Source: Ochotona curzoniae (Eukaryota > Chordata > Mammalia > Lagomorpha > Ochotonidae). From it: a stretch of 64,000 bases of DNA. This document shows, in pieces, positions 1 through 64,000 of the stretch. Within the stretch, counting starts at the first letter, position 1, and each line of letters starts with the position of its first letter. Under the pieces are notes generated by a model. It saw only the letters and a program-made list of their open reading frames with translations, searched no databases and had not been told where the DNA came from. The position numbers were made by a program, and so were the translations under genes. Location: assembly GCF_017591425.1 (NCBI RefSeq), contig NW_024466512.1, positions 15,875,001 through 15,939,000 on the forward strand, read 5' to 3'.

Positions 1-236
1 AAGAAAAATATACCTTGACAATATGATACTAGATTTTTCTATCATTACCTGCACTTACAATGCCAATGCCGTACACTTTAATTGCAGAATGTTGGACTTT
101 TGGCTGTTGTTGTAATAATATGAGGGAAAACAGTGGGGGCAGGGAGATGGGGGGGGTGGAAGAGGAGCTGGAGGGGGGAATTCCTGTACGTACAAAACCT
201 TATCGTGGAAGCTAATAACAGTAAAAATAATTAAAA
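1..236 (+). mobile_element. L1-type LINE 3' end
   Basis: A G-rich stretch (about 130-180) is followed by GGAATTCCTGTACGTAC, then TATCGTGGAAGCTAATAA and an A-rich tail near 215-236. The same arrangement recurs at 40798-40905 and, reverse-complemented, at 21815, 28427 and 63520, so it is a repeat family internal to this window. I read it as the 3' UTR of a lagomorph L1; the 5' boundary is unclear and may lie outside the window. Confidence 0.6.
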
Positions 237-538
237 ATCAGCTACCTCTTCCACCCCTCTGAGCCACTGATACATTTATTACATGTACTTTTCATGTCCT
301 CAAACTTTGCAATAAGAAATGTAAAGCCAACCAAGAAATCTAAACAAATTAAATGGAACCTATTTTTTTTTTTTACATGCAAAATGAATTTCAGCTTTGC
401 CTTAAGGAAGTCTTATGTTTCATTATTATTAAAAAATGTCAGGAATATTTTGCCTGCTGGAGACACAGATTTTCCCCCTATTTTTCAACCTTGCTCAAAA
501 ATCCCTTCTTGCATATTTTATGAGTTACCACAGCTCCT
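237..538. other. Unique sequence, no feature seen
   Basis: AT-rich sequence between the L1 tail and the first SINE. It contains only a short T tract near 363-374 and chance ORFs. I see no repeat or gene signature. Confidence 0.4.
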
Positions 539-552
539 AGTTGTTTCTTTTT

Positions 553-859
553 AAAGATTTATTTATTTTTATTACAAAGTCAGATATACAGAGAGGAAGA
601 TCTGTTTGATGATTCACTCCCCAAGTGAGCGCAATGGCCGGTGCTGCACTGATCCGAAGCCGGGAACCAGGAACCTCTTCTGGGTCTCCCACATGGGTAC
701 AGGGTCCCAAGGCTTTGGGCTGTCCTCGACTGCTTTCCCAGGCCACAAGCACTGAGCTGGATGGGAAGTGGAGCTGCCGGGATTAGAACCGGTGCCCATA
801 TGGGATCCTGGTGCGTTCAAGGCAAGGACTTTTAACCGCTAGGCCACGCTGCTGGGCCC
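553..859 (-). mobile_element. C-SINE, young subfamily, full length
   Basis: The reverse-complemented tRNA-derived SINE starts with TTTAAAGATTTATTTATT and ends with the 5' end of the element, read here as CTAGGCCACGCTGCTGGGCC. It is flanked by the target duplication AGTTGTTTCTTTT at 539-552 and 860-872. The intact duplication and near-consensus body indicate a fairly recent insertion. Confidence 0.9.
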
Positions 860-872
860 AGTTGTTTCTTTT

Positions 873-1307
873 AAAAACTATAAACCCCAAAGCTGATGTT
901 GGCATTCTGCTAAACAGTCTTTGAGCAGGGTTTTTGCTGAAATGCAATGAGAAGGACATTTGTGGGAGGAATGTATATTCAGATACACACTTCGCACCCC
1001 AGTTTCCTGGGCCCTTCCTCCATTCTCGATGATTCAGCTGATAGGCACTCCATGAAGTGCTCCTTCCTGTCTGTGGGCAGATTTTGGACAATCTGTAATC
1101 CAAGTGCAGAGCCAGGAGCTGGGTGAAGCCTTGACGGAGTCTGTGTCTCCTCCGCCTTGCCTTCTGGGATGCTGTGAGCTCCTTGAACTTTGGGGCTGCC
1201 TGCAGAAAGAACTCTTTCCCTTACATTGGTGTTAATGGGGAAATGAAGCAGCTGAATTGGGGATCATTAGGATTCTCATGAATGTATTTTTTTAAAGTTG
1301 ATTTTAT
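873..1307. other. Unique sequence, no feature seen
   Basis: No gene, RNA or recognisable repeat could be read here. A minus-strand ORF at 783-1103 runs from the SINE into this stretch and looks like chance. Confidence 0.35.
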
Positions 1308-1318
1308 GTCAATCATTT

Positions 1319-1395
1319 GCAGAGCGGCTGGATATGGGTCCCTGGTGCATTCAAGGTGAGAACTTTAGCCACTAGGCCACCGTGCCAGGCCCAAG
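1319..1395 (-). mobile_element. C-SINE 5' fragment flanked by a direct repeat
   Basis: Only about 75 bp of the SINE is present, corresponding to its 5' end (GGCCTGG... through CCATATG-like bases), in reverse complement. It lies between two copies of GTCAATCATTT (1308-1318 and 1396-1406). There is no poly(T), so the 3' part is missing while a TSD-like repeat remains. Internal priming or a later internal deletion could explain it. Confidence 0.7.
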
Positions 1396-1406
1396 GTCAA
1401 TCATTT

Positions 1407-1726
1407 TTAAGAGGTTTATTTATTCATGTGAAAGGCAGAGTTAAAGTGATGAGAGTGGGAAAGAGAGGTCCTCCACTAGCTTGTTCGCTCCGCAAATGGC
1501 CTCAGTAGCTACAGCTGGGCTAGCCTAAACCCAGGGCTAGGAGCTCTTTTTGCATCTCTCATGTGGGTGCAGGGGTTCAAAGCCTTCAGTTATCCTCTGC
1601 TGCCTTCCCAGCCACACCAGCAGCTTGCTGGATCAGAAGTGGAGAAGCCAGGACTCAATCAGATGCTCATATGGGGTGCTGGTACTGCAGGCAGCAGCTT
1701 TAAGTGCTATGCCAGCACCAGAGCCA
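1407..1726 (-). mobile_element. C-SINE, old subfamily
   Basis: Starts with TTTATTTATTCATGTGAAAGGCAGAG and ends in GCTATGCCAGCACCAGAGCC. The body follows the older, rabbit-like form (GAAAGGCAGAGTTA rather than GGAAAGTCAGATATACAGAG) and is well diverged, so it is older than the neighbouring 553-859 copy. Confidence 0.75.
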
Positions 1727-3379
1727 ATCTTTTGATATCTAGTGATGTACCTTACCTAGAGCCATGTGTATGTGATTAAATCAGAATGCTTGAGAATTAC
1801 AAATTTGTGTATTAACCTTATGCATTTTATCCTTTCACGGTAAGAGTCCACTTAAGTTATATTTCTGTAATTAACCGGAAGCTAGGGTAAACAAATTATT
1901 CTTCATGGCAGAAATCAAGGTAGATTTTTTATTCTCTTCTTTACTAAATGCTTTCTGATCATCAGTTTGTCAGTTTACTGAATGTTCTGCCCTCATGCAG
2001 ACTTTGGTCATTGCACTGTCTCTAGCTACAGCTTCTCTGAGATTGTCAGACTAACGGTGAACAGGGATGGTGATCATTTTTGAATTAAACTCTTGAGAGT
2101 AACTCCAAGTGTCCAGCCTAAAGAATATGAAAACATGATAAATGTGATAACTATACAATTTTATCTCTTATGTTAAGTGGGATTCTTACCGTTTTAGGCT
2201 GTCCCTATCGCTCAGGGACATACCTAGTTTCTCTTTCTGTGTTTTCAAAGGAAAAGTTTGCTATTGCATTGTTGTTCACATCCCTTGCAAGGATAGTCAG
2301 CCCATTCACCATCTCCCACATAATTACTGTCACCTTTACTTTCCCTGGAGGTATATTTCTTTCTAGGAGCACAGAGAAGTATATCTCGATGCTTGGAGTT
2401 AGCCGTGGACATCGCAGAGAGGCCTCTGAGATGTTCCTAAGTGGACAGCACCAGTTCTGACACTGTGTGGGTTGGCCCCTCTCCAGACCTTGCCCTTGAC
2501 AGTGTTGGAAAATCTTCTGCAGTGACACCTCTTGCCTCTTCTCATTCCCATCAGGGAAACATTGTTGAGATACAGTGCTAAGGGTTGAACTCTGGCTTGT
2601 ATGAAAGCCAATGCAAAGATCCCGTGTCAGAAGGTGGTGGGGCTGACTTTAAGCATCACCCTTAAGGCCTTTTCCCTCTGCCCCTCTGCAGCATAAACCA
2701 AATCTAAATTGCTTTGCATCTCAATATAATATCTCTATTTCTGTGAGACAAATCCCAGGAATGAATGACGGATTCCTTGCTCTCTATAAACATTCTCACT
2801 GGGCTACACAGAAGCACACACAATTTTATTTCTTCACCTTTCCATTTTAGAGGTAGAATTATATTCATTATAATAAAAGAAAGACTGTTGAAAAAAATAC
2901 CCTTTTCTTCTTTTTCTATCTTCATGTCATGCATAAAACTTAATCCCTAGATTGTATTACAACTTCTCTGTTCTCATGGACCTTATGATTTTTCAGAATT
3001 TACCGTTCTTAATATACTAGGATGACAGCACTATCCCCTGATAGATATTGCTGTAGCAAACTAAGTCACTTTGACATTTGCTCTCCTCTCTAATTTGCTG
3101 AAATGCCTACAGTACACTTTCATGGTCATACCTTATAATGTTCTCATTGTTCAAATACCTATCTTCTAAGATCACAGTTTCAAGGTAACATTGAAATTAT
3201 TTTGCATTAACCAGAGGATTAGGTTAATGCACAGTGGAGTATCTCACTGGATACAGCTCAATACAAATATTCTTAAGGTTTTTTTTCTTGGAATAGCAAT
3301 CCTTCCTGAGAGTCGGTCACGAGCTGAGAAGTAAGACCAGGTAGACCAGCATTTGGAGTTACTTTTGTAGACTTGTCAC
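1727..3379. other. Unique sequence, no gene recognised
   Basis: About 1.65 kb without recognisable repeat or gene. Overlapping ORFs on both strands at 2170-2530 give no family match I can defend; they share the same bases in opposite directions and have no splice-site or start context to support them. Confidence 0.35.
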
Positions 3380-3736
3380 ATTCTCTGACCATCACACTAG
3401 ATCATTTTTTTATAACATTTCCTCTTGCCCATAAGATTACTAATGCACATTTATCATACTGCAATCCCACATTCCTCTCCTAGGTGAATGTAATCTGCTT
3501 TATGTTCCTATGGATATTTCATGTGAATGGAGTAATACTTTATGCAATCAGTAGCGTCTGGCTTCTTTCAGTAAGCATAAAGTCTTCATCCATGTTGTAC
3601 CAGATTTACAATTCATTCTTTTTATTGTTGAATAGTGTTTCATTGCATGACTGCACCACATGTTGGCCATCCATTCATCAGTCTGTACACATTTACATAT
3701 ATTAAACTGCATGTGTGTCAGGGGTACAGTTTGATT
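3380..3736 (-). mobile_element. Old L1 fragment (antisense)
   Basis: Bases such as GGCTTCTTTCAGTAAGCATAA, CATCCATGTTGTACC, TTGTTGAATAGTGTTTCATTG and CCATCCATTCATCAG follow the order of the reverse complement of the end of mammalian L1 ORF2 (old L1M type). It is diverged and lacks boundaries that I can fix. Confidence 0.55.
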
Positions 3737-3739
3737 ATT

Positions 3740-4012
3740 TTTTTAAGGATTTATTTTTTTTTTATTGAAAAGTCAGGTATACAGAGAGGAGGAGAAGCAC
3801 AGAGGAAGATCTTCCGTTCATTGATTCACTCCCCAAGTGGCCACAATGGCCGGAGCTGAGCCCATCCAAAGCTGGGAGCCTCTTCTGGATCCTCCACGTG
3901 AGTGCGGGGTCCTAAACCTTGCTCTCACAATCATTTGGAGAGAGAACCAGCAGGTGAAAGATTTCATTCTTTCTATCTCTCCTTTCTCCCTGTTGCTTTA
4001 ACTTTGCAATGC
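3740..4012 (-). mobile_element. C-SINE, 3' portion, with a second SINE 3' piece behind it
   Basis: Bases 3740-3919 are the 3' two thirds of an antisense young-type SINE (TTTAAGGATTTATTT, then GGAAGATCTTCC-type bases, then CCACGTGAGTGCGGGGTCC), and the 5' third is missing. Bases 3930-4012 resemble the sense-strand 3' end of an older SINE (GGAGAGAGAACCAGCAGG, then TCTCTCC runs). The junction may be a rearrangement. Confidence 0.6.
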
Positions 4013-5985
4013 TTTCCCCCCCCCAAAAAAAAATCCCTTTAAAAAGTATAGAATCAGGAAGAACGTAATGGACTTGGACAAGACAATGCACTGACTTCAT
4101 CTGAACGGTTTCATGGGGCAGTCCACTCTCCATGGTGTATCCAAACACATTGTGTGTGCTCTGTGTTGTTTTGTCTTTTCAGGATGAATCACAAGGACTC
4201 AGAGATGGCAGAACCACTGGAAATATGTTCTGAGTTCTTGGGAGAAAATGCCCACTAACAAAAAGCACAGGCTTTAGGTTTGTACATAATAATAATTTTA
4301 AAATACTGTTACTGTGTTTTCCCATTAACATGTTGAGATTTCTTGAAAGTTTCATGAGGTAGCTAGTACTAACTACTAAGTCCGGTATTGCGTTTAGTCA
4401 TTTTGTCTGCCTCCTAGGTCATATAGAAAAAGCAGGTTGCTCTTAGATATTAGGTAGAATTATAGACAAGCTTGTGATAAATGTGGACAGCTTTTCCTAA
4501 AGAAAAAGTTAACCTAACTAACCTAAAATCCAGTGGTGAGTTGGAAACAAATTGAAGCCCTTGTTTCCCTTGTTTCTCAAGGCTTGCCGGGTGTCAATTC
4601 TCAACATTTCCTCCCAGGTGATGAACAGTGTTCACTGGGTGCAGAGAAGGAGTTCCACGTGGAGGGAATGAAGTATGCAAAGCTTGGAGGAATGATGCAT
4701 GTGCCATGCGGGAGAAATGGAATCCTGAGTAAGAGGCATGGCAAGGGCAGTAGGAGCTGAGGGGTAGCGAGAAGATGAAGTCATGTTGGAAAGGCCAAGT
4801 TGTACTGAAACTGTAAGGCACTGAAAGCTCCTGCAGTGTCCTAAGAGGTTGATCAGTTGGATGGAAGCCATCCTCTGAGAAAGTGATGGAGGCGGGATTT
4901 GAATCCTGGAAATCTGCCTGCCCATTTAAACCCTTGATGACAATGTTTCAGAGGTTCCTGGTGGAGGCTGAGGATCTGGACTGAGAGCCTCTTGTAAACT
5001 TAATGCCTTTGACTGTTTCAGTTGGAAAGGTACATATCCAACACACACAAACAGAATCACATTTTAACAGTAATTGTTTCCTTTGTGTTTCTGGAAAGAA
5101 TAGATAATCTGAACTGAATTGATCTGTTGAAGTTCTACTCAGCATTTTCTCTCCTTCCCCTCCATCTGGGCTGCTCCTGCAGAAAGTTTTTGAAGAAAAT
5201 TAGATTCATTATATGTTTAAATCAATGTGTGTAGCTGTTGGTTATACAGTTACCCATAACTCTATAACTGTAACTCTGTTACAATATGGGTAAAAAGAGA
5301 TTAATATATCATATTTCTATCCAATTAAAGTTGTTTTGGTTGAACACTTCCTCATATAAAGTCATTTAGAGCTAACAAGATATTACACAGTAAGGTATTT
5401 CATGGGGACATAAGTCTTGAGGGGACATAGAAGAAAACTGGGCACAAAGCTTTCTCAAGGTACCTTATTATTACCTTTGCCAAGGTTATTAGCATTCCAT
5501 ATGGAGGGACACAGCAGGGGAATTAGTAGTCCCACGTCTTACTGTTGATTCTGTAGCTGCCAAGCCATAGCTTTCTAAACTGGTATTTCTCATTTTACAA
5601 AGTGAAAATACTAATCCTGGCGCCTTGAGCATTCAAGGACAAATGAATATAACATTCCTTAAGTAGCGTGGATCATCAGTTAGAGATTATAAAATAGAAT
5701 TGAAACACTAGGTGAACTTTCTGAAAGTACTCTAAATCATACAAGGGATTTGGCTTTCTCGGTACAAATGTTCCTAGGCAAGTATATCCAAGCGGAAATG
5801 GAAACAAATCCGTGTTGTATTGGGTTAGAATTACCCAGCAATCCTCCAAGTTCTGCAGTCTCACTTACCCACAGTTCAACCACAGTCTGAAAATACACAA
5901 AGCTTTCTAGAAATAAATAATTCATAAACTTTAGATAACATGAGTTATAATTTGCATTTTTGCTTTTATTGTTCATCTTATTGTA
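4013..5985. other. Unique sequence, no gene recognised
   Basis: About 2 kb with a C9/A9 tract near 4016-4031 and otherwise no recognisable repeat, RNA or gene. Small ORFs on both strands at 4533-4925 overlap each other and carry no motif. Confidence 0.35.
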
Positions 5986-6321
5986 ATTTTTATTTTTTGA
6001 AAATTTTGAAAAAAGAGCTAGAGAGAATGAGGGAGAGAGAAAGCAACAAGGAGAGAGACCTTTCGTTGACTGCTTCACTCTTCAGATGGCCTCAATGGCC
6101 AGGGTGAGGCCAGACCAAAGCTAGGAGCCAGGAGTTTCTTTTGGGTCTCCCATGTAAGTATAGGTGGCCATGGGCTTCATTCATCTTTTGCTGCTTTCCC
6201 AAGTGCATCAACAGAGAGCTGGATAAAAGGCAGAGCAGCCAGGACTTGAACCGATGCCCCTATGGGATGCTGGTGATACAGGTGGTACCTTTACTTGCCA
6301 TGCCACAAAGACAGCTCCCTA
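5986..6321 (-). mobile_element. C-SINE, old subfamily
   Basis: An antisense copy with GAGAGAATGAGGGAGAGAGA near its 3' end, GGCCTCAATGGCCAGG in the middle and GATGCCCCTATGGGATGCTGG near its 5' end. Divergence is high, so it is an old insertion. Confidence 0.7.
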
Positions 6322-6587
6322 ATGTTTAAATTAAACCTTATGATAGGGTTGTACATGTAGAGAAAAATAGCCCACATCACATCTGGTATTGTTTGTGGCA
6401 CCTGTGGAACATCCTGAAACAAAACCTAGCAGATCTGGAAGAAATACTTCTAGTAAGTGTTGTGTCTCTCTCTGGTCTAATTGCATTCTAAGGAAAATGA
6501 GGTGTATAAAACGAAAACACAGGCAAAAGTACATTGTTTCTCCCAGGAACTGGCGTGGATTATAGGCCAAGTAAAGGTGCTCTGTTG

Positions 6588-6930
6588 TTAAGATTCACTT
6601 ATTTGAATGACAGAGTAACAGAGAGGGAAGATAGAGATGAAGTAGAGATAGAGAGAGAGAGGGACCTTCTATCTGCTGGTTCACTCCTGAAATGGAGGTT
6701 GGGAGGGTGCCGGGAGGCTGATTCAGGTTAGAAACCAGGATCCTGGATATTCACCCAGGGCTCCCACATGGGTGGCAGAGGCCCAAGAACATGGACTCTA
6801 TTGCTGCCATTCCAGTTGCATTAGCAGGGAGCTGGTTCTGAAGCAGAGCAGCTGGCACTGGAACTGGTGCCCCCACATAGGATGCCATTGTCTCAGGCAT
6901 CAGACTCAGCCAACTGTGCCACACTGCTGG
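6588..6930 (-). mobile_element. C-SINE, old subfamily
   Basis: Antisense copy. It opens with AAGATTCACTTATTTGAATGACAGAG, has an expanded GA-rich stretch at 6625-6662, CACATGGGTGGCAGAGGCC in the middle, and ends CAACTGTGCCACACTGCTGG. Confidence 0.7.
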
Positions 6931-9622
6931 TGGGTGGGGGGCAGCAGCTGGTTTTGAAGAAGACTCCAGACAAAAGAAAGAGAAACCTCCTCTGAACCAC
7001 TATTTGCAGGATGTACAGTGAGCCAATCAGGAAGCCCTAGATTTTGGCCAGTGATGTGACAAATCTCCAATGGGACTTCAAAGAGTGCCTTTTAGTCACT
7101 ATTCATGCATAAGGGATTTGACATACAGAAAAATTGCAATATGAGCACATGATCACACGGTTGGTTGCATGAATGAAGTAGAGCTTGAACCAAGTCCTAC
7201 TGCAGGAACTCCAAACCCAGGTCCTTTTGCCTTGCCTTGGCTTGGGAAATTTTCCATGAGAGGAGAGTCAGCTGTGCTCCTGATGGCCTGCCCTCCTTCC
7301 CTTCCCCACCTATGCCAAATGCAAGGCCTGCTTCCTTTTGGAGAATTATCCACATGATCTTCCTGATTCAATGTAACAATGCATGTAACCTTCCAGTTCA
7401 GTGCCTTTGCATAGTCCCAGGCTTGTCACATGATGTTTCATGTGAATTGGAAAATGTGCCTCTTCCTCAAAGTAGACAAGCTGGCAAGTGGAAGGCGACT
7501 GGATACCAGCTCCCATGCTTCCTCTCTTTCCTTGGCTTGATTCTTGGCTGCAGTGTACAACTTGCGCAAGACCACATGGAGGCTCTGAAGATTTAACATT
7601 CAATAAGTGGTGAATTATTTATGCTCAAGGTCATACCTTATAGGAAGACAGTACAGATGCATACGAGGAACTTGTGACTAACATAATTTTTTTTTCCATG
7701 GAAGCATTTTTCATAACTAACAGGTTAGTGGAATGAAAAGTGTCATGAGATGTTTCAGCTTGGATGGAAAAATCAATGCAATCCAGAGGCTTGTCAATAT
7801 TACTGATTACATCTCATTCGTTTGGCTGACCTATTACAGGTTGCTTTTTTTTTTTTTTAAACTTGACACCTGACTGTATGTTTTGTTAAGATCTGAATCA
7901 GAAGCAGGTTGAAATAAAAACAAAGCCTGTCCCTGTCTTCCCTTGACTTGGCTACCACCCAAGAAGCCAACCCATCCATAACGTAGAGTGTAATTCAAAA
8001 TGTCATTAGAGGTAAAGGGGAAAATCCTTGTCTAATTTCATGTACATGGACAGTGAAGCTTGCGGACAGATTTATGAGCTCCAACCTGCTACACACTCCT
8101 CTGCTGAATTGGTTTCATCAGTTGTCTTAGAAGAGAGGCAGTGCAGCTCATCTTACAGCCTTTTGGGTGATCTTTTCCCCAGGACTTGATGGACTTTAAA
8201 TCTGTCAGACAGAAGGCAATTAAATTTGAGTCAGTGCTACAAATCATAGCAATCTAAGACCCTGGAAAGTGTTCCAGGACCACCCTCACACCCTCCCATC
8301 AAAGAAAAGCTGGTGAATGACATGGAGACAGCAAGGGGGTAATGAGTACTACCTCTTCATTAGATATGGAATGGAGACCTTGTGGGCAGCCACCTAGTCA
8401 CCTCTCCTCTTGATGAGGAGACGTTTGACGTTTGACGTTATGGTCATAACTCAACCATAACTCAACAGCAGGCCACCTGCTGTTCTTTTTGAAGTTTTCT
8501 TGGAGAAGGGAAATGAAAAAACTCAGGCTCATGCAATTGTTGATCGCTGCAGCCAGGCGTCATCAATAGTGTATCTTGGAGGAGAACTAAAGAGCATCAT
8601 CTGAGCGAAAGGCACAGGCAGTGTTGCTTTCTTTCCAGTTAGTAGCTCCCATCCATGTGCTTCCGAGAGTTTTGAGATGTTCAGACTGAGAAATGACACA
8701 GTATAGTGCAGCTATAGAAATAAGGACAGGCGAGTTAATAGGCTTTTCAGGATTTGGGGTTGGCAGGTGTGAAAGGTGGCTGGAAGATAGAAGGTGGGCA
8801 TGCTAGAAACAGGGAAGAATTGGTGTCCTGAGGCAGAATTTCCTATCAAGAACCTCAGTTTTTTTCTTTTTAATCCTTCAACTGTTTGGACAAAGTCCAC
8901 TCATATTGTCAAGGACAATTTCCCTTACTTTCATTGGATTAATGGTACATGTTAAGCCACATAAAACAACCTCAGAGCAACTCCTAGCAGCACTTGATGA
9001 AATAAGCAGGTGCTACAGCTAAGCATGCAGATGCTGCAAACGATCTTAGCAGGTTCTGATCTACTGGTGTGGTGAAGATGATGCAAAGGTGGAAAATTCA
9101 AGCCAATTGGATTCTCTCCAGTTTATCATTCAGTCATCTGATTCCCTGAGACCGTGTTCAGTCTGCAGAAACTTCCCAAGGACAAGGGGGACGAATTCTC
9201 CCCCAGGCAACAGGCTAACACAGAGTGCATTCGATAGTCGATCAGTGAACGTGTCCTCCCTGCCTTCTGTTCAGCGTCGTAGTAAGAATGCTACTTTGGT
9301 CCAAACCAGAGTCTCTGAAGCTTTGTTGGGTTGACCCCACAACCACAGCCAGGGACTGGAATCCACCTTGTTGTTCTCAGTTGCTCAGCACATGACCACA
9401 CTCTGGGAGTGAGGAGGAAGCCCTGCTGGTTTTTTTTGCCAGCAGCACCTGTTTGCAAAATAGTGAGCAGCCCTCTGGGAAGGCTCTCCCTCCTTCTCTG
9501 TGCCCTCCACTCCAGTTTTGGAAGGAAGTTCACTTACCAGCTGTGACACACAAGGCAAATCGCGTACCCTTTCTTCTTCAGTGAAATGAGATCTGTGATT
9601 CTGTGCAAAGCTGATCTGCAGT
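6931..9622. other. Unique sequence with small tandem duplications
   Basis: About 2.7 kb without a recognisable gene or interspersed repeat. At 8421-8442 a GTTTGAC-type 7-mer is repeated, followed at 8446-8468 by two copies of CATAACTCAAC. A T13 tract is at 7846. ORFs at 7153-7603 lie on both strands over the same bases and appear non-coding. Confidence 0.35.
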
Positions 9623-9638
9623 CTTTTCACCTGTTTTG

Positions 9639-9979
9639 CTTTTTTTTAAAAAAGCTTTATTTATTTTTATTACAAAGTCAGATATACAGAGAGGAGGAGA
9701 GACAGAGAGGAAGATCTTCCATCTGCTGATTCACTCCCCAAGTGAGAGCAACGGCCGGTGCTGTGCCGATCCAAAGCCAGGGACCAGGAACCTCTTCCGG
9801 GTATCCTACACGGGTGCAGGGTCCCAAAGCTTTGGGCCGTCCTCAACTGCTGCTTTCCCAGGCCACAAGCAGGGAGCTGGATGGGAAGTGGAGCTGCCGG
9901 GATTACAACCGGCACCCCTATGGGATCCCGGTGCGTTCAAGGCGAGGACTTTTAACCGCTAGGCCACAGTGCCGGGCTC
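9639..9979 (-). mobile_element. C-SINE, young subfamily, full length
   Basis: An antisense near-consensus SINE with a 16-bp target duplication CTTTTCACCTGTTTTG at 9623-9638 and 9980-9995. The B box reads TTACAACCGG in antisense, one change from the consensus TTAGAACCGG. The long perfect duplication marks a recent L1-mediated insertion. Confidence 0.93.
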
Positions 9980-9995
9980 CTTTTCACCTGTTTTG

Positions 9996-11281
9996 AGATG
10001 AGGTTTAAATGGAATGATATCGAAAGCACTTGGTATAATGCCTTTAATTGAGTGAGAACATGATACTTATTAACTGTTATTGCTTTGACTTAAAATTCTA
10101 TCATCTGAGAAATATTCCTTTTTCTTGAAATCCTCCTGACCAGCGTCTATTTTGGTGTTTCCTGACAGTGTTACTGCCGTATGTTATTAAACCTGGAATA
10201 AATCAATAGCCCAAGTTGCTTCCCTGCACAAGAGGAGTCTATCTAGGGACGCCAAGGAAGGCAGAAGTGAGAGTGTAGAGGATGTAGAAGTACACTTTGT
10301 TAAATTTTGAAGTTTCTCAAACATCAGAGGGACTCTGATTTCTTAAGAAGAAAAATTGCGAGCTTCTGGCTTAATGTTTTCTGTTATCACAGTGTGGTCC
10401 AGCAGCAATCCCCTGCAGTTCACTATACTCCTGTCAGCACATGGGACAGAAGGAGCTGGGCTATAACATGAACAAAATGAATGTCGATTTTCAAAGGTGA
10501 ACTGCAAAATGGGTACTCAAGGCATCAATCTGGAAGGCAAAAGCTGGATACGGAAAGCAGCAAAAGGGAGGCTAGAAAAGCATGGATGCTGAGAATTCTT
10601 TTAGCTTTCTGTAGCAAGGCAAGTTGAGTCCACAAAGCTTTCCTATTAGAGCACACCGTGTCTGAAATGAAACTGTCAGCAGTCTGTTTTACAAAGCAGA
10701 GCCGAACTTCCGTCAGCTTGCAAGACTCGAGAAATGGAAAGCCAGTAAAGCTTGCACAGTGATTAGAAGTGCATGGTGTGGCGTTGTGGGGGTTGGCTGT
10801 GACGGTGAGGCAGAGCACCGATCACCATGTTGGCTCCTGCAAAGGGTTGCAGGGTTCTCATGACAAGGAAGGTGATTGTGTGGGAAGTGCTTAGGTAAGT
10901 GCTTGATATCCAAGTGCTCAGTATATTTGTTTCTGATTATTACCGGTATACTCATTGTCAAAAGCATGCAACTCACAAAACAGGAAATTGCGGTATCAGA
11001 CGTGGACTACAGTGGCAAGGAGTGGAGAAAATATCATTTGTTTGTTTCTTATTATCCTGGACAAACTTGCAATTAGGATTTGGTTAATTATAGGTCACGC
11101 CCCCTGAGACTAAAAGATACTGGATGACTATGGAAATAAAATAAAGAAGTTGCAGTTAGAAACAGAGAAGCTATGCTAAATAGAAGGTGGTGGTCAAGGA
11201 GCTTTGGATGCAGGATCCATAAGCAGGGAGGAGTGTTCTACAAATAAAGGAATTTCTAGGCTTAGTATTGTGTTACTGTGG
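9996..11281. other. Unique sequence, no gene recognised
   Basis: About 1.3 kb without repeat signature. ORFs at 10525-10976 (minus) and 10876-11087 (plus) carry no motif or start context and are probably chance. Confidence 0.35.
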
Positions 11282-11552
11282 GTCAAAGTGCTGCCTGCAA
11301 AGCTGGCATTGCATACTGGAGTGTGTGTGTGACTCCTGGCTACTCCACTTGTGATCCAGTTCCCTGATCATGTACCTGACTCAGTAACAGAAAATGGCAT
11401 AAATGCTTGGGCCTCTTCCACTCACTCGGGAGACCCAGATGAAGTACTTGGCTCCTAGCACCAATCATGCCAAGCTCTGGCCATTGTGGCCATTTTGGGC
11501 AGCAAACTAGTGTGCAGAAGGTCTCTCTCCCTTTCTCTATGTAACTCTGCCA
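11282..11552 (+). mobile_element. C-SINE, old subfamily, sense strand
   Basis: Readable landmarks in order are CTCCACTTGTGATCCAGTTCCC, TTGGGCCTCTTCCACTC, GGAGACCCAGATGAAG, TTGGCTCCTAGC and GCCATTGTGGCCATTTTGGG, then TCTCTCTCCCTTTCTC and TAACTCTGCC. The tail has become the AT repeat that follows. Confidence 0.7.
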
Positions 11553-11672
11553 TATATATACAATAATATATATATGATATATATTATCTATGATCTATTA
11601 TACATATAATATATTATAAATATTATCTATTATATATATTAACAGAGCTTTCATTTATATAAATCTTTTTAA
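11553..11672. repeat. TA-rich simple repeat grown from a SINE tail
   Basis: An imperfect (TA)n run with interspersed TTATCTA units directly after the sense SINE and before AAATCTTTTTAAAAAAG, which is itself typical of a SINE tail. The position suggests that the microsatellite expanded inside the tail. Confidence 0.75.
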
Positions 11673-12690
11673 AAAAGAATAAATGAATTGCTGCATCACA
11701 CAGGGAGGCAACTACAGATTTTCAGAATAACTAATTTTACTTGTTAGAACAAATGCTTCATGCTGTAAATACAGAGAAATACAGCAAATGGAGAGTGCGG
11801 AATGGCTGTTAGGATTATAATGTGCACAAGAAAGCCATCATCTGCTCTCTGCAAATAAAGGACCATGTAGCTACTAAATAATTCTGCCCCTTATTACTGC
11901 TAATAATGTGTCATCTGGCCAAAGCAATTCCTTAAGTACTTTATGTTCTCTGCTGAAATCATGTCATTAATTCCATTTGTAAAGTTAATGGGGAAACCTC
12001 GAGTCTAAATTAGGTTCCTGGGAGGATGTTTTAGAACTAGGGCAAGGGGAGATGCCTTTTTTTCCTCCTCTGTAGATAAAATGTTGATTTTCCAATACTA
12101 TTTTGCCCTTGAGCCCTACTTTGAATGCTGAATAATGCTTTGGAAAGAAGTGGTTGTTATAGCCCATGATGGTGTTGAATTGGTGAACCCATGCACTATC
12201 AGGACCTCAAAATAACTCCTGCTCATTAAGAAATCTCTTTTGTGGCATTCACATTCCAAGCAGACCAAGCAGTCAGGTTTCTGTGTGCCAGTGAAATTGC
12301 AAAGTGAGGAAGGATGCCCAATAATGTGTTCTCCTGACACTCGGCAATTAGCATGTAGCTCTCTGAATATGGGAGGCTCCCTGGGGTTTCCTGATCAACA
12401 GTTCCCTGAAACCATTGAGGGGGTGAGGCGATGGCATTTCTTAGCAGCAAGGACCACTGGAAACAGTCTGATCTGTGGGTGAGTGAGTGCAGGTTGGGTC
12501 TTGGCTTGCTTAGTCTATGTAAGAGGCAGTGGGAGCAAGGTTTTTGTGCATGCCTGGAGACTCGACACCCCCTTGGTTTTGGAGAAAGCCTTGAGACCCT
12601 TCTCCAGTTTTAACAGCACCTTGAGACCCCTGTGGACCCCTACACCTGGCAGGAAGCTGAGGCCCTCAGAGTATTTCTCTCCCTCTCAAC
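11673..12690. other. Unique sequence, no gene recognised
   Basis: No interspersed repeat could be recognised. ORFs at 11985-12758 overlap on both strands and show no domain. The right end may already belong to the LTR-like region. Confidence 0.3.
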
Positions 12691-12764
12691 CTCTTCTGGT
12701 AATTTGGGTACTTTTTGGTAACTTGTTGCCTCTTCTCCCTGCCTACCTTGGTCCATAGCCATCT

Positions 12765-13079
12765 TGTGGTAAACTTGTGATAATCTTGCAATAAACAACT
12801 CCAGGATGGGTGTGGGTTACATAAAGTGTGGTGGGCTTTACAATGCCACCTGGCAAAGTATGTGGCAGTTATACTGATTGGCTAAGTTTGTAATATGTAA
12901 TAAATGCTTATATCCAATAGGAATATTGTTACTACCCTGAGGCTTGTTTCCTTGGATCCTTCCTATATAAGCTAGTGCTTAATTGCTAATAAACGGACAA
13001 GTTCACCTTAACTGTTTTTGGTACATCTCAATTGAGAACGTTGTCACTGCAGCACGTTACCTGGGTGGTGGTCTACATC
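12765..13079 (+). mobile_element. LTR-like module (endogenous retroviral, solo), sense
   Basis: The order of signals is that of an LTR: inverted and direct CCAAT boxes (ATTGGC near 12878, CCAAT near 12914), TATATAA at 12964-12970 and AATAAA at 12988-12993, then a U5-like stretch ending ...GGTCTACA. The TATA box and poly(A) signal are only about 18 bp apart. No gag, pol or env reading frame is attached. Boundaries are uncertain because no target duplication was found. Confidence 0.5.
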
Positions 13080-13270
13080 CAAGGCCCCCCACCCTGATTA
13101 AGCATGTCTGTTTATTGTAAAGCAAGCACAGACTTATACAGACTCAGAACATTTGTCCCAACAGTCTTCCCACCCTATGGTAATGGGTGTAATTGTAATT
13201 GGCTAGAAGGCATGTCTATCTCTCTAGACCCTCCAATCATGTGGCAGGTCGCATGCAACACACATGGCTG
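13080..13270 (-). mobile_element. LTR-like module, inverted relative to the one on its left
   Basis: On the minus strand this region reads TATAAGTCTGTGCTTGC followed by CAATAAACAGACA. That closely follows TATAAGCTAGTGCTTAATT and AATAAACGGACA of the plus-strand module at 12964. Two CCAAT-type boxes lie further upstream on the minus strand (near 13196 and 13237). Boundaries are uncertain. Confidence 0.45.
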
Positions 13271-13600
13271 GCAGGTAAGCTGAAGGTCACACACGCCTCA
13301 CAGGTAATGTGGGACTGCACTGACTTCTCAGAGATGCTTATGAATGAAGTCCCAACACAGCTCATCCAAGGACAGAGAAGACAAACTGGGGTGCAGCCCA
13401 GTTTTTATTCACCCGTATAGCCAGTGATCAGATCAGATGAGGTCTTGGTGAGCCAAGACCATTGTCAAGGGTTCCCCCAGGTACACGGTGTTCCATATGC
13501 TTATGACTTCCTATATAGACTACACAGGCAGAGATCCAGGGGTGATCCAGTAGATCACCAGATCAACAGATCCGGTAGAGCCAGTTGATTCAGAGGGTGG
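13271..13600 (-). mobile_element. Possible further antisense LTR
   Basis: On the minus strand there is a CTATATAGG TATA-like box near 13512-13520, then GTGAATAAAAACTGG near 13398-13414 with a poly(A) signal, followed by GTTTGTCTTCTC. This is the spacing of an R region in a retroviral LTR, but no ends or target duplication were found. Confidence 0.35.
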
Positions 13601-14890
13601 GCTCTGACCCCAGACATACATGCTCTGCATTCCAGCTCCACACTGATTCATTCTTAGTTCAGTTCCTTGACATCTTTCAGTTAAGGTGCTTCCTCTTTAA
13701 AAGAAAGACTGAGTCTTTGAATGGGTATACCCATGTCAACTATGTTAACATTTGATTGGGAAGAATTGACTGTTGGGAGTTTGAAAAGAGAGAAAGTAAA
13801 GCAGCTAGGCAAAGAGAGGGGACACCCTAAAAGACCCTGCTATCAGAGCCTGTCCTATGAACATGAACAGAGGAAATCGTTTTTCTAGGAACCTGGCAAA
13901 GCCTTGTGAAAGTAAGGTAGTTGAACTGACCATTCAGTGACCAGGTTAGTCTTCGGAGAAAGTGATTTTGTCCGTCATACTCCTCAGCCATCTGGGTGGA
14001 GTCTCGGGGCTACAGTCTGGATCTCAATGCTATTGGGTATCAGATCCCAGTGAACGTTTCCGCCCCTGCCCTGGGTGACTGTGTGTTCCCTGACAGGCCA
14101 CAGTCAGCTTGGGCTCTCCAGGCTGTTCTTACATGTCACTGCACTTGCTCTCATTTTGCGGTCACTCATACTACACAGTATCCTGGGCACACACTCCTTT
14201 ATCTTTACAGATTGTAGGAGCAGCTGTAATAGTCTGTGAAGCTCTTTCAGCCCACCAGCTCCCCCAGCAGGTAGGAACAGCCCTGCACAAGTTCTCTGCT
14301 CGGTGAGTATTTGTGGGGACTCCCAGCAGGTGCTTTCTGAAGCCTTTGGCTTTGGCTTGTAGCAGCAACATGGTCTGCTGAAGGGATTTGGTGATAATCT
14401 CCCACAGGCGTTTCCCTAGGATCTTGAGTTCTTTGCTATCTTTTCCCAAAGCTGTGGCGCCCCTTTGAGGTTGTGCAGCTCCATTTTACTTCTGGTCAAC
14501 AGCTCACAGTAGGCCGGATTAAGGACCTGCTGATAATGGAGATGGCACTGGACCCCAGTTCACAGCCCATGCTGTCTGCCTTCTCAGATCTTTTCTCTTT
14601 AGCTCTAGGAAAGAGAAAGGGTTGTGTCCCTGCAGAATGAACTCTCATTCCAGCAAAATACCTTTACTCATCCTCTCGAGGTTGCAGAGAATTCTCCTTA
14701 CTTAGTTTTCAAACCCAGATGGAAGACCTAATGACAATGTTCGATTCAGCTTCATAGTCTATATTTACACAGAGAGACTTAGAAATCAAGTTTTGGAAGT
14801 TACTCCACTGAGGTTGAAATGGACTCTGTCAGATGTACACACTAACTTCTCTCTCCCTCTCTGTCTCTTCCTCATTTAAGATTTATTTCG
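13601..14890. other. Unassigned sequence beside the LTR cluster
   Basis: Possibly repeat-derived, but I could not assign it. A minus-strand ORF (14171-14449) contains ELKILGKRLWEIITKSLQ-like residues that I do not recognise. On the plus strand, TTTACAG|ATTG at 14210 and CAGCAG|GTAGG at 14270 resemble exon boundaries, but nothing supports an exon. Confidence 0.3.
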
Positions 14891-14896
14891 TTTTGG

Positions 14897-15060
14897 GCCC
14901 AGCACGGTAGCCTAGATAAAGCTCCTGGCTCTTGGCTTTGGATCAGGTTAGCGCCAGCCTTTGCGGCCACTTGGGGAGTGAACCAATGGAGAAAGATCTT
15001 TCTCTGATTCTCCTCTTTGTGTAACTGACTTTCTATAAGAGAAATGAATATTTAAAAAAA
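14897..15060 (+). mobile_element. C-SINE with internal deletion, sense
   Basis: The 5' end GGGCCCAGCACGGTAGCC joins directly to CTCCTGGCTCTTGGCTTTGGATCAG and then to the usual 3' end (CACTTGGGGAGTGAACC). The middle 120-150 bp, including the B-box region, is missing. The tail is ATATTTAAAAAAAG. Confidence 0.75.
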
Positions 15061-15071
15061 GACATTCCAGG

Positions 15072-15715
15072 ATTTATTTATTTATTTTTATTATTTTATT
15101 TCATTTTATGACACAGTTTCATAGACTCTGGGATTTCCCCCAACCCCCTCCCCTCATGGTGGATTCCTCCACCTTGTTGCAGTGTTACAGTTCAAATCAA
15201 GTCATGATTCTTTCGTTGCAAGCATGTGCCATTCATAGAGTCCAGCCTCTTATTGTCCAGATAGATTCAACAGATTCTTGGGGATGACCACCTCTGGTCT
15301 GAAAGCAGAGCTGGCAGAGTATTATTCCCTGGGGACTCCCAGGTCCTCACCATGGACTATCAGTACGGACACCAAGGGCTATATCCCAACAGCCAAGGAG
15401 ACCACAGGGAATTGGAGTGTCCTCGCAGGCCGAGAACTCTGAGGTTATCCGTTCCCTATCAGATCTCCAACACGGGATGGAAGAAGCCCAGATTCTTTCT
15501 GACAGGATCTCATGACATAGGCATAACAGCTGGGAGTCCTGAGCAGTCCGCAGAAACAGAAGAAACCTCCTTCAGATCCCAGGAGGGGAGCTTTTTCTGG
15601 CCCTTACTTAGTTCCAATTTTGGATCCCCACCCTCTCTTGTGATGACCATCAATCAGGGTTGCTCTGGAGGCAACCTCTCTCCCCCCAAAAATCAGATTA
15701 GATAGAGACTAATAA
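15072..15715 (-). mobile_element. L1-type LINE 3' end, antisense, long copy
   Basis: After an A/T tail (TTTATTTATTTTTATT) it reads ATGACACAGTTTCATAGACTCTGGGATTT, a pyrimidine-rich block, then GAGTCCAGCCTCTTATTGTC. These landmarks are shared with 21815, 28427 and 63520. This copy extends further (GTCCTCACCATGGACTATCAG...), so it is the least 5'-truncated of the group. The 117-aa plus-strand ORF here is a by-product of the L1 3' UTR. Confidence 0.6.
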
Positions 15716-15747
15716 GGAAAGCTTAGAGCAGACAAGAAAAGGTCAGT

Positions 15748-16027
15748 TTGGATTTATTTACTTTTATTGGAAAGGCAGATCTACAGAGAGAAGGAGAGAC
15801 AGAGATAAAGAACTTCTATCTGCTGGTTCACACCTTAAGTGGCTAAAATGGCCAGACCTGAGCTGATCCAAAGCCAGGAACCAGGAGCTTCTTCTGGGTT
15901 TCCCATGCGGATAGAGTCCCAAGGCTTTGGGCTATCTTCTGCTTTTAAGGTCACAGGAATGGAGCTGGATGGGAAGTGGGGCAACTGGTGCTCACATCAG
16001 AACCCACTGTGAGATAATGCTGATCCT
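15748..16027 (-). mobile_element. C-SINE, intermediate subfamily
   Basis: Antisense copy. It begins GGATTTATTTACTTTTATTGGAAAGGCAG and has GATCCAAAGCCAGGAACCAGG in the middle. The 5' end of the element is diverged (GAGATAATGCTGATCCT). Confidence 0.8.
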
Positions 16028-16784
16028 ATCATAAGGGTTCTTATAATTCCATAGCCCTGTGCTTTGAGACTCCCCACTTCACTGCTAGCACAGGAATGTT
16101 TTACTTCCATTGAAGCTTTAATAGGTGAGTTTGGATTTTGTGCTTGCTAGTGAGACAAGCTTCCTGGTCAGGTACACGCACAGAACACACGCATGCTCAT
16201 ATACACTTACACTCAAGCCTGCATACACAGAGAACCAGACAGAAACAGGTATGAAAAAGCAATCCTTGTTGCCATTACCAGAAACTAAAGTGGGCATTGT
16301 TCAGGTAAATCAACAGATTTCACTATAGCCCATAGGTTTAAAAGTGCCTAACTGATAGACTGTATATTTTAAAGGCTATTATGACATGGGAAGTGTACTG
16401 AATTTGGAGTGGGAGATGCAGACTCACTGTCACATCCGCTGAAGAGCATCTTTGAGCATGTGGTTTTCCTACATAGAAATCAGAGAGAGTGCCTGACCTG
16501 AAAAATCCCCTTGTGAAGCAGGCTTTTCTCTTACAATATCTCATTTAGTGTTTGCCTTTCATGGGAGTATAAGACTCATGAGCAATGAGCTAAGGCTAGC
16601 TCAGGCAATGCTGCATTCTTACTGGTTCACACAGAAGTTGGCAAATATTGGTATACAGTAAGAATTTTAAAATTATATGAGTTAATGCATGATACAAATA
16701 GACTTGTAAAAGAAGACAGGATGTTATTGATTGTGACCTCTGGGTTCCCGTTAATGCATAATCAGGCTGCATGCTGCTATGTCA
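16028..16784. other. Unique sequence, no gene recognised
   Basis: Contains a short CA-rich patch near 16178-16232 (CACACGCATGCTCATATACAC). Small ORFs on both strands have no recognisable motif. Confidence 0.35.
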
Positions 16785-16935
16785 GGAAACCTGAATTCCA
16801 CCACAACTCTACTGCTGAGTAAAGTATGACCATAGATAATATCAAAGCTCTTTGAATCTTAACTTTTTTTTTTGCTCTGTAAAACATGAGAGCTAAAGTT
16901 GATAATTCCTAAAATTCCTTCTCAGTTAAATTCCA
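16785..16935 (-). mobile_element. MIR-like ancient SINE fragment
   Basis: The pattern CTGAATTCCACCACAACTCTACTGCTGAGT, then CTTTGAATCTTAACTTTTTTTTTTGCTCTGTAAAA, then GATAATTCCTAAA follows the MIR order 'ccagctctgccacttac ... cctcagtttcctcatctgtaaaat'. It is highly diverged. Confidence 0.4.
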
Positions 16936-18742
16936 TTAATTAATCTATGTGATGAAATCAAAGCACAATCTGTTCCAAATATAATACACTCATGGATTAA
17001 ATATTAATATAAATGATTGTTCTAGACTGGAATAATATTGTAAGTGTGAATCTTGACCATAGAGACCACTAATTTTATCCTTCCTTTCCTTTCCCTTCTT
17101 TCATTCACTTAAATGAGTTAAAATTTGCTGTGGTGTGTTCTGGCTCTGTTGCTAACTTAAATTAATCTCATCAGCTTGTGGTCTGCCTTGATTAGACTTC
17201 CCCCTATGTGGGTGCATTAAGGAATGTCTTTGGTGATATTCCAAGTCAAGTCAGCTACGAGTTACCATTTATAATTGTATAAAGCGATTAAGAGAAGTTC
17301 CTTTCTGATCTTGATGTGTTATAAATATAACAAAGGTTAAATTTCCTTGAAATAAAACCTTAGAATAGAAGTTTGTTACCAAAGAGATAGCCAAGTCTAC
17401 ATTGGAGAGGGACTTTTCTATGTATTAATTGGGCTGCACTTACTTTCCCAGTAGGTTTCCATGTTCTCAACCATAAATTAATGCCGCCTTTGCCAATTTG
17501 ATGTTTATGATGAATCTTGGGAAAAGGAAATATCAGCTGTTTTAGATGGTGCATTTAATGTCTTCTTTTGGCTTTAAATCTGCAGGTACTGCAGCTTTTA
17601 CATGCCTGTTTATTAGTTCAATCCATTAAGAGAACAGTGATTAAATAGAAGTACCTCAGGCAGAAACATGACAAGAGCAAGGAAGTAAATGACTCTTGGC
17701 ACTCACTTGTAATACAGTAAACAGTATTCCCACATACTGTAAGTTTTTAACCCTAAGCAAGAGAAAGCTGATGATTTTAATAGTTTTCTTCATAATCCTT
17801 TTCGTTTCTGCTTCAAAATGACTGGCTTTTTTTTCTATCTGTAGAACTCCTGCAACGCCTTTGCAAAACAAATCTTTCCGTTTCAAAGCCAGGGTACACT
17901 TGGATTAAGCTGGGTTCACTTTGAATACCCACAGCTAGCAGCAAGCAGGACTGATAAAGGTCAAATTAGAATGTCTGCTCCCTCAATCTCACTGTAGAAA
18001 GTGCTCATTCTGCATGTGCCAGAAGCACTGGTTTGGATCCAACTCGATCAGCTGAACGTAACAATAATAATAATGTCTTATGCACACAGCACAAGAGGGA
18101 TTTGTTGTCATAAGAAACCACTTCAGGCACTTGCATGTCTCCAAGCTTCAGCCTTCATCTGTAGAATGTGAATGGCACCAGGACCAACCTCGCCAGGTTT
18201 ATCTTAGCAGTGGGTCTGACATGTACTGTGGTGGCCCCAGGCATGTGGCTGTCTCTGTCCTTGCTCTTCCCTGTTGTCACTGTGTAAGCGAAGAAATCCC
18301 TCTGGCTCTGCATGCCCATGAGACAAAAGGAAGGAAGAATCCTGCTGATGACAAAATACAGGCTCTGTGATAATTTCAGCCTTTCCCTGATGACCATGTT
18401 ATCAGGGAAAACATGGAGTTAGAGTCTTAGAGTCTTAGAGTCTCAATGCTCCTGGTAGCTTCTTGTCATCCCTCTGGTCAGAGAACTACTGTACTCGCTT
18501 TGTGATTTGATTGCCTCTGTTTCTATTAAACTGGGGTCTCCTGCCACTTTCCTCTGTGCTCCGAATCCATTCAGAGTTAACATGTGCCCATTAACTCCTG
18601 ATGTTTATTCAAGTTTCGGAAAATAACCATTTTAAAGCATCTCTTACCCTACAGAATCCACAAAGTTCGAGTCATACCAAAAAATTCCAAACTCATTGAA
18701 TTAGAAATACTGATTTTTTTTTTCACTAGGACAGAGGAGAAA
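16936..18742. other. Unique, AT-rich sequence; possible conserved non-coding DNA
   Basis: 1.8 kb free of recognisable repeats. Three near-copies of TTAGAGTC lie at 18419-18441. The part at 17100-17560 is AT-rich with CTTAAATTAATCTC-type words, as is common in conserved enhancers, but conservation cannot be judged from one sequence. Confidence 0.3.
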
Positions 18743-18756
18743 AAAAAAAGCAACTC

Positions 18757-19786
18757 ATTTTTTTTCTTTATTTTGACAATATTTACATAGTTGATTAGGG
18801 CAAAAAGGTTCAAGGGCTACAGGAAGGTGGGTAAGACTATTTTTCCAAATTGTTTTTTCCTGTGTCTGGGGTAAAGGGGTATATTAAGGGAGAAGCCTGA
18901 CCCAGTCTCCCACCTACCCCAGGTCTCTGATGTGGGGCATGCTCCGAGGGTCTTGCTCAAGTGGTTTTGATAGCTTGACAGTTATGAATTGCTGCCAATC
19001 TCACCATTCAAAGCACAATGAGGTAGTTGAAGAATCCATTGATTGACATAGTCCATCTTAGAGTCTCTGCCTGGTTTTTCACTGCTAACTCATGGCTGGG
19101 GCAGTTGATTGATTTGTTCTGTCCTCTGTCTTTTCATGGTTAGGGTTCGGAGTCCGGCAGTTCGATTGGGGAGATCCCCAAAGAAACTTTTTCTGAGGTG
19201 ATCCCAGACCAGATTCTTGTGTGTGCTTGACAAGTACAGGGCTCAGTACAATCTATCACCCCAATCAATTGGTGGTTGCAATTGCTGGGTTGGTTCTGTT
19301 CCCAGCCCTGTCTTCCCCTGGAACCAGTGAGTGTTGCAGTCCAGCCTGATTCTGCTCAGCGCGCACTTGGCCCTCACATAAACCTGTGAGAGTTGCAACC
19401 CAGTCAGAGAGACCCACAATAACCCCCACCAGGCCCACCTCTTGCTCTGGTTTCCATCCTTGCCAGTATGTGCAGCAAACTAGTCCAGTCTGTCCCACAT
19501 CCCATTCAGTTCTCATACATGTCAATGAGCATTGAAGCCTAGTTCAACCCAACCAGCTCCACTATCCATACCACACACATGCTGTTGGGTGTCTTTCTGT
19601 CTAGCACCCCGGCCCCTGTCCTGGTTTTCGTGATCTCCAGTGGGATTGGTAACCCAAGAGGGAGGAGCCCACTATTTCCCTTCTAGGCCACTCCCACTCC
19701 CGGATTATGCACCCTCCAGCTGGTTCTGGGATTCAACTTGACAGATTCAGCCTCCAGTGCCAGCCTCTGCCAGCTCACGCCACGGC
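18757..19786 (-). mobile_element. 5'-truncated non-LTR retroelement with tandem-repeat interior
   Basis: A perfect 14-bp duplication AAAAAAAGCAACTC flanks the element (18743-18756 and 19787-19800). On the minus strand the element ends ...AAATATTGTCAAAATAAAG plus an A-rich tail, so the poly(A) signal AATAAA sits at the 3' end. The half at 19255-19590 contains degenerate units of about 60-80 bp sharing a core like CCAGTG(A)GTGTTGCAGTCCAGCCTG. There is no reverse-transcriptase reading frame. I read it as the 3' part of an L1-type or L1-mobilised element. A related copy lies at 42613-44125. Confidence 0.8.
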
Positions 19787-19800
19787 AAAAAAAGCAACTC

Positions 19801-21214
19801 TTTTCTAATGACCAATGGATCAAAATAAAGACTAGGTTTTCGTGATGATGAGATCAGATGGGATAGGATTGGGAAAAGTGAAATCATGCAAGACATGCAC
19901 TGTATTATTAGTTCTATGAAAGTACATGTACTTGAGTAACTGTGTGCTAATGTGATCTACAAGATCTGTAAATAAATGCCCTTGTGAAAAAATCTGACTT
20001 TATTGGAAAATGGCTGCTTTGTATCATTTGTCATTACAACATATCTAATAACGAGGCCGTGATAATAACAACAAATTTTGAAGTCATCATGGAGAACCCT
20101 GAGAGTTCAGTAAATCAATCCTGCTGTCTTTACAGCTGACAGTGCCAAGTGGTTCCAACAACGACCCCAGTCACCCAAAGAATAATGACTCCTTAGAAAG
20201 GCAATTATAGTTACCCTGGACTTACCTGTTCCTGAAAGTTCATCAATGATTGGTTTCTGTGATTTTCTGACACAATTCTGATGTAAGATCCTTTTCCTCT
20301 ACAGATCACCATGTCCCCATATACCACCGTTATCATGCCTCTCTTGGTCTCGCTGATACCTTCTTATTCTCTAGACAGATCCTTCCCCTGTTGCTGAGCA
20401 TCACCCTGGAAGACACAATCCTGATTGTCACAATGCTGAATGTTGTCATCTGAAAAATCACCATCTCTGAAGTGTAAAATCTCAAATATCTCAACTACAA
20501 AAGAGCAAAAACCAGAATACTGCAGTCCTGTAGGCTGAAACCCTGAAACACCACGATTCCCACTGGAAAAGAGAAAGCTGTGTGACAGTTGTAGGAAGCC
20601 AAATCCTGGGAGAGGGATTGGTGTGCTTTCCGTTGAAGACAGGACAAGTGTGTCAGATTACATAGGACTTGGTAAAGCACTGTTTTAGGTGTGTCTGTGA
20701 AGGCATTTCCAGCAGAAATTAGTGGTAAATCTGGATGGACTAAAGAAGTTCCACTGTCAGTGTGGGTGAATATCATAGAATCTGTACAGGTCTGGAAAGA
20801 CGAACATGGAAGGGAACTTGCCTGCCTCTGGGAACTCGGACAGCTTTCTTTGTTTTGGGTATCAGAACTCTAGGTGTACCTGCCGTAGGCTCCAGCACTT
20901 AGAGCAGTGCCTGCTGGACCATCTGGGTTTCAGTTATAGATGGAATGCACCAATGGCTTCCTTAGTTCTGAGGTTTTCAGACTTGGACCAGAAAGCCAAG
21001 ATCTCCATATATCAATTGGATGTATAGATAACAAAGAAACTTCCTCATTGAATAAAGAAATTTTCCTTGTGTACATCTGGATTTGTGAAAGAGTATTTCT
21101 CACCATCTTGGCTGTTTGGGCAACTGTCAATGAGGAGGTGACCCCCTGCAGGTCTGATAGATCCCATCAAAGACTTAGGTTGTTTTTCATACTATTTCAG
21201 ATGACAGCAGTTAT
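19801..21214. other. Unique sequence, no gene recognised
   Basis: Includes a stretch at 20398-20500 with recurrent short words (CAATCCTGATTGTCACAATGC, then AAAATCACC, then AAAATCTCAAATATCTC) that may be an ancient repeat. ORFs at 20495-21257 are chance by appearance. Confidence 0.35.
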
Positions 21215-21229
21215 AAAACTGGGTGCATG

Positions 21230-21559
21230 GGCCCGGCGCGGTGGCGCAAGTGGTTAAGTCCTCGCCTTGCACGCCCGGGATCCCATATGGGCGCCGGTTC
21301 TAATCCCGGCAGCCCCGCTTCCCTTCCAGCTCCCTGCCTGTGGCCTGGGAAAGCAGTTGAGGACGGCCCAAAGCTTTGGGACCCTGCACCCGCGTGGGAG
21401 ACCCGGAAGAGGCTCCTGGCTTCGGATCGGCATAGTATCGACCCGTTGCGGCTCACTTGGGGAGTGAATCATCGGATGGAAGATCTTCCTCTCTGTATCT
21501 CCTCTCTGTATATCTGCCTTTCCAATAAAAAATAATAAAAATAAATCTTTAAAAAAAAA
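21230..21559 (+). mobile_element. C-SINE, young subfamily, full length, sense
   Basis: The best reference copy in the window. It starts GGCCCGGCGCGGTGGCGCAAG and has an A box TGGCGCAAGTGG at 21242-21253 and a B box GGTTCTAATCC at 21296-21306. The 3' end reads TTTCCAATAAAAAATAATAAAAATAAATCTTT plus poly(A). The target duplication is AAAACTGGGTGCATG (21215-21229 and 21560-21574). Both Pol III boxes are intact. Confidence 0.95.
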
Positions 21560-21574
21560 AAAACTGGGTGCATG

Positions 21575-21814
21575 AAATTCCCATCCATAGTTCCATGCTT
21601 CGGGTTGTATTTACTCATGAATACAGTTCATTTTCTTATAAAAATTAAGCCTATACAGATGTTGTTAGTGTGCCTGTTTTAGCTTGCAAAAATCTCATGT
21701 TATTATTTCCTATCTAAAGGGGACTATGAAGTATTCTGCTTTCTATGTTTCTAAAAAAATTCTCTTCAAAAATATAGTTGTAGTTTTAAAGTTTATTATG
21801 TTTCTACTTAAAAA
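21575..21814. other. Short unique AT-rich stretch
   Basis: No feature seen between the SINE and the following L1 3' end. Confidence 0.3.
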
Positions 21815-22045
21815 TATTTTTTTTGTGTGTGATGCAGTTCCATAGGCTCAGGGATTTATTTCCTTCCCCATTTTTCCTCCCCGTGCCCCCGTTTCCCCTC
21901 TCCCCACTGATTACCTCCATATTACAATAAATATAGTCCTTCAAAAACAGTTACAAGTCCATCATTCTGCTACTTAGATGTATCCTGACATTGTAGGCAT
22001 ACACCATGGAAGAAAGTCCAGCATCCTATTATTTTTCAGAAGCAT
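21815..22045 (-). mobile_element. L1-type LINE 3' end, antisense
   Basis: ATTTTTTTTGTGTGTGATGCAGTTCCATAGGCTCAGGGATTT, then a C/T-rich block, ATATTACAATAAATATAGTCCTTC and AAGTCCAGCATCCTATT. The same series of landmarks occurs at 28427 and 63520. It is severely 5'-truncated. Confidence 0.65.
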
Positions 22046-22150
22046 AATTTTGGGATTTTTGTTTTGAATTTAGACTTTAGGCCTTTTAAGCTTTCGGGAT
22101 TTTTATCTTTCAGAATTTCAGTATTTAGAATTATTGCGTTTGTGAATGTG
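22046..22150. repeat. Unidentified sequence with repeated GGGATTTTT words
   Basis: TTTTGGGATTTTTG, TTCGGGATTTTTATC and TTTCAGAATTTCAG-type words recur at roughly 20-40 bp intervals, mixed with TTTAGAATTATTG. This could be an old DNA transposon or simply a chance purine/pyrimidine pattern. I could not name a family. Confidence 0.3.
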
Positions 22151-23245
22151 TCTTCTAGGATTATAGTAAAAGCTCCCTTTTCTCTGTGTAAAACCATTCC
22201 TATCCTTTTTAAATCATCAAAACAAAGCAAAAATCACTTTTATTGGTTTACATCAAAATGGCTGTGAGATAGAATATGTATGCTATGTGAAGTTAGAATT
22301 GTGAAAGCACATATGCTTCCCTTTTCATAAATCCATTAACTGAAGTTCTACTGAAAGCTTAGAAGATCTCTTTAATTATCAGTTTTTTCTGTACAGGTTT
22401 ATTTATTCCAAAAATCATAACTTTCATTTTTCTCTTTTGCATCTTCATTTGTATGCTTCTGTCTCTAGGTTGATGGTTTTGTAGACACTATGATGAAAAA
22501 GGAAGTATGACTTTCTCTTACACTGCTTAGAAGTGGGCACTTCAGCTAAATTATTTAAAGGCTTCCTGGATGCTACCTAGTATGAAATTCTGTCTGGGAG
22601 CCAATCCAGTAATGACAAAGTATGCTACATGCCAAATTAAAGTGCCATCTTTGGCATTTGAAAGTTGGAGCATCCCAGGGGCAGGCACGCAAACTGCTGG
22701 AGATGTTCTATTTTCTCCATTGAAGCATTTGCAACTGAGTATTCAAGGGTTTAAGAGTTTGTGTGTGTTCTAGGGGAAGTTAAACAGGAAAGTGTTCACA
22801 AAGAAGATGTTATTGAATATGATTTCTAGGAATTCTGGAAAAGGAAACAACTTGCCAGGAGAAGGGATTTCACATACAAACCTTTGCGTAGGTGGGGTGT
22901 GCCCCCTAGCAGGCCAGTTTGGTAGTCATCTGTTGGGGGAAGGAACAGAGGAAGTTGGGATCGGGGTCTGGTGCTGAGGAATCTGCAGATAGCTGGGGAA
23001 CCACGACACTGGTTGATGCAGAGCGGTCGGGGGTCTTAGCCAGCATTAGTGTCAGTTTCCCCTGCTTTCAGTGATCTTTCCTTCCTTCATCACTCCTTTA
23101 AAGGTAGGCAAAGAACTTTGTTAACCTTTGTTTCAAATCCATTCCTGCTTCCTTCAGCTTAATTAGCCATAAAGATGCATCGTGTCTAATCAGGTGTTGA
23201 AAAGAGCTTCTAAGCAGCTTGGACATAAAAATATTGGAGATTTAG
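22151..23245. other. Unique sequence, no gene recognised
   Basis: No repeat, RNA or gene signature was seen. Small plus-strand ORFs at 22570-22977 are unremarkable. Confidence 0.35.
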
Positions 23246-23558
23246 GCCTGGTACGGTAGCCTGACAGCTAAAGTCCTTGCCAATGTGGGTGCCAGTTCAA
23301 ATCCTGGCAGCCCCACTTTCCATCCAGCTCCCTGCTTGCAGCCTGGAAAAGCAGTAGAGGATGGCCCAAAGCCTTGGGACCCTGCACCCATGTGGGAGAC
23401 CCAGAAGAGGCTCTGGGTTTCTGGTTTCGGATTGGAGCAACTCCTGTCATTGCGGCTGCTTGGGGAGTGAATCAATGGAAGGAAGATCTTCTTCTCTGTC
23501 TCTCTTCCTCTCTATCTGACTTTCCAATAAAAATAAATAAATCTTTAATAAAAAAATA
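23246..23558 (+). mobile_element. C-SINE, young-type, sense
   Basis: Starts GGCCTGGTACGGTAGCCTGAC, has GTTCAAATCC as its B-box region, GGCCCAAAGCCTTGGGACCC and GGAAGATCTTCTTCTCTG. It ends TTTCCAATAAAAATAAATAAATC with an A tail. An imperfect duplication (AAAATATTGGAGATTT against AAAATATCGGCAATCT) is present at 23228 and 23555. Confidence 0.9.
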
Positions 23559-23574
23559 TCGGCAATCTCAGCAT

Positions 23575-25105
23575 GACTTGTAATTGTGCAAGTGTTCGCT
23601 TCTAGATGCCCGCAATTGGTAACTTTTCATTGGTCCGTAAACATGATCATGCTTTCCTGCTAGTGATAAGAACTGTTCTTTAAGAACTGACTTTGTTTGG
23701 CCATTTGCTATCACTGTTGTACAGATAATCTTTCTATGAGTAGCCACTTTCCTACCACTGTCCACTGTATCATCAGTCAGATGAGCGTCTGCTAGTTGAA
23801 TTCTTCATTGTGTTGGAGAGACAGTGGAGCTGTGGAGGTCGGAGGTGCTGCTTTGGGCTCTCAGGAGACTCAGGCAGATGAGCTGACACTAGGTGCACAC
23901 AGACAGAGGGACAAAATGGCCAGCGTGACCTCTGCTTTTGGTTGAGTCACTCCCATCTGCAAAGCTTGGTCATTGCTTCCTGGTGACTTGGCTAGGCTTA
24001 TTTCTGTAGCTCTCAGCTCAGATTTCTCCCTTGTTGCTGAGAATCTTGTATTATCAGTGGTCTCATCATGTCTGACGGTAGAGCAGCGTGGGGATTGGCA
24101 CAGCATGGTGACGGTAGTGTACAGAGAGAGGGAAAGGTGTGAAAGTGAAATGTTATGGAAATGATTAGACACTAAGGAATTGCCAGGAAGCATGAAAAGT
24201 TCAAATTGGGAAGAAGTACCAAGAGCATCCAAGGAAGGATTATTCCCCAAGGAAGCAAATTCAAATTAGAATCCACCAATGAGTTTTATAAATAACATTT
24301 ATGAGGATATTGATTATATAATCTAAAATAAAAAAAGAGATCTTGATATCTATAGTTTTGTGTTTCAACAATAGTAAGTGAATAAATGAATGGGCAAGCT
24401 ATACAAGCTTAAAAAAAGAAGCAAAGTCTGTGGTGATGCTGATGTTAATTTTAAAAACACAGGAAATAAAAAACTATAACAGTGTTTGGGTTTATTGCCT
24501 ATTAGACTAAATTATGCCTGGCAGCCAAAGCAAAGAAGGAAATATAAGCTAAGGTTACAAAATAAAAAAAAAATCTGTTTAGGGGACAGTGAAAAATTTG
24601 AGGGAAATTTCACTAAACAAAGCTCAAGTGAGCAGTGATATTCCTATTGTGTTTGGACACCTGTTTGCACTGTTTTCATCATTGTCACTTTTTTCAACAT
24701 AAGAAATAATTGTATATTTTCCCTTTTCTGTTTAGATATAAAGTATGTAAAATCCAGCACATCCAGTAATCTCAGTAATATAAATCCAGTAATGCTTAGC
24801 TTGATGGGATTTCTGCAGATGTAAATAACTGGATAATCTTCACTTAAATCATAATATAGAACATTGTTGGTATTTAGGAAGCTTAGTTATGCCTCTTCTC
24901 ATTAACCCCACTGAAATAACAATTATTTTTTAAGTTATCAATTTGTTTTGTCTTTATCTTCAAACTGATCCATAAAGCACATACTCTCTGTATAGTTTAG
25001 TTTATATAGTGTAATATCTATAAGCTTTTGTTGTTGCTTGTGTCATTAGCCAAAGGTGATGAGGAGCATTTCATTCTTTGGCCTTGTGGGTTTATTATTT
25101 TATGC
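23575..25105. other. Unique sequence, no gene recognised
   Basis: AT-rich from about 24260 on. The 126-aa minus-strand ORF at 23870-24250 has no recognisable domain and I do not consider it a gene. Confidence 0.35.
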
Positions 25106-25412
25106 TGTACAGTAATTGTATGGAGACAGGGAGGGAAGAAAGGAGGGAGGGTGTGAGAGAGAGGGAGATAGGACGAGAGAGAGAGCGAGAGCTTTTCCAT
25201 CTACTGGTTCAGTTTCTAAGTGTCTACAGTGACCAGGACTGGACTGAGCTGAAACTAGGAGCAGGAAACTCAATCCAGGCCCCCTACACAGGGCGCAAGG
25301 ATCCACCAGTGCAGCCATCAACACTGCCTTGGGGGGTCTGCACTGGCAGGAAGGTGAAGTTCAGACTGCAGCCAGGAATCAAACCGAAGCACTAAAATGT
25401 GCAGGCCCAAAG
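25106..25412 (-). mobile_element. C-SINE, divergent old subfamily
   Basis: A GA-rich block (25124-25190) is followed by CCATCTACTGGTTCAGTTTC, then GAGCTGAAACTAGGAGC, AGGGTCTGCACTGGCAGGAAG-like bases and GCCAGGAATCAAACCGAAGCAC. The last part differs from the main C-SINE and matches the variant at 30373-30625 and 39985-40262, so this is a separate old subfamily. Confidence 0.6.
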
Positions 25413-25906
25413 TCTGCCTCTTTATATGCTTTTTAGTAATTCCAGAAGAATTTGGGGATGGATTATGCCAATGTGGAATTTGGAAGAGGATTTTTGCTTA
25501 CGATTATAAATCTGTAAATTGCAACGTGGTGATAAAATCACTTATGCAAAAAGATATAGATTGAAAAGAGGGTGTAAGGTTGAGCCATGAAATAATGAAA
25601 TAAAATAAAAGATGAAAGAGCTGAAAAACAAAACAAAAACAAAAAAAACCCAGAAGGAACAAAAAGCCAACGGGGAGTGGGACAGTAGAAGCCAAGGGAG
25701 ATGAGAGTTCCAGGAAGGAAAAAATTGTCCTAAGTGTTGAAGGTTGCTAAGAGTTCAAGAAGAACAAGGATTCAGACAAATCCTCCAAATGTAAAATGCT
25801 ACGTCCTTGCTGGTCTTTGAGAAGGTTGAAGACATGCTGAAGTCAGCGAATGGCTGGTAAAGACATGGAGATAGTTAAGTTCTTAATTGTTCAGATGCAT
25901 GGCCAT
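25413..25906. other. Unique sequence, no feature seen
   Basis: Contains an A-rich purine stretch at 25600-25660 (AAATAAAATAAAAGATG, ACAAAACAAAAACAAAAAAAACC). No gene. Confidence 0.3.
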
Positions 25907-25923
25907 AAGAATACACAAGATTG

Positions 25924-26255
25924 CGGGGCCTGGCGGCGTGGCCAACAGCCAAAGTCCTCGCCTTGAACGCCCCAGGATCCCATATGGGAGCCGGTTCTAA
26001 TCCCGGCAGCTTCACTTCCCATCCAGCTCCCTGCTTGTGGCCTGGGAAAGCAGTCGAGGACGGCCCAAAGCTTTGGGACCCTGTACCCGTGTGGGAGACC
26101 TGGAAGAAGTTCCTGGCTTCTGGCTTTGGATCGGCGCAGCACCAGCCGTTGTGCTCACTTGGGGAGTGAATCATCAGACGGAAGATCTTCCTGTCTGTCT
26201 CTCCTCCTGTCTGTATATCTGACTTTCCAATAAATAAATAAATCTTAAAAAAAAA
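25924..26255 (+). mobile_element. C-SINE, young subfamily, full length, sense
   Basis: Starts GGGGCCTGGCGGCGTGGCC and has B box GGTTCTAATCC (25993-26003). It ends AATAAATAAATAAATCTT plus poly(A). A perfect 17-bp duplication AAGAATACACAAGATTG lies at 25907-25923 and 26256-26272, which indicates a young insertion. Confidence 0.95.
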
Positions 26256-26272
26256 AAGAATACACAAGATTG

Positions 26273-26639
26273 GGAAATGTAGATTGAGTCTTCTGTCAAG
26301 TTGTTTGGTTCACAGAAAGAAGGCCATCTTTTATAATGAAGCTTTGTTTTTAAGGACCCTGAGTTTGTTATGTTTGGTAGTTATCAAAGGCAAAACTTCA
26401 ACTTGAGGAAGAAAATGGAGGTAGCTGTTATTTCATTAGCTCACAATCATGACAAGATACAAGGTCTACAGCAATGCGATGGACAAAAGTTCTTTTGTCT
26501 GTCTTTTGCCATGATAGTTTCATTGCAAGCTAGCCTTTCCTCCTATTTATGAAAAACTGACCCTCATGTACAAAAGGAGCTTCACCTGTAAGTGGAGCCA
26601 TTCCATGCTGATGGACGCAATACTAGCTAATCCCACATA
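26273..26639. other. Unique sequence, no feature seen
   Basis: No repeat, RNA or gene signature recognised. Confidence 0.3.
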
Positions 26640-26968
26640 ATTTCCTCTTCCTGAAAGACTGTTTTCCTGCCTCTCATACAGTTGATTTGAGGCCAAATGG
26701 TTGAGTTCTGGCCAAGAGAAAACGGGCAGGAGTGATTAAAGCCTCTTCAAGGAATGACTGTTGTAAATAACTCCTGGTCCCTTTTGCTTCTGCCTTCTTA
26801 ACAATCTTACGCAGAGGGCCCTTGGTTCACAAGGAGAAGCTACAACACAGCAGAGGGCTATCCAATCTGAACTGGGAATTTTGTGAATCAGAAATAAAAT
26901 CTGATTATGTTGACTCACTGAGCTGTTGGGTTTTATTTGTTCTTTCAGCATGAGCTTGTCTGTATTAT
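26640..26968 (+). mobile_element. Old MaLR/MLT1-like LTR fragment
   Basis: GAGTTCTGGCCAAGAGAAAACGGGCAGGAGTGAT in the middle and AATAAAATCTGATTATGTTGACTCACTGAGCTGTTGGG, then TTTCAGCATGAGCTTGTCTGTATTA at the end, follow the order of the 3' end of mammalian MaLR-type LTRs ('aataaac...ttaagccactgag...gcagc...'). The copy is diverged and its left boundary is unclear. Confidence 0.4.
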
Positions 26969-28040
26969 GTTAACATCAGCATCACTTTCCCATTCTGAAG
27001 GGCCAACTCCTGCTCTACATATTTGGCTCATGCACCTGTCTGGGATTGCTCCAGCAAAGCTAGTTAAATGTGAGGAGGAGTCATTTCTCCATATGCTCCA
27101 AGATGGGAGAAAACACAGACTACATTGCAATTTTCATGGCCATTGTGGATCTTTGGGGAGATGAATTGCCACAGTCAATTTCCTGGGTCATTGATAGGAA
27201 CTATGCCCCAAAGTCCAAGAACCACAAGGCTAATCTCTCTGAAAACATTCATTTGGTCAGTTTTGCCAACAGAGTCATTGGAAATGTTCCATCCAGGAAC
27301 AAAATATTTTGGCAGCCTGAAAATTTCCTTTCTATTCACACCCTTTTCATGTCTGAAAAGCTATGCTACTCAGTTTACTGTGTTTGTTCAAATATAGAAG
27401 GGCTTTATGTAAATTCCTTAGTTTTCACTAACACTGTAATCTGGCTTTGTTTTTATTAAATATTAATACATTTATCTTGGGAGAAATTTTTTCTTTGCAA
27501 ATCCTGCAATATTGGAAAGTTAAACTCCAGAGATTATGGTTAGTATTGTGCCTGGCAATCTCTTCTGCATTAATCCCACCCTGGGGCCAGTTTTCATTAC
27601 AGAAGGTCTCTGTTGCACCAAAGAAGCAGAGAGGAGAATCTGAACATGCGGAGATCGCAGAAAAAAATTCTCTCTGCATCCTGGAATTTCTATGGGGCAA
27701 GCAGAGATACCTTTAATGACGTAGGTTTTCTCTTCATATAAATTTTAGTTCTCTCTGGAACATTCTATAATCACAGTTAGACAAAACCTACAGGCAAGTT
27801 CTTTCCAGATACTTTCTCTTGCTGGAAATTCCTATTTTCATATTGCAAATACTGTTGTATAGGAATTTTACAAGTGCTATGAAAGTTTTAAAAAGAAAGA
27901 GGAGCACAAAGTTTTTTTTTCTTTGCACAGAATCAAATGCTCAGCTTAGGAATATAGGCAACAAGTTAATATAAAAATTTCAAACCCATAGGAATTTGAA
28001 AAGGAATGACTTGGATGCCTGCCTTCTCTTGGTAGCTTTA
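26969..28040. other. Unique sequence, no gene recognised
   Basis: The 129-aa plus-strand ORF at 27070-27459 has no motif that I recognise, lacks codon-usage or start support, and overlaps another frame of 90 aa. It is probably chance. Confidence 0.35.
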
Positions 28041-28045
28041 CCATT

Positions 28046-28690
28046 CTTTTTTTTCTTCTTTTTAAAATTATTATTATCATTTCTAAACAAGATTTATTTA
28101 TTTTTATTGGAAAGTCAGATATACAGAGACGAGGAGAGACAGAGAAGAAGATCTTCCTTCCATTGATTCACTCCCTAAGTGGCCGCAATGACAGGAGTTG
28201 CTCCAATCCGAAGCCAGGAACCCAGAGCCTCTTTTGGGTCTCCCACATGGGTGCAGGGTTCCAAGGCTTTGGGCCATCCTCTACTGCTTTTCCAGGCTGC
28301 AAGCAGGGAGCTGGATGGGAAGCAGGGATGCTGGGATTAGGACTGGCACCCATTTGAGATCCCAGTGTGTGAAAGGCAAGGACTTTGGTCACTAGGCTAC
28401 TACATCAGGCCCTATTATTATCATTTTATGATACAGTTCCATAAGCCCTGGGATTTTATTTAACCCTTCCGCAAGTTCCTCCCCCTCCCCACTAAACTCC
28501 CCTATATTATTACTATAGTACAGTTCTTTATAAACAGTCATATGTTCATCATTGCGGGCATGGACAATGGCAAAGAGTCCAGCATCCTATTGCCAAGATA
28601 TAGTTAAGAGTTTCATTGGGAGTCCATCTTTGGAAGTAGAGATGCACACCTCATTGTATCTTTACATCTGGGTATAATAGTCTCCATTAC
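28046..28690 (-). mobile_element. L1-type LINE 3' end, antisense, interrupted by a SINE
   Basis: The tail side (TTCTTTTTTTTCTTCTTTTTAAAATTATTATTATC) lies left of the SINE and the body (ATGATACAGTTCCATAAGCCCTGGGATTT, ATATTATTACTATAGTACAGTTC, GAGTCCAGCATCCTATTGCCAAG) lies right of it. The SINE at 28083-28412 split the element and duplicated TATTATTATCATTT. Confidence 0.7.
28083..28412 (-). mobile_element. C-SINE, young-type, nested in an L1 3' end
   Basis: An antisense copy: AAGATTTATTTATTTTTATTGGAAAGTC at its 3' end, GAAGATCTTCCTTCC, GCTTTGGGCCATCC, and CACTAGGCTACTACATCAGGCCC at its 5' end. Target duplication TATTATTATCATTT at 28069-28082 and 28413-28426. Confidence 0.92.
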
Positions 28691-29985
28691 ACAGTTACTG
28701 TAGATCCCCTTAAATGAAGAGCCACAATACAAATACAACAACAGGAAAAAAAAAATAGAAAGATTTTCACTCTTAATACATTGTCACAGTAGCTCTCTCT
28801 TCCTCTGTGTGTATAAGTATGTTTAAAGATAAAGACAAGTGCATACACAAGTGCATACTTCTTTCCTACACATTCTGATGCTATCATGAACATATCTCAA
28901 CATCTGTCTATGTGCATAACCCAAACAAGAACACTTCTAAACATTGTCAGTGCCTCTGCCACATAGTCACCAAGTGCCCATCGCCTAGAACTTTACTTTC
29001 ACCCCATTTTCTTTGTCTCTTGTAATTTTTAGAGTTAATATAGAGGACAGATTTCATAGATAGAATTCTAATACTATTCTCGCCTCTTTTCCTCAACCCA
29101 CTATAATTAGATCTTTTCAATATTCAGATAATTACCTATTTTCATTTGCTTAATTCATTGACATTTGGAGTTGTTAGTGATACGGTTGTATTTACACCCG
29201 CCCCTTTCCTTTTGTTTCCTATATGTTTATTTTAAAAATCATTCTATTGTTTCTTTGTTTTCTATTTTACCCAGAGGATTTTTTGGTGTAAGTGCATATT
29301 CAGTGTAATAATGTTTGCTGACATTTTCATTGATACTGCTTTGGATTATTCTCTTGATGACTGCTTGAGCTCTTAAAACTCTTTGATGTCTTCTCCCTGT
29401 GCAGTGGAGGCAGCGATACCCAACACCGGGGTGGTATCTAGCACCTTCCTTCTCTAGGTGTTCCTGCACATGCACTCAGATGGAACATGAATGCCAGCTG
29501 CACCCCCAAGTTTGCTCAGTGACTGCCATTTATTGAGATCCTAAACAACACCCTTCCTCCCCGCATTGCACACTGCTAGAATCCCGTTCTCTGCTCTGGC
29601 CATTCTGGCCATTTCCTCCTGTTTTACTCAGCCACTCCAGCAAATCTCTCTGTTGTACAACATTTTTTTTTAATGGAGAGGGGCAATACTATATTCTGAG
29701 AAAGCACACATTCCCTGCTTCTAACTCAGGATAAAATCTTTTTAAACTTTTGGATTTTTCCCCATTTTCTCTTAAAGAAAATTTCACACTTGCAATGAAT
29801 AAGTCTATGTTTTAAACAACATTTAGAAAGAGGTAACTATCATTCATGCATTTTAATTGCCTTTTACTTCTCAGGGGCAGCTTGAAATAAGCAGACTTTT
29901 GCTGGTTGAGAATCCAGTTCTATAAATGCTACACTTATACAGTATGGCACATAATAGATCAGGTTGTGATGAAAATATTTTGTTC
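28691..29985. other. Unique sequence, possibly old repeat in part
   Basis: No defensible gene. Parts at 28860-29330 may be an old LINE remnant, but I could not align landmarks with confidence. Confidence 0.3.
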
Positions 29986-30065
29986 ACACACGTGGGCATA
30001 TGTAAGAGAGAGAAAGAGAGAGAAGTTTCCACTTTCCACTGGTTCACTTCCCAACCAGGAGATGT
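29986..30065 (-). mobile_element. Short C-SINE 3' fragment
   Basis: A GA-rich block (GAGAGAGAAAGAGAGAGAAG) followed by CCACTGGTTCACTTCCCAA is the 3' end of an antisense SINE. The rest of the element is absent. Confidence 0.45.
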
Positions 30066-30184
30066 TATGTGGCGTAGTCAAACAGATTATTGATCTGATC
30101 TCTGAGAATAACTATAAAGAGAAGTTCTAACTCATAAATACAGGGATGGTTGGTGATTCCTGGCTGTGGAAAGGGACCTTGTTG

Positions 30185-30345
30185 CTTTAAAATACAGAAT
30201 AGTTCTTCCACTATGATCATTAGCAGTATGACTTTTAGTATGTCACTCTAACTAAAAAAAAAAATAGTTTCGTTATGTGTAGAAGATAACAATTCAATTT
30301 TAAATACTAATTAATCCTGACACATATTAGAGTTTAATTACTTAA
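30185..30345 (-). mobile_element. MIR-like ancient SINE fragment
   Basis: TTCCACTATGATCATTAGCAGTATGACTTTTAGTATGTCACTCTAACT, then GTTATGTGTAGAAGATAACAATTCAATTTT, follows the MIR order of 'ctagctgtgtgaccttgggcaagtcacttaac ... tctgtaaaatgggaataa'. It is diverged and contains an A11 tract. Confidence 0.4.
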
Positions 30346-30372
30346 GTCAAAATGATTACATTTTTGATTTGA

Positions 30373-30625
30373 GAGACACAGAGGTCTCCTCTGTTGGTTC
30401 ACTCCTCAAATGACTGGGCTGGGCTGAAGCCAAAGCCAGGAGCTGGAAACGCTATCCATGTGCCCCACCTGGGTAGCAGGAATCCAGTTGCTTCAGCCAT
30501 CACTGCTGCCTACATCAGCAGGAAGTTAGCAGAGGGGCTAGAGCTGGGAATCCAGTCCAGGTACTATAAATGGCATTTGGTATCCAAACTGGCTCCAACC
30601 ACTGGGTCAAATGCCTACCACCATT
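30373..30625 (-). mobile_element. C-SINE, divergent old subfamily
   Basis: GAGAGACACAGAGGTCTCC, GTTGGTTCACTCCTCAAATG, GCCAGGAGCTGGAAACGC, ACATCAGCAGGAAGTTAGC and GCTGGGAATCCAGTCCAGG occur in the same order as the copy at 25106-25412. Confidence 0.65.
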
Positions 30626-31080
30626 ATTGTTTTTATAATAAATACATGCATAATTGTTGGCCACCTGTTTTGTGCTATCAGGCTTGACTCAAGAATGATT
30701 GCTTAAGAATAAGAGACATAGTTCCACTTTTCAAAGAGTTATGCCCCTGTGAAGAAAACAGGGTCAGAGCAGGAATATTAAAGCCCAGAATTTTCTATAG
30801 GTGCTCTACAAGTTGACAGAAAGAATAGGCGATGGCCAGTTCCTGAAAAAATGGGTGATGGAGACTTCTAAATCTCCCTCTTGCATTTAGAGAAGCAAGG
30901 TATATACAGCTGGGGTTACTGCCTGGATGAAGGAGGAGAAAAGGTTTAATAGGAATTGACAATATTTCCAATGATGCTCCCTTGACAATACTGCTCAGAA
31001 TCTTTGCTATACAAGCTCTGTCTTTTCTAACTTTGCTGTAAAATTTACAGGCAACAATGAATATTAGAATAACACTAGTT
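30626..31080. other. Unique sequence, no feature seen
   Basis: No gene, RNA or repeat signature recognised. Confidence 0.3.
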
Positions 31081-31089
31081 ATTCTTTTT

Positions 31090-31374
31090 TCAAAGATTTA
31101 TTTATTTTTCTGGAGAGTCAGATTTACAGAGAGAAGGAGATACAGAGAAAAAGATGTTCCATCTGCTTGATCGCTCCCCAAGGGGCCACAATGGCCAGAG
31201 CTGAGCTGATCCGAAGCCAGGAGCTGCTTCTACGTCTCCCACATGGGTGTAGGGCCAGTCTTTATTGCTCTCCCAGGCCACAAGCAGGGAACTATATGGG
31301 AAGTGGAACAGCCAGGACACAAACTGGTGCATACAAGGTGAGGACTTTAGCCACTAGACTACTGCATTGGGCCC
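31090..31374 (-). mobile_element. C-SINE, intermediate, antisense
   Basis: AAAGATTTATTTATTTTTCTGGAGAGTCAG at the 3' end, GATCCGAAGCCAGGAGC in the middle, CACTAGACTACTGCATTGGGCCC at the 5' end. Short deletions in the middle. A partial duplication CACTAGTT flanks the element (31073 and 31377). Confidence 0.85.
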
Positions 31375-31382
31375 AGCACTAG

Positions 31383-32221
31383 TTGTGCTTTATGGTGAAA
31401 GCATTAAGGATAGCTGCTATTTTAGTTTTCCATCATATATATTGAAAAGGAAATCTGTTACCAGTCTGTTAGAGTTGTTCTGATATTCTAAGCATATTAC
31501 TTGCACATGTGATTTGAAGCTATCAATAAAATCTTTCCAGAAATATTCTTCTCAGTGGAAATAATAGAGACATGAGTGTGCCTGCAATGATGAAGACATG
31601 AGCCCTATGTTTTTCACACTCAAAAGATGAAGGGTTTCTTATAATGTGATGAGGAAAATGTGGGCATAGTAATTTATTTGTCATGAATAATTATTATGAG
31701 GAAGGTGAAGAAACTTATGTGGAGGCTATTTCTCTAAATCACTAGACTAAAAGAACTTACAATGCTGTTTTTGATGTCTGTATGCATTGAAGCTAATTTG
31801 GCCAGTAGTTTTTTTTTTATTATCATAATTGTAAAATCAATACAGTGGAATAATAAGCCTCTTTATTAACAAGTCACCTGATCCAAGTTTAGTAACCATG
31901 TAGAATTATGTCTGTTGGTCTTTGGGCCACTCTGAAATGAGTATTCAGGAAAACACGTGGACCTGCTCATCTTAGCTTTAGCTGGAAAACCTTTTTTCGT
32001 GGAAGTAGCAATGACTAGTCCTCCAGATCATTAATCTTTGATTAAGATGAAAAGAAATCCAGTATTTTGGCACTACTGTGCACGAAGAAGAGTTGGCTCC
32101 AATGAACCCAAATGGAGAAAACAAAAATGGGATTGGGAGAAATGAAAAAACAGAAAATCAATGTTAGTTAATGCCCATACTCAGAGCACAGGGGCTGTTT
32201 GTCTTCTGGCCAGAAACACTT
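31383..32221. other. Unique sequence, no gene recognised
   Basis: No repeat or gene recognised. T9 tract near 31810. Confidence 0.3.
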
Positions 32222-32240
32222 GGTTTCTTTCATGAATTTT

Positions 32241-32567
32241 TTTTAAAGATTTATTTTTATTATTTTTTTTATTGGAAAGGCGGATATACAGAGAGGAGAG
32301 ACAGAGAGGAAGATCTTCCGTCCGATGATTCACACCCCAAGTGAGCGCAACGGCTGATACTATGCCAATCCGAAGCCAGGAGCCTCTTCTCGGTCTCCCA
32401 CGTGGGTGCAGGGTCCCAAAGCCTTGGGCCGTCCTTGACTGCTTTCCCGGGCTACAGGCAGGGAGCTGGAAGGGAAGCGGGGCTGCTGGGATTAGAACCA
32501 GCGCCCATATGGGATCCCGGGCATGCTAGGCGAGGACCTTAACCACTTGCGCCACCGCGCCGGGCCC
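32241..32567 (-). mobile_element. C-SINE, young subfamily, full length
   Basis: Antisense near-consensus copy ending GCGCCACCGCGCCGGGCCC, with CpGs largely intact. A perfect 19-bp duplication GGTTTCTTTCATGAATTTT lies at 32222-32240 and 32568-32586. This is one of the youngest insertions in the window. Confidence 0.96.
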
Positions 32568-32586
32568 GGTTTCTTTCATGAATTTT

Positions 32587-32752
32587 GAAATACTTATCCA
32601 CTATAACACTGTCTGCTGGAGTTGCTTTTGGATCAATCTAGAGACTAAAGGTAGAAAAATTTACTCCATATAATTTTTCTTCAAGTTTTTTTTTTCTTCC
32701 TCAGTCTACTTATTGCTGCTTCTAAGAAGTCACAGGTGATTGTGTTTTGTAT
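32587..32752. other. Short unique stretch between two SINEs
   Basis: No feature seen beyond a T11 tract near 32687. Confidence 0.3.
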
Positions 32753-32767
32753 TTTCTCAGAGATTTT

Positions 32768-33055
32768 TTTTTAAAAGATTTATTTTATTGCAAAGTCAGA
32801 TGTACAGAGAGGAGGCGAGACGGGAAGATTTTCCATCCGCTGATTTGCTCCCCAAGTGACCAAAGCCAGGAATCTCCTGAGTCTCTCACACATGTGCAGG
32901 GTCCCAGGGCTTTGGGCTGTCCTTGAGTGCTTTCCCAGGCCACAAGCAGGGAGCTGGATGGGAAGCGGGGCTGCTGGAATTAGAACCGGCACCCATGTGG
33001 GATCCCAGCATGTGAATGGCGAGGACTTCAGTCACTAGGCTACCACTCCTGGCCC
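32768..33055 (-). mobile_element. C-SINE, young-type
   Basis: Antisense copy with a short internal deletion near 32860 (the GCGATCCGAAG segment is missing). Target duplication TTTCTCAGAGATTTT at 32753-32767 and 33056-33070. The B-box region reads TTAGAACCGGC in antisense. Confidence 0.93.
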
Positions 33056-33257
33056 TTTCTCAGAGATTTTGGTTGCAATTAACACGAGTCAGACTATAAT
33101 GGGACTGCTGCATCTCTGTTGGTATTGGAAACCTTTGGTAATTCTATGACCTGAACCCACAAAACATTATCTTTGAGGGGAATTTTTTTAAAAAAAGGAT
33201 TCCCTTATTCACCTATCAGGTAGTATACATTACATAAAATACAAATGGCAGGTAGTT

Positions 33258-33294
33258 TTAAGATTATTTATTGACTTGAAAGAGTTACACATAC

Positions 33295-33341
<47 letters not shown>

Positions 33342-33598
33342 TCTTCCATTTGCTGGTTGACCCCCTCCAAAGGGTAACAATGGCCAGAGCTGGACCAATC
33401 CAAAGCTGGAAGCCAGGGGCTTCTTATGGGTTTCCCACATGGGTGCTGCAATTCAAGGCCATTCTATTCTGCCCTATCAGGCCATTACTAGGGAGCTGGG
33501 TTGGAAGTGGAGCATCTGGGACTTGAACTGGCACCCAAACGTGGTGTCAGCATCACAGGGGGAGGATTAACCTACAGTAACACTGTATTAACCCCCTA
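33258..33598 (-). mobile_element. C-SINE, old subfamily, with expanded AG microsatellite
   Basis: TTTTAAGATTATTTATTGACTTGAAAGAG at the 3' end, GCCAGAGCTGGACCAATCC in the middle and GAGGATTAACCTACAGTAACACTG at the 5' end. The GA-rich segment typical of the SINE 3' end has grown into a pure (AG)n run. Confidence 0.75.
33304..33339. repeat. (AG)n microsatellite
   Basis: About 18 uninterrupted AG dinucleotides inside the antisense SINE, likely grown from the element's own AGAGAG segment. Confidence 0.95.
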
Positions 33599-33769
33599 AG
33601 AGTTTAAATATGCAATGAAATTTATGCCTTGTTCCTCTTTCTTAATTCAACTTTCCAACTACTTTGATGTTTTCTACTAAGGAAACAGGCAGAAGTGATA
33701 TCATTTTAAATATGAAGTAGCCTACATGTTTCAAATTGGGTTCAGTGTGACCTACCGTGGAGGGCTCCA

Positions 33770-33955
33770 CAACTTGGAAAGGGGTAGATATGGGATTTAT
33801 TCCAAGCTCTGCCATTTCTCCCTGCTTTTTGGTATTTGTGAAAAGTGTCTAATTTCTGTGCATTGCAAGTTTTCTCAACTGCATAATGGAAAAAATAATG
33901 CATATTTTGATATTAGGATTAAGTAAGGTATTACATAAAATATGTTGGTATAATC
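33770..33955 (+). mobile_element. MIR-like ancient SINE fragment
   Basis: GGGATTTATTCCAAGCTCTGCCATTTC, then GTCTAATTTCTGTGCATTGCAAGTTTTCTCAACTGCATAATGG, AAAATAATGC, and AGGATTAAGTAAGGTATTACATAAAATATG follow the order of the 3' half of MIR. Confidence 0.5.
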
Positions 33956-34089
33956 TTTAAAACAGAACAGCAGCTCAAAAATATTTATTAGCTGCATTTT
34001 AAGCAGCTGTGCTATTCCCAATAAAAATTACGGATGTTTGGAATAATTGCTTAGAACAATTCCAGAGCTCCAAATTGCAGTTTTCCCAG

Positions 34090-34205
34090 GATTATGGCTG
34101 AGAAGAACCAGACTTGGTGGGGACCTAGTAACTTGCCCAAACCATCCAGTAAAAAGCAAGCAACAGGACTTGGGTTTACAGCAGGCTCCCGGACTCCAGC
34201 GGCAG
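34090..34205 (-). mobile_element. MIR-like ancient SINE fragment
   Basis: CCTAGTAACTTGCCCAAACCATCCAGTAAAAAGC, then CAGGACTTGGGTTTACAGCAGGCTCCCGGACTCC, resembles the reverse complement of the MIR core ('taacttgcccaaggtcacacagctagtaag...gggatttgaacccaggtctgtctgactcc'). Confidence 0.5.
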
Positions 34206-35756
34206 GACCTGTGACCACAGTTCCGCAGAGTACATCTCCTTGGCTGCCTCCGCCATTGTACTCCGTGGATTTCAGAGAGCCTCCTGCCCTCAAGCTTGCT
34301 CCGGACAAATTGGATTGGTAGTTTCCAACATATTTTGAACTCGCTGACCATATTCTCTGCTCGCTCTTGCCAAGAAATGCCTCTTGCTTCTGGGCTTTGT
34401 TCTTATTTCAGATGCTTAGGGAGTTTATTTATTTTTCTGCCTCTTTTTCCTCCCTTATGCTTTGCCAGTGCTAATGATACACAGCTCCTGTGCTCAGAAG
34501 TCAAAACCTGGTCCACACCTTGTTTTCTTTTGTCTCTTTTTCTCAATGCTCAGGCTGCACCCTCCCTTCAGGCTCCAGCCCAACCTGCAGAGAGGGTTCT
34601 GTTCTAAGGAGAGACTCGGCCCCCCTCTGCTTCCACCTGAGGCGCTGAATTCTTCCCACAGGTGCTCTGCAGTGATGAAGTGAGACAACAAAGCCTTCTC
34701 AATCCCAGGTTGATGCTTTTCTGGCTGTAACGAGAACCACGGATACTTGTTGTTAAGAAATCCAAACAAAGTAGATTCAAGAGAGAGAGAGAACTTGCTT
34801 TTTTTTTTTTTTTAAGGATACAAAGCAAGAACACAAACGAGTAAACTGACAAAATGTAGAAGTATTTTCTTTAAAAGAGGCATGTTTTCATATGAATTTA
34901 TATGTACTCAGTATGTGTGTTTACACACACACAGAGTGAAATGATTGCCGAACTAACCCACCTCTGTTGAGTGGTCCAGGAAAGGTGTCAGTCTTAGAGG
35001 AAATTGGTGAATCTGTCTGGGAGGATGATGTCAGTGCCTGCTAGTCCTCCAATTGCTTTGGAGTCACAAATACAGAGAAATAGTAAACTCCTTATGGAAA
35101 TCCAGGTTTGAGATTAAAAAAAAAAAACAGGATGAAAAGGCAACTAGATGATAGATGGCCGAGGGCTGCAGCCTGCACAGCATACTGGCCCTGATCCTCG
35201 TTGCTAGGCTTCAAGCAGTGTGTTATCCTTTATTCATAACGTCACTTCTCTCAGACAGGGATGATCACCCCATATTTTTAGATGAGAAGAATGAGGGTTA
35301 AGCTACTAAGTACTTACCAAATTCTGTCCATTTCCAGGAGTGACACTGAGTTTTGCAAACCCTCTTGCCTTTGACTACCGTGTTCCCATCCCGAGAGTCC
35401 ATGTTTTGTTGTCACAGCCACCCTGGGAATCACCCTGGGAATTTTGCCACGATGCAGGAAAGTGAGGATTTCCAGTCTAGGAAGGTTATGTGGCTACGCT
35501 GACTAACTGAAAAGCAGCAGAATGGTCTGCTTTCATCCCCTTTCCTCATTCAGGTCATGTGACTATCATCCTTGACTTTTTAAATATGTATTCCCTCTGT
35601 CTGGACTACAAATGGGACTCTGGGCACACGATCGATCTTTATTTCCATTTTATTTATGTCAACTTTCCACTCCTCATTTTTAAAGCTAAAAGGCAAAAAA
35701 CACTAAATATATCAGGACATTTTCATTAGCAGCATTCAACTGGAATGAGCAGGTGT
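34206..35756. other. Unique sequence, no gene recognised
   Basis: Contains a T14 tract near 34800, A12 near 35118 and a possible further MIR fossil at 35255-35330 (CCCCATATTTTTAGATGAGAAGAATGAGG). Overlapping ORFs at 34296-34852 lie on both strands and have no recognisable domain. Confidence 0.35.
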
Positions 35757-35767
35757 AAAAGCATTGT

Positions 35768-36090
35768 ATGGGGCCTGCACAAAGGCTTGCTTGGCCAGTC
35801 CTCCACCTGCAAGCACCAGCATCCCATATCAGCATCGGTTTGTGTCCTGGCCACTCCACTGCCCACTCAACTCCTTGCTTGTGTACTGGGAAGGTAATGG
35901 AGGACCCTGTACTTGTGTGGGGGGCCTACAGGAAGCTCCTGGCTCTTGGCTTCAGATTACCTTAGCTCTTGGTGTTGTGGCCATTTGGGGAGTGAACCAG
36001 TGTGTAGAATATCTTTCTCTCTGTTTCCTTCTCTCTGTGGATCTGCCTTTGCAGTAAAAATAAATGCATCTTTTATTTGTTTCTTTATTA
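35768..36090 (+). mobile_element. C-SINE, old subfamily, full length, sense
   Basis: GGGGCCTGCACAAAGGCTTGC at the 5' end, CACCAGCATCCCATATCAGCATCGG, GGAGTGAACCAGTGTGTAGAATATC and a 3' end GATCTGCCTTTGCAGTAAAAATAAATGC. Target duplication AAAAGCATTGT at 35757-35767 and 36091-36101. Confidence 0.9.
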
Positions 36091-36101
36091 AAAAGCATTG
36101 T

Positions 36102-37899
36102 TGATAAAATTTCTGAAATTGTGTCTTCAGAAGTATGCTGCAATTTATTTAGTTCTGGTACCAATTCTCTGGAGTGAGTGCAAACTTTCCAGAGTAAAGA
36201 CTTAGTCTTCCAAAAAAAAAAAAAATCCTGCTCAGCTGGAAGTTCCCCGCCCTTCAGGGGTTCCCAAGCCACCCACATTTCTCATGGGCAGGCACAAACT
36301 CCGGGATTCCCTCATTCCACTCAGCTTTTGATGTTGGCTGGAGTGGTGCACAGGGATCCAGGCGCATCATCCTTGTTGGCGGGAAGCTCTGCAGAGCATC
36401 AGCATCCACAGTATTGACTGAGGTTTATTAATCATGGCTCAGTGTTCTCTTTACCGCAGCTCCCACTGATGCACCAAACTCACAAAACAACTTTTTTTTC
36501 CCCTTGACATTTCTCCTGCATTATGTTTCAACAATGGGTTTAATCATGTTAAAATTCTGCTTTCTGAGTAAGACTCCTTAGACCATGATTGCCGATGCTG
36601 ATCTGATTCCAAGGCTCATCTCGTCTATCAGAACTTGCCCCCCCAGCACTTCCATAGACCAGCCCTTCCTAGCGAATGTGTAAATCTGTGCTCAGAGCCT
36701 GAGTCAGGGAAGTCAGGGAGTCAGTCCTGAGCATTACTCCCGTCTCCTTGGTTTGCTACCTTGTAATGAAATTTTTCTGCACTAGAGACTGGGCTGCTAG
36801 GGGCTTGGCATTTTGGTGCACATAGACAAATGGGTTCAAACTAATGCAGTAGTGTCATCATAGACTTAGGGCTGATTAAAGACTAGTCATGTCAATTTTG
36901 AACTCACTATCTGTTTTCTTGGGACTCCCTGGTAGTTGGACTGGATTAAAACTGCGAACTTCTAATCATAATTATTTTTTTGAATGAGCAACACCCATGC
37001 TATCTTATTAGTAAAAATTCAGATGGGATCTAAGGGAATTGTGAACAAAAAGTTACTTGTGTTACTCAAGAAATACTATGATTTTAGAAAGTCCAGGCCA
37101 GGGACCTAGAATGAAAGCCAAAATCTTTGTTACCTAACAAATGATTTGGGCACTTCGTTTGCTTTGAGATCTGGGGAAGTAAATGAATGTTTGCATCAAG
37201 GCTTATCAAAGCCTTTTGGGACCAAGATGAATAAGTTGCTGTGTTTTCTGAAGAGCTGTTCACAATAACTTGTGATTGTTGCCTTTGGTTCTCATGCATT
37301 CGCTCCTGACTCTAGTGCATTTGGTCCCATCTTTGACAATAGTAGTAGTAAATTTGCAAGCAAGGTGGCTGACCCTTGATGGTTTAGGTAAAAGGAGGAG
37401 GCTTGCCAGAGTCAAGTTGGCATACACATGGTAGCAGAAAGATGTAAAGTCATTTTACAAGCGTCTTGACCTTGCATTTGTGACCATTAATAATGATTAA
37501 TAATATAATAATATTTATTGGAAAAGTAAATGCAATTAAAAAGCTGAAATAGGAGGCCCTAAGTGCAGTAGGCTATTGATAATTCGAGCTGAAATCAGCA
37601 ACTGCAAAGATAAGTCAACTTGTCTGAACTTTCATAGAACCACAGTTTTGTAAGTTTAAGAAAAGGGAAGCATTGAGGTGGAAAGAAAGAAGTGATTTGT
37701 ATTTCCCAGTTAGGACTACATAGCTAAAGTATGTGGGTCCAGTCTGACTATGAGATGCCTCTACAGCCACCAGATGATAAACTCCATGAACGCAGTATTT
37801 ATTTTTGCCTTATTCTTCCACTGTTCTTTCTCAGTTACAGAGGAACAACGGCAGACATTCAAATTTTTGAATATCCTTAGAGCATAACAAATTTGTATA
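36102..37899. other. Unique sequence, no gene recognised
   Basis: A13 tract near 36212. A stretch of about 1.8 kb with no recognisable interspersed repeat or gene. Short TAATAATGATTAATAATATAATAATATTTATTGG near 37485 is low-complexity AT. Confidence 0.35.
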
Positions 37900-38225
37900 T
37901 AGCAAGTATATATAGCTGTTTAGCCTATATATGCATATATATAATTAGAATGTATAATCTGTATATTTATTATGCATTTTATACTAGATTACACATACTA
38001 AATATATATTTATAAATGTATATATACTAAATATATACCAGATATGCAAAAATATACTAAATATGTACACTGACTATATATTAAATGTATTATGCACAGA
38101 CTATATATACTAAATATATACATATGATTATATATACTAAATATATAGGCTATACTAAAAATTATATTTGCTTGTCTACTGTATACATATTTGCTGAATG
38201 TATAAATATATTTAATGAATGTGTA
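37900..38225. repeat. AT-rich minisatellite built on TATACTAAATATA
   Basis: The word ACTAAATATATA or a close variant occurs about eight times at irregular 15-35 bp spacing (for example 38026, 38053, 38108, 38136), mixed with plain TA runs. The ORF on each strand across it is a by-product of this composition. Confidence 0.85.
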
Positions 38226-38284
38226 TACTTTTTTGTGAATGAGTCTCAACGTATAGTGATTAAGATACTGAGCTTTGAACATAC

Positions 38285-38400
38285 CAGGTGTTAATTGAAA
38301 TTCTCACTGCTGCCTACAAGATGTGTTACTTTGGCCAAGCTGTTGCACTTTTCTAACCCTAAATAAAGTATCAAACAACATCAGGCATAGGATCAAGTTT
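38285..38400 (+). mobile_element. MIR-like ancient SINE fragment
   Basis: AATTCTCACTGCTGCCTACAAGATGTGTTACTTTGGCCAAGCTGTTGCACTTTTCTAACCC follows 'cagctctgccacttactagctgtgtgaccttgggcaagtcacttaacctctc' of MIR in order. Confidence 0.5.
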
Positions 38401-39329
38401 ACCAGTCTTTTACATAGTAAATATTCAAAAAGTGTTAGATCTTTTGAGCAAAATGGTCATGCTTTATTTTACTGATATTGATTATATTGAAGTCTCTAAG
38501 GAATTGTATTTCTCATGATTTTCTTCCCAAATTCAGGCATTTGACTTACTGCTTGCATTAACAAAATTTTAAACCAACCTATACCCCATCATTATTTAAG
38601 TGGTTTATTTTAATTTGCTTCATGAAAATACATTAAGGAAATGTGTTGAAAATTAGCATTCATATTGCGATATTTCCCCTGCTGAGAAAATAGTCGATTA
38701 CTGTTTTTCCTCTAAATCATAATTACTCCACCACTGCTCATACATTTAAACAATCAGTACCATTATTAAGTCCTCAGTCAAAAATATCAAGATGAAAATT
38801 ATCTGATGGAAGAGATAATTGTTGAGTAATATTTCCAGTTGTATAATGTGTGTTCAGCAATTTAAAATACTGTCCCCCAGTGCTTATGTTAATTAACTAC
38901 AAGAAAAATAAGAAAACTCGAGGGTTCTATTTACCTAGAAATCACTACAGCGCTAATAAACAATAAACTAATTCCAGGCCAAGATTGCCAGAAATTATAT
39001 ATGGAGTGAGTGATACAAAGGCCTGCTGGTGTAATTAACAAAAGCAGTTAGACCCTTGCAATGCCAAGTGTTCTGCAATCAGTTGCATTGGCATCATCTG
39101 GGAGCTTCCTAAAAATGCAGATTTTCTGGCTCTGTACCAGAGAATCAAAACTGCATTTTATTGAGATTCTCCAGGTGATTAAAATTTGAGAAGTCACTCT
39201 AGTTTGTTTGAAAAGGTATACAAAATTAGTACTATAAACATTTGCTTTGTTTAGTACCTTCTTAATGATAAACAATTCCTGTAATAACAACAACAAAAAA
39301 AGCCACCATAATCTCATCAACTAGTAAAT
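38401..39329. other. Unique AT-rich sequence, candidate conserved non-coding DNA
   Basis: About 0.9 kb without recognisable repeats. It contains TTAATTAAC, AAATCATAATTACTCC and CAATTTAAAATAC-type homeodomain-like words. It looks like the composition of many developmental enhancers, but no conservation data are available here. Confidence 0.3.
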
Positions 39330-39690
39330 CTCATACCATTTATGATATAAATGTGCACATATAGATATGTGTATGTACCAGATCATGCTGCATATGCTGT
39401 TTTGTAACATTCTCCCCCCTCTCGATACAATAGTACATCATCTCAATACACTAGTATATCATGCTCATGTTTCTAGGACAGTAAACTGAGTTATATGTCA
39501 TCATTTTCAATGGTTCATGATTTTTGTGTACCCTTGTTTATCAATGTCCTGTTGATTGAAATCCAGGTTGTTTTCAATTTTACGCTATTGTACTCTAAAG
39601 TGGAATGTCTTTGTGATGTGTCTCCTTGATCTTATGTATTTATCTTCCACATACAAGAATATTCATCATTTGTCACAAGTTGCAAAATGT
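39330..39690 (-). mobile_element. Old LINE fragment (antisense L1-like)
   Basis: TTGTTTATCAATGTCCTGTTGATTGAAATCCAGGTTGTTTTCAATTTTACGCTATTGTACTC follows the order of 'ccctattgatggacatttaggttgtttccaattttttgctattataaac', a hallmark of the reverse complement of old mammalian L1 3' regions. Confidence 0.5.
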
Positions 39691-39785
39691 TCCAGCAGGA
39701 AAAGCAGTTGGTTAGGAGTCAAGGGACCCGGATTTTAATCCAGGTTTGCTTGGGGCGTGAACCATTGGACAGAAGATCTTCTACT
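39691..39785 (+). mobile_element. Possible rearranged SINE remnant
   Basis: GCAGTTGGTTAGGAGTC followed by GGATTTTAATCC resembles an A box and B box of a tRNA-derived SINE, and it is followed directly by TTGGGGCGTGAACCATTGGACAGAAGATCTTC, the 3' portion of the C-SINE. The middle is missing. Confidence 0.4.
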
Positions 39786-40905
39786 ATGTCACCACAAGGA
39801 GATGCCATCTCTTGACTGTTAGGATGGCTTTTATCCCAAAGAGAAGATTTAGCAATTGTTAGTGAGGATATGAGGGATATGAGGGAAAGGAAACACTTGT
39901 ATGCCACTGGGAGGAATGCAGATTGGTGCACCCACTAAGGAAATGACAGGGGCACTTGGAAATTAAAAATAAAAAAAAATTGAAGTTTCATTTTACCTGA
40001 AAGGTAGACACAGAGTGAACATACTTACTCAGTGTCTACCTCTCAGTGACAATAAGAGCTGAGGCTTGGCCGGGCTGAAAGCAGAAGTGTGAGACCTGGC
40101 ACACATTTCCCACATGGGTGGCAAGGACTCAAATATGTGACATTATCTGTTGCCTTATGAACTGTGCATTGCCGGGGAGCGGGGTAAGAAATGGAGCCAG
40201 AGTTTGACTCTGGGGGCACTAAGCGATACAGACATCCTAAATGCTGATTCAAATGCCCAGCCTTAAATTATTCTTATCCATGAGAAGGGGAGCTAGCTGC
40301 CTTCTGGGCATAGACCTTATGGGAATGAGATCAGCACCTTGTAATGAGGTCTTCATTCCTTTATTCAACCTAGCATTATTCACAATAGCCAACAAATGGA
40401 AACCATAGTACTGTTCACAAATGGACGACCAGACGAAGAAATTAAGGTCTAAAAACATACACCATGGAATATTATTTATCCCTTTAAAAGAAGAATCTTT
40501 CACTTGCAACAACACGGATGAATCTAGAGGACATTATGCCAATGAAGTATGTCAGATATAAAAATTAAATATTGCATGATCACACTTACATATGGAATCT
40601 AGAAGCAAAATTGAATGTATGAAAAGAAACTACTCCTGAATGAAAGGAGGACTCCTAGTGAAATAGTTAACTATACATTGATAAATGTTAGTAGATTTTC
40701 TACTTTTATTTATACCTACATTGCATTTCATTAAAAAAATAGCAAAACATTAAACTTGTTAACTGTTTACTAAAGGATTATACTATTGTAATATTATGGG
40801 GAGAAGTAATGGGAGGGAGAAAGGAGAATGAAAGGGGAAATCCCTATAACTATACAAATATATCATGGAAGCTAATGAAAATAATAAATAAAAAGAATAT
40901 AGTAC
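39786..40905 (+). mobile_element. L1 3' end (ORF2 end plus 3' UTR), sense, split by a SINE
   Basis: Landmarks in order: GAAACACTTGTATGCCACTGGGAGGAATGCAGATTGGTGC, then after the SINE TAGCATTATTCACAATAGCC, CCATGGAATATTATTTATCCC, CAACAACACGGATGAATCTAGAGGACATTATG, then a G-rich 3' UTR and TATCATGGAAGCTAATGAAAATAATAAATAAAA. These are typical of the end of L1 ORF2. Stops and frameshifts break the frame, so it is not active. Confidence 0.75.
39985..40262 (-). mobile_element. C-SINE, divergent old subfamily, nested in L1
   Basis: AAGTTTCATTTTACCTGAAAGGTAGACACAGAG, then GAGCTGAGGCTTGGCCGGGCTG, CCCACATGGGTGGCAAGGACTC and GCTGATTCAAATGCCCAGCC. It divides the L1 at 39786-40905 and so inserted later than the L1. 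Confidence 0.65.
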
Positions 40906-41075
40906 TGGTTCTGGCTTGTTCACAAAGGGCAGGGGGAATGGGAAGATGTTGGCAAAAGGACACAAAGTTGCAGTTCTTCAGAGTGAGTAAATCTAGAGAC
41001 CCAATGTCAACATGAGGAACGTAGCACTATGCACTGCAAATATGCTATGGAGTAGGTTTTAGGTACTTTCATATC

Positions 41076-41208
41076 CCTGGCTCCTGGCTTTGGATCAGTT
41101 CAGCTCCAGCCGTTATAGCTACTTGGGGAGTGAACCAGGGGACAGAAGATCATTGTCTCGCCTTCTCTCTGTAAGTCTGTCTTTCCAATTAAAATAAATC
41201 TTTTTTTC
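41076..41208 (+). mobile_element. C-SINE 3' half, 5'-truncated, sense
   Basis: Begins at CCCTGGCTCCTGGCTTTGGATCAG and runs through GGGGAGTGAACCAGG to TCTTTCCAATTAAAATAAATC. It is the usual 5' truncation product of incomplete reverse transcription, or a remnant. Confidence 0.75.
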
Positions 41209-41616
41209 CACCCCTCTGTGGACATTTGTCATTATTCTGTTGTTTTTGGAGGTAGGTATGCCTGCACACTACTGGGAAGGAAGCGATCCAACTGATTATA
41301 AACTAGAATCAAAGTTGATTTTGTTTCTACCAAATTCAAGGACTCAGCAGCATCCTTTTCCTCTTATATTGCATGTGTTTTCACAGTGGACTGATTCTCT
41401 GCATAGATTTTTAAAATATTCATTACATTTATTTGATTTCACTTCCACTAACTAACCTTGAAACTTTCATTTTCAAGAACAAGGATGCCTTTATTGATAT
41501 TATTGTCCAATTTCATTTGCTGCATAACAGAGTTCTCATGACAATTATTCTACATCTTAGCAATTTCCTAGTCTTTCTTCGTTTAATAAATCACTACAGT
41601 CATTAAACAGGGTATG
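41209..41616. other. Unique sequence, no feature seen
   Basis: No recognisable feature between two partial SINEs. Confidence 0.3.
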
Positions 41617-41802
41617 GGCCTGGCGTGATAGCTCAGTTGGTTAGTCTTTCCCTTGTAAGTACCAGAATCCCATATGGGTTCAAATTTATAGCCTGGCTGC
41701 TCCACTTCCCATCCAGCTCCCTACTTATGGCCTGGGGATGCGGTGAAGACTGGCCCACATCTTTGCGACCTTGCACCCACATGGGAGACCTGGAGGAGGT
41801 CT
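41617..41802 (+). mobile_element. C-SINE 5' half, sense, 3' end missing
   Basis: Starts GGGCCTGGCGTGATAGCTCAGTTGG, continues to GGGAGACCTGGAGGAGGTC and stops. The missing 3' part would correspond to the type of sequence at 41076-41208, but that piece lies on the wrong side, so a simple insertion does not explain the arrangement. Confidence 0.75.
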
Positions 41803-41894
41803 CATTGCCTGTGCATCTCAGGTGTTTTCCTAGGAGTCTTGTCCTACACATATGTCTTGCAACATTTCCTTAATGTTTTTCCTCTAGAAATATA

Positions 41895-42252
41895 TTTTAT
41901 AAAGATTTATTACTTTGCTTAAAAGTCAGTGTTAAAGCAAGAGAGAAGGAGAGAAAGAGGGAGGGAGAAAAGAAGGGAGGGAAAGAGAGAGAGAGAGCAA
42001 GAGAGAAATTTCATTCACTGGGTCACTCCCCAAATGATTGTGTTGCCTAGAGCTGGGCTGGTAAAAAGCTGAGAGCAGGAGCTGCTTCTCCCACGTAGCC
42101 GTGGGGTCTCAAGGCTTTTGGTCATTCCCTGTTGCTTCCCTGTAAGTAGAGAGCTGGATCAGAAGTGGAACAACTGGACCTGAACCAGCATTATATGGTT
42201 TTCCAGCTCTGCACATGGAGGACTAGCCTACTATGCCACCACACCAGAACCC
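41895..42252 (-). mobile_element. C-SINE, old subfamily, nested in L1
   Basis: AAAGATTTATTACTTTGCTTAAAAGTCAG, an expanded GA-rich block (41938-42006), GCTGGATCAGAAGTGGAAC and CTACTATGCCACCACACC. A near-match duplication CTCTAGAAAT / CTCTAGTAAT flanks it at 41882 and 42255. Confidence 0.75.
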
Positions 42253-42612
42253 TTCTCTAGTAATTTCATGGTATAAGGTTAGATCACAGACCCATTAAGA
42301 GTTGATTTTTATATAAGATGTAAGGTATGGCTCTTTCTTCATAAGTCTGCATGTAGAAACCCAGTTTTCCCAACATCATTTGTTGAAGAGATTGTCCTTT
42401 TTTCCAGGATTTATTTCTACTCACTTGTCAAAAATTAGTTGATTGTTGATACATACATTCATTTCTGGGGTTTCTGTTCTGTTCCACTGATCTTAATGCT
42501 TGATTTTGGGCAAGTAGTAGGCTGATTTGAGAACAAATGGTGTTTATGATGACTTTTACTTTGTTTTTGTTGTTTAAGATTGTATCAGCCATTTGGGATC
42601 TCTCTTTTTTCA

Positions 42613-44125
42613 ATGTTTATTTTTCTTTTTAATTTTGTTTACATGATGCACACCCAGGTGGGCCTCCAAACAGGGTAGGGAGGGTCAGGTGTGGAGGAAG
42701 GTGAATGGGACCAATGTTTCCATTTTTATTTTTTCTCCTGTACCCACAGAGGAGGAGGGAGAGATGGTTGTTCCTTGCTGTCAAACAACATCAGTACCCC
42801 GGGAAGGGGGAGTGGCCCTTCAATGACACTGTAGGGACTCCGTTGTGAGGAAGAGTGTTCTGAGATGTGATTTTTCAGGGTGGCTTGGGTCTAAGTCATG
42901 TGGTCTAGTTGGGGAGTCCCCCAAGATACTTTACCTGGAATCAGACTTGATTCCTGTGCATACCAGCCAGTGCAAGGTGAGGTTCAGTCCATCCCCCGCA
43001 ACAGCCAATGCACATACTGGCGAACTGACAGGTGCCGCAGGCCAGCCCAACATACACCTGGTCTTCACGCATACTGGCAGGTGCTGTGGCCTAATTGGGG
43101 TGACCCTCACTAGGCCCACTATCAGCCCCAGTTTTATATGTGCCAACCTATGCTGTGTTCTGGTGTAGCCCATCCAACATTCAATCCAGCTTGTGGGCAC
43201 ACCCATGGGTGCTGTGGCTTAGCTCAGGCCAACCCATTCCCAGATTAGGCCATCATGTATGCTGACAGGTGCTGCTATCCTATCCACCCTGGACCACATC
43301 CAGTCCTGGTTTTTGTGTTTACCTGTGGGAGGTATTGCCTAGCTGGAGAGTGCCCACAGTCCTACAGTTCCCCTGCCAGGCATGCTCCCAGACCCAGTTA
43401 TTTATTTTTATTTTTTAAAATAAATTTATTTAATTTTATTGGAAAGGCAGATCAGATTTAAAGAGAGAAGGAGAGACAAAAATATCTTCAATCCACTGGT
43501 TCACTCCCCAAATGGGCACAACTGCCAGAGCTAAGCCAATTTGAAGCCAGGATCTAGGAGCTGCTTCCTGGTCTCCTATTTGAGTGCAGGGTCTCAAGGC
43601 TCTGGGCCATCTTCCATTGCTTTCCCAGGCCATAAGCAGAGAGGTAGATGAGAAATGGAGCATCTGGGGCATGAACCAGATTCCATATGGGATCCTGGTA
43701 CTTGCAAAATGTACTGCAATCTAGTCTGGCATGACTTTCACCCAGTCATGGCACTTGCCAGTGGGGGCAATGGCCTAACCCAGTTGGCCCACAACCATTC
43801 TGGCTTTAGGTGTGACAGTCTAGCCCAACCTGTCCTGCCCCCATTGATGGCTCTCACACTTACCAGTGGAGGCAGCAGCCTAGCAAAGGAGTCCCCAGAA
43901 TTCTCATACCAGGCTTGTTTTCAGTCCTGGGTATTGTGAATACTGGCAGGTGCTGTTGTCCAGCCTGAGGTGGCCCACCCCCAGTCTCAGCATTCACCAG
44001 CAGGTGCTACAACCTGGTTCAGCCTGGCCTGCCCCTAGTACCAGTTCCTGGTGAGTGTAGCAGCCTAGCACAGACTGGGCCACCCCCAGCCCTCATATGA
44101 ACTGGTAGGTGTTGTGGTCTAAACT
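42613..44125 (-). mobile_element. Tandem-repeat-bearing non-LTR element, second copy, inserted in L1 ORF2
   Basis: It follows the element at 18757-19786 in order: T-rich end, AGGAAGGTGAATGGGACC-like bases, GGTCTAGTTGGGGAGTCCCCCAAG (compare GTTCGATTGGGGAGATCCCC) and a longer series of degenerate 60-80 bp units around TACTGGCAGGTGCTGTGGCCTA, about ten in number. The SINE at 43416-43712 interrupts the array. It splits the L1 ORF2 exactly between GGGATCTCTC and GATTCTCTG, a likely degraded target duplication. Confidence 0.65.
43416..43712 (-). mobile_element. C-SINE, intermediate, nested in the tandem-repeat element
   Basis: AAATAAATTTATTTAATTTTATTGGAAAGGCAG at the 3' end, CAATTTGAAGCCAGGATCTAGG in the middle and ATTCCATATGGGATCCTGG towards the 5' end. 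The outermost 5' bases of the element are lost. Confidence 0.8.
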
Positions 44126-45182
44126 TCTGATTCTCTGTAGTTTCCATATAAATTTTAACATCATATTTTTTTTTTTCTATTGGAGTCACATTGAATGTGT
44201 GAATTGCTTTCGATGGTGTGGACATTTTGATGCCAATAGTTCTGCCAATCCATGAACATGGAGGTTTTTTTTTTTTTCATTTTGGTGTCTTCCTTGATTT
44301 TTTTCTTTAATGTCTTGCAATTTTCATTGTAGGGAATCCCTCATATCCTTGGTTAAATTTATTCCAAAATATTTGAATTTTTTTTTGCAGCTATTGTGAA
44401 TGGAACTTATCCTACAAGTACTTTCTAAGCCATGGAGTTGCTTAAGTTATAGGCTCTCAATTTTTGTGTGCTGCTTTTATATCCTACCACTTTGACAAAC
44501 TTCCTTATGAGTTCCAATAGTCTGTTAGTAGAGTCTTTTGGTTCTGCTATAAAGAGAATTATGTCATCTGCAAACATGGTTAGCCAATTTTTATCCATTG
44601 CTTTTTTTTTTTAATTGTCTGATGGCTCTGGTTAAAGCTTCAACAAGTGGTGTGAGTGGACACCCTTGTCCAGTTCTGGATCTTAGTGTAGATGCCTCAC
44701 TTTCCACATTCAATATGAAGCTGCTAGTGGGTTTTCATATATTGCCTGATTGAGTTGAGGAGTGTTCCTTTTATAAATTTGCTTAGGAACTTTCTCATTC
44801 TCGCATGTTCTATGTTATCAAATGCATTTCATCTACAACCATTGAGATCATATGATTTCTATTCTCCAGGTTGTTAATATGATGTGTCATATTTATTGAC
44901 TGGTGACACTGAACCATCTCTCCATACCACAGATAAATCCCACTTGGTCTGGGTGGGTGAACTTTTATCATATGTTGTTGGATTCAATTAGCTAGAATTT
45001 TGTTGAGGATTTTTGCAATTATATGAATAAGGGAAATCGGTCTGCAGTTCTCTTTCTTTTTAGTATCTTTTTTTCCTGGTTTTGGAATTAAAGTGATGAT
45101 GGCTTCATGGAAGGAGTTTGGGAGGGCTCCCTTCTCTTCCATTATTTTGAACAATTTGAGAAGCATTGGAGTTGATGTACTA

Positions 45183-45518
45183 TGAGCTGTCGTTTGGAAC
45201 CCTAGTCTTCCTTGATCTATGGCCTGCTGTAAACATTTGCCCTGATTACTTGATTTCTAAACCACTTTTGTTCTTTTCCCCAGACTTGGTTTCCAGTCCC
45301 ATGCCTGCTTGATGATATTTATCCCAGTGTTTCTGAGAACCCTGTAATTATTGATGATGCAGCATATGACCTAACTCTTTGCTTCCTTACTGATCTTAAT
45401 TGCCATTATATATGGGGAAGGGACCTTAAAAAACACTGATTTGAAACTCGAAATGTTCAATAAAGAGAAAAGCAGCACCAGGGCTTGACAGAGACAATAG
45501 CTAGCTGGCTCTCAGCTG
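45183..45518. other. Unique sequence, no feature seen
   Basis: Stretch between the L1 and the RPLP0 retrocopy; no signature seen. A possible AATAAAG lies at 45460. Confidence 0.3.
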
Positions 45519-46330
45519 GCTTGAGGCGTCCTTGTGCAAGAAACATCATCTTTTTTTTTTTTTTGATGATTGAATTGAAACATCATCTTTAAACCCCACG
45601 TGGCAATCCCTGATGCACCGTCGTGATGCCCAGGGAAGACAGAGCGACCTGGAAATCCAGCTACTTTCTTAAGTTCACCCAACTCCTGGACGATTAACCA
45701 AAATGCTCCTTCATGGGAGCAGACAACATGGGCTCCAAGCAGATGCAGCAGATCTGCATATCCCTGCGGCGGAAGGCCATGGTGCTGATGGGCAAGAACA
45801 CCATGATGTGCAAGGTCATCCGGGGCCACCTGGAGAACTACGCGGCCCTTAAACTCCTGCCACATATGGGGCAATGTGGGTTTTGTGTTCATCAAGAAAG
45901 ACCTCACTGAGATCAGGGACATGCTGCTGGCCAACAAGATGCCCGCTGCTGCCTGTGCTGGGGCCATTGCTCTCTGTGAGTTTACTGTGCCAGCTCAGAA
46001 CACTGGTCTGGGCCTCGAGAAGACCTCTTTCTTCCAGGCTTTGGGCATCACCACCAAGATCTCCAGGGGTACCACTGAAATCCTGATGATAAAGACTGGA
46101 GACAAGGTGGGGACCAGTGAGGCCATGCTGCTCAACATGCTGAACATGTCTCCCCTCTCCTTCGGGCTGATCACCCAGCAGGTGTTCGACAATGGCAGCA
46201 TCTACAACCCTGAAGTGCTGGACAAGGATATGGGCTTTGGTCTCTTCAACTAAGCCAAAAAACAACCAGCTCAGCCTGCTTTATCTACAGAACGAAGAAA
46301 TAAACGCTTACTTCTCTTTAAAAAAATGTG
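45519..46330 (+). pseudogene. RPLP0: RPLP0 (60S acidic ribosomal protein P0) processed pseudogene with internal deletion
   Basis: The copy has a 5' UTR piece, an initiator ATG at 45626, the coding region, a stop at 46251-46253, AATAAA at 46299-46304 and a short A tract, all without introns. The first reading frame starts MPREDRATWK and meets TAA at codon 24 (45695-45697). It resumes as [14 protein letters not shown] codon is lost near 45852 and a one-base frameshift lies near 45865-45876. The second frame runs [13 protein letters not shown] through [11 protein letters not shown] 12-base loss removes four residues near 46085. At about 46218 the copy jumps from PEVLD straight to KDMGFGLFN, deleting roughly the last third of P0 except the C-terminal stalk motif. 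Parent P0 is about 317 residues. It is non-functional as written; the match to RPLP0 is clear. Confidence 0.95.
45554..45576 (-). mobile_element. Tiny poly(A)-tailed insertion in the RPLP0 retrocopy
   Basis: The 5' UTR segment GAAACATCATCTTT occurs twice (45540-45553 and 45577-45590) around an 11-T tract plus about 12 further bases. On the minus strand this reads 12 nt followed by A11. The integration point TTT^AAA on the plus strand fits the L1 endonuclease preference. This looks like an extremely 5'-truncated retroinsertion that occurred after the RPLP0 copy landed. Confidence 0.7.
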
Positions 46331-46456
46331 CGTCACACACTTCGTGTATTTTAACAGTATTGCAAGGTAGAAAGGGGTGCTGGAGAGAGAACCCGGTAGC
46401 AACAGGAGGTATGAAGAGTCCTGGCCGAGAGGATGGCCCTTGAGTCTGTTCACAGC
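46331..46456. other. Spacer between two retrocopies
   Basis: Short stretch without recognisable content between the RPLP0 copy and the NLRP-like fragment. Confidence 0.3.
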
Positions 46457-46815
46457 TCAGGCTCTTGAGTCTGTTCTCCACCCTCGCCTGCCCAGGGTTC
46501 GTGCTGGATGGTCAGGTGGGGTTTCTTCTCCGCTTACGGCCGAGAGCTGCAGCTCAGTCTCCTTCCCATAAGCACATTTGTCCAGCGCGAGCATCTTCAG
46601 ACCACAGTTGGGATGGGCCAAGTCCTCACGCAGCACCACTGCCCCATCACAGTCCAGCACAATGCCATTGAGGTGCAGGCTCAGCAGAATCTTGCAGGTT
46701 TTGAGCACCGGGGCCAGGTATTCCATACAGATGCTGGTGAGCTGACACCTCTCCAGGCTGAGACGCTGACAGTTCACAGAAATCCCCTGGAGGCAGTCAG
46801 CACTGAAGACTTTGA
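46457..46815 (-). pseudogene. NLRP-family leucine-rich-repeat fragment, intronless
   Basis: The minus strand encodes LSLERCQLTSICMEYLAPVL, then LLSLHLNGIVLDCDGAVVL, ALAHP-like DLAHPNCGLKMLALDKC, and AYGKETELQLSAVSGEE. The spacing from ERCQL to LDKCA is 57 residues, which equals one 171-bp LRR exon of NLRP genes (two LRRs), and the end resembles the NLRP C terminus (E-T-Q-LL-AV-E). In NLRP genes introns normally separate these units; here they are continuous, so a processed or retro-derived copy is likely. The reading frame continues upstream of the first LRR to about 46815 and then decays. There is no initiator ATG and no NACHT domain. Which NLRP it came from cannot be decided by eye. Confidence 0.7.
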
Positions 46816-47754
46816 AGTTTCTAAATTGTTAAGATTAGAGAAAAAAATCTCCTTAATTGTGTTCTGCATTGTGCAAATATTGTGGGAGCTAAAAATGTAA
46901 ACTACAAAAAAACGCAGGCTGCCACTCTGTTCCCCATGCCTGCTCCCCAGTTTGTGGTGAAGAACAGCAAGGATTTTTGTCCACTTGGGGAGAAAAGGTA
47001 GCCTGTCTCCCCGATTCCCCTGCCCTGCCTCTGTCCTTTTTATAACTTGCCATGCAGATCGTCCTCTCCACATCTAGGACTCATGTGGCCTTGGGTCAGA
47101 AAATAAGTCAGCAGTTGCTCACTCTTTGACACCGGGAGGATGTCCTATCCTTTTCTCCTTTTTGAGTCCACTCAGTTCTCAGGTTCATGTCTCCAAGAAC
47201 CTTGAGCTGATATTGACTCCTCTGCAACAGCCTTGATTCGTACAACATGATGCCTGCACCAGTTACCTTAGTAAAGAAAACCAGGCAACTCTTCTGCATT
47301 TATGCACAGCTTCCTTCCTGGATCCCAGTATCAAATGAAATGCCTGGCAGCAACTCTGACTCTGAGCACGAGAACTAAGGTGGTGAGCTCATTGTGTGGT
47401 CATGGAAAGTACGTTTTGTGGCTTACACTCAGATCGTCAGATACTCTCAGGATCTTATCAAAAACTATAGCAAGTCTCTTGGGATGCTTTTTGAAGTTTT
47501 AAAAGTAACTCCACGGAATTGAAGATAACTTTGCATCTTTTTTTTTTTTTTTCTGGCCACATACTGACAAAAATGGTGGTTGTGGTTGTTCCATCTTCGC
47601 TATGTTCTCAGTGCTGTGTTTGGAGCTGTAGCAATTCAGAAGCACTGTAAACCACAGCCATCGTCGCTGCAGTTTACAATTTGTGTGTTGATATATGCAT
47701 AAACACAGTGCTACTCAGGAGAGCATAAGCTAAATATCAGCATGTCAGTGGTAA
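46816..47754. other. Unique sequence, no gene recognised
   Basis: T14 tract near 47538. The minus-strand ORFs to 47299 show no domain. The left part could be the remainder of the NLRP-derived insertion but no longer encodes LRRs. Confidence 0.3.
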
Positions 47755-47960
47755 CAATTGCTATCTATTGAGCTTCTTTGCATATATGATCTTAGAATAT
47801 TACGGCTCCTAAAGTTCTCAAGTCCCCTTACCATCGTACGTATGGTAGACTGAGGTTCAGGAGTGTCAGTCCAAGCTGATATTGTCAGAAGAATGATGGA
47901 ATGGAGGGTATCTGACTCCAAACTTGCTGTCCTTTCCATGAATTAAGTGGTTCTCATTCT
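47755..47960 (+). mobile_element. MIR ancient SINE
   Basis: GCTATCTATTGAGCTTCTTTGCATATATGATCTTAGAATATTACGG, then CAAGTCCCCTTACCATCGTACGTATGGTAGACTGAGGTTCAG, then TATCTGACTCCAAACTTGCTGTCC follows the full MIR order. Confidence 0.6.
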
Positions 47961-48329
47961 TCGCTCTGCATTTGAGCCAGTGAGTTAACTTTAAAATATG
48001 GAGGTGCCTAAGCCACACTGTCAGAGAGTTTGTTCTTTTGCGGTTTGGACATTAATGTATTTGAAGAGTCTAAGATGAATATGGAGTTATCAGATTGAAG
48101 AATTTGTATACCAATACTTCCATTGTGTGGTCAAATGCTGATAAAATAAAGCATATTCTGAAGTGAGAGTTTGATGTGTGAAAATTTAGGGCAGAAGAGC
48201 TTGGGTGAGAGCATTTTTCTTAATACAAATAATTCAAATCACACATACTTGTAAGGTTAAATGTTTTGCTCCAGAGTTTCTACTGTGAGTTTTCCTGACT
48301 TAATCAGTCCTGATCTGTAAAGAAAATGT
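47961..48329. other. Unique sequence, no feature seen
   Basis: No gene, RNA or repeat signature recognised. Confidence 0.3.
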
Positions 48330-48490
48330 AAATGTTTGAAATTCTTAATATGTGCAGAGTGCTCATTACCGATCACGCTGTCTTAACCTCCTCATCTCAC
48401 TTGAGCATCACAGCAACCTGGGACATGGTGACGCAGGTAATTTATTTACCAACCAGAAAACTCCAGAGTGACAAGGTGACTCATGGAGTG
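48330..48490 (+). mobile_element. MIR-like ancient SINE fragment
   Basis: TATGTGCAGAGTGCTCATTACCGATCACGCTGTCTTAACCTCCTCATCTCACTTGAGCATCACAGCAACCTGGGACATGG... follows 'tgtgccaggcactgttctaagcgctttacatatattatctcatttaatcctcacaacaaccctg' of MIR. Confidence 0.55.
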
Positions 48491-50605
48491 TCATCTCATC
48501 GAGTGCTCACTGTATGGCACCATTCGGACTTAGCTGCTCTCACCGCATTGAAACTTCTTGGTGCAGCCATAACCCTAAGGATGAGATCATTAGGTAAAGA
48601 AGTTACTGACTGAATGTAGTGAAGGATATGACTATATTAAAAGCAATCACTGCTCTCAGAAGCACTACTTAAGCTCCTAAAACAGATGCAGCTCAGCCTG
48701 AATTATCATAATCATCCCTCTAAATAAATCATTCAGATTAACGATGCTTGCTCATAAGCTTGTGGAATGCAGATAACACATCCTTCCCCCAAGCCATTTG
48801 TGTAGGGCATTAACATGCTTCCTACCCCCTGTTCCCTCATGCAAACACGATGGCCTCAAACACCTCTGACCATCACCACGCAAAGGCAGGAGAAAGTGCG
48901 CTAAAGCACAGGCAAAGCATCGAATTAGTAGCCTTTATGAAGTTACCTTATTTGGCCTGTGCTTTCAGAAAACAAGTTGTTATAGAATAATTAATTTTGA
49001 GATGGCAGCTACAGAAAGTTTCTACAACAGAGAGGCTGAAATACCAGATGGTGCTATCAATGAATAGCAGATGTTTGCCAGTGAGCTGGGATGTGTGGTT
49101 TTAATTCCCAGGATAAAATGATTTTCCAAAACAGAAGGAGCCTAATGCTATGGGTCCCTTTGGTGGAATTAATGCATATTGTGATTTCACTGAATGAGAG
49201 AGGCAGCTCTTTCTGGGCAAGGAGGCACAAAGGAGGAGTAACTGCCTTCTTGACCTGTTGTGAACTATTTTGACTTTCTAGAGAAACCTTCAAGCAATCT
49301 GGGACTCCTAGTCCAAGGACACACAAGAAATCTGTTGCTTGGTAATTGGAGAATAAAGAAGGAAAGAATCAGGAATAGATAAAGTGACTCACATTCACAT
49401 TTAATTCTTTAAACATTGTTTCTACTTCAGTTTGCTTTCTGGAATAATTATCATTTATCGGTTATATATGAGAACACAGAATTCCCATCTTGCCATCACC
49501 AGATCTGTTTCTAACTTTTTGCGGAAACCTCAGTAGCAGCTGTGTTGTTTTGCCTTCAAACAACAATTCAGAATCCACACTGAAAACTTATTTATAGGGA
49601 AAAAATAATTGTTGCAGCCTCTAATTTCAGGGCATGTAATTGACTCAGTTGGGGCTCACATTTTTGATGGATCTACAGGTTTAATTCATGGTCATCAATA
49701 TATTCTCTGCCCCTTTGCCCCATGGTTCCTTTCTCTGGAGGCTTCCAGAATAAGACCCTGGCTTATATAGACATCACAGCTTGTCATCTCATAAAGAAAG
49801 AGACCCCTTTTCACCCCGCATACACAGTTAGTCTTTAAAGGTGGCCTCTACTTGGCCTTTTTGTATTAGCTTTTCAGTATTATGGGGGAGATGGATTAGC
49901 CATTGATTGACAGCTTGTGCCTTGTTCCCAGGTCTACATATATCCTGGGCAAGGTTATTCCTAAAATGAAGGGTATAGAGAAAGAAAAGAAAGTAATACC
50001 AGGCAGTGAGAGAGATTGATTTTGAGACTTTTTATAAATAATTTTGATTATTTCTTGGGAATGATTTTGGACAGGGTTTTTTTTCTTGTTTGCTGTCTTT
50101 ACCAAAAATTATGTTAATATAGTCAAGCTCTTGAAAATCCTATGCAAATCTCTGTTCTGATTGTAAATACACTGGAGGGTTCAAGAGTTAGCCTAATGCT
50201 GTGATTGCTTACATTGATGATATAGATGATAAAGATAAGAATTAGTAGTCATAATCAATCATCCTTTGGTTTTTAATCCCTTTGCTCACTTGGATTTTTG
50301 CAAACTTGATTAACAGTTGTCCTTGTGGTTGTCCTTATTAGTGTATTTTTCCTACCCAGAGAACCAGAAATTAGCTGTGCCATGGCCTTTGGGTCTGTTT
50401 CAAAATGCTGAACCACATGTGCACGTATGTGCACATATTCCTCAACTCTCTAGGGATCCTGATTCTCAAAGTCCATAAGAAAGCTTCTGAAGAACGAAAC
50501 ATTTGCAAAATCATCAGTTTTCAACAGCACCAGCAACTTATAGCATTCTCTTGATTAAACAAAAACAAACAAACAAAAAATCCTTATTCCTCTTAACATA
50601 CAATG
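48491..50605. other. Unique sequence, no gene recognised
   Basis: About 2.1 kb free of recognisable interspersed repeats; small ORFs only. Could hold conserved regulatory DNA, but nothing in the sequence alone shows it. Confidence 0.35.
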
Positions 50606-50611
50606 ACAATG

Positions 50612-51252
50612 GCAGGAGTTAAGGCACAGTGAGTTAGGCCACTGCTTGGGAGTCCTGCATCCCATAGTGGTCAAACATAGCTACTTCACTTTTTTGCTTT
50701 TAAAGACTTGTTTACTTTAATGGGAAAGGCAGATTTACAGAGAGAAGGAGATACAGAGAAAGATCCTCTGATCACTGATTCACTCCCCAGGTGACTGCAA
50801 GAGCTGAAGCTTGAGCAGATCTGAAGCCAGGAACTTCTTTTGGGTCTCCCATGTGGGTGAGGGTCCCAAGGCTGTGGGCCATCCTCCACTACTTTCTCAG
50901 GCTACAAGCAGGGAGCTGGATGGGAAATGGAACAACTGGGACATGAACTGGTATCGCCATGGTGTCCTGGAGTATGCAAGGTTAGGATTTAACCATTGAT
51001 CTATTGCATGGGGCCCAGCTATTTCAGCTCTGATCCAAATCCCTGGGAAGCCTTGGATAGTAGAGCAAGTATTTGAGCTCCTGCCACTGATGTGAGAAAT
51101 CTGAATGAGCTTGCTCGCGCTTGGCCTCAGTCTGGGCCAGTTCTGGCTGTTGCGGCCCTTTGGGGAGTAAACCAGCATATGGGGAATTTTTTCTCTCCCT
51201 CTGGGTGCTCTTGCCTTTCAAACCAATTAATCAATACATCTTTAAAATTACA
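50612..51252 (+). mobile_element. C-SINE, divergent old subfamily, sense, split by a younger SINE
   Basis: The 5' part GGCAGGAGTTAAGGCACAGTG ... CATAGCTACTTCAC (50612-50691) and the 3' part AGCTATTTCAGCTCTGATCC ... CATCTTTAAAATTA (51016-51252) together form one old SINE. The middle is occupied by an antisense SINE. Confidence 0.75.
50694..51015 (-). mobile_element. C-SINE, intermediate, nested inside an older SINE
   Basis: Starts TTTTAAAGACTTGTTTACTTTAATGGGAAAGGCAG, includes CTGAAGCCAGGAACTTCTTTTGG, and ends GATCTATTGCATGGGGCCC. The flank AGCTACTTCA (left) and AGCTATTTCA (right) is the target duplication with one change. Confidence 0.85.
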
Positions 51253-51554
51253 GCAATTAGAAAATGAAATATTTCTCACCATTTCGATTCTAACTTGAAG
51301 TTCTTGAGTTAGCAATGAAGAATGAAGATAATGTTCATGGCATTGGTGGTGAGAAAGGACAATGGAAACAGTATATTTGAAACATTAAAATCTCTCCTTA
51401 CGAATATTCCTTTATAGTTTTACAAAGAGAAGCAGCAAGATCTTCAAGTAGCATTTAATTAGTATGTACCAAATATACAATGCCATATTGGATGTTCTCC
51501 AGGATAAAAAATACCAGACACGCCCATTTGCCTCATTGTCCTTTCCATCATTAT
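51253..51554. other. Unique sequence, no feature seen
   Basis: No gene or repeat signature recognised. Confidence 0.3.
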
Positions 51555-51660
51555 AACAGTTAACATTTACTGAGGATTTGAATATCCTAGGCATAGTCTT
51601 AAGCATTATATTTATTGCTTCATTTAATTATCACAAGTCTACAAAGTAGGCAATTAGCCA
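51555..51660 (+). mobile_element. MIR ancient SINE fragment
   Basis: ACAGTTAACATTTACTGAGGATTTGAATATCCTAGGCATAGTCTTAAGCATTATATTTATTGCTTCATTTAATTATCACAAG follows the 5' half of MIR closely. It ends just before the promoter-like segment. Confidence 0.65.
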
Positions 51661-51699
51661 GCGGCTCCTCATTACAAGCAAGTGAGGCCGTTTTAAAAC

Positions 51700-51880
51700 C
51701 AGCCTTAACAATAACAGCTGTAGCAACAGCCCCAAGGAGGGGCGAGCTGGCCTAGGTCAGTCAGAGGTCAACAGGCCAGAACTTGTTCCTTTGGCCACTC
51801 CCTTCGTCTGTGTGTTAGTTTCAGGCCCTTTCCACGCTCAAGCTTTCGTTAAAAAGCAGAGCCATTTGAGGTTTCCACAA
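51700..51880 (+). promoter_or_regulatory. Candidate promoter (plus strand)
   Basis: An E box CAGCTG near 51715, a G-rich stretch CCAAGGAGGGGCG, the DR5 element, TTTGGCCACTCCC and a TATA-like GTTAAAAAGC at 51848-51857 precede the exon-like segment. The stretch is repeat-free between a MIR and a unique intron-like region. There are no CpG-island features, so if real it is a tissue-restricted rather than a housekeeping promoter. Confidence 0.4.
51754..51770 (+). promoter_or_regulatory. Perfect AGGTCA direct repeat with 5-bp spacing (DR5, RARE type)
   Basis: AGGTCA GTCAG AGGTCA. Both half-sites are the exact consensus for nuclear receptors, and five-base spacing is the preferred spacing of retinoic-acid receptor/RXR dimers. 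It lies about 90 bp upstream of a TATA-like box and about 190 bp upstream of a splice-donor-like site. Function is inferred from the motif and its position only. Confidence 0.55.
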
Positions 51881-51960
51881 GCAGCCGGAGCAGCAGTCAG
51901 ACCTACCTGCTGCCCCTGTGGCATCCTAAAGAAGCTGACGGGCCCTGCTTACGTCCACAG
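51880..51960 (+). other. Candidate non-coding first exon ending in a strong splice donor
   Basis: GC-rich sequence from about 51880 to ...GTCCACAG|GTAAGC, a near-optimal donor (51960/51961). Its start, about 25-30 bp after the TATA-like box, is inferred from the spacing. No long ORF starts within it, so it would be 5' UTR. I do not recognise the gene. Confidence 0.35.
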
Positions 51961-52332
51961 GTAAGCTTTATCTTTGTCTTCATTTCAAAGGAAAGTATTA
52001 AAATTGCAAGAGCACGTCTGTGGCATGCGGCAATGACTTTCTCCATAAACCTAGGTCACTGATACATGACAATGCCTTGGTCAAAGATAGATTCTTCAAC
52101 TAAATTCTGTCATCAAAAATGAGGGGAACACAGGATGCTATAAGATGAATTATGAAAGAATAAAGAGCATTTAGTTAAGCATTGAAAGAAAAGTCTGAGT
52201 GTGGGAGGAGGGGGCTTTGCTTAGAGTGAAGGGTGAGTTTTTTTTTTTCCCCCTAGTTCTTGTTTTAACTTTATTTCCAGAATTGTAAAGCTTACAGTTG
52301 CGAAGAGGTGGGTCTGACCAGGCTCGGCTATT

Positions 52333-52369
<37 letters not shown>

Positions 52370-53533
52370 CAAAACCACTGTGGTTCCAGGTTCCTTCTCT
52401 GAAAAACATAGGGGCTAACACCTGCTCCCCCATCTCACAGTGTTCTTGAGGGTCTGACACAGGAATGGAAACGCGGAAGCATCTTGAAAAGTAAAAAACA
52501 AGCAAACCAAAAACACTGCTTAAATGGATAATTGAATAAGTTTTCTTTTCTTATATGTGCGTCTTCCTGGTCATGGAATGAGCAGTGTTTCCTCTGACAA
52601 CCTTCCTAAGCTCAGAGGAAGTGGGACCCCATCACCACAGCACTTTTATAAGCCTGCTACTGGAAACACAACCCTTGCAGCGATATATCCGATATACCCC
52701 CCTATGTCTATCCTGTTCCAAATTGGACGCTCTCTTTGCTGGCCAATCCCCTGCAGCAGGATTACTAAAGGACATTTCCTGCCCAACAGAAGTTTTGCTT
52801 GCAACAGCAGGTTGTCTTTCTGGATGCCCTTTCCTGGTGATTAATTCCTAGCTTAGGCGTCTCATCTGGATCGTGAACAAGCTGTGTAGAATCCCTCCTG
52901 CAGACACCCCAAGTGCTTCACAGTCTCTTCCTAGTGACTCCAAATGAGAAAGACGTGTCAGTTGAAGCTGAAAGAGCATCCCTTGCTCTGAGGCAAAGGG
53001 ATGAAATACTGTAGTTTGAAAGAACAAATTCAAGATGTCGCATGTTAAAGCAAGGACATTCAGACTTTATAAGTGGTCCATGTGGTCAAGTGGAGTTGTT
53101 GGCAGAGTGGTAGCAAAAAGAGAAAAAGATACTGATGTCCAAGAAAGAGTGGCTCGCGCCTCAGGCCTTTGATTATTTCTTGAGTTGGGTATGTCACTCT
53201 GGTGTCCTTACGAGTGTTGGTCATACTTGTGCGTAGTCTGCAAATCTCACCTTATAATGAAATAAATGGCCCTAAATGGAATTGTGGAGTGCCGAGGCAG
53301 CAAGAGGTGGTGTTTTGCCACATGACAGCATGCTGTTGTGGTGTGCACCAGAGTCCTGGCGAGGGGGCAGAGAGAGACTCCTGTTCTGACTGTGTTCCAT
53401 CCTTAGATCCATGGTTGGGATACAACAGTGAGTGGAAGAACTCTGAGCATGAGAGATGCAAAAAACATATAGAAGTGAAAGACAGCAGATAGAGATACAG
53501 GGGCTAAATGACATAGCGGTGAGTTTAATACTT
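51961..53533. other. Unique sequence, intron-like, with a CA repeat
   Basis: No recognisable interspersed repeat. Contains the CA microsatellite at 52334-52368. ORFs at 52557-52851 and 53202-53514 overlap in several frames and have no domain. Confidence 0.35.
52334..52368. repeat. (AC)n microsatellite
   Basis: About 17 uninterrupted AC dinucleotides, followed by ATCAAAACC. Confidence 0.97.
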
Positions 53534-53542
53534 AAGAGTTAT

Positions 53543-53850
53543 AGGGCCCGGCGCAGTGGCGCAGTGGTGCAGGTCCTCACCTTGCATGCCCGGGATCCCA
53601 TATGGGCGCCGGTTCTAATCCCGGCAGCCCCGCTTCCCTTCCAGCTCCCTGCCTGTGGCCCGGGAAAGCAGTCGAGGACGGCCCAAGGCTTTGGGACCCT
53701 GCACCAGTGTGGGAGACCCAGAAGAGGCTCCTGGCTTCGGATTGGCATAGTATCGGCCAGTTGCGCTCACTTGGGGAGTGAATCATTGGACGGAAGATCT
53801 TCCTCTCTGTCTCTCCTCTCTGTATATCCGCCTTTCCAATAAAAAAAGAA
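53543..53850 (+). mobile_element. C-SINE, young subfamily, full length, sense
   Basis: GGGCCCGGCGCAGTGGCGCAG at the 5' end, B box GGTTCTAATCC at 53611-53621, GGCCCGGGAAAGCAGTCGAGG and TTTCCAATAAAAAAAGAAAA. CpGs are largely intact. A 9-bp duplication AAGAGTTAT is at 53534-53542 and 53851-53859. The next insertion on its right uses the same target word. Confidence 0.95.
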
Positions 53851-53867
53851 AAGAGTTATGGTGAGGA

Positions 53868-53918
53868 GTCTACGGCCATACCACCCTGAACGCGCCTGAT
53901 CTCGTCTGATCTCGGAAG
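53868..53918 (+). pseudogene. 5S rRNA 5' fragment, tailless retropseudogene
   Basis: Fifty-one bases match the first 51 nucleotides of vertebrate 5S rRNA from GTCTACGGCCATACC through GATCTCGGAAG, with one change (C to T at 5S position 30, window 53897). It is flanked by a perfect 19-bp direct repeat AAGAGTTATGGTGAGGAGT at 53851-53869 and 53916-53934. The repeat overlaps the 5S start by GT and the 5S end by AAG. There is no A tail. The internal promoter of a 5S gene (A, IE and C boxes, roughly positions 50-97) is absent, so it is not transcribable as a 5S gene. Confidence 0.93.
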
Positions 53919-53934
53919 AGTTATGGTGAGGAGT

Positions 53935-54479
53935 GTCAGAAAAATGAAACCAGGCGGATGACGAACAAGCACTTTCTACGAAGTAGGAGCTGCAGGTTAG
54001 GAGCCGAAATTGAAAGCTGCTGCTTTTTATTATTCACTCATCTTGATCTCTTACTTCACTATGAGCTTATACCACGTTAGGTAGTTAATGAGTAATACGT
54101 AGTGTAGAAGGACCTAAGCTGAGATGGAACAGGAACTCAATCCTGGCCAGTGCTTTGTGGTCTGTGAGTCTACAGTTTAGACAATCAGAAAATAATGATG
54201 GTGGCGAGGCTTGAGATCCTAGCGTGTCTCGGGCACCCCCCTCCCCCGCACCCCAACAGCTGCTACCTGCCTGTGGCTTGGCATCAGCTTTGCAGCCACC
54301 TTCCCCAGTGCCATGCTTCAGCCGTGAAGATGCCCTTTTTTTCCCTTCAAATGCTCCATGTCACTTTGCCTTTAGTATCCAAACTGCACAGCTGATCCCT
54401 CTGCCTGGCTTAGGAGAGCTAATCTTATTCTATGCCGCAGTTATCTTATAAATGGGGAATTAGAGTGCCATGGATCAGT
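53935..54479. other. Unique sequence, no gene recognised
   Basis: No repeat or gene signature. Overlapping ORFs at 54195-54451 have no domain. Confidence 0.35.
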
Positions 54480-55215
54480 GTTGCTAGAAATATGAAATAA
54501 AATACATAATATTCTTAGCAAAAAGCAGGTGTTCAAAAAATTAGTTTTCCTAATTATATCCCAGAATTTTAAAGTTTCTCTAAATAATCTTCATATTATA
54601 CAGATAAACCCATTTGCATTTGTTCTTATAATTTATGTGACAGAAAGTTTAAAGGATTGTTCATCTCATTTTAGAAATTTATTGAAATCATAATACATCT
54701 TTGCTGTAGAGCGTGCTTACAGTTTTTAATTACTGTCAAGTTAATAATATCCCTTAGTGTGGAGTCTTTGTTAAATATAGGTATCAGAAGGTTATAATTT
54801 TCAAAATTACTGCTTTGTTCTGCAACCCATTAAAGCAGTCATCAGAAATAATTAATGAAATGTACATATTTTTAGAGGTAATGACATGAAAAAGGAGTCC
54901 AAGTAAATGAGCAACAAATAAAATAAATCAACATCTAATTTGTAATTAGTCTTCAGTAATTAGAAAATGAGTTGCATCTCTATTGAATGTATAACACGGA
55001 AAATCAGTTGCATTCAAATTGAGGTTAAAATTACCTTAATAAATCTCGTATTAAAAGTCAGCTATATTAACGGAACAAAGACGTAATTAAAAAGGAAACA
55101 TCAATTAGATTCAATTTGCCATAGCTGGAAAGGTGGCATTTAAGTTCATATAAGGTGCCTAGTTGCTCTGAGATGCTTCAGGGAACTCGTAAGAAACCAT
55201 AAGCTAAGTTTATTT
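54480..55215. other. TAATTA-rich unique sequence, candidate conserved enhancer
   Basis: Repeat-free AT-rich stretch with many homeodomain-like core words: CCTAATTATATCC, TTTTTAATTACTG, AATAATTAATGAAATG, TGTAATTAGTC, AGTAATTAGAAAATG, ACGTAATTAAAAAGG, TCAATTAGATTC. The density is higher than in neighbouring unique DNA. Enhancer status is inference. Confidence 0.3.
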
Positions 55216-55589
55216 AGGGAAAGGTAAATAAAATTAGAACTGAAATTCAGGTGGGAATGTAGCTGAGAAATATTATAAAATATTATAAAAGGTATGAAAC
55301 ATTTTGAATATTAGAAATATTTCAATATTTTAGAAGTTCTGTGTGTGTCCTGCTATTCAAAAAGCTATCTTCAAAAAATGGGTTAACTTTTAAATCGTCC
55401 ATCAGTGGTGTGTCTAATTGCCTTTAGGGCACTCATGTCATTCTCAGTTGTGCTCAATACTAAAAGTTCCAACAAGTAAATAATGCAGAGTTAGCCAAAG
55501 ATGCTGTGTTCAGAGGACGGGGAAAAATGATGGCCTGCCTGTAGGAATGTCAGGTTGTCCCCTGATGGCTGTGAAAATCTTGGATGTTA
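55216..55589. other. Unique sequence, no feature seen
   Basis: No gene, RNA or repeat signature recognised. Confidence 0.3.
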
Positions 55590-55672
55590 ACCTTCATTTG
55601 CTTCATTTTTCTCTAACACCTGTGAAATGGATATGGTAATATCTGACTCATAGGATTATTGTGATAGCCAAA
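55590..55672 (+). mobile_element. MIR-like ancient SINE fragment
   Basis: TTTGCTTCATTTTTCTCTAACACCTGTGAAATGGATATGGTAATATCTGACTCATAGGATTATTGTGA follows 'cctcagtttcctcatctgtaaaatgggaataataatagtacctacctcatagggttgttgtga' in MIR. Confidence 0.6.
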
Positions 55673-55736
55673 AAAAAAAAAAAAACCCAGCTAAGAAAAG
55701 AAGTGGTGTTGGAATTCACTTAAGAAATCTGTTTCA

Positions 55737-56066
55737 GGACCAGCGCAATATGCTTAGCTAGCTAATCCTCCACCTGCAGATATCAGCATCCCATATGGCT
55801 GTTGACTCATGCCCCGGCTGCTCCACCTCCCATCCAGCTCCCTGCTTATGACCTGGGAAAGCAGAGGAGGATGGCCCGTTTTTTGGGGATCCTGCATATG
55901 TGTGGGAGACCCATAAGAAGCTCCAGGCTCCCAGCTGCAGATCAACTCAGCTCCAGTTATTGCATCCATCTGGGGAGTGAACCAGTGGATGGGGGATCTT
56001 TTTCTGCCTCTCCTTCTTTCTGTAAATCTGCCTTTTCAGTAAAAATAATTCTTGAAAAAAATAATT
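55737..56066 (+). mobile_element. C-SINE, old subfamily, full length, sense
   Basis: GGACCAGCGCAATATGCTTAGCTAGCTAATCCTCCACCTGC at the 5' end, GCATCCCATATGG, GGGGAGTGAACCAGTGGATGG and a tail TTTTCAGTAAAAATAATTC. The 5' end matches the rabbit-like C-SINE form (CTAATCCTCCACCTGC). Confidence 0.85.
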
Positions 56067-56179
56067 CTATTTCAAGAGTCACACACTTTAAAACATTCCT
56101 TAACATGAAATCAAATTCACCTTTATTTTGATGCACCATTCTATGAGTTTCAACATACATATGTAGTCACTATTAATAA

Positions 56180-56480
56180 TATAAAAAGAATATAAAATAG
56201 TTCCATCAATTCAGATAACTCCCTTCTGCTAACCCCGTGGAGTTACAACCTCTCTCTAACCCTAATTCATTTTCTATAACTGCAGTTTGACTTTGTGAGG
56301 TCTTCATGCAATCATGTCCTAAACAATCATTTGGTGTTGGCTTTCTTAAATCAGTGTAAGGCCTGGAGGCCCAATTTTCACACAACGCCTTCCATTTTCA
56401 TACTGAGTAGTTCTAGCATGGTTTGTCATGTCACTCATCCACTGAGGAAATTTTGGGTTATTTTAGTTTGTAGTGATTAT
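56180..56480 (-). mobile_element. Old L1 fragment (antisense)
   Basis: CTAACCCCGTGGAGTTACAACCTCTCTCTAACCCTAATTCATTTTCTATAACTGCAGTTTGACTTTGTGAGG follows the order of the old L1M-type 3' region ('cccatccctaaccctggcaaccactaatctgttttctgtctctatagttttgcc'). Confidence 0.5.
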
Positions 56481-57018
56481 GATGAGTTTGAAGATTTTTT
56501 TTGGCCTCTAAATCTATGATTGTGGGATATTTTATTAGGTTCTCTAAGAGTAGGAAAAGCTGTCCTCTGTCTTTTGGAGCTGTCATAAAATCTAACAATT
56601 CACCAATAAATGCCTAGAAACTTCCTAGCAATCTGATCAGATAGGAGCAGGTTTACAAGGATCAGTTAGTCTGCATAGCATTTTCTGAGTCAAGTAGAAC
56701 TTTCCCCCATATTATGGTGTGCTTAGGTTTCTTTCTTTTTTTTTTTTTTAATCCATAATCACTTGGAGAGGGTGACTAAGCTCAGACTTAGAAGGAATGA
56801 GAATAAACAGGGTTGGAGAAAAGTCAGAGCGAAGATGTTTTTGGAAGCAGGGGACCTGAGGGTTGCCCTTTGCATGAGGCCGAGGAACAACTCAATACTT
56901 GTCCCAGTGACTTTTATTCATTTGGGGCGTTGTATTTCCTATCAATTGAATTCAGCTGCGGGTCTTTAGTGTGCTGATTACTCATTATCCCAGCCAGGAG
57001 GTTTCTTGGGTGGATCAC
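56481..57018. other. Unique sequence, no gene recognised
   Basis: T13 tract near 56739. Nothing recognisable. Confidence 0.35.
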
Positions 57019-57235
57019 CACGTGCCCAGAGAGAAGAGGTGAGCAGAACCTGTGGCAATTATCTTGGGAATGAGAGCTGCCTGAGGCTCTGACCTCACCG
57101 TCCACCGACCCTACTAACAGTGTCAACCCCCAGGTTCTGTTCCCAGACACCTGGTTCTGTTCTCTCTTTCTCTCTGATCTTCTCTGGCTGCTGCTGATTT
57201 TCACTAATGATCTCCAGCATATTTTAAGAACCACA
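57019..57235 (+). promoter_or_regulatory. Candidate second promoter (plus strand)
   Basis: A perfect E box CACGTG at 57019-57024, a pyrimidine tract TTCTCTCTTTCTCTCTGATC and a TATA-like CATATTTTAAG at 57219-57229 precede the exon-like block. Repeat-free. Support is weaker than for the 51.8 kb segment. Confidence 0.3.
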
Positions 57236-57239
57236 CTTG

Positions 57240-57361
57240 CAGCGGAGAGCTTCGGCTCCTGGCTGACTGCTGCCTTGTACGCGGGATGCCCCAGCAGAGT
57301 TTGTTCCCCCAAATCTTAGTTGCTGCCTGCCGCATCGGACTCTCCTGGAAGCATTGGTCAG
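57240..57361 (+). other. Candidate exon ending in a splice donor
   Basis: The segment is GC-richer than its surroundings and ends ...CATTGGTCAG|GTACGA (57361/57362). It could be a first exon starting about 57240, or an internal exon using the acceptor-like CACACTTGCAG|CGG at 57241. It contains stops in the frames that I read, so it would be 5' UTR. Confidence 0.3.
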
Positions 57362-59107
57362 GTACGACGTTTTGCTTGTGTTAAGATGTGGGAGGGCAGC
57401 ATCAGAGACGCAGGGGGCAGGTTTTCAGTGAGTTAGCAGGGACACACGGACCATGTGGAGTGTACTGTTGAACTTTGTGTTACTGTAACTCAAATGCCTG
57501 AGAGGAGCTTCTTAGGAAGGGAGCCGTTTTAATGTGGATTGAGTTTGGAAGGTTTGTAGTTCAGATCAGGTAGCTGTGTTTGCTTAGTGTCTGATGGGAA
57601 TGGTATGCGTACGGAGCAATGATCACACAGCGAGCCGGAAACCGCGAAACATGGGAAGTGTTCGCTTGCTTTATAACCTTGTGTCTTCTACAATGATTGA
57701 ATCCTACAACCTTCATTCCAAACCAAAGGGCTTCCCAGGCCCCACTTTCAGAAATTGTACATTAATTGTGTTCTAACCTTAATCCATTGACTTAAAAATC
57801 TGGGAAATAAGATTTTAAAATAAGAGTTTTTAGAGGAAACTCAAATTATTTTCCAAACCATACCATGGAGCAATGAGAAAAATCTGTATATTAGAATCTG
57901 TACTACATTTTGTAATAGCAATGGGCAAAAGGCACAGAGTGTTTCATTTATAAGATCAAAAAGACCTGGAAATCTACTGTATGGCATCATGACTGTGATT
58001 AATTAGGTGTGATAAAATTGAAAATTGCTAAGGAAGTATATTTTAAATGATCTCACCACAAAAAAGTCTGAGGTAATTCTTGTTAATTAATTGGATTAGG
58101 TCATTTCACAATGTATACAATAGCGTGCACTATAAATACATTAGGATTTTGAATGTGTCAATTATACCTTAAAGTTGAAGGAATTGGCTTTATAAGAAAA
58201 TCCTATTAATGTAAATTCAACTTCATCTATCATAGATCTTCATCTCAAATGTTAAGTAGCTGCAAGGGCACTGAGCTGATATTATAATCATGCAATTCAG
58301 AATTCTAAGTATTGGATGAAGCTTTGTCATCTAACCAGTTCCTTCATTTTAATGTCAATCACCTGAGGGGTTCCTTGAGTGAGAATCCTCTGTGTCCTCT
58401 GGCAGAACTGAAGTTGACCTGTTGTGTTTAGATTCATTCCAAGACATTATACGACATGGTCACCATAGCTTTGCTTGATCATCTGCATGGATGGCACCTG
58501 TTGCATGGTTCTGTATCCTAACCTTGGTCAGACTGATTTCTAAGCACCAGGGTGACAGGAGAGCAAGGAGCAGCACGCTTGCATTTTGTCTTGCTGGTTT
58601 TGAAAAGTTTGCAGTGTTTTGAGGAAGCTAAAGTGTGTGTTCACAAAATAGAGAAAAGTGCTCTTTTAAATGGGAAGGGGTGCAGTCAAGAAAAGGAACA
58701 TAGACACTCATTATTTGTCACTGTTTTATAACCAAGACCTAACACATTGCTGTACTTGATTCAAATCAAGGAGTCAGGTGAGAAAGAGAACTGGCACCAT
58801 TAGCCTTCACTGGACCACTGCACCGGGCCCTGATTGGGCTTTTAATATGATTTTTATATTCATCCTTTGCTTGACGCTTATCAGTGATAGGAATTTGAAA
58901 CTGTCAGTGGAGTCCCTGGCTACTTGCTCTACTTGGTGTGGACGTTGTCTCTTGGGGTTTCCTAGCCAGCATCCCTCCCTCCATTCACTACTGTTTTGAT
59001 AGTGTGAGCATGTGGAGCTCCACTGACTGGGCCTTGATCAGTGGACCACTGTGTTTCTTGGAGACTCCATCAGTGAGTGGTTGAAAAGGTGGACTTTGAG
59101 CTCCAAC
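57362..59107. other. Unique sequence, no gene recognised
   Basis: At 58795-58830 there is a short SINE-end-like word (GACCACTGCACCGGGCCC) without the rest of the element. Otherwise nothing recognisable. Confidence 0.35.
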
Positions 59108-59471
59108 TGTCGGGGTCCCTTGGCCAGCAAGTCAAACCCAGACACCCGTTGTCTTTGTGGAACCTTTATTGTAGAGATGATACAGCAAAACCGGTGTGCA
59201 GCTGCCACATCGTGAGGCATGCAGCAGCTACATCTTGGCGAGGCGTGCTCTCTCCCTCTCTCTCTCCCCCGCCCCCAGGCGCGCTCTCTCTCCCCCTCCC
59301 CGGTTCTCTGGCTCCCTTATATATTGGGTAACCCGGCCAATCAACATAAAGGTCACCTGTGCACGCAGCGGGCAGGCCAATCATCACACAGATCACGTGC
59401 TGTCCACGCGCCATCCACGCACCCCTGGGCCAATCACAGCAGACTTCCTGAGACTTGTTTTTTCTACCACA
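59108..59471 (-). mobile_element. CpG-rich retroviral LTR, antisense, apparently solo
   Basis: On the minus strand it has LTR order: three CCAAT-type boxes (inverted CCAAT at 59430, 59377 and 59337), TATATAAGG at 59315-59323, AATAAAGG at 59163-59170 and an end ...GGGACCCCGACA at 59108. The opposite end is placed at TGTGG (59467-59471), the first TG on that strand that fits. About 364 bp. No viral genes adjoin. CpG density (GGCGCGCTC, CACGCGCC) is unusually high for the window, which suggests a young copy or unmethylated state. Target duplications were not found. Confidence 0.65.
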
Positions 59472-59710
59472 GCAGGAAGCAGCAGTTCGGCGCCCATCTG
59501 TCTAGGGTGTGGGCTGCAGCTGTGGAAGATATTTGTAGCCAGAGAAGCAGGCCTGTGTATCTCTGCTCCACCACTCCCTTGGAGGGGTTGAGGAGGCTGA
59601 GAACTGCATGATGACACTGATGGATCTGAGAGCAGAAGGAGGGGAGCCCAATCAGAACTGTCAAGTGTGTTGAGATGGAGCGGGCCAGCAAAAAAAAAAA
59701 AAAAAAAAAA
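59472..59710 (+). other. Unidentified sequence ending in a 21-A tail
   Basis: The stretch ends in 21 consecutive A (59690-59710), like a retroposed RNA. The body (GCCCATCTGTCTAGGGTGTGG ... GATGGAGCGGGCCAGC) matches no SINE or gene that I recognise. It abuts the LTR end. Confidence 0.35.
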
Positions 59711-59970
59711 TTGTTGCTTTCATGGTGAGAATTGAATTCTAATTTTCACCAAATCTGTATTCTTAGAATTTTTCTAATGGACATCCCAAAGTTTCTAGGT
59801 GCTTTAGCCGTGTGTGATTTTTTTCCTTTGAGCCACAGAACCCAATTCAAGCTGAGATAGCTAAACAAGAACAACAAGGAAAGTATTTCTGAATGATCAA
59901 TTAGAATGAGAAATCTTTGGAGGAAAGAGATACATGTACAATTTTCTGTACCTCAAGTCTGACCTTTAAA
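59711..59970. other. Unique sequence, no feature seen
   Basis: No gene or repeat recognised. Confidence 0.3.
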
Positions 59971-59971
59971 A

Positions 59972-60265
59972 TGCAGACTTGGGGCCAGTGCTGTGGTGTG
60001 GTATGACAAGCCATTGGTTGCAGTGCTGGCACTTCAGGTGAGTACTGATTTGTGCGTCAGCTGCTCTACTTCCAATCCCAGCTCCCTGCTAATGTCCTGA
60101 GAAAGCAGCATAGGATGGCTAAAGTCTTTGGGCCCCTGCACCCACATATTTCAGGCTTTGTACCGGCCCAGCTCTCTCTGTTATGGTCCTTTGGGGGAGT
60201 GAACCAGTACTAAAAGATCTCTCTTTTCTCTGTAACTCTGCCTTTCAAATAAAACAAATCTTGGA
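59972..60265 (+). mobile_element. C-SINE, old subfamily, full length, sense
   Basis: GGGGCCAGTGCTGTGGTGTGG at the 5' end, CAATCCCAGCTCCCTGC, TTTGGGGGAGTGAACCAG and TAACTCTGCCTTTCAAATAAAACAAATC. Target duplication AAATGCAGA at 59961-59969 and 60269-60277. Confidence 0.85.
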
Positions 60266-60277
60266 AATAAATGCAGA

Positions 60278-62318
60278 TGCGCTAGCCCTCTTGCTGTCTA
60301 GACCCACAGAAATAGACCCATTTATCATTGGTTGGACCCAGCAAGGAAGGCCTTTTGGACTGATATAGGGCAGAGTATGTTACTTGCTGGAAAATTACTA
60401 ACCATGGTGAAGTATTCTGGTACCTCAGTCTGTGGAATTGTTTCTGTTCAAAGAATATATAAATGTGACCTCCATGGAATAATTATGGGATGAAGAAATT
60501 CCTATAGGCTTTATAAATTAAAAAAAATTGGGGGTGGGGTTATAAGTCTTGTAATGATCAATTCTGAGTACTATGTCTGCCCATAGATCTACCATGATTT
60601 TGATTTCTTTATATCAGCAAATGAAAGCAATGGGAAAGCTTGCCTTAGAAAGTGGAATTAAGATGTTGAAAAAGAACACAGTTTTGTCCGTTCCCATGCC
60701 AGGCCACCCAGGTTTAGATCCAGAGTCCTGAGTCCTCTCACAGCATGTAGAACAAACTGCAGCTTCACTCACCAGCTGTGCCAGAGCCAGCCTGCTGAGC
60801 CCAAGGAGCAGAGGAGAAGCTGGGTCAGGAGGCGCTAAGCACAGAGCTCCTCATCTTCTCTGGTCTTCACATCAAGCTTTGGACAAGAGTCCTATTGAAA
60901 AATCATTTACTGGAAGCTTCCATTGACGTAATTACAGCCCGTACTGGCTATGACCGTTGTCTGTAATCTCAACATCTCACCAGGTGATAGACACTTTGCT
61001 ATGTTATGGCTCAAGACAGACGTGGTTTCATTTTCAGTCTGGCCCCTGTATGGGTATTAGATGCACCATTATTGCTGACTGGGTAGGGTGAAGATGGCTT
61101 ACTCTCCTCCAGGCTGACTCATAGCATGACTGGTCTTACAAAGAAAAAAGGAGGAAAGAAAAATACTTTGATGAACAGCTGATACCTGTAAGCTGAGCTG
61201 TTGATGATATAATCAGATCTCCCCTTAGAAAGGAAGTACTAACTAAAGAAGTAAAATTTTATTTATTTCCCAGTGTAATGGAACTGAGAAAAGCAAATTG
61301 TTCACCTTTTCCTAAGGATGTTGCGTGGGGTATTGGTGGGTATTCCATGAAGCTATGGTATTTTCAGTGATACGGTTGCTTGGACAGAACTGGCTTACAC
61401 AATAGTTGGTTTTGGCATTATTTCTCATAGTTTCCAAGCTTATATAAAAAATGTAAACTTTCCCTCTGGCCTCTCCTCCCCTAGTCTGTTTCGACCAGTT
61501 GCCTATGTAAAAATAGCTGGATAACATTGACCTATTTTCATGCTGTGCATTTCAAATTCACAAGTGATGTGGGGCAACATTCTCACCTTCCGAGGACAGC
61601 ATCACGAACGGTCATCACCCAAGCTTGAAGAGTTGACTTCTGTGCCGCTGGCAGAAGCATTTTGTCTGTGGCTGGTTAGGGGGACAGCTTCAAGGGTGAG
61701 TGTCCTGTGGAGACACTGTCAGTTGCCACTTGGCAGGCAGTCTTCACATCTGTTCTCCTTCCCTGGCTGGTATGCCATGGTGTGTGTTTGGGGTTGGAAA
61801 GTGGCCTATTGGCCAAAAATAAAAAGGAGAACCGGTGGGGTGTGGGGTGAAAGGAGTAGATTTTTTTGTTTTTTTCTGAGAAAGAGCTGGAAGGAATAGT
61901 TTGGAAGGGATTTTTCCTCACTTGATCATAAGACAGAAGACATTTGCTTAGTGTCATGGTTTTATTGTTTGCATTTTCTCTTCTTGGGGCTTTGGTTGCT
62001 GTCTGGTGGTGGCGAAGGCATGAACTTGAAGGACAAGGCAGTTTTCTGAGTTTGGAAGAACAGGACGTGAGAAAGCTGACGTTGGAAGCTGCCTCTGAGC
62101 TGATGCTTTAGTTTTTGAAAATCTGTTGGGATAAATAATAATCTGCCATCCTCATTATCATTGAAAGGTGTTTTATTCTTGGTTCATGCATGCCTTCATC
62201 TTTTATTTTTCTCCAGTGTTTGCCCTTGAGATCATGGGTAGCACAGGGAAGCAAGACCTCATCTCGGAATGTTCTGAATGGCATCTGGGCAGCTGGTCAC
62301 CTTTTGAGGGTTGTAAAA
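60278..62318. other. Unique sequence, no gene recognised
   Basis: Two kb without recognisable interspersed repeat. The 119-aa plus ORF at 61540-61899 and a 93-aa minus ORF over the same bases have no domain that I recognise. Confidence 0.35.
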
Positions 62319-62321
62319 CTA

Positions 62322-62381
62322 TGAGCCTCTCTCTCTCTCTCTCTCCCTCTCCCTCTTCCTCTCTCTCTCTTTCTCTCTCTT
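62322..62381. repeat. (CT)n-rich microsatellite at a SINE 3' end
   Basis: An imperfect CT run interrupted by CCCTC, TTCC and TTT units directly before TTTTAATAAAAGG. It resembles the CT-rich 3' end of a sense SINE, but the rest of such a SINE is not present. Confidence 0.9.
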
Positions 62382-62384
62382 TTA

Positions 62385-62678
62385 ATAAAAGGCTTATTAT
62401 TATTTTTTAAATTTGAAAGGTAGAGTGACAGAGACACAAAGTCATCTTACATTTGCTGGCTCATTCCCTCAAAACCCCCAGCTGCTGCAATCAGGCCATG
62501 TTGAAGTCAGAAGTGAGAAACTCCACCTGAGTCTCCCACGTGGGTGGCAGCAGCCCCGGCACTTGGGCCATCATCTGCTGCTTCAAAGCTAGATGGAAGT
62601 GTGGAGTGGCTGGAGCTGGAATCTGCCCTCTGACATGAGTGTGGCGTCCTAAACAGTGGCTTAGCTGGCCTGGCCGTA
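62385..62678 (-). mobile_element. C-SINE, divergent old subfamily
   Basis: GGCTTATTATTATTTTTTAAATTTGAAAGGTAGAGTGACAGAG, GAGTCTCCCACGTGGGTGGCAGCAG, GGAGCTGGAATCTGCCCTCTGACATGAG and CCTAAACAGTGGCTTAGCTGGCCTGGCC. Confidence 0.75.
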
Positions 62679-63509
62679 ACAGCTGTCTACTGGCCTGTTA
62701 CAAACTGATTCTTCTCTCTTCTGATTTGAGACTTCTGTGAATATTTCCTATGCTTTTCAAAGGCCCCTGAGGTAGGCTTTCATTTATTTAAAAAAATATG
62801 CCATAAACTGTTCTGACACAGTGAATAGATTAGGACTATTATTGGACAAACTATTAAACTGTTACTATTTGAATTATGAGCTTCTTGAGAATGTTAGAAG
62901 TTGGATTTTAATGGCAAGACTGATGTCGCTCAGAACCGGTGAACTTGGGCCTTTTTCTGCTTTCCTGCTGAGCTACTTGGCTGGCAAGAGGCTCCCCACT
63001 CCCCACATCTGGGTTTTAGGGTCCCTGGGCTCAAGAGGCCCATGGGGAGTCAAAGATCCCACCCCACACTGATGGGTAATGAGGGATTCTGAGAATGCAG
63101 AATTGGAATGCGCCATGTGGTCAGGACAGGCTGCTTTGAATGCTTTCAATTTAAGTGCAAAGTGTGTAGTGACAAGTTTAGTTAGTTTCTCCTTTTAGAC
63201 TTATACCTTAGTCTGTCTTTAAATTTCTCATTGCATCCTGGCGTTTTTTTTTTTTTTTTCTCTCATACTGTGCTCTGAGAAGTTAGGAAATTTGGAAAGT
63301 AGAAAATAGGCCTATACAAACATGTCCACAGATAACCTTCATCTGTCTACTTACCTATTCTTATTTAATCTTCAAGTCTACTTGCCGGATATCTGCTTGT
63401 TTTCCTGACTTACTTAACAACCCTGAACTACTTTGGCAAACTTACTGCCCTATTATTTTCACTCACTTACCTACCCATGTACCTAAATACCCCAAAGAAA
63501 TTCTTTGTT
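62679..63509. other. Unique sequence, no gene recognised
   Basis: T16 tract near 63245. The plus-strand ORF at 62821-63072 has no motif. Nothing else recognisable. Confidence 0.35.
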
Positions 63510-63514
63510 TTAAA

Positions 63515-63760
63515 AATGTATCTTATGATACAGTTCCATAGGCTTAGGGATTTCTCCACCCCTCCCAATTCTTCCTCCCTCACTGATTTCCCCCATATTA
63601 TTGCTATAGTATAGCTCTTCAAAACCAGACATGAGTCCATCACTCTATTTAAGTGTGACATGACATTATAAGTATAGACAATGACACAAAGTCCAGCATC
63701 CTATGGTCAATATACATTTAACAGTTTTATTGGGAGTCCATCTTTGATGAAATTCTTTCT
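63515..63760 (-). mobile_element. L1-type LINE 3' end, antisense
   Basis: TATGATACAGTTCCATAGGCTTAGGGATTTCTCCACCCC, CCCCCATATTATTGCTATAGTATAGCTCTTC, AAAGTCCAGCATCCTATGGTC and TTTATTGGGAGTCCATCTTTGATG form the same series as at 28427-28690. The right boundary is approximate. Confidence 0.7.
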
Positions 63761-63981
63761 CCTTTTCCTGGTTTTGAGTAATGTTTACTTAATGTCTTTA
63801 GCTTACATGATTTTAGATGGTGTGCATGTGGAGTACTGCTGTTGTTGCCCTTTTAGTGAAGGCATAGTAAACATGATCTTATCAGATTCCTTAGTATATT
63901 ACACTGTTATAATGGGTTATGAAAAGGTTCAAAATTGTCTTTGAAGTTATGGCGATTTACACATGTTTCCATAGGGATGCA

Positions 63982-64000
63982 AGAGCCTGGTGCAGTGGAG
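63982..64000 (+). mobile_element. Start of a C-SINE cut by the window end
   Basis: GAGCCTGGTGCAGTGGAG at the very end resembles the 5' end of a sense C-SINE (GGCCTGGCGCAGTGG). Only about 18 bp are visible. Confidence 0.5.

What the first reader, a model, noticed from the sequence alone, without database searches (positions are those of the whole stretch)
53534..53934. 5S rRNA fragment inserted without an A tail, at the same nick site as a SINE
Seen: the word AAGAGTTAT occurs three times, at 53534, 53851 and 53916. Between the first two lies a young SINE; between the last two lies a 5S rRNA fragment (nt 1-51) with a perfect 19-bp duplication AAGAGTTATGGTGAGGAGT and no poly(A). The 5S sequence overlaps the duplication by AAG at its 3' side, the bases that would let a nicked target end in CTT prime inside 5S RNA, and by GT at its 5' side. 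Known: L1 machinery can give 'tailless retropseudogenes' from internally primed or truncated small RNAs. Inferred: the 5S piece is such a case, and the TT^AAGAG nick was used twice, once by 5S RNA and once by the SINE. The single substitution suggests that it is young.
Basis: partly seen in the sequence, partly recalled or inferred. Interest (0 to 1): 0.78.

Follow-up and report, generated by a model that had tools for sequence, protein, structure and literature searches.

The report
A tailless 5S rRNA retropseudogene
A piece of the ribosome's small 5S RNA was copied back into this mammal's DNA by the usual jumping-gene machinery without the usual A tail, and a common mobile element sits at the same cut site; this is a known kind of event, of which this genome holds many.

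Summary
5S nt 1-51 lies at 53868-53918 between two identical 19-bp copies, with no A tail. Each flank has one place in the genome. It is a typical tailless 5S retropseudogene, a class described by Noll et al. 2015. In 82 dispersed 5S copies read (of 430 exact 5'-end matches), none is full length. Ends cluster at nt 39-43, 50-51 and 88-91, at or beside bases predicted unpaired. Of 70 copies with a clear duplication, 63 share 2 or more bases with 5S at the junction, against 7% or 25% under two nulls. The focal AAG match is typical. The one substitution is at a CpG and also occurs in two tandem 5S genes, so the insert may be unmutated. Divergence cannot order SINE and 5S. Nick preference favours 5S first at TT/AAGAG, then the SINE at the same site (rough 14:1). 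No empty site could be examined. In passing I found tandem 5S genes with a 10-nt deletion (64 copies) and retrocopies of that type that often begin 7 nt upstream of the normal start, which looks newer than the finding itself.

The parts
53534..53542 (+). SINE target-site duplication, 5' copy (AAGAGTTAT, 9 bp); preceded by TACTT, the TT/AAGAG nick
53543..53850 (+). young SINE (about 305 bp) whose 3' end is an internal A-rich run; the leading A at 53543 is also seen in 2 of 9 relatives
53851..53869 (+). 5S target-site duplication, left copy (19 bp); its first 9 bp are also the SINE's 3' duplication
53868..53918 (+). 5S rRNA nt 1-51, C30T at 53897, no A tail
53916..53934 (+). 5S target-site duplication, right copy (19 bp); AAG shared with 5S nt 49-51 (inferred priming bases)

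Best explanation
A 3'-truncated, tailless 5S rRNA retropseudogene made by target-primed reverse transcription with L1 enzymes. A bottom-strand nick at CTCTT/AAG exposed a 3' end ...CTCTT whose CTT paired with 5S RNA nt 49-51 (AAG) beside an internal loop. cDNA ran to nt 1, and staggered second-strand cutting gave the 19-bp duplication. Most likely the 5S came first and the SINE RNA, perhaps itself primed at an internal A-run, later used the left nick site again, duplicating 9 bp. Shown: anatomy, duplication, junction match, unique flanks, many sister copies. Inferred: L1 as agent, the priming step, the order.
For: 19-bp exact duplication and AAG overlap; unique flanks. Sister copies: 82-copy sample with no full-length copy and hot-spot ends; duplication/5S overlap of 2+ bases in 63 of 70 and 3+ in 47 of 70 (59; the focal copy is one of the 70), against 7.4% and 1.9% for random joining and 24.8% and 15.6% when the same duplication-finding procedure is run on joins made without homology at the real end positions. 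Ends at or next to a predicted unpaired base in 69 of 69 non-deleted copies, against 48 of 72 positions. 28 exact nt-51 end patterns, 22 followed by A (26; at least 2 of the 28 are longer copies with a C52 change). L1 ORF1-domain copies, many without stops, are abundant. Order: before the nick TT 28 of 69, AA 4 of 69, focal left out; background AA-type sites about twice as common.
Against: No empty site or second individual was available. The order rests on small counts (4 AA cases) and on a background from the window and fetched loci. The 9-bp SINE duplication is short; only 1 of the 70 5S duplications is that short. A pre-cut 5S fragment rather than internal priming is not excluded by this locus alone. 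The junction excess is smaller under the stricter null.
Confidence: 0.9

Rival explanations
1. SINE first, 5S second: the SINE inserted at TT/AAGAG and later 5S RNA was primed at the junction of the SINE's A-rich end and its duplication (AA/AAGAG).
For: The sequence fits equally well; A-rich SINE ends are plausible targets; 4 of 69 other copies have AA before the nick.
Against: Per-site preference for TT over AA before the nick is about 14-fold in this genome's own 5S copies; the ratio is the same in the 33 copies whose duplication starts AA or AG (14 TT, 2 AA). Divergence is neutral: SINE 2 non-CpG substitutions in about 304 bp, 5S and duplications 0.
Confidence: 0.22
2. The template was a pre-cut 5S 5' fragment (nt 1-51), not full-length RNA primed inside.
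For: Ends recur at loop positions, where nucleases also cut; the 2026 L1-chimera paper raises targeted processing for 5S ends at 46 and 90 (passages).
Against: 63 of 70 junctions share 2 or more bases with the target, as priming at chosen bases predicts; Noll et al. report no matching cut RNAs and favour internal priming (Results read).
Confidence: 0.15
3. One complex event placed SINE and 5S together (template switch or twin priming).
For: They lie side by side with the same first nine target bases.
Against: A single event gives two copies of the target, not three; each insert has its own complete pair.
Confidence: 0.03
4. The 19-mers are part of a repeat or segmental duplication with 5S by chance.
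For: One more 19-mer copy exists on C1341.
Against: That copy shares only 21 bp; both flanks have one place each.
Confidence: 0.01

Closest known systems
Tailless 5S rRNA retropseudogenes (Noll et al. 2015, PMC5322556; class named by Schmitz et al. 2004, not held, recalled)
   Same: 5'-complete, 3'-truncated at a loop, no A tail, target duplications, target bases matching the RNA at the junction, L1-like nick
5S/L1 chimeric insertions (Cell Genomics 2026, PMC13174262, passages read)
   Same: 5S fragments starting at nt 1 and cut near 46 and 90, with duplications
   Different: Those are joined to L1, mostly antisense, in one event; no L1 piece is joined here
Nested SINE insertion at a reused L1 nick
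   Same: SINE with duplication at a TT/A-rich site
   Different: The partner insert is a tailless small RNA, not another tailed element (comparison from general knowledge, no call)

Membership tests
tailless retropseudogene | copy of a cellular RNA cut short at its 3' end, 5' end complete | tested here: met
   nt 1-51
tailless retropseudogene | no oligo(A) at the 3' end | tested here: met
   GGAAG runs straight into AGTTATGG
tailless retropseudogene | flanking target-site duplication | tested here: met
   19 bp, no mismatch
tailless retropseudogene | target complementary to the RNA at the junction | tested here: met
   AAG here; 63 of 70 copies with 2+ bases, nulls 7.4% and 24.8%
tailless retropseudogene | truncation in a single-stranded region | tested here: met
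   nt 49-50 unpaired in the predicted fold, nt 51 paired next to them; (prediction only)
tailless retropseudogene | L1 endonuclease-like nick | tested here: inconclusive
   TT/AAGAG if 5S first, AA/AAGAG if second; group -1 T 44 of 70
tailless retropseudogene | made by L1 protein | not testable with these tools
   L1 ORF1 domain is abundant in the genome; no activity test
5S/L1 chimera | 5S joined to an L1 sequence inside one duplication pair | tested here: not met
   only 5S between the 19-mers

The most novel reading that the evidence does not exclude
The genome keeps a second class of tandem 5S genes with a 10-nt deletion between start and internal promoter (64 copies found on C444, C966, C1358 and C1022). 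RNAs of this type were made in the germline from a start shifted about 7 nt upstream, and tailless retrocopies of them preserve that shifted start. Tailless retropseudogenes can then serve as a fossil record of pol III start sites, a natural version of promoter-spacing experiments.
Probability: 0.7. Interest if true: 0.55.

Novelty: new member of a known kind. Interest (0 to 1): 0.33.

Why it matters
The locus is a clean, young example of internal priming without an A tail, and its pairing with a SINE at one nick makes the order testable with one relative's genome. The wider set shows loop-located ends and 2-3 base junction matches in one more genome. The deleted-5S class with shifted 5' ends could make tailless copies useful as a record of past pol III start sites.

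Tried and rejected
Ordering by divergence: SINE 9 substitutions (7 at CpG sites, 2 not) and 3 one-base gaps against a consensus of 10 copies that includes itself; 5S and duplications 0 non-CpG; no power. C30T as proof of a particular source gene: 2 of 22 distinct C452 copies with an exact word carry it (one gene listed twice counted once), but among non-deleted dispersed copies it looks about as common as other CpG changes (by eye), so undecided. The 12 sample copies ending at 32-37 by ungapped matching first looked like C30T copies; they are mostly a 10-nt deletion. Template slippage at priming as the cause of that deletion: rejected, since tandem genes carry it and some retrocopies continue to about nt 90. 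I first took the gene at C966:194447 for a third C30T gene; reading it showed a deleted-type gene. Rfam at gathering threshold found nothing in the window. No relatives of this genome are held by the genome search, so no empty-site test. Paper searches touching 5S variants, start shifts or lagomorph 5S DNA (listings only) showed no title on point; no wider claim of absence. One search was a faulty script (wrong pattern) and is replaced.

Full report
What is there. The 5S piece (nt 1-51) is at 53868-53918, between identical 19-mers at 53851-53869 and 53916-53934, with GT and AAG shared. It differs from canonical 5S only by C30T; the canonical form was recalled and then matched without difference by tandem genes on C452. 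A SINE lies between the first two AAGAGTTAT words. The left flank (134 bp) and the right flank (246 bp) each have one place in a 2.08-Gb assembly. The 19-mer has three places, the third sharing only 21 bp.

The sister copies. The genome has 430 exact matches to 5S nt 1-25 with C or T at nt 24, tandem genes included. The tool listed 100 in contig order: 18 on C444 (tandem) and 82 dispersed on C1-C431; I read all 82 (sequence; analysis). Ungapped ends fall at 39-43 in 30, 50-51 in 9, 88-91 in 27, 32-37 in 12, and 4 elsewhere. With gaps allowed, 5 of 82 ends move and the furthest is nt 101, so none is full length. The exact 5S 3' end occurs 107 times; of the 100 listed, 93 are in clusters on five contigs and 7 stand alone (my reading of the list). 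So dispersed copies with an intact 5' end are nearly all cut short. The sample misses copies with changed or missing 5' ends and covers C1-C431 only.

Junctions. Pooling the sample with other fetched loci gave 102 distinct loci, the focal one included. 70 had a duplication score of 9 or more at the junction with an end in 39-120 (54 of these in the 82-copy sample). The duplication shares 2 or more bases with 5S in 63 of 70 and 3 or more in 47 of 70. Random joining gives 7.4% and 1.9%. A stricter null, running the same search on joins made without homology at the real end positions, gives 24.8% and 15.6% (2968 joins). The excess stands under both. The other 32 of 102 were left out: no clear duplication, tandem genes, or deleted-type ends. 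The extra loci are biased towards nt-51 ends and T at nt 30 by the queries that found them. Of 17 copies ending at 50-51, 14 start their duplication with AAG or AGA; of 25 ending at 88-91, 14 start with AGA. All 69 non-deleted sample ends lie at or within one base of an unpaired base in the predicted fold, against 48 of 72 positions; strictly at an unpaired base, 45 of 69 against 27 of 72. Ends are clustered, so these are not 69 independent tests. This is what Noll et al. 2015 describe for human 5S: tailless, ends in loops, target complementarity, internal priming (Abstract, Introduction, Results and passages read; figures not seen). L1 ORF1 domains, many without stops, are abundant (150 scored of 11,351 candidates).

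Order of the two inserts. Mutations do not decide: the SINE has 2 non-CpG substitutions against a 10-copy consensus, the 5S none outside a CpG. The two histories differ only in the 5S nick: TT/AAGAG if the 5S came first, AA/AAGAG if it came after the SINE. Among 69 other 5S nicks TT precedes 28 and AA 4, while AA-type sites are about twice as common in the background (6118 against 2962). That gives roughly 14:1 for 5S first, from few AA cases and a background with some overlapping loci. I hold 5S-first at about 0.75. The SINE's 3' end stops at an A-run; of nine relatives 5 go on with TAATAAAAATAAATCT, 3 with a close form and 1 with neither (flanks read by eye), so the SINE may also have been primed internally.

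Age. C30T sits in a CpG, and the same T is in two C452 genes. The insert may thus carry no change of its own. It is young, but no date can be given.

An unexpected class. The 12 sample copies ending at 32-37 mostly carry a 10-nt deletion (nt 30-39, between two GATCTCG words); the gapped comparison deleted-type, of which L103 and L134 are doubtful. 8 of the 12 show at least 4 nt, 6 of them 7 nt, of the 5S gene's upstream GTGTGTC before nt 1; 0 of 70 others show 4 or more. With free duplication offsets, among the 70 copies with a duplication score of 8 or more, 10 of 12 deleted-type and 4 of 58 others have an apparent 5' extension of 4+ nt; those 4 do not match GTGTGTC. The deletion is also in tandem genes: 71 exact matches to a deletion word, 34 on C444, 23 on C966, 5 on C1358, 1 on C1022 (context not read) and 8 elsewhere. 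Three such genes were read: C444:1292 (also C26T, C91G and a changed 3' end), C966:127736, and C966:194451, missed by the word and full length with 4 other changes. The 63 word-matched array copies have C at the deletion junction, C966:194451 has T, as do 6 of the 8 matches elsewhere. A T-type source form therefore exists in the arrays, though the actual source gene is not identified. Against the simple reading: several deleted-type retrocopies (L150-L153) have no clear extension. Reading: with 10 nt removed between start and internal promoter, pol III starts about 7 nt upstream, at a purine after a pyrimidine. Promoter-spacing experiments on frog 5S genes are recalled, not looked up.

Verdict. 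Observation confirmed, interpretation supported, class already published: a new member of a known kind. The nick reuse is a nice coincidence. The deleted 5S genes with start-shifted retrocopies are the more novel lead. On checking I withdrew one tandem C30T gene and added the stricter junction null; the odds did not need to change.

Noticed in passing
G000:C444 (L156), C966 (L148, L157), C1358, C1022; retrocopies L073, L074, L075, L101, L112, L114, L115, L123 (L121 and L149 with one mismatch): Tandem 5S genes with a 10-nt deletion (63 exact matches plus C966:194451) and tailless retrocopies of that type whose 5' ends lie about 7 nt upstream of the normal start (8 of 12 deleted copies, 0 of 70 others).
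   Followed up: partly
window 53838-53850: The focal SINE stops at an A-run, while 8 of 9 close relatives continue with TAATAAAAATAAATCT or a close form; it too may have been primed internally.
   Followed up: partly
whole genome, 5S 3' end pattern: 7 isolated full-length 5S 3' ends among 100 listed of 107, against 430 5' ends with tandem genes included: dispersed 5S copies are nearly all cut short.
   Followed up: partly
L046, L052, L053, L069: Four nt-51 copies share C14G, not a CpG change, so possibly a further source-gene variant.
   Followed up: no
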